Positions 1 through 53,755 of a DNA stretch of 53,755 bases are shown here, piece by piece. Every line of letters begins with the position of its first letter. Position 1 is the stretch's first letter. The notes below the pieces were generated by a model. It did not search any database and had not been told where the DNA came from. It was given only the letters and a program-made list of their open reading frames with translations. This DNA comes from Gemmatimonadota bacterium. Its GTDB lineage: Bacteria; Gemmatimonadota; Gemmatimonadetes; Longimicrobiales; Gaopeijiaceae. Where the stretch lies: contig SKKN01000044.1 of NCBI GenBank assembly GCA_007121455.1, forward strand, positions 1-53,755, given 5' to 3'. The position numbers were made by a program, and so were the translations under genes.

Positions 1-325
1 CGAGCTCGGCCTTCATGGTCCGGAGCGCCCGGAGCTTTTCGTCGACCTCCACCAACTTCTCCTCGGCTCGCCGCCTTACATCGGCGGGCCGGACGCCGTG
101 ATCGAGGCGAATCTCGAGAAGCTCTCCGATCTCGTCCAACGTGAATCCCAGCGCCTTCGCCCGCTGAATGAAGAGGAGGCGCTCCACCGTCTCCTCCGGG
201 TACTGTCGGTAGCCCGAGGGAGTGCGGGGAGGTTCGGGGATGAGCCCACGGTGCTCGTAGAACCGGACCGTGTCCACACCGACACCGGATCGCTCCGCGA
301 CCTCTCCCACCTTAAGATCGTGCAT
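1..325 (-). CDS. MerR family metal-type regulator (C-terminus beyond window edge)
   Basis: About 108 residues are visible. The protein starts MHDLKVGEVAERSGVGVDTVRFYEHRGLIP, a classic MerR winged helix-turn-helix with the VRFYE and GYRQYPEETVERL signatures, followed by the start of the dimerisation helix (ADVRRRAEEKLVEVDEKLRALRTMKAEL). The metal- or ligand-binding C-terminus lies outside the window, so the inducer cannot be read. A perfect MerR-type dyad 68 bp upstream of the start codon and a second dyad in front of the divergent MerC-like gene suggest that it controls itself and that gene. The family is certain; a mercury or other heavy-metal role is inferred from the MerC-like neighbour. 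Confidence 0.9.
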   Translation of the reverse strand, partial: MHDLKVGEVAERSGVGVDTVRFYEHRGLIPEPPRTPSGYRQYPEETVERLLFIQRAKALGFTLDEIGELLEIRLDHGVRPADVRRRAEEKLVEVDEKLRALRTMKAEL

Positions 326-392
326 GGTTGCTCCGTCGGTTTGATCCCTCACCGATTCCGCTCACCCTCTCCAGCTACCTCTCACGGCAAGA

Positions 393-420
393 TTGACCCT
401 GGAGTGCACTCCAGGGTCAA
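393..420. promoter_or_regulatory. 28-bp perfect palindrome, MerR-type operator/promoter
   Basis: Each half is TTGACCCTGGAGTG and the whole 28-bp site is a perfect inverted repeat. It resembles ZntR/CueR/MerR-class operators, where the dyad sits inside a 19-20 bp spacer behind a TTGAC -35 box. On the minus strand a TTGACC -35 is followed after 19 bp by CAATCT, a weak -10 pointing at merR, as expected for an autoregulated MerR promoter. Because the site is symmetric it also offers a TTGACC on the plus strand. Confidence 0.7.
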
Positions 421-508
421 GGGGGGATGGGTCGAAGCTTCGGATAACCGGACCCGGGACGGACGCTCGCCGAGGTACGAGGCACTGCCCCCGTACGCCT
501 CGCCCACC

Positions 509-533
509 TTGACTCTATACCATGGTACAGGGT
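509..533 (+). promoter_or_regulatory. Second MerR-type promoter/operator for the MerC-like gene
   Basis: TTGACT at 509-514 overlaps an imperfect dyad (ACTCTATAC, then CCATGG at the centre, then GTACAGGGT) in which 7 of 9 arm positions pair. The arrangement matches promoters of the CadR/PbrR/MerR class, where the regulator untwists an over-long spacer. The -10 region after a 19-bp spacer (CTTTCC) is poor, so strong dependence on the activator, or a decayed promoter, is possible. Confidence 0.6.
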
Positions 534-619
534 CTTTCCTTCCGTGGAGCCCGCGGAGCGGCCCCCGCAGGAACGCCGCGCCGCTCTGCCGCGCCGGAGC
601 GCCAGGCGCCCTGGCGTTC

Positions 620-889
620 GTGAGCGCGATGGGAGCGGGGTTTCTGATCAACGACCTGATCCGCCTTCCCCTCCTGGCCGTGGCCCTCGGGGTCGCGATC
701 TGGGGTCTGGCGCGGGGGGTGAAGCGACGGCGCGACCGGCGAGCCCTCTGGCTGGGAACGGCCGCGTCGGCGGGCATGGCGGCCGGGATCTTTCTTGGCG
801 CCTGGATGGTGTGGCTCGCCGCCGTCGTGCTGGTGGGGGCGTCCATCGGGAACCTGCTGCCGGCGCCTTCCGCCGAGCCGTTAGGGTGA
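620..889 (+). CDS. MerC-like small inner-membrane protein, N-terminus uncertain
   Basis: The readable part (GAGFLINDLIRLPLLAVALGVAIWGLARGVKRRR, then a charged loop and two more hydrophobic stretches to GASIGNLL) looks like the last three membrane segments of a MerC-type metal-uptake protein. The same frame continues upstream through APLCRAGAPGALAFVSA, which resembles the first MerC helix but has one Cys where the family normally has a Cys pair. No convincing start precedes it: GTG 620 and ATG 629 are the only reasonable starts, and both would cut off the first helix. It may be a short variant or a decaying gene. It is divergent from the MerR gene behind a MerR-type promoter. Confidence 0.5.
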   Translation: MSAMGAGFLINDLIRLPLLAVALGVAIWGLARGVKRRRDRRALWLGTAASAGMAAGIFLGAWMVWLAAVVLVGASIGNLLPAPSAEPLG

Positions 890-1165
890 CCGTAGTCGGG
901 GCGGCGGCAGGGCGGCAGAAAGAGAAGCCCGCGCCTTCGAGGGCAACCGCATCTCGAGGGCGACGGCTCCCTTGATCGTGAATCGGGGACACTCAGCGGA
1001 GGAACTCACCCGTTCGAGCCGGCTCCCGTGGGAAAGGATCCGCTTTCTCAAGTCGGCCGCTTCGCGGGGACTCGGGAATCCCTCTCGTTCCGCATCTTCG
1101 AGCGCCTGATGGAGGAAGGCGGGGCCGAGGTGGGCGCGATGGCAGTCCTCGATGGTTCGTGCCAC
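881..1165 (-). CDS. Hypothetical 94-aa protein downstream of the hybrid kinase
   Basis: A GTG start lies 5 bp after the stop of the hybrid kinase, so translation could be coupled. The N-terminal two thirds (MARTIEDCHRAHLGPAF, then ALEDAEREGFPSPREAADLRKRIL) look like an ordinary amphipathic helical protein. The last 20 residues are proline/arginine-rich and overlap the 3' end of the MerC-like gene by 9 bp. No family is recognised. The support is position and composition only; it could be a chance frame. Confidence 0.35.
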   Translation of the reverse strand: MARTIEDCHRAHLGPAFLHQALEDAEREGFPSPREAADLRKRILSHGSRLERVSSSAECPRFTIKGAVALEMRLPSKARASLSAALPPPRLRSP

Positions 1166-1170
1166 GGTCG

Positions 1171-3594
1171 TCAGGTCGACGCGCGCTCATAGGAACGGAC
1201 CAGCTCCAGGATCTCCGAGATGTCGAAGGGCTTGCGCACCATGGGAATCCGGGTTTCGTGCATGATGCGTCCCACCTCCCGGGCCCTCACGTCGCCGGTC
1301 ATGAAGACGATCCGGCCCGCGTACTCCGGCGCCTGCTCCCGAAGTCGAGTCAGGAGCTCCTCGCCGCCGATCCCCGGCATCCGGAGATCGGAGAGGACCA
1401 GGTGGAAGGGGTCGTCGGCGGCCGCGACCCGCTCCAGCGCCTCGCCTCCATCGGCGGCCAGCTCCACGTGGTGTCCTTCCCGGTTGAGGAGCCTGTCCAG
1501 CACCTGACGGATCCCCGATTCATCATCCACCACCAGGATCCGGAGCGACCTCCTGGAGGTGGGTTCGGAGGGTGGGGTTGCGGAGGGCGTGGAGGGCGGC
1601 TCCGTTCGCCTTGGTCCGGCGGCCGGGAGGTGGACCAGAAAGAGGGCACCCCGGCCGACTTCGCTCTGCACGTCGATCTCTCCACCATGCTCCGCCACGA
1701 TGCTGTGGACCAGGCTCAGCCCCAGCCCGGTCCCTTCATCCGGGTCCTTGGTGGTCCAGAAGGGATCGAAGAGGCGATCCAGGTGCGCTGCCGGGATTCC
1801 GGGACCGTTGTCGTAGATCGAGAGGGTGACGCCCCGGAGGGCGGCCTTCGTGCGGACGATGATCCGGCGCTCCCGGTCCACGGTCTCCAGCGCCTGCTCG
1901 GCGTTCACCACCAGGTTCAGGAGGACCTGCTCGAACGGACCGCGATCGCCGGTGACGGGAGGCAGACCCTCGGCAAGATCCAGCGACACGTCGATGTTGT
2001 GGGTCCCAAGGGCGTACTTCCGAACGGTGAGAACGTGGCGGACCACATCGTTCAGGTCCACCCGGTGGGCCGAATCGGCGATCTTGTAGCTGTGGCGGGT
2101 CAGCCGCCGCAGGTTGTTCACGATCTGCGAACTCCGCTCCGCCTCTCTGGCCACCGTGCGGAGCATCTCCATCTCGTCTTCGGAACGGGTGTCGTCCATG
2201 AGAAGCTGGACCAGACCCCGGATCGAGGTGAGGGGGTTGTTCAGCTCGTGGGCCACCCCGCCCACCAGCGTTCCCAGGCTGGCCAGACGCTCGGCCCGCC
2301 GGAGCTGTTCGTCTTGGGCCCGCTCTTCGGTGATGTCTCGGGCGATTCCGTGGATCCCCGTGATGGTCTCGCCCTCCCGGATGGGCGTGGCGGCCAGGTG
2401 GATGTCGCGCTTCTCGCCGGACGGCCGCTGGATCCGAAGCTCCACCTCGAGGGTCTCGACCTCGCCCTCGGCCACCGTACGGTAGGCGGCCTCGGCAGGG
2501 GGAAGGTCCTCCGGAGCGAAGAGTTCCTCGAAGGGGCGCCCCAGCACCTGCTCGGCCGGGCGTCCCAGCAGCTCCTCGCCTGCCCGGTTCAGCTCCGTTA
2601 TGCGGTTCTCGTTATCCACCGCATACACGGTGGATGGGGCGGTCTGGACCAGCCGTCGGTAGTGCCGCTCGCTGGCCCGGACCCCGGCCTCGGCCCGCTC
2701 TCGCCGGATGGCGCCTCCGAGGGTGCTGGCCGCCGCCTGGAGCGCCTCCTGCTCGGCCACCGACCACGCCCGGGCGTGTCGGCAGTCGTCGAAGCCCAGG
2801 CATCCCCACCACGCGTCGCCCACGAAGATCGGCACGATGGCCATGGAGCGGATGGACTGCTCGTGGAGGTGGGGTTGTTCGGCCTTCGGGAATTCGGCCA
2901 CGGCTCCCTGAACCATCTTGCCCGCCTGGAAACGCTGGACCCACCGGCCGAACCCGGCGGCGGTGAGATCCATGTCCTGCATCTCGGAATTCTCCAGCTC
3001 GGGGTCGGCATGGGGGGCGGTCCACTCGAAGCGTTGACTCACCAGGGGGCGGCCCTCCGGACCGGTCCGGGTCTGGAACAGATAGGCCCGGCTCACCTCG
3101 GTGGCTTGCCCCAGTCGGGCCAGGACCGGATCGACCCGGCGTTCCCAGTCCGCGCTTTGGAGGAAGAGCCTGGCAGCGAACGCCACGGCTTGGAGGACTC
3201 CCTCGCTCCTCCGCCGCTCCTGCTCCGCCTGGCGCCGTTCGGTGATGTCCCGGGCGATGGAGACGAGCATGCTGGTTTCACCGTCCCTCCGGATGGGGAC
3301 GATCCGGCTCCGGTACGAGCGGGGCAGGCCATCGGCGCCCACCGCTTCCCCCTCGTGTTCGGCCGGCTCTCCGGTTCGGATGACGCGTTGGAGGGTCTCG
3401 CGGTAGGCGTCTATGGAGTCATGGGCCACATACTCGAACACGGAGCGACCCAGCGCTTCCGTCAGGTCGATCCCGGCTTCGCCTCGGTTGGCGTAGCTGA
3501 CCCGCCCGTCCCGGTCCAGGATGAAGACCAGGTCGGGGATTATCGTGAGGGTTTCGCGGAGGGTCCGCTCGTCCACGGACGGTTGGTGGGGCAT
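1171..3594 (-). CDS. Hybrid sensor histidine kinase: PAS-GAF-PAS-HisKA-HATPase-receiver
   Basis: The 807-residue protein has no membrane segment. PAS 1 is at about residues 8-125 and ends in the PAC-like ARDITERRQAEQ. A GAF-like domain is at about 140-300 (IVPIFVGDAWWGCLGFDD), and PAS 2 at 305-425. The H-box is AHELNNPLTSIRG (His449), the N-box LLNLVVNAEQA (Asn564), the G1 box DNGPG (595-599), and GTGLGLSLV follows. A C-terminal receiver (682-805) has Asp736 in LVLSDLRMPG and Lys788 in VRKPF. This predicts a cytosolic redox-, ligand- or energy-sensing kinase with autoregulation or phosphorelay. No DNA-binding partner is adjacent, so the output is unknown. Confidence 0.93.
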   Translation of the reverse strand: MPHQPSVDERTLRETLTIIPDLVFILDRDGRVSYANRGEAGIDLTEALGRSVFEYVAHDSIDAYRETLQRVIRTGEPAEHEGEAVGADGLPRSYRSRIVPIRRDGETSMLVSIARDITERRQAEQERRRSEGVLQAVAFAARLFLQSADWERRVDPVLARLGQATEVSRAYLFQTRTGPEGRPLVSQRFEWTAPHADPELENSEMQDMDLTAAGFGRWVQRFQAGKMVQGAVAEFPKAEQPHLHEQSIRSMAIVPIFVGDAWWGCLGFDDCRHARAWSVAEQEALQAAASTLGGAIRRERAEAGVRASERHYRRLVQTAPSTVYAVDNENRITELNRAGEELLGRPAEQVLGRPFEELFAPEDLPPAEAAYRTVAEGEVETLEVELRIQRPSGEKRDIHLAATPIREGETITGIHGIARDITEERAQDEQLRRAERLASLGTLVGGVAHELNNPLTSIRGLVQLLMDDTRSEDEMEMLRTVAREAERSSQIVNNLRRLTRHSYKIADSAHRVDLNDVVRHVLTVRKYALGTHNIDVSLDLAEGLPPVTGDRGPFEQVLLNLVVNAEQALETVDRERRIIVRTKAALRGVTLSIYDNGPGIPAAHLDRLFDPFWTTKDPDEGTGLGLSLVHSIVAEHGGEIDVQSEVGRGALFLVHLPAAGPRRTEPPSTPSATPPSEPTSRRSLRILVVDDESGIRQVLDRLLNREGHHVELAADGGEALERVAAADDPFHLVLSDLRMPGIGGEELLTRLREQAPEYAGRIVFMTGDVRAREVGRIMHETRIPMVRKPFDISEILELVRSYERAST

Positions 3595-4226
3595 GGTTCG
3601 GGTCCCTGGACCGGCGGAACCGGAGTGAGGGGACAGGCAGCGTCGGTCACCTTACGGTATTCTGACGATAAGGGATCGGCCGGGCCGGTACCAGTTGACG
3701 GGGTTTCCTTTTCTCGGCGGGTCCGACAACGTGGCGCCGGCGGAGCCGTCCCGGCCTCACCGCTCCATGTCCACCTTCCTCATGGATAGGCAATTCAAAC
3801 GCCCTCCGTCACGAGGAGGCAAGCTATGGCGGGGCATTTGGGGAGCGCAAGCGAGACGGGGCCGGAAAGGGCATGGGGGAGCGCTGGAGTCGTTGTCGGC
3901 TGTGCTGGGAGCGCAGGAGCGGGCAAGGGGTGCACCGAAGGGTGGGGGACCACCGCCCCGAAGGGCGCGAATCTGATGAACGTAGCGACGTTACGACATC
4001 CGTGACGGAAGCCGGATGGCCGGGGGGCCAGGAGCCGGACATTACCCGGAACTGAACAAGGTTCCGGATAACAGAACGACTTTCCACCACCGGATCCCTG
4101 GAAGAAGAACCTTGCCCTCGTGGACCGAGGGGGAAACAATGCTGCTGCACCTTGGGGTCCACCGGGGACCGGGCGGATCCGGCTCAAGCCTCCGGAGGCG
4201 CCGGCCCCCACCACGAGGAGGTTCCC
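3595..4226. other. 632-bp intergenic region between divergent kinase and protease genes
   Basis: No frame here has convincing protein character. The sequence is GC-rich with several small inverted repeats; the best is listed at 4042-4071, and a CCCTCG/CGAGGG hairpin lies near 4117-4133. No known riboswitch core was recognised by eye. It presumably holds the two divergent promoters and a long leader of the protease gene. Confidence 0.6.
4042..4071. repeat. 30-bp near-perfect inverted repeat upstream of the S8 protease
   Basis: Left arm TTACCCGGAAC (4042-4052) and right arm GTTCCGGATAA (4061-4071) pair at 10 of 11 positions around an 8-nt centre. With no T-run and a location 155 bp before the protease start, it is more likely an operator or leader hairpin than a terminator. 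Confidence 0.5.
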
Positions 4227-6248
4227 ATGGAGGTAGTCCCTTCGACCCGGCGAGGGACGGTCTTGAGGCGTCCGGTACGCTCGACGCGCCGCCTCTCCGC
4301 GCTGCCGGTCCTTGCGGCCATCGCGGCGCTGGTCCTTGCCGCCTGTTCGGATCTCGGTCCCACGAGCCCACCGGAGAACGCGCCCCCCGCGGGCGCGACG
4401 GCTCCTCCCGGGCTGGCGGCCCAGGCGGAGGATCCCGTCGCTCCCGGACGGATCCTGGCCGCGTTCACTCCGGGGGCGAACCGGGCCGCCATTGCCGCCA
4501 TTGCGGAGGCCCACGGCGCCCGGATCCAGCGTGAGATCGGCCTTGGCATCTGGCTCCTCGACGTCACCACGGGGGCGGAGGTGGCCGTCGCGAACGCCCT
4601 CTCCCGCGCGCCCGACGTCCGCTTCGCGGAGCCGGACCGGATCCGGACCTTCCCGGCGTTCTCGTGCGAGACCTGCGTGGCCACGGGAGACCCTTTCACC
4701 GGCTACAAGTGGGACCTGGTGAACACGGGCGAGGTCCGGAGCAGCACCGACGAGCTTCTGGCGACCACGGGGGAGGTCGGAGCGGACATCAACTGGCTCC
4801 CCCTGTTCGAGGCGCTGCAGGACGCGGAGCGTGACGACGTGACGGTGGCGATCCTCGACTCGGGGATCCGGGCCACCCACGAGGACTTGGCCGAACGGGT
4901 CGTGGGCGGCTGGAACTTCTTCCACGACACCTCGAACCACGCCGACGACCACGGCCACGGAACGCACGTCGCCGGCATCGCGGCCGCTCACGCGAACAAC
5001 GGTGTGGGCCTGGCCGGGGTCGCGCATTTCCCGGAGGTGGACCTCCTTTCCGTGAAGGTCTGCGGGCCCACGGCCACCTGGTTCGGACTCGTCCTCTCCT
5101 ACGGCTGCACCGACTCGGCCATCACCGAGGGGATCATTTGGGCGGCGGACCAGGGCGCCCACGTGCTGAACCTGAGCCTGGGGGGGGCCGATCACTCCCA
5201 GGCCCAGCAGGACGCTCTGGCCTACGCCCTGGATGAGGACGCGCTGCCCGTCTGCGCCGCCGGGAACAACGGAACGAGCACCGTGAGCTATCCCGCCCGG
5301 AACCCCGAGTGTGTCGCGGTGAGCTCCACGAATTGGAGCGACGGGCTGGCCAGCTACTCGAACTGGGGGGACGAGATCGAACTGTCCGCACCGGGGGGTG
5401 GCTTCGAGGACGATCCGTACAGCCAGATCAGCTCGGCGCTCCACGACGCGGACGACGCCTACGGGTGGAAGGCCGGCACCTCCATGGCCTCCCCCCAGGT
5501 GGCGGGTCTCGCCGCCGTCCTCTACTCCCTGGGCGTCGGGGGACCGGACGCGGTGCGGAAGCGGATGCACGAGACGGCCCACGATCTGGGCGATCCGGGG
5601 TGGGATCCCGTCTTCGGGTATGGTCGGATCGACGCGGCCGCGGCCATCGAGGGGCTGGTGGATTCGCCCGTAGACCCGCCGCCACCCGACGAGAACGAAC
5701 CGCCCGTGGCCTCGTTCGCCTTCACCTGCACCGAGCTGAGCTGCGACTTCGACGCATCGGAATCCTACGACCCCGACGGCACCATCGAGAGCTACGACTG
5801 GGCCTTCGGCGACGGGAACACAGGATCGGGGGAGGTCGTCAGCCACACCTACGGGTCGGCCGACACCTACACCGTCACCCTCACCGTCACCGACAACGAC
5901 GGCGCCACCGACACGACTACCGAGAACGTCGCCGTGGAGGAGGCTCCCGAGGAGGGCGAGCTCTCCGTCGAGTACGAGGTGAACACCCGCACCACGGGAC
6001 CATGGAACCGGGCCGACGTCACTTGGAGCGTTTCTCATACCGGAGGGGAGCTCGGGAGCGTGACGACCGAGCTCCTGGATGAAGAGGAGGACGTGCTCGA
6101 CTCCCAGACGTCATCGGTGAGCGGGGCCAGCGGATCCGGGGAGCACAACCTTCGGACCCGGAACGGCACTTCGGACAAGGTGCGTTTCATCGTCACGGAC
6201 GCGGATGGTACGGAAATCTTCCAGGAGGATAAGCACACCTCCTTCTGA
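4227..6248 (+). CDS. Subtilisin-like S8 serine protease lipoprotein with PKD domain
   Basis: The ATG at 4227 follows a GAGGAGG Shine-Dalgarno sequence, giving 673 residues. The N-terminus ends in a lipobox LAAC (Cys40). An inhibitor_I9-like propeptide at about 72-140 ([18 protein letters not shown]) precedes the catalytic domain. The triad is Asp211 (AILDSGI), His244 (HGHGTHVAG) and Ser419 ([11 protein letters not shown]), with oxyanion Asn347 (AAGNNG). A PKD domain at about 480-560 ([23 protein letters not shown]) and a beta-rich C-terminal domain of about 100 residues follow. It is predicted to be an exported, lipid-anchored protease that degrades extracellular protein. Extra Cys pairs (CETC, CTELSC) fit extracytoplasmic disulfides. 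Confidence 0.94.
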
Positions 6249-6267
6249 CGCGGCTCCCCCCGAGCCG

Positions 6268-6305
6268 GGCGTTCCACGCGAGTCGCAACTCTCGCGTGGA
6301 ACGCC
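6268..6305. terminator. 15-bp perfect stem-loop after the protease gene
   Basis: Arms GGCGTTCCACGCGAG and CTCGCGTGGAACGCC (6268-6282, 6291-6305) enclose an 8-nt loop, 20 bp after the protease stop. No T-run follows, so it is a strong RNA hairpin that probably ends or protects the transcript rather than a textbook intrinsic terminator. Confidence 0.6.
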
Positions 6306-6482
6306 TGGCTCCTCCTGTCCGCCGCCGTGCCGGCCCAGGAGCGGTGGACCTCCCCCCGGGAGGATCCGGAGGAGCGCCCGCGTGCCCTCGATCTCGGCTT
6401 CTCCGCCGGAGGCCTCTACTCCACCGACTGGAGCTCAAGCATCCTCATCTCGTACGACGAGCGGCATTCCCGGGGAGCTTCC
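6282..6482 (+). pseudogene. Remnant of an exported protein (signal peptide and first residues only)
   Basis: One frame reads like a signal peptide and mature start: VATLAWNAWLLLSAAVPAQERW, then about 20 charged residues, then LDLGFSAGGLYSTDWSSSILISYDE, which has the alternating pattern of a first beta-strand of an outer-membrane protein. There is no start codon in frame before it, the frame turns into low-quality sequence after about 6470, and no continuation was found. I read it as the 5' stub of a lost exported gene; a chance open frame is the alternative. The rest of 6249-6641 shows nothing else. Confidence 0.4.
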
Positions 6483-6641
6483 CGGCGACCTGGTGCGGTC
6501 CCGGCGAGAACCCATCATATTGTGATCCTGAGAAGGGGGGCCGGGTCGCAGCGCCGGCCCGGCCCCTCGCCGCGGGTTCCGGTCGGGTGAGCCGGCCGGA
6601 CCCCTTCCTTCCACATCTCGCAGACCGGAGGCCGCCGCTCC

Positions 6642-7886
6642 GTGAACACCCTGGTCCTGAACGTCGGCTCGTCCACCCTGAAGTTCCAGCTCATCCGGAC
6701 CGACCCGGAGGCGATGCGGGAAGACCGGGACCGACGCCTGGCCCGGGGCATGGTGGAGCGCATCGGAGGAGAGGCGGTCCTCACCCTGAAGGCTGCGGGA
6801 AAAGAGCCTGTGAAGGAGGCGGCCTCGATCCGGGACCACCGGGCCGCGGTGGACCACGTCCTCCGCTGGATCGCGTCTTCCGAGTCCGGGGTGGAGGTGG
6901 AGAGCCTTGCCGACATCCGGGCTGCTGGACACCGCGTGGTCCACGGGGGTGAGCACTTCCGGAAGTCGGTCCTGATCGACGGGGAGGTGATCCGCCGGAT
7001 CGAGGAGACGATCGATCTGGCACCCCTCCACAACGCCCACAACCTGAAGGGGATTCGGGCGGTCACCGATGTCCTGGGGCCGGGCATCCCCCAGGTCGCG
7101 GTCTTCGACACCGCCTTCCACGCCACCCTCCCGGAGCCGGCCTACCTCTACGCCATCCCCTACTCCATCTACCGCCGCTACAAGGTCCGTCGGTACGGCT
7201 TCCACGGCACCTCCCACCGCTACGTGGCCTGGAGGTACCGGCGTCTGACCGGGATCGAGCGGAGCGAGACCAACCTCGTGACCCTCCACCTGGGGAACGG
7301 CTGCTCCGCCTGCGCCATCTCCCGGGGGGACTCGCTGGACACCTCCATGGGGTTCACCCCGCTGGAGGGGCTGGTCATGGGGACCCGCTCCGGGGACGTG
7401 GATCCGGCGGTCCTGGACTACATCGCGCAGAAGGAGGGGATGGGCCTTCCCGAGGTGGAGCGGCTCCTCAATACCCAATCCGGACTTCTGGGCATCTCCG
7501 GGCTCACCCATGACATGCGGGAGCTCCTGGCCGAGGCCCGGGAGCACGACGACCGCCGAGCCCGGCTGGCCATGGAGGTCTTCTGCCACCGGGCCCGGAA
7601 GTACATCGGGGCCTATCTGGCGGCCATGGGCGGGGCCGACGCCCTGGTCTTCACCGGGGGGATCGGGGAAAACGCGGCCCCGATCCGGGCCTCGATCATG
7701 AAGGGGCTGGAGTGGATGGGCGTGGAGCTGGACCCGGGCACCAACGCCGGGATGGTAGGCGGGGAGGAAGGACCCATCTCCACCTCCGACTCCCGCCTGG
7801 CGGCCTGGGTGATCCCCACCGACGAGGAGCTTCTGATCGCCCGGGATACGGTGCGGCTCGTGACGGGAGACGAAGGGAGGTTTTGA
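6642..7886 (+). CDS. ackA: Acetate kinase
   Basis: This 414-residue ASKHA-fold kinase interconverts acetyl phosphate plus ADP with acetate plus ATP. Family signatures are intact: NVGSSTLKF at the N-terminus (Asn7), [65 protein letters not shown] and FTGGIGENA. The start is a GTG at 6642. No phosphotransacetylase gene is adjacent, so the source of acetyl phosphate is not shown here. The next gene on the same strand is a GntR regulator, but a 120-bp gap separates them. Confidence 0.96.
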
Positions 7887-8006
7887 GACCGGACCGCGAA
7901 GACTTGTAAGTACTGGACATTATGGGTAGCTTCAGGGGTATCGACGGCGAGGCGATCGTGCACGAATCCGGCTCGCTCCAGGTTGTAGTCCCGAATTCCC
8001 CTCGTC

Positions 8007-8822
8007 ATGCCTCCGAAACTTCGCTCCGGCACCCCCCGTCACGAACAGATCTCCACCTGGCTTCGGGAACAGATCGAGTCCGGGACCTTCCAGGTAGACG
8101 AGCGCCTTCCCTCGGAGAACGAGCTGTGCCAGCGGTTTGAGGTGAGCCGGATCACCGTGCGTCGGGCTCTCCAGACCCTGGAGGCCGACGGCTTCATCTA
8201 CCGCCGGCAGGGGCTAGGCTCCTTCGTGGCGGACCGCAGGGTACGGCAGGGGCTCGTTCGTCTCACCGACTTCCACCAGGACATGGCCCTGGCCGGGCTC
8301 ACTGCCTCGTCTCGCGTCCTCTGCCAGCGGGAAGTGCCCTGTCCCGAGCCCGTGGCACCCTGGCTCGAGGTCTCCTGCGACACCCCGGTTCTCCGGGTGG
8401 ACCGACTCCGGCTGGGGGATGGGGAACCCGTGGCCCTGGACCGGACCTGGTTTCCCCGTCCCTACAGCCGTCTCCTGGAGAACCGGGAGCTGGGGGACGA
8501 CACCTTCTACCGGATCCTGGAAGAGGAGTACGGCATCCCCATCGTCTCGGGTCGGTACCGGATCTCAGCAGACGTGACCGACCCGGAAACCGCCGGGATC
8601 CTGGAGGTGGAGCCCGGGGCCGCCCTCCTGATCATCGAGCGCCTGAGCCGGACGAGCGAAGGCCGCCCGGTCTACTTCCAGCGACGGTTCTACCGGAGCG
8701 ACCGGGTGGCCTACGAGCTGGAGCTGGCCCGGGATCCGGGGGGGCGGGGCGCCGGGGAGTCCCCGGACCAGGTGGGGATGCCCCTCCGGGACTTCCACGT
8801 GGTCTTCGACAGCGGAGACTGA
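8007..8822 (+). CDS. GntR/HutC family transcriptional regulator with UTRA domain
   Basis: The 271-residue protein has an N-terminal winged HTH (residues about 8-75: LREQIESGTFQVDERLPSENELCQRFEVSRITVRRAL, EADGFIYRRQGLGSFVA) and a C-terminal UTRA ligand-binding domain (about 95-245, ending IIERLSRTSEGRPVYFQRRFYRSDRVAYELEL). UTRA domains usually bind small phosphorylated or acidic metabolites, and the regulators usually repress. It lies between ackA and the convergent sulfur operon. A CTTGTAA element occurs both upstream of this gene (7903) and in the sulfur-operon promoter, which hints that it may control the latter. Confidence 0.92.
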   Translation: MPPKLRSGTPRHEQISTWLREQIESGTFQVDERLPSENELCQRFEVSRITVRRALQTLEADGFIYRRQGLGSFVADRRVRQGLVRLTDFHQDMALAGLTASSRVLCQREVPCPEPVAPWLEVSCDTPVLRVDRLRLGDGEPVALDRTWFPRPYSRLLENRELGDDTFYRILEEEYGIPIVSGRYRISADVTDPETAGILEVEPGAALLIIERLSRTSEGRPVYFQRRFYRSDRVAYELELARDPGGRGAGESPDQVGMPLRDFHVVFDSGD

Positions 8823-8829
8823 GCCGCAT

Positions 8830-8844
8830 CGCCCCGGAGGGGCG
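8830..8844. terminator. Short GC hairpin between convergent genes
   Basis: CGCCCC, GGA, GGGGCG forms a 6-bp stem between the stops of the GntR gene and the SLC13 gene. There is no T-run, so it is a weak candidate for a bidirectional transcript end. Confidence 0.35.
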
Positions 8845-8889
8845 GCGTGTCGCCCTCCGTGTCCCCACCTCCGCAACCAGGTGGCAGGA

Positions 8890-10701
8890 TCAGGTGAAGA
8901 CGTTCACCATGGCCACCAGCACCACCAGGAAGACCAGCGTCATGGCTAGCCCTGCCCGGAGGAAGTCCGCCACCCGGTAGCCTCCCGGCCCCATCACCAG
9001 GGCGCTCACCTGATGGGTGGGAAGGAGGAAGGCGTTGGAGGCGGCCAGGGCCACGATGAGGCCGAACTGGGCCGGGTCCGCCCCCACCCCCAGGGCCACG
9101 TTGGCGGCCAGGGGGACGAGGAGCACCGTGGCTCCCACATTGGAGATGGTCAGGGTGAAAGCGGTGGTCAGGACCGCCACCACGAGCTGCATTCCCCAGA
9201 GGGGCAGGCCGTCCGTTACCTGGATCACCCCCGCCGCGATCCACGCCGCTGTTCCCGTTTCCTCCACCGCCTGTCCCAGGGGGATCAGAGCCGCCAAAAG
9301 GAACACGGTCTTCCACGACACCGCCTGGTAGGCCTCGTCAGGCGTCAGGGCCCGGGCCAGGAGGATCACCACGGCCCCGGCCATGAGGGCCAGGGAGAGT
9401 TGAAGCTCGGTGAAGATCACCAGCACGAGGGCCAGGGCAAAGCCACCCAGGGCCCACCACTGCTTCCCGGTTCGGGGCGGATCCGGGGGATAGTCGGAGA
9501 GGACCACGTAGCTCGGCTCCCGGGAAAGCTGCCGTAGCCGCTCCCAGGGAGAGAAGACCACCAGAACGTCGCCGGCGGCCAGCTCCATCTCCCGGATGCC
9601 CTGGGTGATCACCTCCCCCCCCCGGTGCAGGGCCAGGAGGGTTACCCCGTGGACGTGCCGGAAGCGGAGGTCCCGGACCTGCTTCCCCACCGCGTCGCCC
9701 CCGGGCCGGACCAGGATCTCGGCCAGCCCCGCCTGGTCCGGGTCCCAGAGCTGTCGGAAGGGATCCCCGGAGGCGCTCTTCAGGTCCTGGGCATCGGCGA
9801 AGGCCTCCACATCTTCGGGAGCCCCCACGAGACCCAGGACGGCGTCGGGCTCGATGCGGTAATCCCGGGAAGGAGCCAGGCGAAGTCCGTCTCCGTTGTA
9901 GACCGCCACCAGGAGCACGCCGTGGCGCTCTGCCTCCACCGCCTCCACTTCCCGTTCGCAGAGAGGACTTCCCAGGGGCACGAGGAAGGGCCGGATGGTC
10001 CGGTCCAGGCCGTAGATGGCCGCCAGGTCGGGGAGGCTGGCGCTGGCAGCATCCTCCGGCGCGCCCCGGGGAAGGAGACGATGGCCGGCCAGAGCGAAGA
10101 GGGCGATCCCGGAGGCCGCCAGGGCCAGGCCGATGGGGGTGGGCGAGAAGAGTCCCCAGGGTTCGATCTCCACCTCCAGGTTCCGTGCGGTGGCCGCCAG
10201 AAGATCGTTCAGGAGGATCAGGGGCCCCGAGGCCACCAGAGTGATGGTTCCCCCCAAAATGGCAGCGAACCCCATGGGCATGAGGAGCCGGGCCGAAGGG
10301 ATGGAGGTCCGCTCCGAGAGACGTCGCACCACTGGAAGGAACAGGGCCGCGGCCCCGATGTTCTGCATGAATGCGCTGACCCCGGCCACGGTGCCGGAGA
10401 CGAGGGCCGTGATCCGCCTTTCCGTGTCCCCTCCCACCCGGAGTAGGAAGGTGGCCACCCGGGCCATCACCCCCACCCGGTCCAGGGCCGCCCCAAGGAT
10501 CATCACGGCGATGATGGCGATCACCGCGTTGGAGGCAAAGCCGGCAAAGAGATCGCCGGCGGGGACCAGCCCGGTGAGGCCCACCACCACCATCACCAGG
10601 ATGGCAGCAACGTCGATCCGTACCACCTCGGTGACGAAGAGGAGGATGGCTCCGGCCAGGATGGCCAGGACCAGGATCATGTCGGGGGTGAGGGCTTCCA
10701 T
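8890..10701 (-). CDS. SLC13/DASS-family anion permease with two TrkA-C (RCK-C) domains
   Basis: The 603-residue inner-membrane protein has about five hydrophobic helices (1-195), a soluble insert with two TrkA-C domains (about 230-300 and 315-385: DLRFRHVHGVTLLALHRGGEVI), then further helices to the C-terminus. The repeat signatures FMQNIGAAALFLPVV and TISNVGATVLLVPLA mark the two halves of the DASS transporter core, where Asn and Thr bind the anion and Na+. Relatives with this layout are sulfate or other anion carriers. As the last gene of the sulfur operon it could export or import sulfate, sulfite or thiosulfate; substrate and direction are inferred. Confidence 0.9.
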   Translation of the reverse strand: MEALTPDMILVLAILAGAILLFVTEVVRIDVAAILVMVVVGLTGLVPAGDLFAGFASNAVIAIIAVMILGAALDRVGVMARVATFLLRVGGDTERRITALVSGTVAGVSAFMQNIGAAALFLPVVRRLSERTSIPSARLLMPMGFAAILGGTITLVASGPLILLNDLLAATARNLEVEIEPWGLFSPTPIGLALAASGIALFALAGHRLLPRGAPEDAASASLPDLAAIYGLDRTIRPFLVPLGSPLCEREVEAVEAERHGVLLVAVYNGDGLRLAPSRDYRIEPDAVLGLVGAPEDVEAFADAQDLKSASGDPFRQLWDPDQAGLAEILVRPGGDAVGKQVRDLRFRHVHGVTLLALHRGGEVITQGIREMELAAGDVLVVFSPWERLRQLSREPSYVVLSDYPPDPPRTGKQWWALGGFALALVLVIFTELQLSLALMAGAVVILLARALTPDEAYQAVSWKTVFLLAALIPLGQAVEETGTAAWIAAGVIQVTDGLPLWGMQLVVAVLTTAFTLTISNVGATVLLVPLAANVALGVGADPAQFGLIVALAASNAFLLPTHQVSALVMGPGGYRVADFLRAGLAMTLVFLVVLVAMVNVFT

Positions 10702-10727
10702 GGCGATCGATCCGAAAGGTCAGAGCC

Positions 10728-10764
10728 CGGGGGCGGAGGAGCCCTTCGGCGCCCTCCGCCCCCG
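10728..10764. promoter_or_regulatory. 12-bp intercistronic stem-loop inside the sulfur operon
   Basis: Perfect 12-bp arms (10728-10739 and 10753-10764) enclose a 13-nt loop that can form its own GCC-CTTC-GGC mini-hairpin. It sits in the 75-bp gap between the persulfide dioxygenase stop and the permease start. There is no T-run, so a processing, stability or partial-termination element is likelier than a full stop. Confidence 0.5.
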
Positions 10765-10776
10765 AGCCGCGTCCGG

Positions 10777-12240
10777 TTAGTCCACCGGCTCCGCTGTCGG
10801 CCTGCCGGACTCCACGTGGCCGATCTTCCGGTACTCGTCGAAGCGCCCGTCCACGAACTTCACGTCGAAGCCCGCCCGAGCCAGGTACGAGGCGGCGGCG
10901 GCGGAACGGCCCCCGGAGGCGCAGTGGACCAGAAGGGTCCGGTCCCGGGGGATCCGCTCCCGGGCGTAGGAGGGAAGCCGGGTGTACGAAGCCTGGATCG
11001 CGCCCGGGACGTGGCCGGCCTCGAACTCGGCCTGGAAGCGCACGTCCAGGACTTCAGCGGCGCCCTTGCCACGCATCTCCTCCAACTCCTGGAAGGTGAT
11101 AGTGTCGATGGATGCCCTCTCCCCCCCGCGATCGAAGTAGCGGGTCAGGGTCTCGGAGGTGATGAAGCTCTCGATCCGGTCGTACCCGAGGCGGACCAGG
11201 TCCCGGACCGCCTCTTCCACCCGGGAGTCATCGATGATGAGGACGATCGGGATCGTCTCATCCTCCACCAGAGAACCCACCACCGTGTTGAAGCTTCGGT
11301 TCATAGGGGCGTGAAGAGCGCCCGGGATGTGCCGGGCCATGAAGGCGGAGCGGTCCAGGCGGGTATCCACGATCAGCACCTCGCTGTCCTTCACCGCCTG
11401 GCCCAGCTCGGCCACGGTGAGCCGCTGGGGCTGAGGAAGCCGGCCCAGAAGAGGCACGCCTCCGTTGTTGTCCCGCTTCATCCGGGCGAAGTAGGTCTGG
11501 GGCTCGGGCTGTCCGGCCAAAATCGCCTCCACGAAGGCGTCCTCCCCCCGATCAGCCGCCGCCAGAGAAGCGTTGTAGCGCTTCTCGTACCCCACCGTGG
11601 TCTGGGGAACGGCTCCCAGCTCCTTCCCGCAGGTGGATCCGGCGCCGTGGGCGGGCCACACCTGGAGATGGTCCTCCAGCTCGGTGAACCTGGGGAGCGA
11701 CGAGAAGAGCTGCCGGGCCGAGGGCTCCTGAACCCCGTGCATTCCCGCGGCCTGCTCCAGGAGGTCCGGGCGGCCCAGGTCGCTCACGAAGACGAAGTCC
11801 CCGGTGGCGATCCCAATGGGGGTCGAGGCCCCGCCCCCCCGGTCAGTGATGGCGTAGCTGATGTGCTCCGGGGTGTGCCCCGGCGTATGGACGGCCTGGA
11901 CCTCGATTCCACCGATCCGGAAGGTGTCGCGGTCCTTCAGGAAGTGGGCGTCGTACCGCCCGCCCCGGGCCCAGTCGCTGGCCCAGTCTTCCCCCCCCTC
12001 GTCGGAGAGGTAGACCCGGGTGCCGAAGCGCTCGGCGAACTCCCTGGCTCCGGAGAGGAAGTCGGCGTGAATATGGGTCTCGGCCACCGCGGTGATCCGT
12101 AAGCCCTCGGCCTCGGCAGCCTCGAGGTACTGATCGATGTCCCGGAGGGGATCGATGATCAAAGCCTCTCCGGTCTGCTGGCACCCCACCAGGTAGGCGT
12201 ACTGCGCCAGCTTCGGGTCGAAGAACTGTCGGAATAACAT
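10777..12240 (-). CDS. Persulfide dioxygenase fused to two rhodanese domains
   Basis: ATG 12240 is preceded by AAGGAGG at proper spacing, so it is preferred over the in-frame ATG 18 bp upstream. The metallo-beta-lactamase domain (1-240) has THIHADFLSG (His56, His58, Asp60), TPGHTPEH (His122), TGD (Asp148) and PAHGAGS (His198), as in ETHE1/PDO enzymes that oxidise glutathione persulfide to sulfite. Rhodanese 1 (about 275-365) has Asp-Asp (337-338) where the active Cys should be, so it is probably structural. Rhodanese 2 (about 380-480) has the active Cys440 in LVHCASGGRSA. The fusion would link persulfide oxidation with sulfane transfer. It is the third gene of the operon after the two YedE proteins. 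Confidence 0.95.
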   Translation of the reverse strand: MLFRQFFDPKLAQYAYLVGCQQTGEALIIDPLRDIDQYLEAAEAEGLRITAVAETHIHADFLSGAREFAERFGTRVYLSDEGGEDWASDWARGGRYDAHFLKDRDTFRIGGIEVQAVHTPGHTPEHISYAITDRGGGASTPIGIATGDFVFVSDLGRPDLLEQAAGMHGVQEPSARQLFSSLPRFTELEDHLQVWPAHGAGSTCGKELGAVPQTTVGYEKRYNASLAAADRGEDAFVEAILAGQPEPQTYFARMKRDNNGGVPLLGRLPQPQRLTVAELGQAVKDSEVLIVDTRLDRSAFMARHIPGALHAPMNRSFNTVVGSLVEDETIPIVLIIDDSRVEEAVRDLVRLGYDRIESFITSETLTRYFDRGGERASIDTITFQELEEMRGKGAAEVLDVRFQAEFEAGHVPGAIQASYTRLPSYARERIPRDRTLLVHCASGGRSAAAASYLARAGFDVKFVDGRFDEYRKIGHVESGRPTAEPVD

Positions 12241-12282
12241 GGTTGCCTCCTTGGGCATTGAAGTCAGATGGGTCGGATCAGG

Positions 12283-12870
12283 TCAGTGGGGAAGTCGGGG
12301 TCGAAGGGCTGCGTAGGTCCACGTGCCCACCAGGGCCGCCGCCAGGGGAGTGAGCATCACGCTGATCCCGCTCCCCAGGAGTGCGAAGATCGGGCCGGGG
12401 CATGCCCCCAGGAGGGCCCATCCCATCCCGAAGAGGGTGCCCCCGATCCAGTAGCGGGCCCCGGGGATCCTGCCGCCACCCCACTCCTTGGGCTGGGTCC
12501 GAATGGGGTCCCCGCTCAGGCTCGTCATGCCCGAGCGCTTGAGGATCTGGAGGAAGAGGGCCCCCACGGTCACCGCCATCCCGATGATTCCGTACATGTG
12601 GAAGCTCTGGAACCGGAACATCTCCTGGATCCGGTACCAGGAGACCACCTCGCTCAGGACGAAGACGAATCCCAGGAGCGTCCCCGTCAGCAGGTATCCC
12701 AGAAGGAGGAGGGCCCGCTCCCCAGACCTCTCCTGTCCTTGTCCGGCCGCCGCCTCTGGCGTGAGGGAAGCGGGCTGGGTATCCAGGCGCTCGAAGTCCG
12801 GAGGGCCGTCGGCCGCCGTGGCGGGCCCCATGGATCCACCCTTCTTGTCGTGATTCTGTGTGCGGCTCAT
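12283..12870 (-). CDS. YeeE/YedE half-transporter (DUF6691 type), second of a pair
   Basis: The start at 12870 overlaps the stop of the preceding gene by 4 bp (ATGA) and has GGAGG upstream. The 195-residue protein has about 50 charged, Pro/Ala-rich residues, then about four membrane segments, with the conserved GACPGPIFALLGSG containing the sulfur-handling Cys. Full-length YeeE/YedE (TsuA-like) proteins carry both halves in one chain and take up thiosulfate; here they are split into two genes, a common layout beside persulfide dioxygenases. The two products presumably assemble as a pair. The long N-terminal tail is unusual. Confidence 0.88.
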   Translation of the reverse strand: MSRTQNHDKKGGSMGPATAADGPPDFERLDTQPASLTPEAAAGQGQERSGERALLLLGYLLTGTLLGFVFVLSEVVSWYRIQEMFRFQSFHMYGIIGMAVTVGALFLQILKRSGMTSLSGDPIRTQPKEWGGGRIPGARYWIGGTLFGMGWALLGACPGPIFALLGSGISVMLTPLAAALVGTWTYAALRPRLPH

Positions 12871-13451
12871 GACACACCTCCCAGAAGGAGGGGAAGAAGA
12901 ACGAAGGTCACCAGGAGCCCTCCGGCGAAGAATCCAAGAACCGCCACCAGGGACGGGAGCTGCAGGTCGGCCAGGCCGGAGATGGCGTGTCCGCTGGTGC
13001 ATCCCCCGGCCCACCGGGCCCCGAAGCCCACCAGGAACCCGCCGACGATCAGGACGAACAGGCCCACCGGGGTGAGGAGGGCTTCCCAGGTGAAGAAGTC
13101 GGCGGGGACCAGGCCCGAGAAGTCCTGGATCCCCAGGGCCGCCAGATCGGATCGGGTGGCCTCGGAGACGTGCTGTCCGGCGTCGGGCATTCCCACCAGG
13201 GTCACCGCCAGGAATCCACCGAGGAACACGCCCAGGAGGAAGGTCAGGTTCCAGAGCCCGGCCTTCTTCCAGTCGTACCGGAGGAAGGAGGGCTTGGCCT
13301 TCTCGGGGCCAGGCACCGCGGCGCACATGTGACGGAAGTTCGCCGAGATCCCGAAGGCTTTTCCGCCCAGGATCATGAGGATCGGCACCACCAGCCCGAT
13401 CAGGGGCCCCGCCACGTACCAGGGCCAGGGAGGGGATAGAATCTCCGCCAT
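12867..13451 (-). CDS. YeeE/YedE half-transporter, first gene of the sulfur operon
   Basis: The start MAEILSPPWP at 13451 is chosen because AAGGAG lies just upstream; a longer frame runs into the promoter. The 194-residue protein has about five membrane segments and the signature GFGARWAGGCTSGHAISG, whose Cys is the predicted relay for thiosulfate or sulfane sulfur. It is translationally coupled to the second half (ATGA overlap). The likely role is import of sulfane sulfur feeding the downstream dioxygenase-rhodanese. Confidence 0.9.
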   Translation of the reverse strand: MAEILSPPWPWYVAGPLIGLVVPILMILGGKAFGISANFRHMCAAVPGPEKAKPSFLRYDWKKAGLWNLTFLLGVFLGGFLAVTLVGMPDAGQHVSEATRSDLAALGIQDFSGLVPADFFTWEALLTPVGLFVLIVGGFLVGFGARWAGGCTSGHAISGLADLQLPSLVAVLGFFAGGLLVTFVLLPLLLGGVS

Positions 13452-13464
13452 CGCCAGACTCCTT

Positions 13465-13525
13465 GTTGTAACTTGTAATGACATCTCGTATGAAAAGAAG
13501 ATAATCCGTCCTCCAGCGGCGTCAA
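13465..13525 (-). promoter_or_regulatory. Promoter and tandem TTGTAA repeat of the sulfur operon
   Basis: On the minus strand, TTGACG (13525-13520), a 16-bp spacer and TATCTT (13503-13498) make a good sigma70-type promoter. Between it and the first gene lies a 7-bp tandem repeat, read on the plus strand as GTTGTAA-CTTGTAA (13465-13478), a likely regulator site just after the start of transcription. The region is clearly more AT-rich than its surroundings. Confidence 0.6.
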
Positions 13526-14175
13526 GGGGTGGATGTGGGAACCGGGTGATGTGCCGCATGCTGGGCGTCTCCCCCAGCGGGCATCACGCGTGGGCTCAAG
13601 CGGGATACTCACCCAGAAGGATTGGTTCCGACGAGTGATCCGCGGGGCGCACGGTAACTCCTCCGGTGAACGGGGGCTCGGCCGGAGGATGCCTCGGCTC
13701 CGATTGGTGAAGGGCACCTGCTGGCCGAGTGGGAGATCCTTCGTTCCCGCGACGCGGCCGTGCTCGCCCTCGGCACCACCGAGGTCCGATCCGGTGGCTG
13801 GACGGTCGGGGACTTCCCAAGGGTTGGTGACGGACGTGCACAGGAGCGCCGGTCCGGAGGACGAGGCAGTCCTCGGTGTACGTGTCGCGTCGATCCAGGC
13901 AGGCGGGTCACAGAAGCCGATCCAGGGAGCGGTGCAGTCGACTGCGATCGAGGGGGGCACGCGAGACAGCGGAGCTCGCACCGCCGCGACGGTCACGACC
14001 GGAGCGTACGTGCGGCTGGAGGCGGGGTTCTCTGTGACCGCGTCCCTGGAGGTCTTGCACGGCCCGCGGCCTGCACCTCGGTGAAAGGTCGCTCCCCAGG
14101 ACCGCCGTCAAAGGCTCTCCCTCTCCCGTTCTGTCCCCTACCTCCGGCAGGGTTCCAAAGCAAAGGGTCTCCGGT
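13526..14175. other. 650-bp region of decayed sequence, no intact gene
   Basis: The left part holds the IS3 transposase remnant. Right of it, short stretches look coding in shifting frames, for example HLLAEWEILRSRDAAVLALGTTEVRSGGW around 13708-13800 (plus), then EDEAVLGVRVASIQAGG with VRLEAGFSVTASLEVLHG up to 14080 in another frame. No full domain is recognised. This looks like an insertion and decay hotspot. Confidence 0.5.
13543..13710 (+). pseudogene. Fragment of an IS3-family transposase (OrfB N-terminal part)
   Basis: RVMCRMLGVSPSGHHAWAQ (13543-13599) matches the conserved start of IS3 OrfB (MCR.LGVSRSGYYAW). After a frameshift near 13635 the next frame gives VIRGAHGNSSGERGLGRRM, resembling the following I..iHa.SrgtYG.RR block. 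No start, no DDE integrase core and no terminal repeats are visible, so only a relic remains. Confidence 0.65.
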
Positions 14176-14823
14176 TCATCCGCTATGGGGAAGGAGGCTC
14201 CAGAGGAGAAGTCCAGTGACCAAGGGCACGGTGAGGTTGTCGTCCAGGGGCCAGCGAAGGCGCTCCACCCAAGCCACCAGGGGTGCCGACACCCCCGCCA
14301 CGAACCAGCCCGCGAACGGAAGTAGGACGAGGAAGGCCACGATGGTGAAGACCGCACTTCCCTCCACCGTCCCGGCCCCGAACGGCCGCCGTCCCCAGCG
14401 GCGGCCGATGTAGCTGGCCACCGGATCGGCCAGGGCCAGGACCAGGATGGCCGCCACCGCCACGTCCCGAGGAAAGATCAAAACCGCCAGGAAGCATCCG
14501 GCGATGTACCAGGACGAGGAGGCCGGCCCCGTCGCTTCCCGGGGACTGGCGAGGGGTCGGAGTAGCCGGAAGAAGAGTCGGTTCAGGATGGGGGCCCGAA
14601 GCCGAACCAGGTCCGAGAGGAAAAGCAGGAGCGCGAGTCCTCCCAGGCCCCCTACGGCGAGGGTCCAGGGGGGATCCAGGAGTCGGAGGAGTCCTGCGAT
14701 GATGAGGCCGGTGGAGGCGTGCAAGACCCGTCGCCAGGGCTGAAGGCCTTCTGTGTGGGCCACCAGGGCGCGGAGGCGCTCGTCCCGGGCGGGAGGGCTG
14801 GCCCCGGAAGGTGAGGAGGTCAT
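14176..14823 (-). CDS. CTP-dependent lipid kinase-like membrane protein (SEC59/DGK1/VTE5 type)
   Basis: The 215-residue protein has about six membrane helices. It resembles the dolichol kinase / phytol kinase / CTP-dependent diacylglycerol kinase family: RRVLHASTGL near the start, an Arg-rich cytosolic loop, and the conserved ALADPVASYIGRRWGRRPFGAGTVEGSAVF, matching the family's (A/G)D..AS..G...G......KT.EGS motif. The predicted reaction is phosphorylation of a prenyl alcohol or diacylglycerol with CTP in the inner membrane. The lipid substrate cannot be told from sequence. It stands alone, so no pathway context is given. Confidence 0.8.
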   Translation of the reverse strand: MTSSPSGASPPARDERLRALVAHTEGLQPWRRVLHASTGLIIAGLLRLLDPPWTLAVGGLGGLALLLFLSDLVRLRAPILNRLFFRLLRPLASPREATGPASSSWYIAGCFLAVLIFPRDVAVAAILVLALADPVASYIGRRWGRRPFGAGTVEGSAVFTIVAFLVLLPFAGWFVAGVSAPLVAWVERLRWPLDDNLTVPLVTGLLLWSLLPHSG

Positions 14824-14955
14824 GATGGAAAGATGGCATGCGGCCCTTGCAGGGGCACCCTACTCCCTCCCCGTCCCTGAGGGGCGCCCCCGTTCCTGAC
14901 CCCGGTTCTGTCCGCACGACACACCCGTGTCGAGGGCGAGACCGGCGGCCCACGG

Positions 14956-15236
14956 TCACATGTTGGCTTTCGCGTGCGCCACGAGTTGGTCCAGCGCCGC
15001 GCCCCAGCCGTTGTGGAAGCCCATCCTCTCGTGCTTCTCTCGTCCTTCCGGATCTCTGTGCAGGGCGGTTGCGACATACCGCGTGCCGGATTCCTCCGGC
15101 CGCATTGTGATGATCGCGGTGAACGGGAGGTCGGCATCGGCTGCCGGTCGGTAGCCGGGCAGGAGCGCGGCCGTCCAGACCAGGGGTGGGCCTTTCCCGG
15201 CTACTACAGGGTGGAGTGCCCGCCCCGAGGCTGAAG
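14956..15236 (-). pseudogene. C-terminal remnant of an SRPBCC/AHSA1-family protein
   Basis: In one minus frame the sequence reads GKGPPLVWTAALLPGYRPAADADLPFTAIITMRPEESG, TRYVATALHRDPEGREKHERMGFHNGWGAALDQLVAHAKANM, stop. The pattern (LVWT.AL.PG.RP, then GTRY.A.ALHRD...R..HE.MGFH.GWG.ALDQL) is the C-terminal half of an Aha1/SRPBCC domain. No N-terminal half or start codon is found before 15236, so the gene is truncated. The left part of the gap (14824-14955) shows no gene. Confidence 0.7.
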
Positions 15237-15258
15237 CCCGCTCTGCGAATGGAATCTC

Positions 15259-15888
15259 TCAGTTCTGCTCTGCCTCCGCCTCTGCCTCCCTCTTCTCCGG
15301 CACGCGCTCCCCGCCGTGCCTCTCGAGGATCTCAAAGATCTGTACCTTCTCCGGGATCGTGTCGGCGATCACACCCACGACGATTCGGCCCTCCTTCATC
15401 TGCTTCTGGAACTCCCGCGCGCGGTACTCCGACATCCCGGCTCCCACCAGGGCGCCCACCAGACCGCCGGTGAGGGCACCCGCTCCCAGGCCGGCGAGCG
15501 CTGCGGCAGCCGGACCCGCCACGGCGATCCCCAGCGGCGGGACCACGAGCGTGGTGCCCACGGCGATGACGGCGGCTCCAGCCGCACCGGCGGCCCCTCC
15601 TGCGGCGCCTCCGATCCCCGCGCCCTCGGCCGTGCGGGTTCGCCTCTCCAGTTCCACCTCCTCGATCATCACGGCGTTCCTCTCGAGCTCACCGTACCGC
15701 GGATGCGTGTCGATGTAGCGCTCGCGCGTCTCGGTTGCCATGAAGACCGTAATGCGGTCCGCGGCGTACTCGTGTGCCTCCAGGTCCCGGGTCGCCGCCA
15801 GGGCACCATCCAGCGACTTGAAGGTGGCGGAGGCGAATCGAGACTCTCCGTTGGGGAATCGTTCGAATCTCAGTTCCGGTTTCGACAT
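15259..15888 (-). CDS. Glycine-zipper stress-type protein with YflT-like N-terminus
   Basis: ATG 15888 follows GGAGGTCTCC. The 209-residue protein starts with a soluble domain (FASATFKSLDGALAATRDLEAHEYAADRITVFMATETRERY, residues 15-70), like the general-stress YflT/GspM fold. A long Gly/Ala-rich stretch (about 95-155) with repeated small-xxx-small spacing forms a glycine-zipper membrane hairpin. The rest is a soluble tail (GMSEYRAREFQKQMKEGRIVVGVIADT) ending in Glu/Ala. Such proteins are often induced by stress, but the role is unknown. It lies downstream of katG on the same strand, separated by a strong stem-loop. Confidence 0.75.
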   Translation of the reverse strand: MSKPELRFERFPNGESRFASATFKSLDGALAATRDLEAHEYAADRITVFMATETRERYIDTHPRYGELERNAVMIEEVELERRTRTAEGAGIGGAAGGAAGAAGAAVIAVGTTLVVPPLGIAVAGPAAAALAGLGAGALTGGLVGALVGAGMSEYRAREFQKQMKEGRIVVGVIADTIPEKVQIFEILERHGGERVPEKREAEAEAEQN

Positions 15889-16043
15889 GGAGACCTCCCG
15901 GGTCGGGTAGGCATCGGGTTCGGCATTGCGCATGGCCTGCGGTTCGTGGCGTGGTGGCTCTGTCTTGACAAGCAAGAAGGGTGCCACCGGACCCGGCCGG
16001 GGCGGGGGTCCGTGAGCCGGGAGCCACGCTCCCCGCGGATGCG

Positions 16044-16081
16044 CAGAGGCACCACGCGCTCCGGGGCGCGTGGTGCCTCTG
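16044..16081 (-). terminator. 16-bp perfect stem-loop after katG
   Basis: CAGAGGCACCACGCGC (16044-16059) and its exact complement (16066-16081) enclose a 6-nt loop, 25 bp beyond the katG stop. There is no clear T-run, but the position and the 16-bp perfect GC-rich stem make transcript termination or 3'-end protection likely. Confidence 0.65.
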
Positions 16082-16106
16082 GTGGATCATGCTTTGTCGG
16101 CTGGGA

Positions 16107-18506
<2,400 letters not shown>

Positions 18507-18545
18507 CTACGAAAGCCCCAGGACCCATCCAACAGGAAGACGCCC

Positions 18546-18640
18546 ATGGACAGGTATACCGGGCTCGATGCGCATGAGTCAAGGTGCATGCTGGGGGTCT
18601 GACGCCGAGCGGCGACGGTCAGGGCTCGGTGGGGGGCGAG
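18546..18640 (+). pseudogene. 5' remnant of an IS110-family transposase
   Basis: MDRYTGLDAHESRCMLGV followed by TGA closely matches the canonical start of IS110-family DEDD transposases (MDRYIGLDAH.SSC.LAV). A one-base shift after the stop restores LTPSGDGQGSV, similar to the next VxGPSGRR segment. Nothing of the catalytic core remains. The rest of the 357-bp gap (18336-18692) shows no gene and must contain the katG promoter. Confidence 0.65.
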
Positions 18641-18692
18641 GCTGTAGACCCGGTCCCTTCCTGGTGCCGGCCGGATCCGCGCCGCACTCCTC

Positions 18693-19340
18693 CTACCCCT
18701 GCTGCTCCTTCAGCGCTTTTCCCCGGAGGAGGTAGTAGAGGATCCCGGTGAAGGCACCTCCCAGGTGGGCCCCATGACCAATGGGAAGGCCCTCCCCCTC
18801 GATCTGGGTGATGAGTCCCCAGATGTCGATGCCGATGAAGCCGAGGGCCGCGACGATGGCGGGCACGGGGAGGATGAAGAAGAGGAGCACCTTCGCTTTT
18901 GGGAAGGCCAGGGAGAAGACGAGAAGCACGCCTGCGATGGCTCCCGAAGCGCCCAGGGCGGGCAGGTCACCCCGGTCCATCAAGAACCGGGAGGTGCCTA
19001 CGTGGGCGAGGGAGCCCATGAGTCCCGCCAGGAGAAAGAGGGCCAGGAAGCCGCCCGGTCCCATGAGCCGCTCCAAGGGCGGACCGAAGCTCATGAGGAC
19101 GATCATGTTGATGAGGAGGTGGAGGGCCATCACATGGGAGAAGACGGCCGTGAGGAGAACCCAGAGCCGTCCTTCACCGAGATGTTCCCAGCTCACCAAG
19201 AAGTGCTCGGCCATGAGAGGAGCGGGGATCTGTGGCCATATCCAGAGCAGGAAAACCACCAGATTCCCGAAGACGAGAGCGTGCACGACGGTGACGGGGG
19301 AGGGGTTCCTCTCAGGGCCTCCTTCATGATCGAGCACCAC
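18693..19340 (-). CDS. Rhomboid-family intramembrane serine protease
   Basis: The 215-residue protein has six predicted membrane helices and the full rhomboid signature: HLLINMIVLMSFGPPLER in helix 2, catalytic Ser132 in LGASGAIAG and catalytic His192 in GHGAHLGGAFTG. Rhomboids cleave membrane proteins within the bilayer. The GTG start gives a short cytosolic N-terminus; a start a few codons later is possible. It lies downstream of nrfHA on the same strand with a 280-bp gap, so it is probably a separate unit. Substrates are unknown. Confidence 0.92.
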   Translation of the reverse strand: MVLDHEGGPERNPSPVTVVHALVFGNLVVFLLWIWPQIPAPLMAEHFLVSWEHLGEGRLWVLLTAVFSHVMALHLLINMIVLMSFGPPLERLMGPGGFLALFLLAGLMGSLAHVGTSRFLMDRGDLPALGASGAIAGVLLVFSLAFPKAKVLLFFILPVPAIVAALGFIGIDIWGLITQIEGEGLPIGHGAHLGGAFTGILYYLLRGKALKEQQG

Positions 19341-19622
19341 GCCGCCTCGTTCTCCGGAGGATCGCTCTTTTCGGCAGGATCGCTCCTGCCGACGTCATCC
19401 CGTCGCTGTGGAGTCCTTCCCCATGTGATCGGCGGATCCGATGTCCGGGGTGCTCATCGAGGGCCGTCTCAGCCAGTTCCGAGCACGAAGCTTCAGGGTA
19501 CGCTTCAGATGTGCGGTCCCTTTCATCCGCATCCACTCCGCTGCCGAGATGGGTCGTTCGATGTCCGGAAAAAAGGGATTGCAATCCCTGTGCCCGCCGC
19601 GGACGGCGGTGAGTCCGCGGGC

Positions 19623-21164
19623 TCAGCGACCTCCTCGGATCGGGACCGTGGGACCGGTCCGCCCTGGGGCGAGCGAGTCGGGGGTGACTGCGTATGGCGG
19701 TGGGATCTCGACCGAGGCGCGGTCCAACCTCCCGGCATACTGCTCCACGACCATCCTCTCCCCTTGTCGTGCTAAGTCCAGCGCCTCCGCGAGAATTCGT
19801 GCCGATTCCTGAGGGGCATGGAATCCGTGAGAGCCCTCGGAGTAAACCCAGTCGATGCGCCACTGCGCACTGCGCTGCATCTGAAGCGCCTCCGCGAGGT
19901 CATCGGAATCAGCCCCCAGGGCGCGGGCGGCCGCGAGCACCGTAATCAGGTCGACCAGGGCGTCGGCGGAGCGCTGGATGAGCGCCTCCGTGCGATCCTG
20001 AATGGTGCCCACTCGTGCCCTCAGCTCTCCTTCAGCGACGGAGTGGCACGTTTGGCAGGAGCGGTTGACGTTCAGGAGCGGGCTTCGAACGTGGTGGTCG
20101 GAAACCTTCTGTGCGCCCTCCCTCTGGTAGGGCATGTGGCAGTCCGCGCAGGCGACCCCTGCGGTCGCGTGAATGCCTTGGGACCACATCTCGAACTCGG
20201 GATGCTGCGCCTTGAGCATGCCACCTCCGGTCGCCGCGTGGGTCCAGTCCGAGTACCCGATCTCGTCGTAGTAGGCCTCCTGTTCCTCCACCTTCAGCCC
20301 CTGACTCCAGGGATAGGTCACGACGTTGCTCTCCGGCTCGAAGTAGTACTCTACATGGCACTGGGCGCAGACGTAGCTGCGCAGCTCCTGCCGGCTTGCG
20401 TCACGGTTCACATCGTAGTCGGGAATCCCTTCGTGTGCCTTGAGTTCGCGGATCCCCACCTTGAAGGCTGGCCGGGTGATCCGCAGCCGCATCGTGTTCG
20501 GTGTATGGCAGTCGTTGCAGTTCACCGGGTGCTCGACGAGTGGGGTCCCGGCTCCGTCGGCGAGATTCCGCGCCTCCTCGAAGGGCATCGCGCTCACCCG
20601 ACGGAATCCCTCCATCTCGTCGCCGTCGCCCACATAGCGGTAGAGCGGCATGACCGAAGCGTGGCAGTGAAGGCACGCTCCGGGCTGTTCTCGCTGAAGG
20701 ACCCGCTGTGTGTGGTCCTGATCGTGGAGCGTGAAGGCGTGCCCGCGTGCCTGCCGGTAATCGAGGGAGAAGGCATACCCGGACCACATCGCCCGCAGCC
20801 ACGGATTGCTGTCGAGCTTCTGGGCCGGAACGGCGTCGCTCCCTCCGTATCGAGTCCGCTCCCAGTCGGTCGTCTGCAGGTAGCTCTCATACTGCGAAGG
20901 CCAGTTGATTCCCCATTCCGCCGGGTCCGTGGTATCCTCGTCGATCGCGACGAGGAGCTGGTAGGGGTGTCTCGTCTCGGCGATCCGTTCTCCGATGGTG
21001 ACGAGGAGTGCCGAGATCGCGACGGCCGCCACGACCCCACCCGCGAAAACCCAGATGAGAAGCCGTCTCGAAGCCGCTCCGATCTGGTCACGGAGGAGGC
21101 CGCCGGCTCGCGAACTCGAGGCGGGCTGAGAGGAGGAATCAGCGCCAGGCAGCATGACCGACAT
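19623..21164 (-). CDS. nrfA: Cytochrome c nitrite reductase, CxxCH-type catalytic haem
   Basis: The pentahaem periplasmic enzyme reduces nitrite to ammonium with six electrons. One N-terminal membrane anchor (LLIWVFAGGVVAAVAISALLV) is followed by five haem motifs: CLHCH, CNDCH, CAQCH, CADCH and CQTCH. The first sits in the position of the catalytic haem 1, which in E. coli is CxxCK; here the Lys is replaced by His. NrfA landmarks are kept: NCNDCHTPNTMRLRITRPAF, VCAQCHVEYYF (active-site Tyr region), GIHATAGVACADCHMPY (His region). Start 21164 (MSVML) or 21155 both overlap the nrfH stop, so translation is coupled. The roughly 70-residue C-terminal tail is Pro-rich at its end. Confidence 0.94.
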   Translation of the reverse strand: MSVMLPGADSSSQPASSSRAGGLLRDQIGAASRRLLIWVFAGGVVAAVAISALLVTIGERIAETRHPYQLLVAIDEDTTDPAEWGINWPSQYESYLQTTDWERTRYGGSDAVPAQKLDSNPWLRAMWSGYAFSLDYRQARGHAFTLHDQDHTQRVLQREQPGACLHCHASVMPLYRYVGDGDEMEGFRRVSAMPFEEARNLADGAGTPLVEHPVNCNDCHTPNTMRLRITRPAFKVGIRELKAHEGIPDYDVNRDASRQELRSYVCAQCHVEYYFEPESNVVTYPWSQGLKVEEQEAYYDEIGYSDWTHAATGGGMLKAQHPEFEMWSQGIHATAGVACADCHMPYQREGAQKVSDHHVRSPLLNVNRSCQTCHSVAEGELRARVGTIQDRTEALIQRSADALVDLITVLAAARALGADSDDLAEALQMQRSAQWRIDWVYSEGSHGFHAPQESARILAEALDLARQGERMVVEQYAGRLDRASVEIPPPYAVTPDSLAPGRTGPTVPIRGGR

Positions 21165-21606
21165 CCTTGTGACAGTGGACGCACCCGACCGCGCCATCCC
21201 GCGTGCCGGGCTGCAGTTCGTGAACGAAATCCGAGTGACAGGCGATGCAGTTGTTCTGGACGATCCGTGCGTTGCGCGGCTTGATGCGGATCGGGTCCGG
21301 GTGGTTCCGGAAGGTGAAGGCCCAGGAGTGGAAGAAGCCGTTATCGGCCTTCGAGATCCATTTCGTGACCGCTCCCTCCGGAAGGTGGCATGAGTTGCAG
21401 GTGGCTACCGGCTGGTGAGAACTCTTGATCCAGGAGTCGAACTGCTCCTGCATGATGTGGCAGTTGACGCATGCCGCCGGGTCCTCCGAGAGGTAGGCGG
21501 TCCCCTGCCCGTAGTGGAAGGTGAATGAGCCGAGCCCGAGCGTGAGTCCAAGAACTCCAGCCACCCCCAACACGAGAAGGGTGGTATGTCCAGCTTTGTC
21601 CCGCAC
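21139..21606 (-). CDS. nrfH: NrfH quinol dehydrogenase, tetrahaem c-type cytochrome
   Basis: The 155-residue NapC/NrfH protein starts with GTG at 21606 after GGAGGTCTCA. One N-terminal membrane helix (TTLLVLGVAGVLGLTLGLGSFTF) is followed by four CxxCH motifs: CVNCH, CNSCH, CIACH and CVHCH. DPAACVNCHIMQEQFDSWIKSSH is the classic NrfH haem 1 segment containing the Met-ligand region. It takes electrons from menaquinol and passes them to NrfA, whose gene overlaps its 3' end. Confidence 0.95.
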   Translation of the reverse strand: MRDKAGHTTLLVLGVAGVLGLTLGLGSFTFHYGQGTAYLSEDPAACVNCHIMQEQFDSWIKSSHQPVATCNSCHLPEGAVTKWISKADNGFFHSWAFTFRNHPDPIRIKPRNARIVQNNCIACHSDFVHELQPGTRDGAVGCVHCHKDVGHAAWR

Positions 21607-21676
21607 TGAGACCTCCGCGGAGCTCCTGGTGGACTTCGACCCGCGCGTAGACTAGGAGGGGAGAGGCCGGCGACGC

Positions 21677-21710
21677 AAAGGCGACCCAGCCACAAAGGCG
21701 GCCCAGCCAC
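21677..21710. repeat. 17-bp tandem duplication upstream of nrfH and the glycan cluster
   Basis: AAAGGCGACCCAGCCAC (21677-21693) is followed directly by AAAGGCGGCCCAGCCAC (21694-21710), one mismatch. It lies in the 230-bp divergent intergenic region, about 70 bp before the nrfH start, and could be a paired regulator site or simple slippage. Confidence 0.5.
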
Positions 21711-21836
21711 CTTGGATGGGCGCGGATGGGTTCATAGGTTCTAAGGGTGACAGGGATGCGTTCGGATGAGTGCGGGGACCTTTGAATTCTCCAGAACACG
21801 AATTGTCTTCCCCATCGGCTCCAGGGGGTCTGTCCC

Positions 21837-22763
21837 GTGCCACCTGACGCGCCGGCGGTCAGCGTGATCCTTCCGACGTACAACCGGGCGGATACGCTTC
21901 CTCGTGCCGTGAAGAGCGTGCTGGCCCAGACCTTCGGTGACTACGAGCTCCTCATCATCGATGACGGATCGACGGACCGAACGCCATCCGTCGTCGAGCA
22001 GCTGGAAGACCCACGGATTCGGTACATCCGCCTGGCCCGCAATCGGGGTGTAAGCGCGGCGCGAAACCGGGGATTCAGCGAGGCGAGGGGCGAGTTCATT
22101 GCCTTCCTCGACTCGGACGACGAGTGGCTGCCGAGAAAATTGGAGCGCCAGGTCGACCTGCTTCGCCAGGCGCCGGATTCCGTGGGTATGGCATACTCCG
22201 GCGCGTTGAACGTGCACCCGGGAGGGCGTCGAAGCGAGTACCTGCCGCGGGACGGCGGCGACCTTCTCCCGGTTCTCCTCATCCACAATGTCATCCATGC
22301 CACGCCGTCGGTGCTGCTTCGTCGGGCGGTCGTCCATGCGGTTGGGGACTTCGATGAGACCCTCCCGGCCATCGAGGACTACGACTACTGGCTTCGCGTG
22401 GCGAAACGATCGCAAATCGCGGTGATTTCCGAACCACTCGTGGTCTGTCATGATCAGGACCTGCCGGATCGCAAGTCGCGGGACACCGATGCGAACCTCG
22501 CCGCACGCGAGCAGTTCTATCGGAAACACGGGGAGTCGATGCGTCGAGCGGGGGTCGCCCACCTCTTCCTCTTCGGTAGTGCCCGGCGACAGCTGCACCG
22601 TCTCTGTTGGCAGCCGCGTATCGCGCGCCGGCTCATCCTCGAGGGTTTAAGGCGACGTCCCAACTCGATCTACGGATATCGCCTCCTCTTCCGGACATTC
22701 TTGCCGCGCAGCGTGTTCGTGACGGCCGCTCAGATGTTGAAGCCCATCCAGGGAGCGCGCTGA
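21837..22763 (+). CDS. Family 2 glycosyltransferase (GT-A fold), first gene of the glycan cluster
   Basis: The 308-residue protein has the GT2 signature throughout: VSVILPTYNRADTLPRAVKSVLAQTF, LLIIDDGSTDRT, NRGVSAARNRG, and the metal-binding FLDSDDEWLP. EDYDYWLRVAK near residue 180 is the acceptor-side ED.D..LR motif. There is no membrane segment. It probably transfers a sugar from a nucleotide-sugar to a surface glycan. GTG 21837 is the start, close after the divergent nrfH region. Codons here end in A or T more often than in ackA or the sulfur operon (by eye). Confidence 0.9.
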   Translation: MPPDAPAVSVILPTYNRADTLPRAVKSVLAQTFGDYELLIIDDGSTDRTPSVVEQLEDPRIRYIRLARNRGVSAARNRGFSEARGEFIAFLDSDDEWLPRKLERQVDLLRQAPDSVGMAYSGALNVHPGGRRSEYLPRDGGDLLPVLLIHNVIHATPSVLLRRAVVHAVGDFDETLPAIEDYDYWLRVAKRSQIAVISEPLVVCHDQDLPDRKSRDTDANLAAREQFYRKHGESMRRAGVAHLFLFGSARRQLHRLCWQPRIARRLILEGLRRRPNSIYGYRLLFRTFLPRSVFVTAAQMLKPIQGAR

Positions 22764-22776
22764 CGGGGGTGCGAAC

Positions 22777-23961
22777 ATGTCGGTGATCGACGCCATTGCT
22801 CGGCGGAGCCAACGTCTCCCAACCCGCGTCGCTCGCGCCGCAGTGCGTGACCTCGGGGTGTCGCCCCGGCGGGTTGGCTACCGCTGGATGGAGCCTCAGG
22901 GAATCCGGCAGTACGTGCAGGAGCGACTGGACCGGGCGAGCGGCGGCGAATACGAGGTGGTCGATCCGCCGGAGCGAGCGAGCAACCCGCTGCCCCAGAA
23001 CATCGGGAAATTGGAGGAGCTCCCCGCCGATCGCGGTTGGTGGGGCTACTCGTTCCGGGACGTTCCGACGCGCCTGAGCGGCGAAACGCTGATCGCGACC
23101 GTGGAGGGCTGTCGCGTCGTCCCGTTCCTGGACCGAAAGAGCGGCGAATTCCATGTGTGCATTGCGACGTCGGATGACCGCGTGCTCGAGATCCGGGAGA
23201 TGGCGTTCCGACCCGGGCACGCGCGAGTCTTTCGCTCCAGCCGGAACCGGAGAGTCGGGAGAGCGACGTGGATCCTGGAACGGGTCTATCACAACCATTC
23301 CCATTGGCTCACCGCACACCTTCCCAAGGTCCTCATCGCTCGGGGGCTCGGCCTGCTGTCGGAGACCTTCCTTCCTGGCAGCAAGACGAACGGGACGATC
23401 GAACATTCGTTGGGGATGCTGGGGATCGAACGGGGGGATGCCCCCCCGCTCGACTTGATCGAACCCCTGCGCGTCGACGAGCTTACGGTATTGGTTACCG
23501 ATCGGTTTCGCCCCCGACTTCTCCGGTCCGTCCGGGATGCGTTCCGACCCTGGATCAGCGGGGCCCGGTCGCGCAGGCTTTACGTCAGCCGCGCAAGGGC
23601 TGCTCGCCGTCGGCTCGTGAACGAAGAGGACGTGTGGCCGATCCTGCAGGAAGCGGGGTTCGAGAGGGTGTTCATGGAGGACCTGCCATTCGAGGAGCAG
23701 GTGCGGATGATGGGTGAGGCCGAGGCGGTCGTGGCCCCACATGGTGCGGGGCTCACCAACGTCATGTTCTGTCCTCGTGAGACGGCGGTGGTGGAGATTG
23801 CCGATCTCAGCTTTCCGAATCCGAACTTCTACGCTGTGGCGTCCGCGATGGAACATCGCTACTCGGTCCTTTCGGCCGAGACACGAGGTGAGGGGCATCC
23901 GCTGGAGCGGGACATGTGGGTCGACCCCGGCTCGGTCTCGGAAGTCCTCGATACGGTATGA
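22777..23961 (+). CDS. Family 61 glycosyltransferase (DUF563)
   Basis: The 394-residue protein carries a GT61 core in its C-terminal half: RRLYVSRARAARRRLVNEEDVWPILQEAGFERVFMEDLPFEEQVRMMGEAEAVVAPHGAGLTNVMFC. The EAVVAPHGAGLTN motif is the diagnostic feature. GT61 enzymes act in plant xylan and animal O-GlcNAc synthesis as well as bacterial polysaccharides, so acceptor and donor cannot be assigned. It begins 13 bp after the GT2 stop and overlaps the next GT2 gene by 4 bp, so the genes are one operon. Confidence 0.88.
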   Translation: MSVIDAIARRSQRLPTRVARAAVRDLGVSPRRVGYRWMEPQGIRQYVQERLDRASGGEYEVVDPPERASNPLPQNIGKLEELPADRGWWGYSFRDVPTRLSGETLIATVEGCRVVPFLDRKSGEFHVCIATSDDRVLEIREMAFRPGHARVFRSSRNRRVGRATWILERVYHNHSHWLTAHLPKVLIARGLGLLSETFLPGSKTNGTIEHSLGMLGIERGDAPPLDLIEPLRVDELTVLVTDRFRPRLLRSVRDAFRPWISGARSRRLYVSRARAARRRLVNEEDVWPILQEAGFERVFMEDLPFEEQVRMMGEAEAVVAPHGAGLTNVMFCPRETAVVEIADLSFPNPNFYAVASAMEHRYSVLSAETRGEGHPLERDMWVDPGSVSEVLDTV

Positions 23962-25013
23962 GCGCTACGAGCGGGGTGAGCGGGAAGCTCGATGTATCGC
24001 TCGTGATCCCCTGCTACAACGGGGAGCGGCACCTTGCGCAGGCGATTGGCTCTGCGCTCGAACAGACCCGTCCACCGAGCGAAATCATCGTCGTGGACGA
24101 CGGTTCCACGGACCGGAGCCGTGAAGTCGCGCGCCAGTTCGGCGGTGTGGTCCGCCTCATCGAGGGTGACCATGGGGGCGCGTGTCGGGCGAGGAACATC
24201 GGCGCGGCGGCGGTGCGGGGGGGAGCCCTCATGTTCCTGGACGCGGATGACGTTCTGGGGCCGACCGCGCTCGAAGCGCTCGAGAGGAGCTTGGCTCGAA
24301 CCCCTGGCGGCATCGCACTCTGCCGTTGGCACCGCTTGGAGCAGGACGGTCGCCGGTGGGTCCAGAAGCCCGCCTCGTGCAGGCCGCGGCACCCCGGGGA
24401 AGATCTTCTGAGTGCTTGGTTGCTCGGTTGGTATCACCCCCCGTGTGCGGTCCTGTGGTCACGTGACGCATACGAGCGCAATGGTCCCTGGGATGAAGGC
24501 ATTCCGGGGAACCCGAACGACGATGGGGAGCTGATGATGCGCGCTCTGGCTCGCCGGATCCCCGTGACCATTTCCAGCCAGGGCGCCGCATATTACCGGC
24601 GGCCGGGAACGGGTCAGGAGACGCTGAGCGGCAAGCGATTCGGTGGCGAGGGCCTCCGCGCCCGACTGGAGGTATTCCTCAAGGTCGTCGCGATCCTCGA
24701 GTTTGAGGGTCGACTGGACGGCTACCGGGAGCCGGTCGGGCAGGCGCTCGACATGCTGGCCGACGACTGCGCCGACGATCATCCAGCGTTGGAGGCCGAG
24801 TGCAGGGCCCTGGCCCGGCAGTACTCCGGGCCGAGCTGGAAGCGCTCGAGCCGGAGGGCGCTTGCACGAACGGGCGCGCGGATCCGGCAGGTGAGGGGGC
24901 GGGTCTCGGATCCGCTGGGGGCGCTGAAGCGCCGCCGTCGATCGCTGGCCAGAGAAGTTCGGTACGGGCTCTCCTCATCGAGAGGGGACGGTAGAGGAGG
25001 GAAAACGATGTAA
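23958..25013 (+). CDS. Family 2 glycosyltransferase, second in the cluster
   Basis: The start MSATSGVSGK at 23958 overlaps the GT61 stop (ATGA). The 351-residue protein shows DVSLVIPCYNGERHLAQAIGSALEQT, IIVVDDGSTDRS, ACRARNIGAA and MFLDADDVLGP, typical of GT2. A C-terminal region of about 100 residues is very basic (SSRRALARTGARIRQVRGRV, LKRRRRSLAREVRYG) and may hold the enzyme at the acidic membrane surface. The donor sugar is unknown. Confidence 0.88.
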   Translation: MSATSGVSGKLDVSLVIPCYNGERHLAQAIGSALEQTRPPSEIIVVDDGSTDRSREVARQFGGVVRLIEGDHGGACRARNIGAAAVRGGALMFLDADDVLGPTALEALERSLARTPGGIALCRWHRLEQDGRRWVQKPASCRPRHPGEDLLSAWLLGWYHPPCAVLWSRDAYERNGPWDEGIPGNPNDDGELMMRALARRIPVTISSQGAAYYRRPGTGQETLSGKRFGGEGLRARLEVFLKVVAILEFEGRLDGYREPVGQALDMLADDCADDHPALEAECRALARQYSGPSWKRSSRRALARTGARIRQVRGRVSDPLGALKRRRRSLAREVRYGLSSSRGDGRGGKTM

Positions 25014-25132
25014 CGGTTCCGTACATCGAATGCTCTTCCGGAGTGCGGTGTTTCGCAGTGGATCGGATCTTGCAATGCACCAGAGCTCAGGATTTCACGG
25101 CACACCGACGCCCATCTCCGGAGCGAACCCCG

Positions 25133-26122
25133 ATGCTGCGGATCCAACCCAGGCCCAGGGTCGATCATGTGGGTGCCAGTGAGGCTGGGCATCTCGTTGC
25201 CGGCTGGCTGCTTCGACGGGTCCTTCCGGAACCTGCGTCACCTCTCGGGCGGGGTCGTCTCAATCCGCTCCGTGTCGTGCGGGGTCCCCTCCGACTCCTC
25301 GTGAGACGGTGCCCGATCGAGCGCAGGGGATTTGCGCTGAGCCTCTACGGAGTCTGGCTCATGCCTCGGCCGGGTGATGCGACGTATCAATTCTGCATGG
25401 CCGGCACGTATGGCTTCTACTTCTCGCGACTGCTCGAATCGTGGGATCGCCCGTTCACCCTGCTCGATGTGGGCGCGAACGTCGGCCTGTACAGCCTGGT
25501 CGCGATCCGAAACGATGCGCTCACGGCGATTCACGCCTTCGAACCCGAACCGGATACGGCGCATTTCCTGCAAGCGAACCTGACGCATGCGGGCGGCGGG
25601 CCGCAGGTATCGGTCCACGAAGTCGCACTGTCCGACTCGGCTGGGACGGCGCCTCTTCACGTCAAGCGCGGTCATTCGGGGGGATCGACGCTCGACCCGC
25701 ACTTTTCGGGCGACAGCAAACCAATCCGGCTCGTGGATTCCGAGTACCTCGATCGCGAGGTGTGCCCGGGTCCGGAGGAGGTGGTGGTGAAGCTGGACGT
25801 GGAGGGCCATGAGTTTCCGGCTCTTCAGGCCATCGCGGGGTGGTCGGGCTGGTCTCAGGTTGTGGCGCTCTGGATCGAGTTCTCCTCGGCAACGGACCGC
25901 GACGCGTGTGAGGCGCTGCTCTCCGGTGCGGGCTTCGCCGAACGTCACCGGGTCGGAACCCCATACCATTACGATGCGCTGTATGTGAGGCCGGAAGTGA
26001 GCCTGCCGCAGCGGCTGCGGCTGCGCGGAGGCGAAACTGGAGCGGCTACTCCGAGGAGCAGGACGCTCGGCGATCCACACCCAAGCGACCACGGTGAGCT
26101 TGTCGAGCGCCGTGAGGCCTGA
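25133..26122 (+). CDS. FkbM-family SAM-dependent methyltransferase
   Basis: From ATG 25133 the 329-residue protein has a class I methyltransferase fold: FTLLDVGANVGLYSLVA (residues 109-124, SAM-binding loop), IHAFEPEPDTAHFLQANL, VHEVALSDSAGTA, and the FkbM marker VVVKLDVEGHEFPAL. FkbM enzymes O-methylate sugars or polyketides, and they are common in capsule and O-antigen clusters, where methylation can cap or modify a sugar. The 90 codons of open frame before ATG 25133 look non-coding. Confidence 0.9.
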   Translation: MLRIQPRPRVDHVGASEAGHLVAGWLLRRVLPEPASPLGRGRLNPLRVVRGPLRLLVRRCPIERRGFALSLYGVWLMPRPGDATYQFCMAGTYGFYFSRLLESWDRPFTLLDVGANVGLYSLVAIRNDALTAIHAFEPEPDTAHFLQANLTHAGGGPQVSVHEVALSDSAGTAPLHVKRGHSGGSTLDPHFSGDSKPIRLVDSEYLDREVCPGPEEVVVKLDVEGHEFPALQAIAGWSGWSQVVALWIEFSSATDRDACEALLSGAGFAERHRVGTPYHYDALYVRPEVSLPQRLRLRGGETGAATPRSRTLGDPHPSDHGELVERREA

Positions 26123-26131
26123 AGCGTTCAG

Positions 26132-27430
26132 GTGATCGTCGTGGGATCGGGTTCTGGGCGGGAGCGACAGTCCCTTTTCCTGATTACCGCCGCCTTCCCG
26201 TTCGGCGAGCAGGAAACCTTCCTCGAGGCTGAAGTGCCTCACCTCGCCGGGGCGTTCGAACGAGTCGTGATCATCCCGGAGGCGGCGGGGGGCAATCCAC
26301 GCCCGGTTCCCCCGAACGTGCGGATCGAGAAGGGGTTGGCCGACGCTCATCAGCGTCGCCGCCGGCTTCTGACACCGCTCACCGCCGCGCGGAATCCCCT
26401 GTTCTGGCGAGAGCTTGTCGGTCGTCCTGCCACGGTCGGACAGAAATCGGCGCTCCGTCGCCTGTCTGGAAGCGCTGCCGCCATGAGAAGGGCTGAACGG
26501 TGGCTCACGGAGTTCATCGCAAGGGCCGATGTAGATCCCGAAACCGATATCTTCTACTCCTACTGGCTTGCATCTGCCGCCGCGGCGTTGGGGGCGCTGC
26601 GAATCCGTCACCCTGGACTCGTCGCCGTCTCTCGCGCCCATGGTATCGATCTGTATCACGAGCGTCATAGCTATCGGTACCTCCCATTGCAGGGGTTCGC
26701 GGTGGCCAACCTGAAGCGGGTCTTTCCGGTATCGGAGAATGGTGCGGGATACCTGAGAGCGAAATATCCAGCGGGCGCACGCACGATTCGGCCAGCTCGA
26801 CTCGGTGTGCGCGATCCAGGCTGGATAACACGCCCCTCCTCCGATGCCATCCTCCGGGTCGTCTCGTGCGCGAATCTGTATCCCGTCAAACGAATCGACC
26901 TGCTGGTCCGAGCGATTGCCGCTCTATCGCGGATCGTGGAGCGGCCCGTCGTCTGGAATCACTTCGGAGATGGTTATATGAGGCAGGAGGTCGAGGATCT
27001 GGCCGGAACCATCCTTTCGTCGCACGTGCGCTTCACGCTGCATGGTCGAATTCCAAACTCCGAGTTGCTCGAGTGGTACAGGCGTCAGCCCGTGGACGTG
27101 TTCGCGAATGTCAGCGAGTCCGAAGGGATACCGGTTTCGATCATGGAAGCTCAGAGCTTCGGCATTCCAGTCGTCGCCACGGGAGTGGGTGGAGTGCCCG
27201 AGATCGTGAATGCCGAGGTCGGCGCCCTCCTCGGCCCGGATCCGTCGCCGGAGGAGGTCGCTCGCTCGCTTGCGCGGTTTGCTCCGGACACGGAGCACGG
27301 GCAGGTGCGACGGAGAAGTCGGGCTCTGTGGGAGGCCAGATATGATGCTGCGACGAACTACTCTGCGTTTGCGCAACTCCTTCAGCGAGAGGCCGAGGGA
27401 AGGGAAGGCCTGAAGGTGACCTCCGCTTGA
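26132..27430 (+). CDS. Family 4 glycosyltransferase (GT-B fold), last gene of the glycan cluster
   Basis: The GTG start at 26132 lies 9 bp after the FkbM gene. The 432-residue protein has a Rossmann-like N-domain (LFLITAAFPFGEQETFLEAEVPHLA) and the GT4 C-domain signature VSCANLYPVKRIDLLVRAI, FTLHGRIPNSELLEWY and VDVFANVSESEGIPVSIMEAQSFGIPVVATGVGGVPEIV, with the E..G.P....EA nucleotide-sugar contact. It probably adds a retaining linkage to the glycan. No Wzx, Wzy, ABC exporter or polymerase is seen beside the cluster. Confidence 0.9.
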   Translation: MIVVGSGSGRERQSLFLITAAFPFGEQETFLEAEVPHLAGAFERVVIIPEAAGGNPRPVPPNVRIEKGLADAHQRRRRLLTPLTAARNPLFWRELVGRPATVGQKSALRRLSGSAAAMRRAERWLTEFIARADVDPETDIFYSYWLASAAAALGALRIRHPGLVAVSRAHGIDLYHERHSYRYLPLQGFAVANLKRVFPVSENGAGYLRAKYPAGARTIRPARLGVRDPGWITRPSSDAILRVVSCANLYPVKRIDLLVRAIAALSRIVERPVVWNHFGDGYMRQEVEDLAGTILSSHVRFTLHGRIPNSELLEWYRRQPVDVFANVSESEGIPVSIMEAQSFGIPVVATGVGGVPEIVNAEVGALLGPDPSPEEVARSLARFAPDTEHGQVRRRSRALWEARYDAATNYSAFAQLLQREAEGREGLKVTSA

Positions 27431-27629
27431 ATCGGGCGATGCACCGGATCCCCAAACGAACCTCCCGGGGCGCTGCCAGGCGTTAGGGACGCCGGGCTCG
27501 GCGGCTTGCGTCATCACGGCCGCTTGGACTATCTCGTCGGAGGATCCCGTAGCGTTCGATCTGCCCCGATGCACACAACACTCAACCTCGATCGGGTGCA
27601 CTGAGCGCGGTTCCCCCGAGGAGTTGCCG
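27431..27629. other. Intergenic region, probable promoter of the exported-hydrolase group
   Basis: The 199 bp between the glycan cluster and the phosphatase gene contain no recognised gene. GAGGAG just upstream of ATG 27630 is the ribosome binding site for the next gene. No clear terminator was found after the GT4 gene. Confidence 0.4.
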
Positions 27630-29249
27630 ATGGTTCCTTTCCACCGCGCCTCGACGTGTTGGGGTTGCCTGCCTCTTTTTCTGGTCGTAGTCGCCTGCGA
27701 GGCGCCGGACATCGAGCCCGAACCCCGGCCCTCCCTGGTGGTGGCTCTCGTGGTGGATCAGCTCACGCCGGACTTTCTCGAACGATACGACGACCTCTGG
27801 GGCGGCGGTTTTCGCCGTCTATTGGACGGCGGTCATGCGTTCGAGAATGCCGTCCATGATCACGCCGTCACCTTCACCTCCCCCGGGCACGCCAGCCCGA
27901 CCACGGGGGTGGTGCCGGCTCGTCACGGAATCGTTGCGAACAGCTGGCAAGCGTGGCGGGAAGGAGAGTGGAGCACGGTGAGCAGTGTGGGGGACCCGGA
28001 GACGGAGCTGGTGGGAGGCTCCGTCTCGGGGAGCTCGCCCCGGAATCTCCTCGTCGGTGGTCTTCCCGACTGGATTGTCGATCGTCATGAGGAGGCTCGG
28101 GTCGTTTCGCTTTCCGGGAAACCGACCGCAGGGGTCCTGATGGCCGGCGCAACGGGGGGAGACGGTGACGACCGGGCCCACGCCTATTGGTTCAGCGATG
28201 CGGATCGGGGCTTCGTCACCTCGACCCACTACCGTGCGGAGCTTCCGGAATGGGTGTCACGCTTCAACGAGGAGGTCCTCGCCTTTGCGGGGGACGGGTG
28301 CTGGGAGAGCCGCTTGTCCCCGGAAGCTGCCGCTCTATCCCGGCGGGACACCGTCGACTACGAGGCCGACGGAGTCCATACTCACTTCCCTCACTGCGAG
28401 GCGGATCCGCCGTATCGAGACGTCGGGCATTTCATCGCACAGACGCCCGTGCTGGACGCTGCCACCCTCGCGCTGGCCGGTAGAGCGGTGACGGAGCTGC
28501 AACTCGGCGGAGCCGAGGCGCCGGACTATCTGACTCTCGCGCTCTCCGCCACCGACAGGGTAGGGCACACCTTCGGGCCGTACAGCCGGGAGCAGCTCGA
28601 CAACCTGATGCGGTTGGATGAGGAGTTGGGCCGGTTCCTGGAAACACTCGACCGGGAAGTGGGGCCGGAGCGCTACGTGGTGGCGCTCACCTCGGACCAT
28701 GGCGTTCTCCCGTTGCCGGAGTACCTGGAGGAGCAGGGCGAGTACGGCCTTCGTCTGACCTCCGAGCTCGACGACGCGATGGAGCGTGCGGCGCGCGAGG
28801 TGGGGGGCGCTGCGCCCCCACGGCCGGGCGGGGAGGGCGGCTTCGACCCGGACGGCGCGGAACGTCGGGCTCGAATGGCCCAGGTGCTCGACGAGGTGGA
28901 GTGGATCGAGGCGAGTATGCCGCTGGAGCTTTTGGAAGGCGGTGTGTCCACCGACTCGTTCACGGCGCTGTATCAGAGATCGTTCCACCCGGACAGACTG
29001 ACCTCGCGTGTCGCTGAATATGGGGTTGAGGTCCGGCTTCGGGAGGGTACGCTTGTGCGGGCATCCGGGACCACCCATGGGGTGCCCTACCTCCATGACC
29101 GGCACGTGCCCCTCCTCTTCTACGGCGCGGGGATCGCCCCGGGGCGCTCGGACGGCAGTGCCCGGACGGTGGATCTGGCGCCCACGCTCGCCGAGCTTCT
29201 GGGGGTTCCGGTGCCGGCGGGCCTGGACGGACAGGCTCTGCTTCCCTGA
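27630..29249 (+). CDS. PafA-like alkaline phosphatase / phosphodiesterase lipoprotein
   Basis: ATG 27630, preceded by GAGGAG, gives 539 residues with a lipobox VVVAC (Cys23). The core is an alkaline-phosphatase superfamily fold: ALVVDQLTPDFLERY (first metal Asp), VTFTSPGHASPTTG with Thr83 as predicted nucleophile (PafA uses Thr), LSATDRVGHTFGP, TSDHGVLPLPEY and TTHGVPYLHDRHVPLLFYG for the remaining metal ligands. It is probably anchored outside the cytoplasm and releases phosphate from organic esters. PafA enzymes are metallophosphatases that also act on phosphodiesters; substrate choice is not visible. Confidence 0.9.
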   Translation: MVPFHRASTCWGCLPLFLVVVACEAPDIEPEPRPSLVVALVVDQLTPDFLERYDDLWGGGFRRLLDGGHAFENAVHDHAVTFTSPGHASPTTGVVPARHGIVANSWQAWREGEWSTVSSVGDPETELVGGSVSGSSPRNLLVGGLPDWIVDRHEEARVVSLSGKPTAGVLMAGATGGDGDDRAHAYWFSDADRGFVTSTHYRAELPEWVSRFNEEVLAFAGDGCWESRLSPEAAALSRRDTVDYEADGVHTHFPHCEADPPYRDVGHFIAQTPVLDAATLALAGRAVTELQLGGAEAPDYLTLALSATDRVGHTFGPYSREQLDNLMRLDEELGRFLETLDREVGPERYVVALTSDHGVLPLPEYLEEQGEYGLRLTSELDDAMERAAREVGGAAPPRPGGEGGFDPDGAERRARMAQVLDEVEWIEASMPLELLEGGVSTDSFTALYQRSFHPDRLTSRVAEYGVEVRLREGTLVRASGTTHGVPYLHDRHVPLLFYGAGIAPGRSDGSARTVDLAPTLAELLGVPVPAGLDGQALLP

Positions 29250-29291
29250 GCCCCGTGCGTTCAACGATTCATTCACCAGATAGGAACAACC

Positions 29292-30857
29292 ATGCGCACC
29301 ACGAATCATCCTCTGGGATGGCTTGCCCTGTCGGTCTTGATCCTCGCCGGCCTCCCCACGGCGGTGCAATCCCAGACCTTCCGGACCGATGATCCGGTCC
29401 TTCGGCAGATGTGGGTCGAAGGGATGGAAAATTCACAGACGGAAGAGATGGCCCAGGTCCTCATGGACTCGATCGGTCCACGCCTCTCCGGGTCGCCGGG
29501 GTTCGACGCGGCAGCCGACTGGCTCGTTTCCGTCTACGACGAGTGGGGTGTGGAGGTGCGGAGGGAGGAGTACGGCACCTGGAGGGGCTGGCGCCAAGGT
29601 GCACTCCACGTCGACCTGACGTCCCCGCGCATCCAAACCCTCGAGGCGAAGCTACTGGCATGGAGCCCCGGAACGAACGGGTTCCTCGAAGGTGATGTCG
29701 TCGTGATCCCGTCGTTCTCCTCCGAAGCGGACGTGGAGGAGTGGCTCTCCTCGATCGAAGGAAAGATCGTGCTCGCTTCACACGCTGAGCCCACGTGCCG
29801 TGAGCCCCAGGCGTTGGAACGGTTGGCCAGGGACGCGACAGTGGACGGGCTCCGCCAGGAGAGGGAGGATCGCATGCGCTCATGGGCAGACCGCCTCGGA
29901 GCGTTGGGGGATCATCCGCACCGAGCGCTGGAGGAGGCGGGGGCCGTCGGGATCATCACCTCTCGGTGGTCCGGGGGATGGGGCGTGAACAAGATCTTCT
30001 CCGCGTCGACGGAGGAGGCCGTCTCCATCGACCTCTCCTGCGAAGACTACGGTCTCGTCTCCCGGCTGGCGGAGAACGAGCAGAGCCCGAGCATCCGGAT
30101 CCACGCCGAGACCGAGGAGCTCGGCACGGTTCCGATGCACAACGTCATGGCGGAGATTCCGGGCACGGAGCTCCCCGACGAGTACGTCCTGCTTTCCGCC
30201 CACCTCGATTCCTGGCACGGAGCCACCGGGGCTACGGACAACGGCACGGGGACGATCACCATGCTGGAGGCGATGCGCATCCTCAAGGAGGCGTACCCCA
30301 ACCCCCGCCGCACGATTCTCGTCGGCCATTGGGGAGGGGAGGAGCAGGGCCTCATCGGGTCGCGAGCCTACGCGGAAGACAACCCCGAAGTGGTGGAGAA
30401 CCTCCAGGCGGTGTTCAATCAGGACAACGGCACCTGGCGCGTGGACTACATCCAGGCGCAGGGGCTCCTCGGGGCCTCGGCGAACCTCGCACGGTGGGTG
30501 GCGCAGCTGCCCACTGAGATTTCGGAGCATATCGAGCTCGATCTCCCCGGGCCCCAGGAGGTCGGCGGGAGCGATCACGTGGCCTTCCTCTGCTACGGCG
30601 CTCCCGGTTGGCGGCTCCAGTCCCACTATCCGGACTACCGCCAGTACACATGGCACACGAACCGTGACACCTACGACAAGATCATCTTCGACGATCTGGA
30701 GAACAACGCGACTCTGGCGGCGATGCTCGCGTATCTTGCGTCGGAGGACCCGGATCGGGTGCCGCGGGATCGCGCGGTGCTCCCCACCGACCCCCGAACC
30801 GGAGAGCCGCGGGATTGGATTCCCTGCCGCGATCCGGTCCGGAGTTGGGGACGTTGA
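29292..30857 (+). CDS. Exported M28-family zinc aminopeptidase/carboxypeptidase-like protein
   Basis: The 521-residue protein has a cleavable signal peptide (MRTTNHPLGWLALSVLILAGLPTAVQSQ). The C-terminal half is the M28 catalytic domain, with LSAHLDSWHGATGATDNGTG (His and Asp ligands), GGEEQGLIGS (catalytic and metal Glu), NQDNG (Asp ligand) and YTWHTNRDTYD (last His). An inserted PA-like domain at about 120-260 is typical of this subgroup. It is predicted to trim peptides in the periplasm or outside. It starts 42 bp after the phosphatase stop and is probably co-transcribed. Confidence 0.92.
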   Translation: MRTTNHPLGWLALSVLILAGLPTAVQSQTFRTDDPVLRQMWVEGMENSQTEEMAQVLMDSIGPRLSGSPGFDAAADWLVSVYDEWGVEVRREEYGTWRGWRQGALHVDLTSPRIQTLEAKLLAWSPGTNGFLEGDVVVIPSFSSEADVEEWLSSIEGKIVLASHAEPTCREPQALERLARDATVDGLRQEREDRMRSWADRLGALGDHPHRALEEAGAVGIITSRWSGGWGVNKIFSASTEEAVSIDLSCEDYGLVSRLAENEQSPSIRIHAETEELGTVPMHNVMAEIPGTELPDEYVLLSAHLDSWHGATGATDNGTGTITMLEAMRILKEAYPNPRRTILVGHWGGEEQGLIGSRAYAEDNPEVVENLQAVFNQDNGTWRVDYIQAQGLLGASANLARWVAQLPTEISEHIELDLPGPQEVGGSDHVAFLCYGAPGWRLQSHYPDYRQYTWHTNRDTYDKIIFDDLENNATLAAMLAYLASEDPDRVPRDRAVLPTDPRTGEPRDWIPCRDPVRSWGR

Positions 30858-30915
30858 GGATGTCCGCACGGGTGGTGCCGACCTGGGGTCCTTCCTGCAA
30901 CTCGAGGGGTGTGTC

Positions 30916-31563
30916 ATGAGGAACGCGACGGTGCTCCTGCTCTTCGCAGCATTGCTCGTAGGGTGTGCGAACGGGCAGCAAGCAGACGGAGAGGTCGAAG
31001 AAAGTGAGCCGGTGCTGGGTTCGGACGAGGATCCCCGTGGAGCTCTTGCGCCCGAGCAGGAGGAGTTCTGGGCCAATCTGGCGAAGTACTGCGGGCAGGC
31101 ATTCCCCGGGCATGCCGCCGTGATCATCGATGGGGATGCCCGCCGCGACAGCCTCTACGCAGGACGGGATATGATCGCCCATTTCCGGCAGTGCTTCGAT
31201 GACGAGCTGCGGATCCCTGGCCACATCGATGACGATCGGTCCCGGACGTGGATCGTCACTCGGGTCGACGGCGGCCTCGATCTTCGGCATGACCACCGGG
31301 AGGAAGACGGCTCGGATGCGTCCAACACCATGTATGGGGCGGCGACGGAGGACGCGGGGACACCGCTCCGTCAGGACTTCACACGTGGCGAAGGGGAGGG
31401 GGGATGGGTCCTCGAGTACGTTCCGGGTGAGCGGTTCTCGTACGGGAACCGGACCGAGGACGAATGGTTGGTGCGGTTCGACTTCGATCTTGCCGATCCG
31501 ATCGACCCTCCTCCTCCCCCTTGGGGGTATGAGGACGAGGAAGCGCATCCGCCTCCAGGGTGA
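30916..31563 (+). CDS. Conserved lipoprotein of unknown function
   Basis: ATG 30916 gives 215 residues with a short signal peptide and lipobox LLVGC (Cys at about 15), then an acidic linker. The core pattern (EEFWANLAKYCGQAFPGHA, IAHFRQCFDDELRIPGHIDDDRSRTWIVTRVDGGLDLRHDHREEDGS, MYGAATEDAGTPLRQDF) is one I associate with exported proteins of unassigned function. Two Cys (CGQAF, RQCFDD) may form a disulfide. The tail ends in a Pro-rich stretch. It follows the M28 peptidase by 58 bp on the same strand. Confidence 0.8.
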   Translation: MRNATVLLLFAALLVGCANGQQADGEVEESEPVLGSDEDPRGALAPEQEEFWANLAKYCGQAFPGHAAVIIDGDARRDSLYAGRDMIAHFRQCFDDELRIPGHIDDDRSRTWIVTRVDGGLDLRHDHREEDGSDASNTMYGAATEDAGTPLRQDFTRGEGEGGWVLEYVPGERFSYGNRTEDEWLVRFDFDLADPIDPPPPPWGYEDEEAHPPPG

Positions 31564-31656
31564 TCCGGGACGTTTGGGATGCATCGCGATTGCGCTTGAC
31601 AGAAGGGATCCGCGCGGCATCTCTTTTCGTCGCTGGCCCGCGCCTCGGCACGATTC

Positions 31657-32217
31657 ATGGGCCCTTTCATCGAGGATAACGTTTTGAGTCGATCGAATTC
31701 CCTGATCCATGAGGCCGGCGGCCGCTCGTCGAAGAGGGTCCGCCGGACGATGTTCGCGGCCGGCGTCGTCGCCATGCTCTCCGCACCCGCATGCCATACG
31801 TACACGCCGTCCGAGGTGGGTATCGCTCCCGTGGGGGAGTACGTGCGGCTCGTCGTCACGCGGGAGGGCGGTGCGGAGCTGGCCGCGGTGACCGGGAGAG
31901 ACGAAGTCCTTCCCATGGTCGAAGGTCAGCTCATCGGACGGGAAAGTGAGGCGCTCCTGGTGCGGGTTCCTGACAGGAGCCGCTTCAACGATCCCTCGGC
32001 CGTCGAACTGGGCCAGGTGGTACGCGTACCCGTCGGGGAAGTTCTTTCCATCGACCAGAGGGAGTTCAGCAGGCAGAGGACCGCATTGATCGTCGGGGGC
32101 GGGATGGCCGCTGTGATCCTCGCTTTGCGTTGGAGTGGTGGGGAGGGAGGGAGCTCGAGGATGCCCGGGAACGGTCCCGAGCTCAATCCCAGGGGGAGCG
32201 TGATTTCCATCCCCTGA
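31657..32217 (+). CDS. Small exported lipoprotein, unknown function
   Basis: The signal segment RRTMFAAGVVAMLSAPACHTYTP ends in a lipobox-like APAC. The following roughly 95 residues are a compact beta-rich domain (YVRLVVTREGGAELAAVTGRDEVLPMVEGQLIGRESEALLVRV, VRVPVGEVLSIDQREF), then a hydrophobic helix (TALIVGGGMAAVILALRW) and a Gly/Pro tail. The start is unsure: ATG 31657 gives a long N-terminus, ATG 31750 would leave almost no positive charge, and TTG 31684 lies between. No family is recognised. A strong terminator follows the stop. Confidence 0.7.
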   Translation: MGPFIEDNVLSRSNSLIHEAGGRSSKRVRRTMFAAGVVAMLSAPACHTYTPSEVGIAPVGEYVRLVVTREGGAELAAVTGRDEVLPMVEGQLIGRESEALLVRVPDRSRFNDPSAVELGQVVRVPVGEVLSIDQREFSRQRTALIVGGGMAAVILALRWSGGEGGSSRMPGNGPELNPRGSVISIP

Positions 32218-32234
32218 GAACGTCCCACAGAAAC

Positions 32235-32270
32235 AAGGGGGTGGGGTGCAGCATCGCACCCCACCCCCTT
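32235..32270. terminator. Bidirectional terminator between convergent units
   Basis: A 15-bp perfect stem (32235-32249 with 32256-32270, arm AAGGGGGTGGGGTGC) encloses a 6-nt loop, with TTT following on the plus strand. It sits between the stop of the lipoprotein gene and the stop of susD, so it serves both. Confidence 0.85.
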
Positions 32271-32301
32271 TCGCCTTTCGGGAGGTCAGGTCAGCTCACC
32301 A

Positions 32302-33651
32302 TTAGCCTCCTACAACCGGAACGTTCGGGTTCCGGTCACGTTCCGCCGCCGGAATGTCGAAGCAGAGCGGGCCCCGCGGGTTGTCGATGAAGAGCGGGGT
32401 GTGCCCAGGGTGGGATGGGTCCTCCCACGCGGGTATGTCCAACGTCCCGGGCGTTCCGTCCTGCGTCCAACGCCGCTCGTCTCCAACCCGGCGGCCTTCC
32501 AGCCAGAGCTCGATGGCCCGTTCCCGCTTCAGGAAGGTCCAGGCCTCCTCCGTGCTGGTGGCGGTCCACGGCTCGAGCGCCTGACCGTCGTGGTCGCTCG
32601 CGTTCCGGGTCCGAACGTGGTTGATGAGGCCCATGGCGTCACTCATGCTTCCCGAACCCGCGCCTCGGAGAATCGCTTCGGCTTCAACAAGGCGCATCTC
32701 CCAACCACTCGACAGGTTCATGTCGTCGGTGCGGCTCGTGTACTTGCGCTGTGGCTTGTACGGCACCTGGCCCCCTGGAAAGCCGGAGAGGCTCCCGACC
32801 CCGACTGAGAAGTTGGGATCGATCGCCCATGGCGTGCGGGGATCTCCGGTCTCCGAGTAGTAGTCCTCGAACCAGGTGAACTGGACAGTATAGGACCGGA
32901 AGGTTCCGCTGTTTGCCTCGTACAGGTAGTTGTACAGCGCCGACTCCGAGTCATCCATTTCGATCACCAGCACGAAATCGTCGGGTACCTGCCGGGCGTC
33001 CGAAAGCGCGTCGTCCCAATTACCGAGCCAGAGGTTGGCGGAGGCGCGACCCGCGAACGCCGCGTGGCGCTGCTGATCATTCGTCGCGAATCCCAACGCG
33101 TTGGTGAAGTTCGTGATGGCCCTCTCGAAGTAGGGGGCGGTGGTTCCCGGATGATACTCGCCCGGATCCGTCACCGTCGGATCGGTGCTCGGGAGCACGG
33201 CATCACAAAATGCCTCTCCCAGCATCCTGTACGAGTGGCCGGCCCAGAGGTTCGCCTGGTGCAACATGTCGTCCGAGGCCCCCACCTCGGTGAAGCGGGA
33301 AATCGCCGTCTCGCTGATGAAGCGAGCTTCGTGAAGCGCCGTGAAGCCCGGGCCGAACTCGGGCTGAACATGGCCGGCATGGATGAACACCGGGTTGCCC
33401 CACGCCCCCGTCTGGCCCCCCGGGAAAATCTCCCGGCCGATGAGCGCCAGATCCTGTGCGTACGCTCGGAAGCTGACGGCGATGGAGCGCTGCGCTCCGT
33501 TGATGAGGCCGGGTTGTGCATCCGGCTCGGCGAGGAACTCGTCCTGGATCGGACCGGGATTCGTGACGTCACACCCGCCTGCGAGTGCAGCGATCAAGAA
33601 CCCCGTTCCCAGGACCCCGACCTTTCTCTTTGTACCGATCATTGATTTCAT
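32302..33651 (-). CDS. SusD/RagB-family outer-membrane nutrient-binding lipoprotein
   Basis: The 449-residue protein has a lipobox LAGGC (Cys27), the usual DVTNPGPI start of SusD-like proteins, TPR-like helices (ALHEARFISETAISRFTEV, AAFAGRASANLWLGNWDDALSDARQV) and the C-terminal RNASDHDG, FLKRERAIELWLEGRRVGDERRW segment common to the family. It caps the TonB-dependent SusC channel encoded 13 bp upstream and captures the nutrient at the surface. In this phylum such pairs often take up peptides or glycans; the ligand is not known. The next secreted hydrolases are convergent, not in the same operon. Confidence 0.93.
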   Translation of the reverse strand: MKSMIGTKRKVGVLGTGFLIAALAGGCDVTNPGPIQDEFLAEPDAQPGLINGAQRSIAVSFRAYAQDLALIGREIFPGGQTGAWGNPVFIHAGHVQPEFGPGFTALHEARFISETAISRFTEVGASDDMLHQANLWAGHSYRMLGEAFCDAVLPSTDPTVTDPGEYHPGTTAPYFERAITNFTNALGFATNDQQRHAAFAGRASANLWLGNWDDALSDARQVPDDFVLVIEMDDSESALYNYLYEANSGTFRSYTVQFTWFEDYYSETGDPRTPWAIDPNFSVGVGSLSGFPGGQVPYKPQRKYTSRTDDMNLSSGWEMRLVEAEAILRGAGSGSMSDAMGLINHVRTRNASDHDGQALEPWTATSTEEAWTFLKRERAIELWLEGRRVGDERRWTQDGTPGTLDIPAWEDPSHPGHTPLFIDNPRGPLCFDIPAAERDRNPNVPVVGG

Positions 33652-33664
33652 CGTCTGCGCCTCC

Positions 33665-36664
33665 TCAGAACGTTACGCGGAGAGAGAGGCGCAGGGTCGC
33701 CGGCGCCGGGGCACGCTCCGACGCATTCGCAAAGCCCTCGTCGCCGAGGTCGTGTGCCAATTCCACATCGTAGAAGGGGACCTCCTTGAACCAGTCCCAC
33801 AGGTTGTTCATCGCGAGCGTGAGCGTCGCATTGGAGACCCGGTCCCGGAAGGCGAAGTCCACCGGAACGGTGGCGCTGACGCTTCGGAGCTTGAAGTAGT
33901 CTCCGTCCCACCAGTAGTCCTCGGCCGCCCCGGGGGTGCAGCGCTCCCGCCAGATCGCAGGCGTGTCATCCTTGAGGTGGATGTCGGCCGCCGGATCGAC
34001 GTAGTAGGGGAAGCAGAGGGGTGAGCGAACCGAGCGCCCGATTGGGATCGGGTTGACGTCCACCATGTTCCCACCCCGGTACTCACCTCTCGCGGAGAGG
34101 ATCACGTTCCCCGGGGTCCGCAGTGTAACGCTCGGGGTCACATACCGCGTGGGGAAGATCGGGCCGATCACGACGTTCTCCCCCTCGTTCTCGTAGACGA
34201 AGGGTCCGATCTCATCCGGGTTCGCGACCCTTTGCCCCCAGGCCACGGGCACCGGCTGGCCCTCCATGATGCGCCCGCTGAGCGCGTTGAACGCATCGGT
34301 TCCGCCGAGGTCGAGGACTTCGGAGGAGTTGGTGGAGAATCCGAGACCGAGGTCCAGGCCCCAGTCGGCGCGCTGAATCACGGCTCCACGAAGCTCGAGC
34401 TCCATGCCTTTGTTCTCGACCTCGCCGACGTTCTCCTGCTGCGCGCTGCTGAACCCGGCCGAAGGGATGGCCGAGACGTCCATCAGGGCGTCGCTCGTCC
34501 TCTGATAGTAGTAGGTGAATTCTGCTCCGAGGCGGTCCTCGAACCAGGACCCATCGAACCCGAACTCGATCTCGGAGGTGACTTCCGGCCCCAGGTCGGG
34601 GTTGCCTCGGTTCTCGGGCTGGAACGCCGGTCGGCCGATGTAGCCGATCGGGTCCCAGGTGCGAACCGCGTCGAAGGTCCCCGGCGCCCGGCCCGACTGG
34701 CCGAAGGCGGTACGGAGCCTCAGGCTGCCGAGCGACTCGGACCAGAAATCCTCGTCACTGACCACCCATGTCGCGCTCGCTTTCGGGTAGGTCTGGAGCC
34801 CGAAGCCCTCTCCGAATGCGCTGTTTCCGTCCACGCGCGCACCGAGCGTCACGAAATACTTGTCCGAGATGTCGAAGACATTCTGGAAGAAGAACCCGGC
34901 GTTCCAGACGGTTTCCCTTTCCTCCTCGGAGCGCCGGATCGACGCGGAGCTGATCGTCGGTGCCACGGCGCCTGGGAAGTTCACGCCGTGTGCGATCACG
35001 TTGCGCTCATCGTTCCCGATCGCCTGCCCGCCCCAGGAGAAGTTCGACTGGACGGCGGGGGAGAGCCGAAAACGATAGCTGCCGACGTAGTCGAACGTCA
35101 GCATCCGCTTCTGGAACGTGTCGTTCACGAGCGACCCCTCGGGCATCTCCCAGAACCCGATCGGCATGAGGTTACGCACTTCCTGCTGTGCGTAGTCGTA
35201 CCCGACCGTGAACCGGTTCGTGAGGTCGGTGACCGGGTTGTACGTCACCGTCACACCGGTCGTCATCCGCTCGATCCACTGCTGGAAGTCGTAATCGAGG
35301 GCCTGGCCGACCGTCCTCGGATCTCCATCGGAGAAGTAGTTCCGCTCCTGACGCATCATCTGAAGCTCGATGCCGGAGAGGTTGTTTCCGGACGGCGTAT
35401 TTTGCTGCCACTGCCGAGTGAGCCCGGTGTTCCACTCGATCTGGAGGCCGTCCACCGGCGAGACCGTGAAGTTCCCCTGGAAGTTGTACCGCTCCAGCTC
35501 GTCGAGGGCGAGCATGCCCTGGTCGTCCTGGTACGATCCGGAGATGAAGTACTGGAGCGCCTGGCCGCCGCCCCGGACGGACATGTTGTACGTCTGATAC
35601 CACTGCGCTCCGGGGAACCGACAGCCGCCCTCGGCGCTGGAGTTCGTTCCCTGCCACCGCTCGTCATCGGTGACGCAGGGGAGGCTCATGTCTCCCCCCT
35701 CGTACCCGCCGCCCCACCAGGGGCGCCGGAGGAAGTGCTCCATGTGCAGGTAGTTGACTCCGTTGATGCCGTACGGCTTCGCCCACCCGGTTCCCTGCTG
35801 CATCTCCACCGTCCATACGGGGGAGCCCTCGGAGCCGCGCTTCGTGAAGATCTGGATGACGCCGGCGGACGCCTCGGTTCCGTACAGCGTCGTCGCGGCC
35901 GACCCCTTGATGACCTCGATCCGCTCGATGTCATTCGGGTTGATGTTGTCCAGCGGACTCGCCGTGACATGTGCTCCCCGGCCCTGGACCTGTCCCGGCG
36001 TCCTGCGGGCGGGGAAGTTGCCGTCCATCATCCGGATCCCATCGATGTAGATGATGGGCTGGTTCGTCATCGAGATGCTCGAGTTGCCGCGGAGCCGGAT
36101 CTGCTTGCCCTGCCCGATTCCGGCTCCTCCAGTCGTGAGCTCGACTCCGGCCGCCACTCCCTGCAGCATGTCGCTGGTGGAGGTGGGGCGATCTCGGACG
36201 TCCGCCACGTTGAGCTGGGTGATCGAGTTCCCGATCTCCCGTCGGCGTGCGGCGCCCGCCGCCCCGGTCACGACGACCTCGTCCAACGCAAGCGCCGCCG
36301 AGCGGAGCTCGAAGTTGACCGTGACGACCTCACCCTCCGCGACCGTAACCTCCTCGGAGCCGGCTGCATAGCCGATGCGCTGAGCTCTGAGCTCATGCGT
36401 GCCGACCGGGACGTTGGAGATCGTGAATGTGCCGTCCGAACGGGCGAGAGTCCCGACCTGCAGTCCCTCGACATAGACCTGTACATCGGAAAGCGGACTG
36501 CCCGACTGCGCGTCGATGACGCGTCCGGTGATTCCGCCGGTTTGTGCTTCCAGCGCAGCGGTGGGAAGCGCGATCACCGCGAAGAGCAGCAGACCGATGA
36601 TCGCACCACATTGGGGATGGCGGTGCGAAACCTTCTCGCGCCTGTCTCGAACGTCGAGAGCCAT
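33665..36664 (-). CDS. SusC/RagA-family TonB-dependent outer-membrane transporter
   Basis: ATG 36664 after CAGGAGG gives 999 residues. A signal peptide is followed by a carboxypeptidase-regulatory-like domain (GGITGRVIDAQSGSPLSDVQVYVEG, about 45-130), a plug domain (LNVADVRDRPTSTSDMLQGVAAGVELTTGGAGIGQGKQIRLRGNSSISMTNQPIIYIDGIRM, VIKGSAATTLYGTEASAGVIQIFTKRG) and a 22-strand barrel ending in RLSLRVTF with a C-terminal Phe. It is the energy-coupled channel partner of the SusD-like lipoprotein. TATAAA at about 36700 on the minus strand could be the -10. Confidence 0.94.
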   Translation of the reverse strand: MALDVRDRREKVSHRHPQCGAIIGLLLFAVIALPTAALEAQTGGITGRVIDAQSGSPLSDVQVYVEGLQVGTLARSDGTFTISNVPVGTHELRAQRIGYAAGSEEVTVAEGEVVTVNFELRSAALALDEVVVTGAAGAARRREIGNSITQLNVADVRDRPTSTSDMLQGVAAGVELTTGGAGIGQGKQIRLRGNSSISMTNQPIIYIDGIRMMDGNFPARRTPGQVQGRGAHVTASPLDNINPNDIERIEVIKGSAATTLYGTEASAGVIQIFTKRGSEGSPVWTVEMQQGTGWAKPYGINGVNYLHMEHFLRRPWWGGGYEGGDMSLPCVTDDERWQGTNSSAEGGCRFPGAQWYQTYNMSVRGGGQALQYFISGSYQDDQGMLALDELERYNFQGNFTVSPVDGLQIEWNTGLTRQWQQNTPSGNNLSGIELQMMRQERNYFSDGDPRTVGQALDYDFQQWIERMTTGVTVTYNPVTDLTNRFTVGYDYAQQEVRNLMPIGFWEMPEGSLVNDTFQKRMLTFDYVGSYRFRLSPAVQSNFSWGGQAIGNDERNVIAHGVNFPGAVAPTISSASIRRSEEERETVWNAGFFFQNVFDISDKYFVTLGARVDGNSAFGEGFGLQTYPKASATWVVSDEDFWSESLGSLRLRTAFGQSGRAPGTFDAVRTWDPIGYIGRPAFQPENRGNPDLGPEVTSEIEFGFDGSWFEDRLGAEFTYYYQRTSDALMDVSAIPSAGFSSAQQENVGEVENKGMELELRGAVIQRADWGLDLGLGFSTNSSEVLDLGGTDAFNALSGRIMEGQPVPVAWGQRVANPDEIGPFVYENEGENVVIGPIFPTRYVTPSVTLRTPGNVILSARGEYRGGNMVDVNPIPIGRSVRSPLCFPYYVDPAADIHLKDDTPAIWRERCTPGAAEDYWWDGDYFKLRSVSATVPVDFAFRDRVSNATLTLAMNNLWDWFKEVPFYDVELAHDLGDEGFANASERAPAPATLRLSLRVTF

Positions 36665-36892
36665 CTGAGCCTCCTGGCATGAGGACAACGAAGGGATTTA
36701 TACAGACGGCGCTCTGGCTCGCACAGCGGAGGAGAAACAGCTAAGAAGCCGAGATCCCCGTCCCGCTGATCGACGCTCAGGGACCGATTGAATTTTCAGG
36801 CGGTGCGCTTGCTGCACGCACTGTGGGGGAGACTGTACGACCGGAAGTTCCGGAAAGTCAAGCGCCCTGCCTCGATCCGGTTCGTCGGAAAC

Positions 36893-37876
36893 TCACGCTT
36901 CGGCGTTCGATTTTCCATTTCGAGCAGGGCCGAGAAGGTCCGAGAGGGATGTGAGATCGGACGCGACTTCGATCCCGTGCTCCCCGAACGTCCGGGCGTG
37001 CCGGTCGACCGTTGTTCCCCCCGCGATCACCCGTACCTCGGGAGGAAGCAACTCTCGCAGCCGCGCAATTTCGTCGATGGTTTCCTCCTCGGGACCGTAG
37101 ATCGCCGAGATCGCCACCGCCTGTGCCTCGAGCGATCGCGCGGCCGAGGCGATCTCCTCGGCCGGGAGGTCGGGTCCGAGGAAGGTCGCCCTCCACCCCG
37201 AGCCGGTGGCCACGGCACCCGCGATCAGGGCCCCGAACTCGTGGCGCTGACCCTGAGGGGTGCACGTCAGGAGCAGGGGAGCGGTTTCGGGGTCCGCTTC
37301 GGCGGTCTCGATCAACCACTCCAGGAACCGGCGGATCACTCCCGAGGCCAGATGCTCGTGGGCGATGCCCAGCTTCCCGTGTTTCCAAAGCTCTCCGACG
37401 CGCGCGAGAAGCGGGAGGACGACTTCTGCGATCAGTCGGTCCGGCTGCAGCGCCACCGCAGCCCGGGTCAGGGTTCGCTGCAGCGAAGCCGCGTCCATGC
37501 GCTCCACGGCGTTCAGGGCAGCCGCGAAGAACGCGGGTGCATCGGCAGCAAGGCCGCCCTGACCATTCTCGGTCTGTCTTCCGGTAACCGGAGGACCCAG
37601 AACGACCCCGGCGTCCCTCTGTGCCAGTTCCCGGAGATCCTCCTCCGGAAGGTGGGCCACTTGTGAGATGCTCCTCCCTCCGTCCACGAGCTGCTTCAGG
37701 AGCGCGAGTCTCCGGATGTCGGTCTCGGAGTAGAGCCGTTGGCCTCCCTTGGAGCGAGAGGGCTCCACCGCGCCGTATCTCCGCTCCCAAGCCCTCAATG
37801 CCGCAGCCGAGAGGCCTGTTCTCCGCGAAACCACCCGGATCGGATTGCCGATGCCCGTACCATCTGCCTCGTTCAT
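36893..37876 (-). CDS. CarH/LitR-type MerR regulator with B12-binding domains
   Basis: The 327-residue protein has an N-terminal MerR HTH (11-78: VVSRRTGLSAAALRAWERRYGAVEPSRSKGGQRLYSETDIRRLALLKQL), a four-helix B12-binding cap (110-195) and a Rossmann B12 domain (200-320). The diagnostic Wx9EH is exact (Trp164, Glu174-His175 in WKHGKLGIAHEHL), and the lower axial ligand His212 lies in GQRHEFG. CarH with these residues binds adenosylcobalamin in the dark as a DNA-bound tetramer that light breaks apart. The fasciclin gene is divergent from it. The start codon lies 7 nt after a -10 box, suggesting a leaderless mRNA. Light sensing is inferred. Confidence 0.9.
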   Translation of the reverse strand: MNEADGTGIGNPIRVVSRRTGLSAAALRAWERRYGAVEPSRSKGGQRLYSETDIRRLALLKQLVDGGRSISQVAHLPEEDLRELAQRDAGVVLGPPVTGRQTENGQGGLAADAPAFFAAALNAVERMDAASLQRTLTRAAVALQPDRLIAEVVLPLLARVGELWKHGKLGIAHEHLASGVIRRFLEWLIETAEADPETAPLLLTCTPQGQRHEFGALIAGAVATGSGWRATFLGPDLPAEEIASAARSLEAQAVAISAIYGPEEETIDEIARLRELLPPEVRVIAGGTTVDRHARTFGEHGIEVASDLTSLSDLLGPARNGKSNAEA

Positions 37877-37883
37877 GGAGCCA

Positions 37884-37913
37884 ATGATATCGGGCGCGTA
37901 GATCCGCCGTCAA
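37884..37913 (-). promoter_or_regulatory. Promoter of the CarH-like gene, giving a probable leaderless mRNA
   Basis: On the minus strand TTGACG (37913-37908), an 18-bp spacer and TATCAT (37889-37884) form a strong promoter. Only seven bases (TGGCTCC) separate the -10 from the ATG at 37876, so transcription would begin at or very near the start codon, and no Shine-Dalgarno sequence is present. Confidence 0.7.
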
Positions 37914-37933
37914 TGGTCTGTCGAGAAAAACCA

Positions 37934-37962
37934 TTGACACGGCCTGTACCAGGGTGTACAAT
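37934..37962 (+). promoter_or_regulatory. Near-consensus sigma70 promoter of the fasciclin gene
   Basis: TTGACA (37934-37939), exactly 17 bp, then TACAAT (37957-37962): one mismatch from the full consensus, unusual in such GC-rich DNA. A TGTACC site lies in the spacer and a TGTACA site covers the -10, so a bound regulator would block polymerase. A 9-bp inverted repeat (GTCAATGGT at 37909-37917, ACCATTGAC at 37930-37938) spans the two divergent -35 boxes. Confidence 0.8.
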
Positions 37963-37993
37963 CTCTGGGTATGGGTTGTGCATTATGTGTATA
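37945..37993. repeat. Four phased TGTRYA-like direct repeats, predicted CarH operator
   Basis: TGTACC (37945), TGTACA (37955), TGTGCA (37977) and TGTATA (37988) run in the same direction at spacings of 10, 22 and 11 bp, that is, on one face of the helix. CarH and LitR operators are TGTACA-like repeats read by MerR domains of a tetramer at 11-bp steps. The match in motif, phasing and position over the promoter supports repression by the neighbouring regulator. Confidence 0.7.
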
Positions 37994-38049
37994 GGTATCT
38001 GCGGTCCGATCCCGAGGCCCCCGTGGCTTCTCAACCCAAGGAGTCAACC

Positions 38050-38946
38050 ATGTCCCAGCCCCTTTGGCGATTTCCTTTCGCTCTCGCCGCTTTCGCTGTC
38101 CTGTCGGGGTGCGATGACGGAGTGAGCACCCCTGTACCGAACGAAGATCCCGCGAACCTCGTCGAGACGGCCGTGAGGGACGGCTCCTTCACGACGCTGC
38201 TCGCCGCCGCGGAGGCCGCCGGACTCGCCGGCACGCTCGCCGATGACGGCCCGTTCACCCTCTTCGCACCCACGGACGACGCGTTCGAGCGTCTGCCCGA
38301 AGGTACCCTCGAGGGGCTCCTGGACGACCCGACGGCCCTGTCCGAAGTTCTTCTCTACCATACGGTGCCGGGGGTCGTGTTGGCGGAAGATCTCGTGGAC
38401 GGTGCGCTCGTGACGACGGTCGAAGGTCGTGAGTTCCGGGTCACCCTGGACGGCGGCGCACGTGTGAACGGAGTGTCTGTCGCGCAGACGGACATCGCAG
38501 CGACGAACGGCGTGATACATGTCCTGGACGGAGTTCTCGTCCCCGTTCGGGACAACGTGGACACGACGGTCGGCGCCGGATTCAGCACGCTTGTCCAGGC
38601 GGTCCAGGCCGCCGGCCTCGAGGATGTGCTCCGTGGCGAGGGCCCCTTCACCGTTTTTGCCCCCACGAACGAAGCGTTCGACGACCTTCCGGATGGGACG
38701 CTCGAGGAGCTGCTCGACGATCCGGAGGCGTTGGGGAGAGTTCTCACCTACCACGTCGTGAGCGGTCGCGTCTTCGCTTCGGATCTCGAGGACGGGATGG
38801 AGGTGTCCACGGTCGAAGGAAGCACCGTTCGCATCTCACTGGCTGGAACCCCGATGGTGAACGATGCGGAGATCACCGCCACGGATATCCTCACCTCCAA
38901 CGGCGTCATCCACGTGATCGACGCGGTGCTGGTTCCGGAGGAGTGA
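38050..38946 (+). CDS. Lipoprotein with two fasciclin domains
   Basis: ATG 38050 follows AAGGAG and gives 298 residues with a lipobox LSGC (Cys21). Two fasciclin (FAS1) domains follow, at about 33-163 and 165-297, with both signature blocks in each: GPFTLFAPTDDAF, VLLYHTVPG, NGVIHVLDGVLVP, then GPFTVFAPTNEAF, VLTYHVVSG, NGVIHVIDAVLVP. The domains are about half identical, so they come from a duplication. FAS1 proteins mediate adhesion, and some bind carotenoids or related ligands. It is the only gene behind the predicted CarH operator. Confidence 0.92.
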   Translation: MSQPLWRFPFALAAFAVLSGCDDGVSTPVPNEDPANLVETAVRDGSFTTLLAAAEAAGLAGTLADDGPFTLFAPTDDAFERLPEGTLEGLLDDPTALSEVLLYHTVPGVVLAEDLVDGALVTTVEGREFRVTLDGGARVNGVSVAQTDIAATNGVIHVLDGVLVPVRDNVDTTVGAGFSTLVQAVQAAGLEDVLRGEGPFTVFAPTNEAFDDLPDGTLEELLDDPEALGRVLTYHVVSGRVFASDLEDGMEVSTVEGSTVRISLAGTPMVNDAEITATDILTSNGVIHVIDAVLVPEE

Positions 38947-39146
38947 CGCACACGTAGGGCCGTCGACAGCGTCCCCTCAGCCGGAGGAGCGCGGGGTGGC
39001 AACTTCGGATCGAGGTTGCTGCCCCGCTTCTCGTTCGATCCAGCGCCGTTCGACGCTTTGGAGGAGCGAGCGGAACGGCTTCCCCCCGGCTTCTGTATCT
39101 TTCGGGGAGCTCATCCCGTTCCCCGAGAAAGCGGAGACCTGGTCCT

Positions 39147-39461
39147 GTGGCGATTTCTAAGAAGGACGCGCGCCCTCTCTTCACGAAGCGTGAGTGGGAG
39201 ATGGTGTCCCAGAGCTGGAACCCCGAGCTGTCCCGGGTTACGGAGGGTCGGTTGCGGCAAAAGGTGCAGAGGGCCCGTACCCTGCGCGACAAGTACCGTG
39301 ACCTGGCCAGGCAACAGGCCGGCGAGGCCCGCGGGAAGAGGAGTCCCCGCTCCACGCGCCCCGCTCAGGGGAACGAGAACACGCTACGCAAGGCCCAGGT
39401 CTTCGACGAGGCTCTCGAGCGGTTCCAGGCCCGGCTCACCGAGGTGGAGAAGGAGGGATGA
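39147..39461 (+). CDS. Conserved 104-aa helical protein of unknown function
   Basis: The GTG start at 39147 gives a basic, mostly helical protein: LFTKREWEMVSQSWNPELSRVTEGRLRQKVQRARTLRDKYRDLARQQAGEARGK, a basic Arg/Ser/Pro linker, then a second helix (LRKAQVFDEALERFQARLTEVEKEG). RLRQK..RARTLRDKYRDLARQQ resembles a motif in small orphan proteins of other bacteria. No signal peptide or membrane helix is seen, and there is no enzyme motif. It could bind nucleic acid, but this is only a guess from its charge. Confidence 0.7.
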   Translation: MAISKKDARPLFTKREWEMVSQSWNPELSRVTEGRLRQKVQRARTLRDKYRDLARQQAGEARGKRSPRSTRPAQGNENTLRKAQVFDEALERFQARLTEVEKEG

Positions 39462-39527
39462 CCCGGGCCTCCTGAACGATCTGCGGTGTTGCTTCGACGA
39501 GCGTCACCATCGCGAATCGGTCTGGAC

Positions 39528-41810
39528 TCAGAACCGGTAGCTGTAGTTCACCTTCATCGCACCTCCCCGGGAGATCGTGATGAACTCCCGGTCGAGGAGA
39601 CGCTCCAGCTCGTTCTGCCAGTTGTGTGTCCAGACCACGAAAATGTCGCTTCCCGGGCGGACGATCCAGCGAGCGCGAGCGAAGAGGCCCACCACGCGCG
39701 TTACATCGTCGTACTGGATGTTTCCATTCAACGACACGAGCGGGCTGAGATTCCATGCTCCTGAAAGACGGACGAGGTTCGTGTCGAACTCGCCCTCGGC
39801 GAGTCGGACCTCGTTTCGTTCGTACTCGGGGGTGAAGCTGACGCCCCTGCGCGGCCGGATGGTGCCACTGATCCCGAGTTCGGTTCGGCTTCCCGACCAG
39901 AAGTCGGCTTTCGTGACTTCCGCCCGGCCGGAAAGGGTGCGCCGGCCGGCGGTGCGGAAGCCCGTCGTCCAACTCCACCCTTTGTAGTCTCCTGCCGGGA
40001 TGCGGATCTCGTCCTCGTCCGTCCCATGGATTCGGAATGGACGGACGAGGCGCTCGAAGTTCTGTCCTGCCTCCAGGCTGAACTCGTCTCCACTTTCGAA
40101 ATTCAGCTCGAGGAGGGTGAGGTCCAGGTTTCGAGTCAACAGGCGCCAGTCCATGTCCGTCAGGTATTCGAACCAGGCCTGGAACTGCATCTGGCGGACG
40201 GCGGGCCACCATTCCGGCCGAGGAGCGAACGACAGGGTAGGCTGCGTACGCCGGAACCCGCGCCGCTGCGCGAAACCCACTGCCGGGTCCCATCCGGGGC
40301 CGAAGTCGCGGTAGGATGTGTGGAAGCGGACCAGGTCGTTCGGAAAGCTGACGCGGAGTCCCCGGGCTCGTCGCTCGTCGGAGAAGAGGTCTCCTCCCAG
40401 CGCCGGATCCGTGTGGTAGGAAAGGAAGCCTTGAACGTGGGCATTGTAGCCGCCCGGCGCGTCGGAGGTATAGAGATCCATGTCCGCACCGATCGTGTGC
40501 CGGTCGGCAGGAGTGAAGCCGTCCGGGTCGGCGTCACTTGCCCTGCGCGTGTAGATCGCACCCACGTGGGACTGCTGAAAGAGCGTCCTCTTGAGCCGTC
40601 CGACGGTGAAGTCCTCGGCTGGCTGCAAGCGGGTTCCCTCGGTGAGAGCCAGTTCCTGATGGCCCGTGCGCACCTGGTAGAAGCCCATCTCGTACCGGCC
40701 CGCCTGCCCTCCGAGCCTCGCGCCGTACCGTATCGGGACCTCCTGCCCTTCCACGAGGCCGATCCGACGGCTGAAGAACGGATCGGCCCATGCGAACGAA
40801 AAGACGCCGGATCCCTCCAGGAAGAAGTCCCGCTGCTCCGGGAAACGGAGTGGGAAGCGGGTTAGGTTCACTCTCCGCTGGTCCACCTCCACCTCGGCGA
40901 AATCGGTATTCACCGTGACGGCTGCTCTCAGAGAGGGAGTCAGGGAGTACGTCAGGTCGAAGCCCGTTTTGGCGTCCCCCTCCCACGAGGAGCCGAGCGC
41001 CACATCCTGATTGCCGGAGGTGAGGAGGTACGGCTTCATCTCGATCCCGAGCCCCTGCGAGAGGTCCTCGAGTCCTGTGAGCTCCCCTGCATGGGCAGGA
41101 CGAAAGAGGCTCTCCGTCCGCCGCCAGCCGCTCCAGAGGATCTCCTCGTTTTTCCGGCGGACCGTCCTCTGGAAGTTGATCCCCCACGTGTCCCGCGCGG
41201 GGTCGAAGTTCAGGGTGGAGAATGGAATCCGGATCTCGGCCGACCACCCATCGTCGTGGATCAGGGTGCGGACCTCCCATATCCCGTCCCAGGACTTGTT
41301 GATCCCACCTCCACCGCCGATCAGCCCGTCCCCCATGAGGCCGGCGGGGTTGATTTCGAAGAAGTACCCGGTTCTCCCGTCCCGGAACGTGTCCAGGATC
41401 CACATGAACCGATCGTCCGTGCCGAGCCCTTGGTTTCGCTCGAGCTGGTGCGCCAGGATGCCACCCGGGTCCGAATCGTTGAAGCTCGCCCCGATGTACA
41501 GAGCGTCCTGATCGAAGAGGATTCGGATCTCGGAAGGCTCGGTCGGAGCGCCTCCCTCGAGGGGCTCCCGCTGGCGCAATTCGGTGATCGGGTGGGCGAG
41601 GTCCCATGCTTCTTCATCGAGAGAACCATCCACCTGGATCGCGAGGTCGGCCGGGATCCGTACCGCTTCCACGCTCGGCCGGGCCGGCGAGACACTCTCC
41701 TGCGCAGCGAGGGGGACCGGTCCTTCCCCTGGCAGGAGGCCGGAGACGGAGATCAGGAAGAGGAGGGAGGCACCCACGAGATCCTTGGATCTTTGACCGA
41801 GTGCTGTCAT
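39528..41810 (-). CDS. DUF5916 outer-membrane protein with CBM9-like N-domain
   Basis: The 760-residue exported protein has a signal peptide (VGASLLFLISVSGLLPGEGPVPLAAQ), a CBM9-like beta-sandwich (about 50-230: IQVDGSLDEEAWDLAHPITELRQREPLEGGAPTEPSEIRILFDQDALYIGASFND, GYFFEINPAG, WSAEIRIPFSTLNF), and then the DUF5916 region (DFAEVEVDQRRVNLTRFPLRFPEQRDFFLEGSGVFSF) that continues into a beta-barrel ending in KVNYSYRF. The function of this family is unknown; sugar-binding and outer-membrane placement are expected. It is transcribed alone or with the small ORF region upstream of DUF1028. Confidence 0.9.
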   Translation of the reverse strand: MTALGQRSKDLVGASLLFLISVSGLLPGEGPVPLAAQESVSPARPSVEAVRIPADLAIQVDGSLDEEAWDLAHPITELRQREPLEGGAPTEPSEIRILFDQDALYIGASFNDSDPGGILAHQLERNQGLGTDDRFMWILDTFRDGRTGYFFEINPAGLMGDGLIGGGGGINKSWDGIWEVRTLIHDDGWSAEIRIPFSTLNFDPARDTWGINFQRTVRRKNEEILWSGWRRTESLFRPAHAGELTGLEDLSQGLGIEMKPYLLTSGNQDVALGSSWEGDAKTGFDLTYSLTPSLRAAVTVNTDFAEVEVDQRRVNLTRFPLRFPEQRDFFLEGSGVFSFAWADPFFSRRIGLVEGQEVPIRYGARLGGQAGRYEMGFYQVRTGHQELALTEGTRLQPAEDFTVGRLKRTLFQQSHVGAIYTRRASDADPDGFTPADRHTIGADMDLYTSDAPGGYNAHVQGFLSYHTDPALGGDLFSDERRARGLRVSFPNDLVRFHTSYRDFGPGWDPAVGFAQRRGFRRTQPTLSFAPRPEWWPAVRQMQFQAWFEYLTDMDWRLLTRNLDLTLLELNFESGDEFSLEAGQNFERLVRPFRIHGTDEDEIRIPAGDYKGWSWTTGFRTAGRRTLSGRAEVTKADFWSGSRTELGISGTIRPRRGVSFTPEYERNEVRLAEGEFDTNLVRLSGAWNLSPLVSLNGNIQYDDVTRVVGLFARARWIVRPGSDIFVVWTHNWQNELERLLDREFITISRGGAMKVNYSYRF

Positions 41811-41870
41811 CAGGAAAAATGTTGGGGAAGGGGTGAGTGAGCCGTCGGTCTCGCCGCCGGAGTTTTGCGT

Positions 41871-42770
41871 TCAGTCGCGGTTCAGGTGTCGCCAGTCGTC
41901 GTAGCGCTGCCGGAGCTCGACGAGCGGGTTTGCGCCCTGCAGGGTGTCCACCACGGAGATGGCGAGCCATGGTGCATTCGGTGTCCCCTGATCGGTCATC
42001 CCGATGTCGGCGGTCGCGTAGGGGTCGTCCCCTCCGCGGGCGACGAGGATCGCGGCGGTGGCCGCAGTCTGCACGACCTGTTCATCATTGCAGCGTACGT
42101 CCCCTCCGGCAATCGCCCCCGCTTCGAGCGCGCGCATCAGCCGGTCCGGGAGGGTGTTGCGGCCCGCCGGATCGTGCCGCTGGAAGGCGGCGAGGGGGTC
42201 GCTGACGACCGGGGGGCCGACGAGCGTGTTCCCCTGCGAGGTCACCCCCATGCTCGGGTCTGCCATGATCCCTGCCCAGGAGTCGTTCTCGGGATCGGAG
42301 TTTCGGGCCAGGATGTCCTCGCCGGTGAAGCCCGCGACCTGGACCGACCCACCGTGGATCGTCGCGACTCCGTACTGCCTCCGGCCGAGCACCGAGTCCG
42401 CCGCTGGATCTGCGACCCGGTCGATCACCTCCTGAGCGGAAAGGCCCTCCCGAAGGGCATCGAACACGCGATTCCGGTTCGTGAGGTCCCACGACGCCTG
42501 CACCGCGGCTACCCCGTGTCCCGGAACGAGCGCGGCGACCCCGTCGGCGTGAAGCTCCGGGACACAGGAAGCGACGGCCACTCCCACGTCACCCGTCGCA
42601 GGGTCGGCGGCGGCGATCGACCAGGTCGTCAGGTCCAGCGTGGACGATCCGGTGGCTGGAGTGCCCTGTTCCTGCTGGGGACTGCAGGCTGCGAAAAGGA
42701 GCAGGAACACCAGCAGCGTACCTTCACGCATCCGCATCGCGTTCACCCTCTGTTCCCAGGTTCGATTCAT
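41871..42770 (-). CDS. DUF1028-domain lipoprotein (Ntn-hydrolase-like)
   Basis: Starts at 42770 (MNRTWEQ) or 42737 are possible; a lipobox FAAC with a hydrophobic stretch (GTLLVFLLLFAAC) marks an exported lipoprotein. The DUF1028 fold begins with TTWSIAAADPATGDVGVAVASCVPELHADGVAALVPGHGVAAVQASWD, followed by ADPSMGVTSQGNTLVGPPVVSDPLAAF and NAPWLAISVVD. DUF1028 proteins share the Ntn-hydrolase fold; an amidase role is possible but unproven. It lies 60 bp upstream of the DUF5916 gene on the same strand, so the two may be co-transcribed. Confidence 0.88.
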   Translation of the reverse strand: MNRTWEQRVNAMRMREGTLLVFLLLFAACSPQQEQGTPATGSSTLDLTTWSIAAADPATGDVGVAVASCVPELHADGVAALVPGHGVAAVQASWDLTNRNRVFDALREGLSAQEVIDRVADPAADSVLGRRQYGVATIHGGSVQVAGFTGEDILARNSDPENDSWAGIMADPSMGVTSQGNTLVGPPVVSDPLAAFQRHDPAGRNTLPDRLMRALEAGAIAGGDVRCNDEQVVQTAATAAILVARGGDDPYATADIGMTDQGTPNAPWLAISVVDTLQGANPLVELRQRYDDWRHLNRD

Positions 42771-43013
42771 GGGTTGACCCGGGCAACATCCGGCCATCCA
42801 CCGTTTCCGCGCAAGCTCGAAGCCAGCCCCTTGCAGTCATGGGACGTCCGGTCCTCCGGGTCCGTCACTTGCCAATGATCTCTCGCCGTCGGATACTTGG
42901 ACCGATGATCTGAGCGGCGGCTCGCCCGGTCCTTCCGCGTTCAGGAGGGCTGGAGGCTGCGTAGGGGAGGACCACTCCCCAGCCTGCCCCGGGGTCACAC
43001 ATCGGAAGGCGAA

Positions 43014-44543
43014 ATGCACCGCCCAAAATCCCGTTCGAACGACGATCCGGAATCCGAGGCGGTAGTCGTCCATGAGGAGGCCGGCCACATCCTCACTCCC
43101 AACCGGCCGATCCGCATCCTCATCGTCGATGACGAGCATACGATCCGCGAGGGCTGCGCGACGATTCTCGGAGGCGAAGGTCGCGATGTCACCGTGTGCG
43201 GACGCGGGTCTGAAGCACAGGAGCTTCTTCGCACGGAGCCTTTCGACGTCGTTCTCCTTGATCTCTTCATGCAGGGAGTTTCGGGGCTCGAGCTCATGCG
43301 GACGTGCAGGGCTCGCTCCCCCGATGCGCTCGTCATCATGATGACCGGGAAGCCCTCGGTGGATTCGAGCATCGAATGCCTTCGGGATGGCGCGTGGGAT
43401 TACCTGGTCAAGCCGTTCTCCGCAGCCCAGCTCCGGATCCTCATGGGGCGGGCTGCCCATGCGGTCGCAGTGGCTCGGGAGAGCTCTCATTGTCCGGTCT
43501 ACTCGCCGGGAGAGGATCCGGAGCTTGCACGGGTGATGGAGGGGGCGACCGGCCTGCAGAGGGTGCTCGAGCAGGCACGCCGCGTTGCACCGAGTGATGC
43601 GGCAGTATTCATCACGGGAGAGAGCGGCACGGGAAAGGAGCTTCTGGCCCGCTACATCCACCGACGAAGCCGGCGCCGAAGTCGTCCGTTCGTGCCGGTC
43701 AACTGTGCGACCCTTCCCGAGCGTGCTCCGGTATCGGAGCTCTTTGACCTCGAGGGGGCGGTGGGTGTCGGTGCCCGGCGGGAAGGACCGGCCCCCCTCG
43801 CCATCACCCACGGCGGCACCCTCTTCCTCGATTTTCTCACCGGAATGCCACTGGACGTCCAGGCGAAGGTTCTGCGCGTTATCCAGGAAGGTGCAGTGTC
43901 CGAGCCCGTCGGAGACCGGCTTCCCGGGACGATGAACGTGCGGTTCATCACGGCCACGAACGAAGACCCGCAGGAGTCACTGCAGACGGGAGATCTTCGC
44001 CGCGACCTCTACTACCGGCTCCGCGTCGTTCCTCTTCACCTTCCCCCGCTTCGGGAGCGGGTTTCGGACGTTCCGGCGATCGCCCGGCACTTCCTCACCC
44101 GGTGCTGGGAACGACACGGACACGGCCGGACACCTCCGGTCCTCGGGGACGAGGCGATCCGGGAGCTCCAGGGGCGGCCGTGGCCCGGAAACCTCCGGGA
44201 GCTGCGAAACCTCATCGAGCACACCGCGGTCCTCATGAACCGGGGAGAGACGATCACGCCCGCTCATCTCCCCAAGCAGGACGGGGGAGGCGAAGCGCAT
44301 GAGGTCGAGCAGGACGACGACCTCATGGAGGGGTTCCTCGACGAAGACTTCCATACTGCGAGGGATCGGCTACTCGCGGAGTTCGAGAAGCGGTACCTCT
44401 TCCACATGGTTCGTCGAGCGAACGGGAACATGTCGGAAGCCGCCCGACTCGCGGGGGTGGATCGCACCACCCTCTTCCGCATCCGACGGAAGCACAACCT
44501 GGACCGCGACGATCTGCTCGAGCAGAGGCCTCCCGAAGCGTGA
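43014..44543 (+). CDS. NtrC-like response regulator with degenerate AAA+ motifs
   Basis: The 509-residue protein has a receiver (32-145: Asp39-40, phospho-Asp83 in VVLLDLFM, Lys133), an AAA+ domain (170-400) and a Fis-type HTH (470-495: GNMSEAARLAGVDRTTLFRIRRKH). Walker A is intact (GESGTGKE, 202-209), as are the sensor and RDLYYRLRVVPLHLPPLRER segments. Two sigma54 requirements are broken: GAFTGA reads GAVGVGA (248-254), and Walker B LDE is LDF (272-274), removing the Glu that activates water. It should therefore not hydrolyse ATP to open sigma54 promoters; it may act as a sigma70 regulator, as TyrR- or HupR-like proteins do. It overlaps the partner kinase by 4 bp. Confidence 0.92.
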   Translation: MHRPKSRSNDDPESEAVVVHEEAGHILTPNRPIRILIVDDEHTIREGCATILGGEGRDVTVCGRGSEAQELLRTEPFDVVLLDLFMQGVSGLELMRTCRARSPDALVIMMTGKPSVDSSIECLRDGAWDYLVKPFSAAQLRILMGRAAHAVAVARESSHCPVYSPGEDPELARVMEGATGLQRVLEQARRVAPSDAAVFITGESGTGKELLARYIHRRSRRRSRPFVPVNCATLPERAPVSELFDLEGAVGVGARREGPAPLAITHGGTLFLDFLTGMPLDVQAKVLRVIQEGAVSEPVGDRLPGTMNVRFITATNEDPQESLQTGDLRRDLYYRLRVVPLHLPPLRERVSDVPAIARHFLTRCWERHGHGRTPPVLGDEAIRELQGRPWPGNLRELRNLIEHTAVLMNRGETITPAHLPKQDGGGEAHEVEQDDDLMEGFLDEDFHTARDRLLAEFEKRYLFHMVRRANGNMSEAARLAGVDRTTLFRIRRKHNLDRDDLLEQRPPEA

Positions 44544-45634
44544 CCGAGGAGGCGTCTTCGACAGGTTCGGACCCCCAGAAAGGTGCGCGTGAACGCCGCG
44601 CCCGGATCCTCCGCAGCGGAATTCGCCGGCTGGATCGCAGGTGGCGGGATCGGTCGGAGGAACCGCGCGGCGCGCTACGGGCGGCTCTGGCCCCGGTCGT
44701 TCGCGCAGTGAGACAAATCGATGTCGCCCCTCCAAACGTCGAACATGATGATCCTGGCGAGCTCGTCCTTCGGAGGGCCGTCCTGGACGAGCTTCGGGGC
44801 GTGCTACTGGAGGGCACCGACGGTGTCGGTGTGGGTACCGAATGGCATCGTGAGCGCCTCGGACTGCTTCGCCGGCTCGAGGCGGTCCGAGTTGCGTTGG
44901 AGCCGACGCATCGCGGACGGTTTGCGGATGCCCTCATCGGGCCACACGGCCTCGGGCTCGCGCTCGGCGTCACCCACGATCTCCGTTCGCCGCTCACATC
45001 GATCCTCTTTCTCTCCGATGCGCTCAGGAGTGGCAGCAGCGGTCGCCTGAACGACCTGCAACGGCGCCAGGTCGAGCTCCTCCATAGCGCGGGCCGCAGC
45101 ATGCTGTCCCTGGTGAACGATGTCGTCGACGCCTCCGCTCCGACACCGGAACGCGCTGAAGAGGTGGAGCCGTTCTTCGTCGAGGAGGTGCTGCGCTCCG
45201 TGGCGGACCTCGTCGCCCCGATCGCGGAAGCGAAGGCGCTCGAGTTGAGGCTGGCCGTTCCGGAGCTTGGCGTCCGCCGTGGCAGGCCGCTCGAATTGGG
45301 ACGGGTCGTGCTCAACCTTGCAACGAACGCCGCCCGGTTCACCGACGACGGGTTCGTCGAGATACGTGCGCGCGCGACAGGACCTTCGTCCGTGAGATTC
45401 TGGGTGCGGGACACGGGTCGCGGCTTGCCCCCCGGGATGAAGCAGAAGCTGTCCCTTCCCTTTCGGACGATGCCGGGAGGAAGGGGATACCGATTCTCCT
45501 CTTCCGGGTTGGGCCTTACGATCGTCTGTTCGCTTCTCGACCTGATGGGCTCGACCCTGGAGGTCGAAACCTGGCCAGGGGAGGGAACGACCTTTTCGTT
45601 CTCGTTGGAACTTCCGGTCAGATCGGTGGCGTAG
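44540..45634 (+). CDS. Soluble sensor histidine kinase paired with the NtrC-like regulator
   Basis: The 364-residue protein starts at GTG 44540, inside the stop of the regulator gene (GTGA overlap). It has no membrane segment. An N-terminal region of about 135 residues is rich in Arg and Leu and matches no known sensor. The HisKA motif THDLRSPLTSILFLSDAL has His146; the HATPase part has NLATNAARF, RDTGRGLPPGM and SSSGLGLTIVCSLL. It should phosphorylate Asp83 of the upstream regulator. The stimulus is unknown. Confidence 0.92.
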   Translation: MTEEASSTGSDPQKGARERRARILRSGIRRLDRRWRDRSEEPRGALRAALAPVVRAVRQIDVAPPNVEHDDPGELVLRRAVLDELRGVLLEGTDGVGVGTEWHRERLGLLRRLEAVRVALEPTHRGRFADALIGPHGLGLALGVTHDLRSPLTSILFLSDALRSGSSGRLNDLQRRQVELLHSAGRSMLSLVNDVVDASAPTPERAEEVEPFFVEEVLRSVADLVAPIAEAKALELRLAVPELGVRRGRPLELGRVVLNLATNAARFTDDGFVEIRARATGPSSVRFWVRDTGRGLPPGMKQKLSLPFRTMPGGRGYRFSSSGLGLTIVCSLLDLMGSTLEVETWPGEGTTFSFSLELPVRSVA

Positions 45635-45811
45635 CCATTCCTCCGATCGCTACCATGCCTCGATGTCGGCGAACCGTCCCGAAAGCCGGTCCAGCTCGTA
45701 CTGCGTGTGAACCCCGAGCAGACCGAGCGACCCCTATGGCGGTATAGTACAAGACGTCACTCACGATCCGAGGCTCGCTCGAGGGTCGCCCGGCAGAGGG
45801 GGAGGTCTCAC

Positions 45812-46392
45812 GTGAAGGAAGCGCTGGTGCTGCGGTGGTGGGTCGTCGCCCTCCGTGGAGTCGCTGCGGTCTCAGTGGGATCGCCGCGCTTGGATGGCCT
45901 CGACGGACCTTCGACATCCTGATCTTTCTCGTCGGAGCGCTCCTGCTGCTGGATGGAGCGCTGGCGGCGCTCTCCGTGTTCCGCTCACGCACCGGTGCGC
46001 GCAGCCTCCGCTTCTACCTGTCTGTTCTCGAAGGTGTGGTAGGAGTTGCGGCGGGCATTGCGATCCTCGTCCTTCCGGAGCTATCTCGGCTCGTTCTCAT
46101 CTACATGGCCGCAGGCTGGGCTCTGATCACGGGCGTACTGACGCTCGGAGTTGCCCGGCGGCTCCGACGGGTCGTGGACGGCGAGTGGATTCTGGCCGCG
46201 AGCGGTGGGCTATCCGTTGCGTTCGGGGTGCTGCTTGCCCTGCAGCCCGCCATCGAGGCTGCGACGTTGATGTGGATGCTCGGCGCGTACGCCCTGACGT
46301 TCGGGGTCCTGCTTCTCGCACTGGGTTATCGGCTTCGGATCTGGACGGCCGACACGGGTCTTGACTCATCGGAACCGGAGGCCCGGCGATAG
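45812..46392 (+). pseudogene. DUF308/HdeD-family membrane protein with a frameshift
   Basis: The GTG at 45812 follows GGGGGAGG and the frame begins VKEALVLRWWVVALRGVAAV, exactly the first helix of DUF308/HdeD proteins. Near 45872-45880 the continuation LSGIAALGWPRRTFDILIFLVGALLLLDGALAAL lies in another frame, and from there the gene runs to 46392 with about five more helices. One base lost or gained around TCTCAGTGGG restores the usual family sequence. It is therefore a recent pseudogene or an assembly error. HdeD proteins are stress-related inner-membrane proteins. Confidence 0.8.
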
Positions 46393-46403
46393 GACTCCGG
46401 GCC
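46380..46403. terminator. Small hairpin at the end of the DUF308 gene
   Basis: GGCCCGG (46380-46386) pairs with CCGGGCC (46397-46403) around a 10-nt loop that contains the stop codon. No T-run follows. It is a weak candidate for ending transcription between convergent genes. Confidence 0.3.
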
Positions 46404-46428
46404 GAGCAGGGTCTCGGGGTTGACCGGC

Positions 46429-47052
46429 TCAGCGAGGATGGTGTCCGGAAATGAGGGGATCACCCGGCCCCGAACCGGGAACTCCGCCGGGTTGCCCGAA
46501 GTCCGTGAGCTGAATGAGAAGGAACGCGAAGACCGCTGTCCCTACGATCCCTCCACGGAGCGCATTGCGGCGCCGTTGCTCATGGATCTGGCCTCGGAAT
46601 CCTTCATCGAACGCGGCGACCAGATCCGAATCGCCTTCGGCAGCGGCATCGCGGACCTCCTCCGGGTCGGGGGTAGGGCGTGTGCCTGCGACGTAGGCCA
46701 CCAGTCCGGCACCGAGGGGGCCTCCGACTGTCCCGGCGAGGAACCCGCGGCCAAACCATGCTCGGGTGCCGATATCTTCAGCGGCTGCTACGCCCGAGAG
46801 TCGTGCCCGCTCCCGTGCCGTTGCCGCTTCGAGCGTGTCGGCGGGCAGGACCGGATGATCGTACAGCATCCCGGAGTCGAAGGGTCGCAGCGCCAAGATG
46901 GCGGAGCTTCCCCGCTGCACCACATCGTGGGACGGAGCCCGTGCTTCAGCGCCGGGTGAGATCTGCGCAGCCAGCGGATCGGTTCCGCCGACGAACGGAA
47001 CCGTGGAGAGCGCGAACAGGCAGGCGGCCAGCGCGAGGGTTTTCAACGTCAC
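46429..47052 (-). CDS. Exported protein of unknown function, second gene of a pair
   Basis: The 207-residue protein has a signal peptide (MTLKTLALAACLFALSTVPFVGGTDPLAAQ), a soluble part (HDVVQRGSSAILALRPFDSGMLYDHPVLPADTLEAATARERARLSGVAAAEDIGTRAWFGRGFLAGTVGGPLGAGLVAYVAG) and one hydrophobic helix near the end (GGIVGTAVFAFLLIQL). GTG 47052 overlaps the preceding stop (GTGA), so the pair is translationally coupled. No family is recognised. The Gly-rich middle could insert in the membrane. Confidence 0.7.
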   Translation of the reverse strand: MTLKTLALAACLFALSTVPFVGGTDPLAAQISPGAEARAPSHDVVQRGSSAILALRPFDSGMLYDHPVLPADTLEAATARERARLSGVAAAEDIGTRAWFGRGFLAGTVGGPLGAGLVAYVAGTRPTPDPEEVRDAAAEGDSDLVAAFDEGFRGQIHEQRRRNALRGGIVGTAVFAFLLIQLTDFGQPGGVPGSGPGDPLISGHHPR

Positions 47053-47576
47053 CTCGGGCCTCCCCCTCCTCCTCTCGGCGCGGCCTCCATCGCCGGCTTG
47101 CAGAGGACGAGGATATTGTACCGCTCCTCCCCGAACTCCGGTACGACCTCAGTACTCACCTCGAGGTCCGCAGGGGTCCCGAGATGACCTGCCGTGTAAA
47201 AGTTGAAGAGGCAATCGGACTCCTCCATCCGGAACCTCAGGGAGGCTTCGCCCGGAGCGTCTCGGGGGTCGGGCGTCCGCGTCCAGCCCGCAGCCTGGAG
47301 CCGCTGGTAGAAGACCGTCGACTCTTCATCCAGGTCGGGAGCGGTGACGATCCCCGCAGCCGTGACCCGGCAGCCCGGGACCTCCTGCTGGGTACGCCAG
47401 TCCTGGATGGTATCCGGCTCCGTCATCGTGAGCATCTGCCGGTCGTCGGTCAGAAACTCCTCGGCAGCCGCGCAGTGATGTTCTTCCTGAGCGGACAACT
47501 CGTGCGGCCCGGCGATGGCAATCGCCACCAACGCGCCTCCAAGGAGGGCTGAGATCGCCACGGTTCTACAGTCCAT
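47049..47576 (-). CDS. Exported cysteine-containing protein of unknown function
   Basis: ATG 47576 has GAGGAGA upstream. The 175-residue protein has a signal peptide (VAISALLGGALVAIAIAGPHELSAQ). The mature part has five Cys, one near the mature N-terminus (EEHHCAAAEEFL) and others at VPGCRVTAAG, ESDCLFNFYTAG and LVLCKP, consistent with extracytoplasmic disulfides. The FYQRLQAAGWTRTPDPRDAPGEASLRFRMEESDCLFNFY segment resembles small secreted binding domains, but I assign no family. It is coupled to the next gene and lies 44 bp after the exported aldolase stop. Confidence 0.7.
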   Translation of the reverse strand: MDCRTVAISALLGGALVAIAIAGPHELSAQEEHHCAAAEEFLTDDRQMLTMTEPDTIQDWRTQQEVPGCRVTAAGIVTAPDLDEESTVFYQRLQAAGWTRTPDPRDAPGEASLRFRMEESDCLFNFYTAGHLGTPADLEVSTEVVPEFGEERYNILVLCKPAMEAAPRGGGGGPR

Positions 47577-47620
47577 ACGGTCTCCTCGTGCACCGGGAAA
47601 TGCCATGGGTCCGACCGTTA

Positions 47621-48529
47621 TCAAGGACGTCCCGCGGCTTCTCTTCCGAGCTGCAGCGCATCGCCGCCGGCGATGATGACCCGGAAGCCCTGCTCGACCC
47701 TCTTTAGTACATTATCAGGCCCCGCCGTGATCCCGCACGGCACGTCGTGCTCCAGGCATGCCGCGAGCACGGTCTGAATCGCCTCCTCCACTCTCTCCTG
47801 GTCGCCTCTGTAGTACACCCCTAAATCACCGGGTGCCGGAACCACGACGGAAACGCCGGGAACCTGCACGATCTCGTCGATATTGCGAACGCCCTCTCCA
47901 TTCTCGATGAGGAGAAGGTTCAGGAGCTCCCCCCTCGGGCTCAGTCCCCAGGGGTCGGCCAGCTCGAGGTATTCCGCGCGGTCGACGCCCCACAGTCGCA
48001 GCGCGTTGCCCGGACCAGCCCCGCGTTCTCCAGGTGGGTTCGGGTTGGCCGCGTCCTGCGGCTGAGCGTAGCGCATCGCGCGAACCACATTTTCCGCCTG
48101 CTCGGCGTTCTCTATGAAGGGGGCGATGATTCCATGGACGCCCTGGTCGAGGAGGTTCTTGATGATCCACTGATTCATCTCACGGCCGTTCACCGGAATC
48201 CTGACCATCACCGGATGCTCCGTCCCCGGCCGCCCTCGCTCAAGGATCTGTGCAGGGTCGAGCATGTATTGGAGAAACACGCTCAACTGCGTCATGTCGA
48301 ACGGGCGATGCTCCATGTCGTAGAAGAGGAAGTCGATTTCGGGGTTCCGAACCATCTCTGCCGCTCCCTCGGGGCTCCGGTGCGGAACCGAGGATCCGAA
48401 CACGACTTCGCCTTCGTCGAGGAGGCGGACGAGCTCGATGAACCGTTCACCCTCCTGAGCTTCGAGCGGCGGAGCCGTCGCCACCGAGAGGAGAAGGACG
48501 GCCGCGGGGATGATGCTGCGATAGTTCAT
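47621..48529 (-). CDS. Exported HpcH/HpaI-family aldolase-like protein, active site intact
   Basis: The 302-residue protein starts MNYRSIIPAAVLLLSVATAPPLEAQ, a signal peptide, which is unusual because HpcH/HpaI class II aldolases are cytosolic. The aldolase barrel retains key residues by comparison with HpaI: His74 (YDMEHRPF), Arg110 (VMVRIP), metal Glu209 (LLIENGEG) and metal Asp235 (PAPGDLGV). The family retro-aldol cleaves 4-hydroxy-2-oxo acids to pyruvate or glyoxylate plus an aldehyde. In the periplasm it might act on lignin-, sugar- or wall-derived oxo acids. A related, degenerate copy is encoded 0.7 kb away on the same strand. Confidence 0.88.
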   Translation of the reverse strand: MNYRSIIPAAVLLLSVATAPPLEAQEGERFIELVRLLDEGEVVFGSSVPHRSPEGAAEMVRNPEIDFLFYDMEHRPFDMTQLSVFLQYMLDPAQILERGRPGTEHPVMVRIPVNGREMNQWIIKNLLDQGVHGIIAPFIENAEQAENVVRAMRYAQPQDAANPNPPGERGAGPGNALRLWGVDRAEYLELADPWGLSPRGELLNLLLIENGEGVRNIDEIVQVPGVSVVVPAPGDLGVYYRGDQERVEEAIQTVLAACLEHDVPCGITAGPDNVLKRVEQGFRVIIAGGDALQLGREAAGRP

Positions 48530-48759
48530 GACGGTCTCCAGGGCATGAATGCGGGTGTGCCGACGCGACTCCAAGGATGCTCGTACCACTGCTCCAGGTC
48601 CCTGCCATACTCCACGCCGGTCGCCCGAATCGCAAGCGAGCGGACGCCCTTGACGCACAGTGTGAGTGGAACAATGGTTCGAAAGAGGAGTAGCGCGAAA
48701 CGAACGAAAGGGCGTGATCCCGCCCAACAAGGTTCCTTCAAATCGCTGGGTGGTGTGCC

Positions 48760-49125
48760 ATGACTGTGGATCCTACGAACGCTCCTTCGACGGACGAAAC
48801 CATCGGGCCGGAGGACCTCCATGCGGAGGTCGAGCGCTGGGGCCGAGACACGGCCGAAGGGGAACCCCGTGTGGTTCGGGTCGGATATCTCTATTCGGAC
48901 GACCAGCATGACCTCGACACCGGCAGCCACTTGGACCTGATCATCCTGGTCGAAGAGTTCGACCTTCCCCCGGCGGAACGGGTCGGGATGTGGGACCTTG
49001 GCGCCGTCCCCCTTCCGGCACAGGCACTCGTCTACACGATGGACGAGTGGTCGGAGTTGATGGAAGTCGAGTTCGGTCTTGGACAGCGGTTGAGAGAGCA
49101 GACGGTCTGGGCCTACGAGCGCTGA
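48760..49125 (+). CDS. Nucleotidyltransferase-like (MNT/Pol-beta fold) small protein
   Basis: The 121-residue protein reads VVRVGYLYSDDQHDLDTGSHLDLIILVEEF, which resembles the GS...DLDL core of minimal nucleotidyltransferases, but the first Gly-Ser is Gly-Tyr and only one Asp of the DxD pair is clear (HLDLI). Catalytic competence is doubtful. MNT proteins usually pair with HEPN toxins as antitoxins; no HEPN gene is adjacent, so it may be an orphan or an independent enzyme. A strong terminator follows it. Confidence 0.6.
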   Translation: MTVDPTNAPSTDETIGPEDLHAEVERWGRDTAEGEPRVVRVGYLYSDDQHDLDTGSHLDLIILVEEFDLPPAERVGMWDLGAVPLPAQALVYTMDEWSELMEVEFGLGQRLREQTVWAYER

Positions 49126-49153
49126 CCCGGGAGCGGGTGGAGCGAGATGTTCG

Positions 49154-49183
49154 AGCCGGGGAGGTCTATCGATCTCCCCGGCT
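49154..49183. terminator. Terminator between convergent nucleotidyltransferase-like and aldolase genes
   Basis: AGCCGGGGAG (49154-49163) and CTCCCCGGCT (49174-49183) form a 10-bp perfect stem around a 10-nt loop, with TTT at the plus-strand end. It sits between the two convergent stops (49125 and 49203) and can serve both. Confidence 0.75.
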
Positions 49184-49202
49184 TTCGTATGTGGGCGGCG
49201 GG

Positions 49203-50075
49203 CTAACGTGAAGACACCGCTCGCCCGATCTCGATGACCTCGTCCGCCTGCGGGCCACTCGCCAGGAGGGCCAGGAATCCCTGCTGGATCCGCTGGTCCA
49301 CGTTCTCGGCATTTGCCGTGATCATGTTGGGAAGGCCCGCTCGCCTTGCTTCCTCGAGCACGTGCTGCGTGCCTTCTTCCGCGGCCTCCCGGTCTCCACC
49401 GAGGGCGCCCGTCAGGCTTCCGATCCCGCAGGCGAGGATGCTGTAGCCCGGCAGGTCCGCGATCGGCCCGGCCTGCGCCACCGCATCGGGGTCCTCGAGC
49501 ATGAACATGGCGATCGTCGTCCCCTCGGGGTTCGCTGGGGACCAGACGTCCGCCCCCGCATCTTCGAAGAAGCCTGCTGCTCGCCTTGCCTCCTCCACGT
49601 CCCGGATATGGGGGAGCACTACGCCGTCCGCCCCCAGATCCAGAATTTCCTCAATCCGGGCCCGCGTGACTTCGTCCCCCGCGTCCACCAATGGTGGAAT
49701 TCGAACAAGAAGGGCCGTGCGCTCATCGGCCTCGGCGGATCGCAGACCCTGGGAGATCCGTCTTACGACATCGGCGTCGTACTCCCGTTCCAGGTCGAGA
49801 AAGAGATAGTCGTAGAGGGGGTTTTGAGCCAGCCTTGCCCCTCCTTCCTCCGTAAACAAGCGGTCCGGGCCTTCGAACTCGCCGTCTTCGCCACGCGGTC
49901 GCTCATCCGGAACGAAGATTCCGAAGGCCGGAACTCCCCGCTCCCAGAGGTCGAGGACATCGGGACGTGGGGAGGGCGTGACCGATTCCTCCGTCTCGGC
50001 AGCAGGGGGCTCTGGATCGGCACAGGCTGCGGATGCGAAGAGCACGAGGACGAGGGTGAGTAGGCGACGGTGCAT
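49203..50075 (-). CDS. HpcH/HpaI-fold lipoprotein with lost catalytic residues
   Basis: ATG 50075 gives 290 residues with a lipobox ASAAC (Cys about 18). The fold follows HpcH/HpaI: YDYLFLDLEREYD, TALLVRIPPL, GADGVVLPHIRDVEEARRAAGF, AMFMLEDPDAV, GYSILACGIGSLTGALG. Compared with the intact copy at 47621, the catalytic His is replaced (DLEREYD versus DMEHRPF), and the metal Asp of the APGDLG segment is lost (GIGSLTG); the Arg and metal Glu remain. It could be a binding protein or a diverged enzyme. A 128-residue spacer rich in Glu and Pro follows the lipobox. Confidence 0.85.
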   Translation of the reverse strand: MHRRLLTLVLVLFASAACADPEPPAAETEESVTPSPRPDVLDLWERGVPAFGIFVPDERPRGEDGEFEGPDRLFTEEGGARLAQNPLYDYLFLDLEREYDADVVRRISQGLRSAEADERTALLVRIPPLVDAGDEVTRARIEEILDLGADGVVLPHIRDVEEARRAAGFFEDAGADVWSPANPEGTTIAMFMLEDPDAVAQAGPIADLPGYSILACGIGSLTGALGGDREAAEEGTQHVLEEARRAGLPNMITANAENVDQRIQQGFLALLASGPQADEVIEIGRAVSSR

Positions 50076-50173
50076 GAGCAGTCCGTGGGTCTCGAGGAGT
50101 CTTGGCAGCGTTCGAACAACTGAGCGGCCTGCATCGATCATGGGTGGCGGGTCCGGGTCTTCGCCAGGGTGCC

Positions 50174-50791
50174 TCAGGTCACACTTCGATGGGACTCGAC
50201 ATAGACCCCGATTCCCTTGCTGCAGCCTGGGAGATCCGTTGCGGTGCCGGAGACCCGGACGCGGTCTCCGACCTGGAGCTCACCCACTTCGCCGGTGAGA
50301 CAGTAGCGCTCCCCGTCGGGGCCCTTCATGGTCAGCCACTCGCGCCCGTCGTCGGTAATCTCACCGGTCGCTCCCAGAGTTCCATCCCGCGCCGTAACGT
50401 GGAACGGCGCCGAGGTCGCGACCGGGGCCTGCCCGGCGAGCTTGAGGAAGAAGTAGTACGTCTGGTCCTCGTCCGGCCAGTCTGGAACGGTCACCACCTC
50501 GCTGAGTCGTCCCTCCTCGTCCGTGGTGACCTGTTCGACCCACTGGTAGCCGGCCCGAAGGCCCCCGAAGGCGATCACCATGCCGGTGTTCGGCGCAAGT
50601 CCATCCATTTCCACGGTGACCTCCGCACCCCGCGTTCCGACGAGCGGCGAGACGGCGAGGGCGCCGAGCTCGAGCTCGGACTCAGCGGGCTCCTGAGCTC
50701 CGACACCGGGCCCGGCAAGCGCGGAGACGGTGAGGAGAGCCAACACGAAAACGACCCGAACGACCGGGATTCCTTCGGTGCGAGGACTCAC
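50174..50791 (-). CDS. Exported two-domain beta protein, partner of the Nramp-related transporter
   Basis: The GTG start at 50791 lies 13 bp after the transporter stop, so the genes are probably co-transcribed. The 205-residue protein has a signal peptide (VVRVVFVLALLTVSALAGPGVGAQ), an Ig/TIG-like domain (LAVSPLVGTRGAEVTVEMDGLAPNTGMVIAFGG) and a C-terminal DUF5818-like domain (DGTLGATGEITDDGREWLTMKGPDGERYCLTGEVGELQVGDRVRVSGTATDLPGCSKGIGVYVES) with two Cys. A role in metal or cell-surface homeostasis is only suggested by the neighbour. Confidence 0.75.
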   Translation of the reverse strand: MSPRTEGIPVVRVVFVLALLTVSALAGPGVGAQEPAESELELGALAVSPLVGTRGAEVTVEMDGLAPNTGMVIAFGGLRAGYQWVEQVTTDEEGRLSEVVTVPDWPDEDQTYYFFLKLAGQAPVATSAPFHVTARDGTLGATGEITDDGREWLTMKGPDGERYCLTGEVGELQVGDRVRVSGTATDLPGCSKGIGVYVESHRSVT

Positions 50792-50804
50792 GGTACACCT
50801 TCGC

Positions 50805-52103
50805 TCAGAGGAGAAGGCTCACGATGAAGACGAGCGCAATCGCGCTCATGAGGAACAGTCCCACCCATGAGAACGCTCTCATCCTGGAGCCCGGCTGGAA
50901 ACGACCCGGGACATGGTTTGCCGTCACGGCGCGCAGGTTGAGGTAGCCGAGGATCGGCGCCGTGAGGAACGACACGATCGTGGCGAAATCGACCATCGTG
51001 GTCAGGTTGCCCACGAAATATACGAAGACGAGGAAGGTGAGGAAGGCGAGTCCCACCAAGCTGATCCAGTACCCTCGGATCTCCCGCTCCTCCTTTGGCT
51101 CCTCGTCGACCCCCTCGAGGAGGGTCCGTACCGACCGAGCGATCGCGCGGGGGAACCCGTCCATCACCGTGAGGCTGGTCGAGAACATCGTCGTGAGCAC
51201 CGCGACGAGGATTACGGGCCGGGACCATCCGCCGAGGGTTTCGGCGTAGAGATCCACGAGCTGGAGCGAGAAGGCCGCTCCCTCCGGGCTGAAGCTCTCA
51301 CCCGACGCGTGCATCACGGTGGCTCCCAGCGTGAGGAACGCGAGGGCGATGAGGCTCGTCCCGATGTAGCCGATCCGGAAGTCGAGAAGTGCCTCGCCCA
51401 CGCTCGCCCGGATTCCCGAGGCCCGATCCTTCGCCAGCGTCCAGAGCGAGCTCCATACCGAGATGTCGATGGCGGATGGCATCCATCCGACGAGAGCCAG
51501 GATGAAGGCGAAGCGGATTGCGTCGCTGCCTTCGGCGAAGGGCCACGGTGCAATTTCGGCTTCGGGCACGCGCGGGAGCGTTGCGACGGCGGCGACGAGA
51601 GTGCAGATCGCCAGCACGAGCAGCACGATCTTGATCGTGCCATCGAGGGCTCGGAACCGACCGAACCAGAGAAGGAGAGCACAGGCCGAGAGCACCAGGC
51701 CGCCCATGACCGCCATCGACCAGTCCACCCCGAGGACGTGCGCGAAGACGAACGCCGTGAAGAGGACGACGGCCGATTGGATGACGACCCCGGTGGCGAG
51801 CGTGATCGTGAGGTAGACCCAGACAGCCCAGCGGCCGAGCCGGTAGTAGCCTTCCACGAGGCTCTCCCCCGTGGCTGCTGCGTAGCGCGGCCCGTACTCG
51901 AAAAAAGGATACTTCACCGCCAACGCAACCAGAACGATCCAAACGAGGCTGAAGCCACCCTCCCCTCCCGCGCGGGTCGACTGCACCAGGTGGGAAACCC
52001 CGATCGCCGCAGCGGCCCAGAGAAGACCTGGGCCGAACGTTTTCCAGAATCGGAGGAGCTTTCCCGCGCCGGCAGCGGGAATCTCTTCTCTTACTGTGGC
52101 CAT
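50805..52103 (-). CDS. Nramp-related divalent-metal transporter without the DPGN motif
   Basis: The 432-residue protein has about 11 membrane helices and Nramp-family layout, but TM1 reads FGPGLLWAAAAIGVSHLVQSTRAGG: the metal-binding DPGN is replaced by GVSH. TM6 reads VGWMPSAIDISVWSSL in place of MPHN. Such Nramp-related proteins (NRMT and other non-canonical branches) may carry Mg2+ or other substrates, so manganese/iron transport cannot be assumed. A strong T-tailed hairpin ends 18 bp before the start codon, with GAGGAG between them. Confidence 0.88.
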   Translation of the reverse strand: MATVREEIPAAGAGKLLRFWKTFGPGLLWAAAAIGVSHLVQSTRAGGEGGFSLVWIVLVALAVKYPFFEYGPRYAAATGESLVEGYYRLGRWAVWVYLTITLATGVVIQSAVVLFTAFVFAHVLGVDWSMAVMGGLVLSACALLLWFGRFRALDGTIKIVLLVLAICTLVAAVATLPRVPEAEIAPWPFAEGSDAIRFAFILALVGWMPSAIDISVWSSLWTLAKDRASGIRASVGEALLDFRIGYIGTSLIALAFLTLGATVMHASGESFSPEGAAFSLQLVDLYAETLGGWSRPVILVAVLTTMFSTSLTVMDGFPRAIARSVRTLLEGVDEEPKEEREIRGYWISLVGLAFLTFLVFVYFVGNLTTMVDFATIVSFLTAPILGYLNLRAVTANHVPGRFQPGSRMRAFSWVGLFLMSAIALVFIVSLLL

Positions 52104-52120
52104 CCACTTCTCCTCATCGA

Positions 52121-52170
52121 AAAAAACGCCCCGACCTCCGATCCCTGATGAAAGGATCGGAGGTCGGGGC
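52121..52170 (-). terminator. Intrinsic terminator after cytochrome c, just before the transporter
   Basis: A 17-bp perfect stem (52128-52144 with 52154-52170) with a 9-nt loop is followed on the minus strand by TTTTTT. This is a textbook intrinsic terminator for the cytochrome c gene. It ends only about 18 bp before the transporter start codon, so the transporter must have a promoter inside the stem region, use read-through, or be controlled by attenuation. Confidence 0.9.
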
Positions 52171-52205
52171 TAAGAACACACTCCGAGCACGCGTCGCCGC
52201 TGCCG

Positions 52206-52637
52206 TCACTCGCCTCTCGACAGGCTCCAAACATATGCTGCGACTGCCTCTACGTCTTCGTCGGAGATTCCGCTGCCGCCGCGAGGCAGCATCGGCGTGG
52301 GAGCGTCCACCGGCTCCATGACACCCTCATCGATCACCTGGACGAGCGACTCGAAGGAGCCGTCGATGTGGACCCAGTCGGTGTCATTCAAGGGAGGGCC
52401 GATCGGCGTGCCGGCACCCTCCGCTCCATGGCACGTCATGCAGAGCCCGGCGTCGGCGTACACCGCCGCTCCGGCCTCGATCATCTCGGGGGTGACTCCC
52501 TCAGGAAGTTCTTGTCCCTGCGCCGTCGGGTACGGTGCGGCTTCGGCGCTTGCCACTCCGGGCCACTCCCCGCTGACGTGGACGACGCCTGTGACGAGGA
52601 GGGCGACCAGGAGGCCCCGCATCAAGTTCGTTCTCAT
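52206..52637 (-). CDS. Exported monohaem cytochrome c
   Basis: The 143-residue protein has a signal peptide (MRGLLVALLVTGVVHVSG, cleaved near ASAEA) and a class I cytochrome c domain: AGAAVYADAGLCMTCHGAEGAG with the CxxCH, a PLND segment, the Met ligand region in DAPTPMLPRGGSGISDEDVEAVAAYVWSLS. It probably carries electrons in the periplasm. No oxidase or dehydrogenase gene is beside it; nrfHA is about 31 kb away. Confidence 0.92.
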   Translation of the reverse strand: MRTNLMRGLLVALLVTGVVHVSGEWPGVASAEAAPYPTAQGQELPEGVTPEMIEAGAAVYADAGLCMTCHGAEGAGTPIGPPLNDTDWVHIDGSFESLVQVIDEGVMEPVDAPTPMLPRGGSGISDEDVEAVAAYVWSLSRGE

Positions 52638-52811
52638 GGTTACTCCTATTCAGAATTCCGGGGTTGCCCCGGCTTTACGCGGGCCCTCGCATTCGGAGGG
52701 AGCCGCACTCCATCCGCATGCGCACTCCCGGAGTGATCGATCCGCCGGGATGCGCCGCGGAAGGTACCGGTCCTGTGTTCGGTGCGTCAAGAAAGAAGGG
52801 GGCCTTCCTTC

Positions 52812-53066
52812 TCAGCCGTGCCGGTCGTGGCTTTCCTCGTACCGCAACCGCTCGTGCATACGGTCCGTAGCCTGGGCCGCGTCCCGTTTCTTCGCTGCTC
52901 TCATGGCGAGGTCTCGGGTTCCGTCCGACTGGACTGCCGGGACCGACAGCTTTCGTTCCACCTCTTGGCTTTCGCACGACGGGCAGGTCGGCGGCTTCCG
53001 TTCGCCACGGACCAGAAGCTCGAAGGTCGTCCCGCAGCCTCGGCAGGAGTAATCGTAGATCGGCAT
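52812..53066 (-). CDS. FmdB-type zinc-ribbon protein
   Basis: Starting at ATG 53066 (MPIYDYSCRGCGTTFELLVRGERKPPTCPSCESQEVERKLSVPAV) the 84-residue protein carries the FmdB/CxxC_CXXC_SSSS zinc ribbon: paired CxxC motifs 20 residues apart with the conserved start MPIYDY and hydrophobic FELL. A charged helical tail (DLAMRAAKKRDAAQATDRMHERLRYEE) follows. Such proteins are widespread and poorly understood. It starts 24 bp after the stop of the DUF4168-like gene, probably as an operon. In the 174-bp gap 52638-52811 no gene is seen. Confidence 0.88.
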   Translation of the reverse strand: MPIYDYSCRGCGTTFELLVRGERKPPTCPSCESQEVERKLSVPAVQSDGTRDLAMRAAKKRDAAQATDRMHERLRYEESHDRHG

Positions 53067-53089
53067 GTCACACGCTCCGTGTCTGGGGG

Positions 53090-53479
53090 CTACCCTCCCT
53101 GAACTCGGGTGAGGGCTTCCTCGAATGCTTCGCGCCACTCCTGGTCGAAGCTGACCAGATGGATCAGCTCCTCATACTCCGCACTCGTCACTCCGTGCCC
53201 TTCGAGGGCCGCCTGGATCCGCTCATCCGCCTCCTGACGGCTCTCCTCACGCCGGTGATCCTCATGCCAGCGAGCGATATCTTCGTGGAGCTGGTCCCGA
53301 ATCTCGTTGATTTCGAGATGGGCCCGAACGAAGCTGTCGAGACGTTCGTCCTCGACCTGAACAGCGGTCTCGGCAGGGACTTCCTGCCCCTGGAGGTCCT
53401 GCGGTGAGGTGAGGAAGGCCGTGCCCAACAGGGCGAAGGCAATGGCCAGGGCCGGTCTGCGGGCGAGTCGGTTACCCAT
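53090..53479 (-). CDS. Exported DUF4168-like helical protein
   Basis: ATG 53479 gives 129 residues with a signal peptide (ALAIAFALLGTAFLTSPQDLQGQ). The mature part is all-helical and highly charged: DERLDSFVRAHLEINEIRDQLHEDIARWHEDHRREESRQEADERIQAALEGHGVTSAEYEELIHLVSFDQEWREAFEEALTRV, in keeping with DUF4168 (regular heptad-like spacing). No catalytic residues are evident. It is probably a small periplasmic protein; the 90 upstream codons in frame look non-coding. Confidence 0.75.
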   Translation of the reverse strand: MGNRLARRPALAIAFALLGTAFLTSPQDLQGQEVPAETAVQVEDERLDSFVRAHLEINEIRDQLHEDIARWHEDHRREESRQEADERIQAALEGHGVTSAEYEELIHLVSFDQEWREAFEEALTRVQGG

Positions 53480-53755
53480 GGTCGTGTCTCCGTTTCGGAT
53501 GAGCTCTCCAACGCCCGGCGTCGAGCGTCGGTCTGACGGCGGCGTCTTGCTCGGGACACAACTCCAAGCAGCACGCGAGCGTGTCATGCAAGTCCACGGT
53601 ATAAGATCACGCCTTCCCCCTCGGACGAGCAAGTAGGCGGGCCCGAGGACGCGAAACCGGTGGCCCCGGGACCCCGAACGGCTCATGGAGGGGGCGTTGA
53701 TCAACTTCTTACGGGGCGACCCGGGTTTCCGCTTCACCACCAGCCGGGCCGGTGC
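53480..53755. other. Right edge: upstream region of the DUF4168-like gene
   Basis: No complete gene is visible in these 276 bp. An open frame on the plus strand begins at ATG 53686 (MEGALINFLRGDPGFRFTTSRAG) and runs off the window; it could be the start of a gene, but 23 codons are too few to judge. Confidence 0.3.

Follow-up and report, generated by a model that had tools for sequence, protein, structure and literature searches.

The window analyzed here, a 53,755-nucleotide stretch of a draft Gemmatimonadota genome, encodes an NtrC-type response regulator and its cognate soluble histidine kinase (Table 1). The two open reading frames share a GTGA, the 4-nucleotide overlap described in the initial annotation. 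With a receiver (REC), an AAA+ domain, and a Fis-type helix-turn-helix (HTH) on one chain beside its kinase, the regulator has the makeup of an NtrC-type response regulator, and it matches the Pfam models Response_reg, Sigma54_activat, AAA lid, and HTH_8, scoring 159.6 bits against the AAA+ sigma54-interaction domain PF00158 (cut-off, 20.2 bits). The kinase matches HisKA and HATPase_c only, retains its histidine and its N, G1, and G2 boxes, and has none of 23 invariant columns changed. No Pfam domain was found in its N-terminal region, but the earlier description of this region as an unfamiliar sensor was overstated, as it is typical of the kinase clade and aligns across it, with weak conservation.

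Divergent from the pair, genes for DUF5916 and DUF1028 proteins occupy positions 39528 to 42797 of the window. Two HpcH/HpaI aldolase-like genes lie near each other on the minus strand (47621 to 48730 and 49203 to 50141).

Table 1. Features of the regulator-kinase locus (positions in the window)
Feature	Position	Strand	Remarks
Intergenic region upstream of regulator	42798-43013	+	
NtrC-type response regulator	43014-44543	+	REC, AAA+ (sigma54-activator type), Fis-type HTH; 509 aa; ORF, Pfam
Receiver domain	43110-43457	+	Acidic pocket present
Phospho-acceptor Asp83	43260-43262	+	
Walker A	43617-43640	+	GESGTGKE, intact
Eroded AAA+ segment	43704-43934	+	Residues 231-307; L1, Walker B, L2/pre-sensor I
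L1 tip	43755-43775	+	GAVGVGA where GAFTGA is expected
Walker B	43821-43835	+	LFLDF, Glu to Phe
Altered L2 region	43884-43913	+	QEGAVSEPVG; family, QDGVVRRVGS
Sensor I	43953-43961	+	ATN, intact
Arginine-finger stretch	43998-44018	+	RRDLYYR, intact (RRDLYYRL)
Sensor II	44187-44204	+	GNLREL, intact; family, GNVREL
Fis-type HTH	44349-44507	+	Recognition helix VDRTTLFRI; family, VDRTTLYRL
Soluble histidine kinase	44540-45634	+	364 aa, GTG start; ORF, Pfam
Kinase histidine	44975-44977		

Loss of the sigma54-contact and hydrolysis motifs

The regulator was compared with relatives drawn from the same family, order, and class at about 45 to 53% identity, giving 52 aligned sequences including its own. 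At the tip of L1, where all 51 relatives keep G[AS]FTGA, the regulator aligns as EGA-VGV-GA (L1 region, SELFDLEGAVGVGARREG), and both the F and the T of GAFTGA are gone. The stretch was replaced and re-spaced, with FT becoming VGV plus a compensating one-codon shift that keeps the length of the loop. Its Walker B motif reads GTLFLDF, with LFLDF encoded by CTC TTC CTC GAT TTT, and so departs from the hhhhDE pattern; the Asp-Glu pair is present in 51 of 51 relatives, making the window regulator the sole exception among the 52, and the TTT codon is at least two base changes (two or three) from any Glu codon. Both losses had been called in the initial annotation, together with retention of Walker A, the receiver, and the Fis HTH, and all of these calls hold. 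The sensors, the arginine fingers, and the glutamate-switch Asn (N230) are also in place. All 14 other full-length bacterial enhancer-binding proteins (bEBPs) in the same genome are canonical, with minor GAFTGA variants.

The losses are confined to the segment for sigma54 contact and hydrolysis, and the signal-receiving and DNA-binding parts are kept. In a leave-one-out count of departures at near-invariant columns, the regulator had 28, the next member 9, and the median member 3. Within residues 231 to 307, 20 of 38 invariant columns were changed, compared to 3 of 36 in the remaining AAA+ core (Fisher P = 4e-5), 0 of 15 in the receiver, 1 of 15 in the HTH (Y488F), and 2 of 19 in the lid; the AAA+ core as a whole (23/74) also differed from the receiver, HTH, and lid combined (3/49; P = 7e-4). 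This is normally the best-conserved stretch, 77% identical between two canonical members, and it is the least conserved in the regulator, at 39 to 42% identity to relatives versus 55 to 66% in its other domains. Terminal branch lengths for the receiver (0.42) and the HTH (0.29) are not longer than those of paralogues. Counts and percent identity were used for residues 231 to 307 in place of their branch length of 8, which is inflated by the compensating one-codon shifts.

An error of sequencing or assembly in the two motifs would undo these results, and the altered regulator is known from a single sequence in one draft genome of 80 contigs. This is a scarcely credible explanation: a base-call error is implausible because the loop is replaced and re-spaced with different in-frame codons and because no single base change could have turned Glu into this Phe, and about 20 further invariant sites are changed over the same 77 residues. 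A frameshift or chimera was also rejected, as no GAFTGA is encoded in the other reading frames across the eroded stretch, the best matches of the segment belong to the same clade, and GC3 through it is normal (0.73).

Descent of the pair and distribution of the losses

In a tree of 55 regulators, the window regulator had the longest end branch flagged (1.45 versus a median of 0.26). When the tree was rebuilt without residues 228 to 309, it still joined a group of six canonical regulators (support, 90/93). In a kinase tree built independently, its kinase fell with those that partner these six regulators (support, 99/95). The six pairs are those of genomes G020, G009, G026, G149, G057, and G150. 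Because both trees place the pair among canonical sigma54-type pairs, the loss is specific to this lineage and not a clade trait; most simply, the pair would have been inherited vertically and the change, a derived one, arose on this lineage. Together with the confinement of the losses and the presence of rpoN in the genome, which the initial annotation had proposed to check, this placement supports the view that the pair was converted from a sigma54 activator system. The suggestion that the losses might mark a clade fails in the genomes compared, as every sister sequence is intact and a single genome carries the altered regulator. When 246 genomes of the class were searched for DNA encoding GTLFLDF, no other bEBP was recovered; the motif matched only within a methyltransferase-like protein and a protein of outer-membrane type.

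Two of the intact bEBP paralogues in this genome, on contigs C62 and C77, are members of the same clade, in other branches than the window pair. A recent duplication of either was rejected, since the trees put the pair elsewhere, with its orthologous group. In a comparison of gene order with 13 regions, two of which are the genome's own paralogue loci, only the regulator and kinase were shared. A wider scan of contigs for relatives returned distant ones only, and the NtrX comparison below came from these.

A predicted family operator and the neighborhoods of the clade

Upstream of clade regulators, the heptamer CGCAACA/TGTTGCG is enriched (16 of 49 regions versus 2.3 expected) and forms the dyad TGTTGC-N6-GCAACA, a family operator predicted from this enrichment. 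A best match of at least 10 of 12 positions to the dyad occurred in 26 of 58 upstream regions versus 15 of 1,160 shuffles, in a set that covers the regions of L001 to L030 and L052 to L067 and in which a few loci are duplicates. Only this upstream enrichment and the clustering of sites are informative, as single matches genome-wide are not enriched over a reversed-pattern control (43 versus 64). Operator pairs 22 to 62 bp apart occur at three places in the genome (C1:260597/260619, C29:57292/57335, and C62:11097-11180). From its conserved HTH, the window regulator is predicted to bind the same dyad.

Three operator sites lie in the intergenic region of the C62 paralogue, along with a sigma54-like box oriented toward an operon that encodes a TPR protein, a family 2 glycosyltransferase, and a polysaccharide deacetylase. 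For the C77 paralogue, which is divergent from a Wzz/GNVR-type kinase gene, the sigma54-like box is strong (TGGCACATACGTTGCG). Upstream of the window pair itself (42798 to 43013), no sigma54 box scored above background (0.76 versus 0.74), and the best operator match there, 8 of 12, is also background.

Clade relatives adjoin Wzz/BYK-type genes or degenerate REC-GGDEF genes, which suggests that the clade consists of sigma54 activators for exopolysaccharide and biofilm functions. Among the genes examined around the window pair, there were no polysaccharide or REC-GGDEF neighbors. Degenerate REC-GGDEF genes recur beside clade pairs (L205:4409-5430 on the minus strand, L138:9166-10188, L139:11343-12341, L144:10975-11988, and others), and two copies lie on contig C1; one of these has operators in tandem, and no sigma54 box there exceeds background. 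The canonical C77 regulator (L135:10034-11635) sits beside its Wzz/BYK-type gene without the adjacent kinase that relatives of this layout have, and it may be an orphan whose own kinase is encoded elsewhere.

Comparison with known sigma54-uncoupled regulators

A full-length AlphaFold model of the regulator keeps the whole fold (mean pLDDT, 73), with L1 residues 247 to 255 below 50. In a fold search with this model, the best PDB match was NtrX, followed by NtrC4/NtrC1, and VpsR was also listed. NtrX of Brucella abortus (PDB 5m7n/o/p) is likewise a REC-AAA+-Fis HTH protein with an L1 that lacks GAFTGA, but it keeps LYLDE where the window regulator has LFLDF. Both losses occur in parallel in an NtrX from Magnetococcales (L072:3989-5365), which lacks GAFTGA and has LFLDA as its Walker B motif. 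NtrX has the membrane kinase NtrY as its partner. The window regulator belongs to another clade, where its sisters are canonical regulators of the sigma54 type. Membership in NtrX was rejected, as the regulator scores 301.2 bits against the equivalog NF051870 (cut-off, 600) and its neighbor, at 364 residues with HisKA and HATPase_c only, is no NtrY-type membrane kinase. The PrsR-type PEP-CTERM response regulator model TIGR02915, which shares a polysaccharide-linked setting with the clade, matches near full length at 281.2 bits, far below its curated cut-off of 502.6, and this membership was rejected as well.

TyrR and DhaR of Escherichia coli are ligand regulated and have no receiver domain. 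They are bEBP paralogues that have lost sigma54 contact and are sigma70 dependent (PMC3162934). Closer in architecture are NtrC/HupR of Rhodobacterales and NtrC of Caulobacter, which, like the window regulator, lost the sigma54 loop and kept the receiver, ATP site, and HTH (PMC10274813, PMC3162934). In these proteins L1 is deleted, and in the Rhodobacterales relatives ED (CLED) stands for DE, whereas the window regulator keeps the loop length, replaces its sequence, and loses the Glu. VpsR of Vibrio cholerae (PDB 7v2b), a polysaccharide-linked bEBP homologue without GAFTGA, regulates sigma70 promoters (PMC3162934, PMC10274813); according to work cited in PMC10274813, it is reported not to require ATP and to sense c-di-GMP and phosphate. 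VpsR is only distantly related to the window regulator. With GAFTGA lost and its DNA-binding and regulatory domains kept, the window regulator is, judged by its sequence, an independent new case among the sigma54-uncoupled bEBP homologues (NtrX, HupR, TyrR, and VpsR).

Proposed function of the regulator

We consider it probable that the protein is an NtrC-type regulator uncoupled from sigma54, controlled by phosphorylation, binding nucleotide and DNA, and acting as a repressor or competitor or as a sigma70 regulator, in line with the other kind of switch suggested in the initial annotation. Its ancestor would have belonged to a clade of sigma54 activators tied to exopolysaccharide and REC-GGDEF genes and descended vertically together with the kinase, with the L1 contact loop, the catalytic Walker B glutamate, and the L2 region lost in this lineage. 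The kinase would phosphorylate Asp83, phosphorylation and ATP binding through the retained Walker A, sensors, and arginine fingers would determine how the protein oligomerizes, and TGTTGC-N6-GCAACA sites would be bound through the intact HTH. Because such a regulator could not engage or remodel the sigma54 holoenzyme, its output would be occupancy: it could repress, compete with the canonical paralogues for sites they have in common, or modulate promoters of the sigma70 type. That the protein binds ATP without hydrolyzing it, which DNA it targets, and the sign of its regulation are in each case inferred from sequence, and a Phe in place of the catalytic Glu is not proof that hydrolysis has ceased entirely.

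Published parallels back each step separately, for loss of activation, action at sigma70 promoters, and an ATP-engaged nonhydrolyzing state. Activation is mostly abolished when the F or T of GAFTGA is changed, and deviations of this sort occur in about 110 bEBP homologues (PMC3162934). NtrC proteins without GAFTGA act at sigma70 promoters, and NtrC of Rhodobacter capsulatus needs ATP binding but not hydrolysis (PMC10274813). The hydrolysis-defective PspF variant E108Q forms constitutive hexamers and engages the holoenzyme in its nucleotide-bound state (PMC4132715).

A narrow form of the uncoupled-regulator reading makes the protein an antagonist of its own paralogues, competing or coassembling at the TGTTGC-N6-GCAACA enhancers of the C62 and C77 regulators and vetoing sigma54 transcription of polysaccharide genes. 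The near-identical recognition helix, the retained arginine fingers, Walker A, and sensor residues, the tandem operators both next to the C1 REC-GGDEF gene and by the operon and sigma54-like box at C62, and the lack of an adjacent kinase at C77 are consistent with this role, but operators are degenerate at most loci and single sites are not enriched across the genome, and we hold it to be possible rather than likely. A more specific version, in which phosphorylation drives an ATP-locked, nonhydrolyzing regulator onto the enhancers of its intact sisters, or into mixed assemblies there, so that the kinase signal would be inverted into a veto, seems doubtful. Direct regulation of the sigma70 type, either activating or repressing its own set of promoters in the manner of R. 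capsulatus NtrC, HupR, and VpsR, is another tentative reading; it is a known outcome of GAFTGA loss (PMC3162934, PMC10274813) and fits the intact receiver, Walker A, and HTH as well as the C1 REC-GGDEF gene whose tandem operators lack a sigma54 box, although the sequence has no feature specific for sigma70 contact.

Erosion of residues 231 to 307 could reflect relaxed constraint on a segment that no longer has a purpose. It could also be read as early decay of the whole regulator, with the kinase now serving another one, such as the orphan C77 paralogue, and the reversal of conservation in this stretch would suit such a history. That outcome is improbable, since a generally decaying gene would show damage in its other domains too: the receiver and HTH are almost unchanged, the frame is intact with normal GC3 in the segment, and translational coupling to the kinase is kept.

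As a regulator probably uncoupled from sigma54, the protein offers a fresh natural case in which a sigma54 activator loses its motor output and keeps input and DNA binding, a change seen a few times in distant relatives. Annotation by PF00158 alone would miscount it as a sigma54 activator. Every other sampled member of the clade is intact, and two such members coexist with it in the same cell. The sharp pattern of loss, with receiver, HTH, and kinase untouched, makes it possible to ask whether losses of this kind give rise to repressors or to sigma70 regulators, and the predicted family operator supplies concrete candidate DNA targets.
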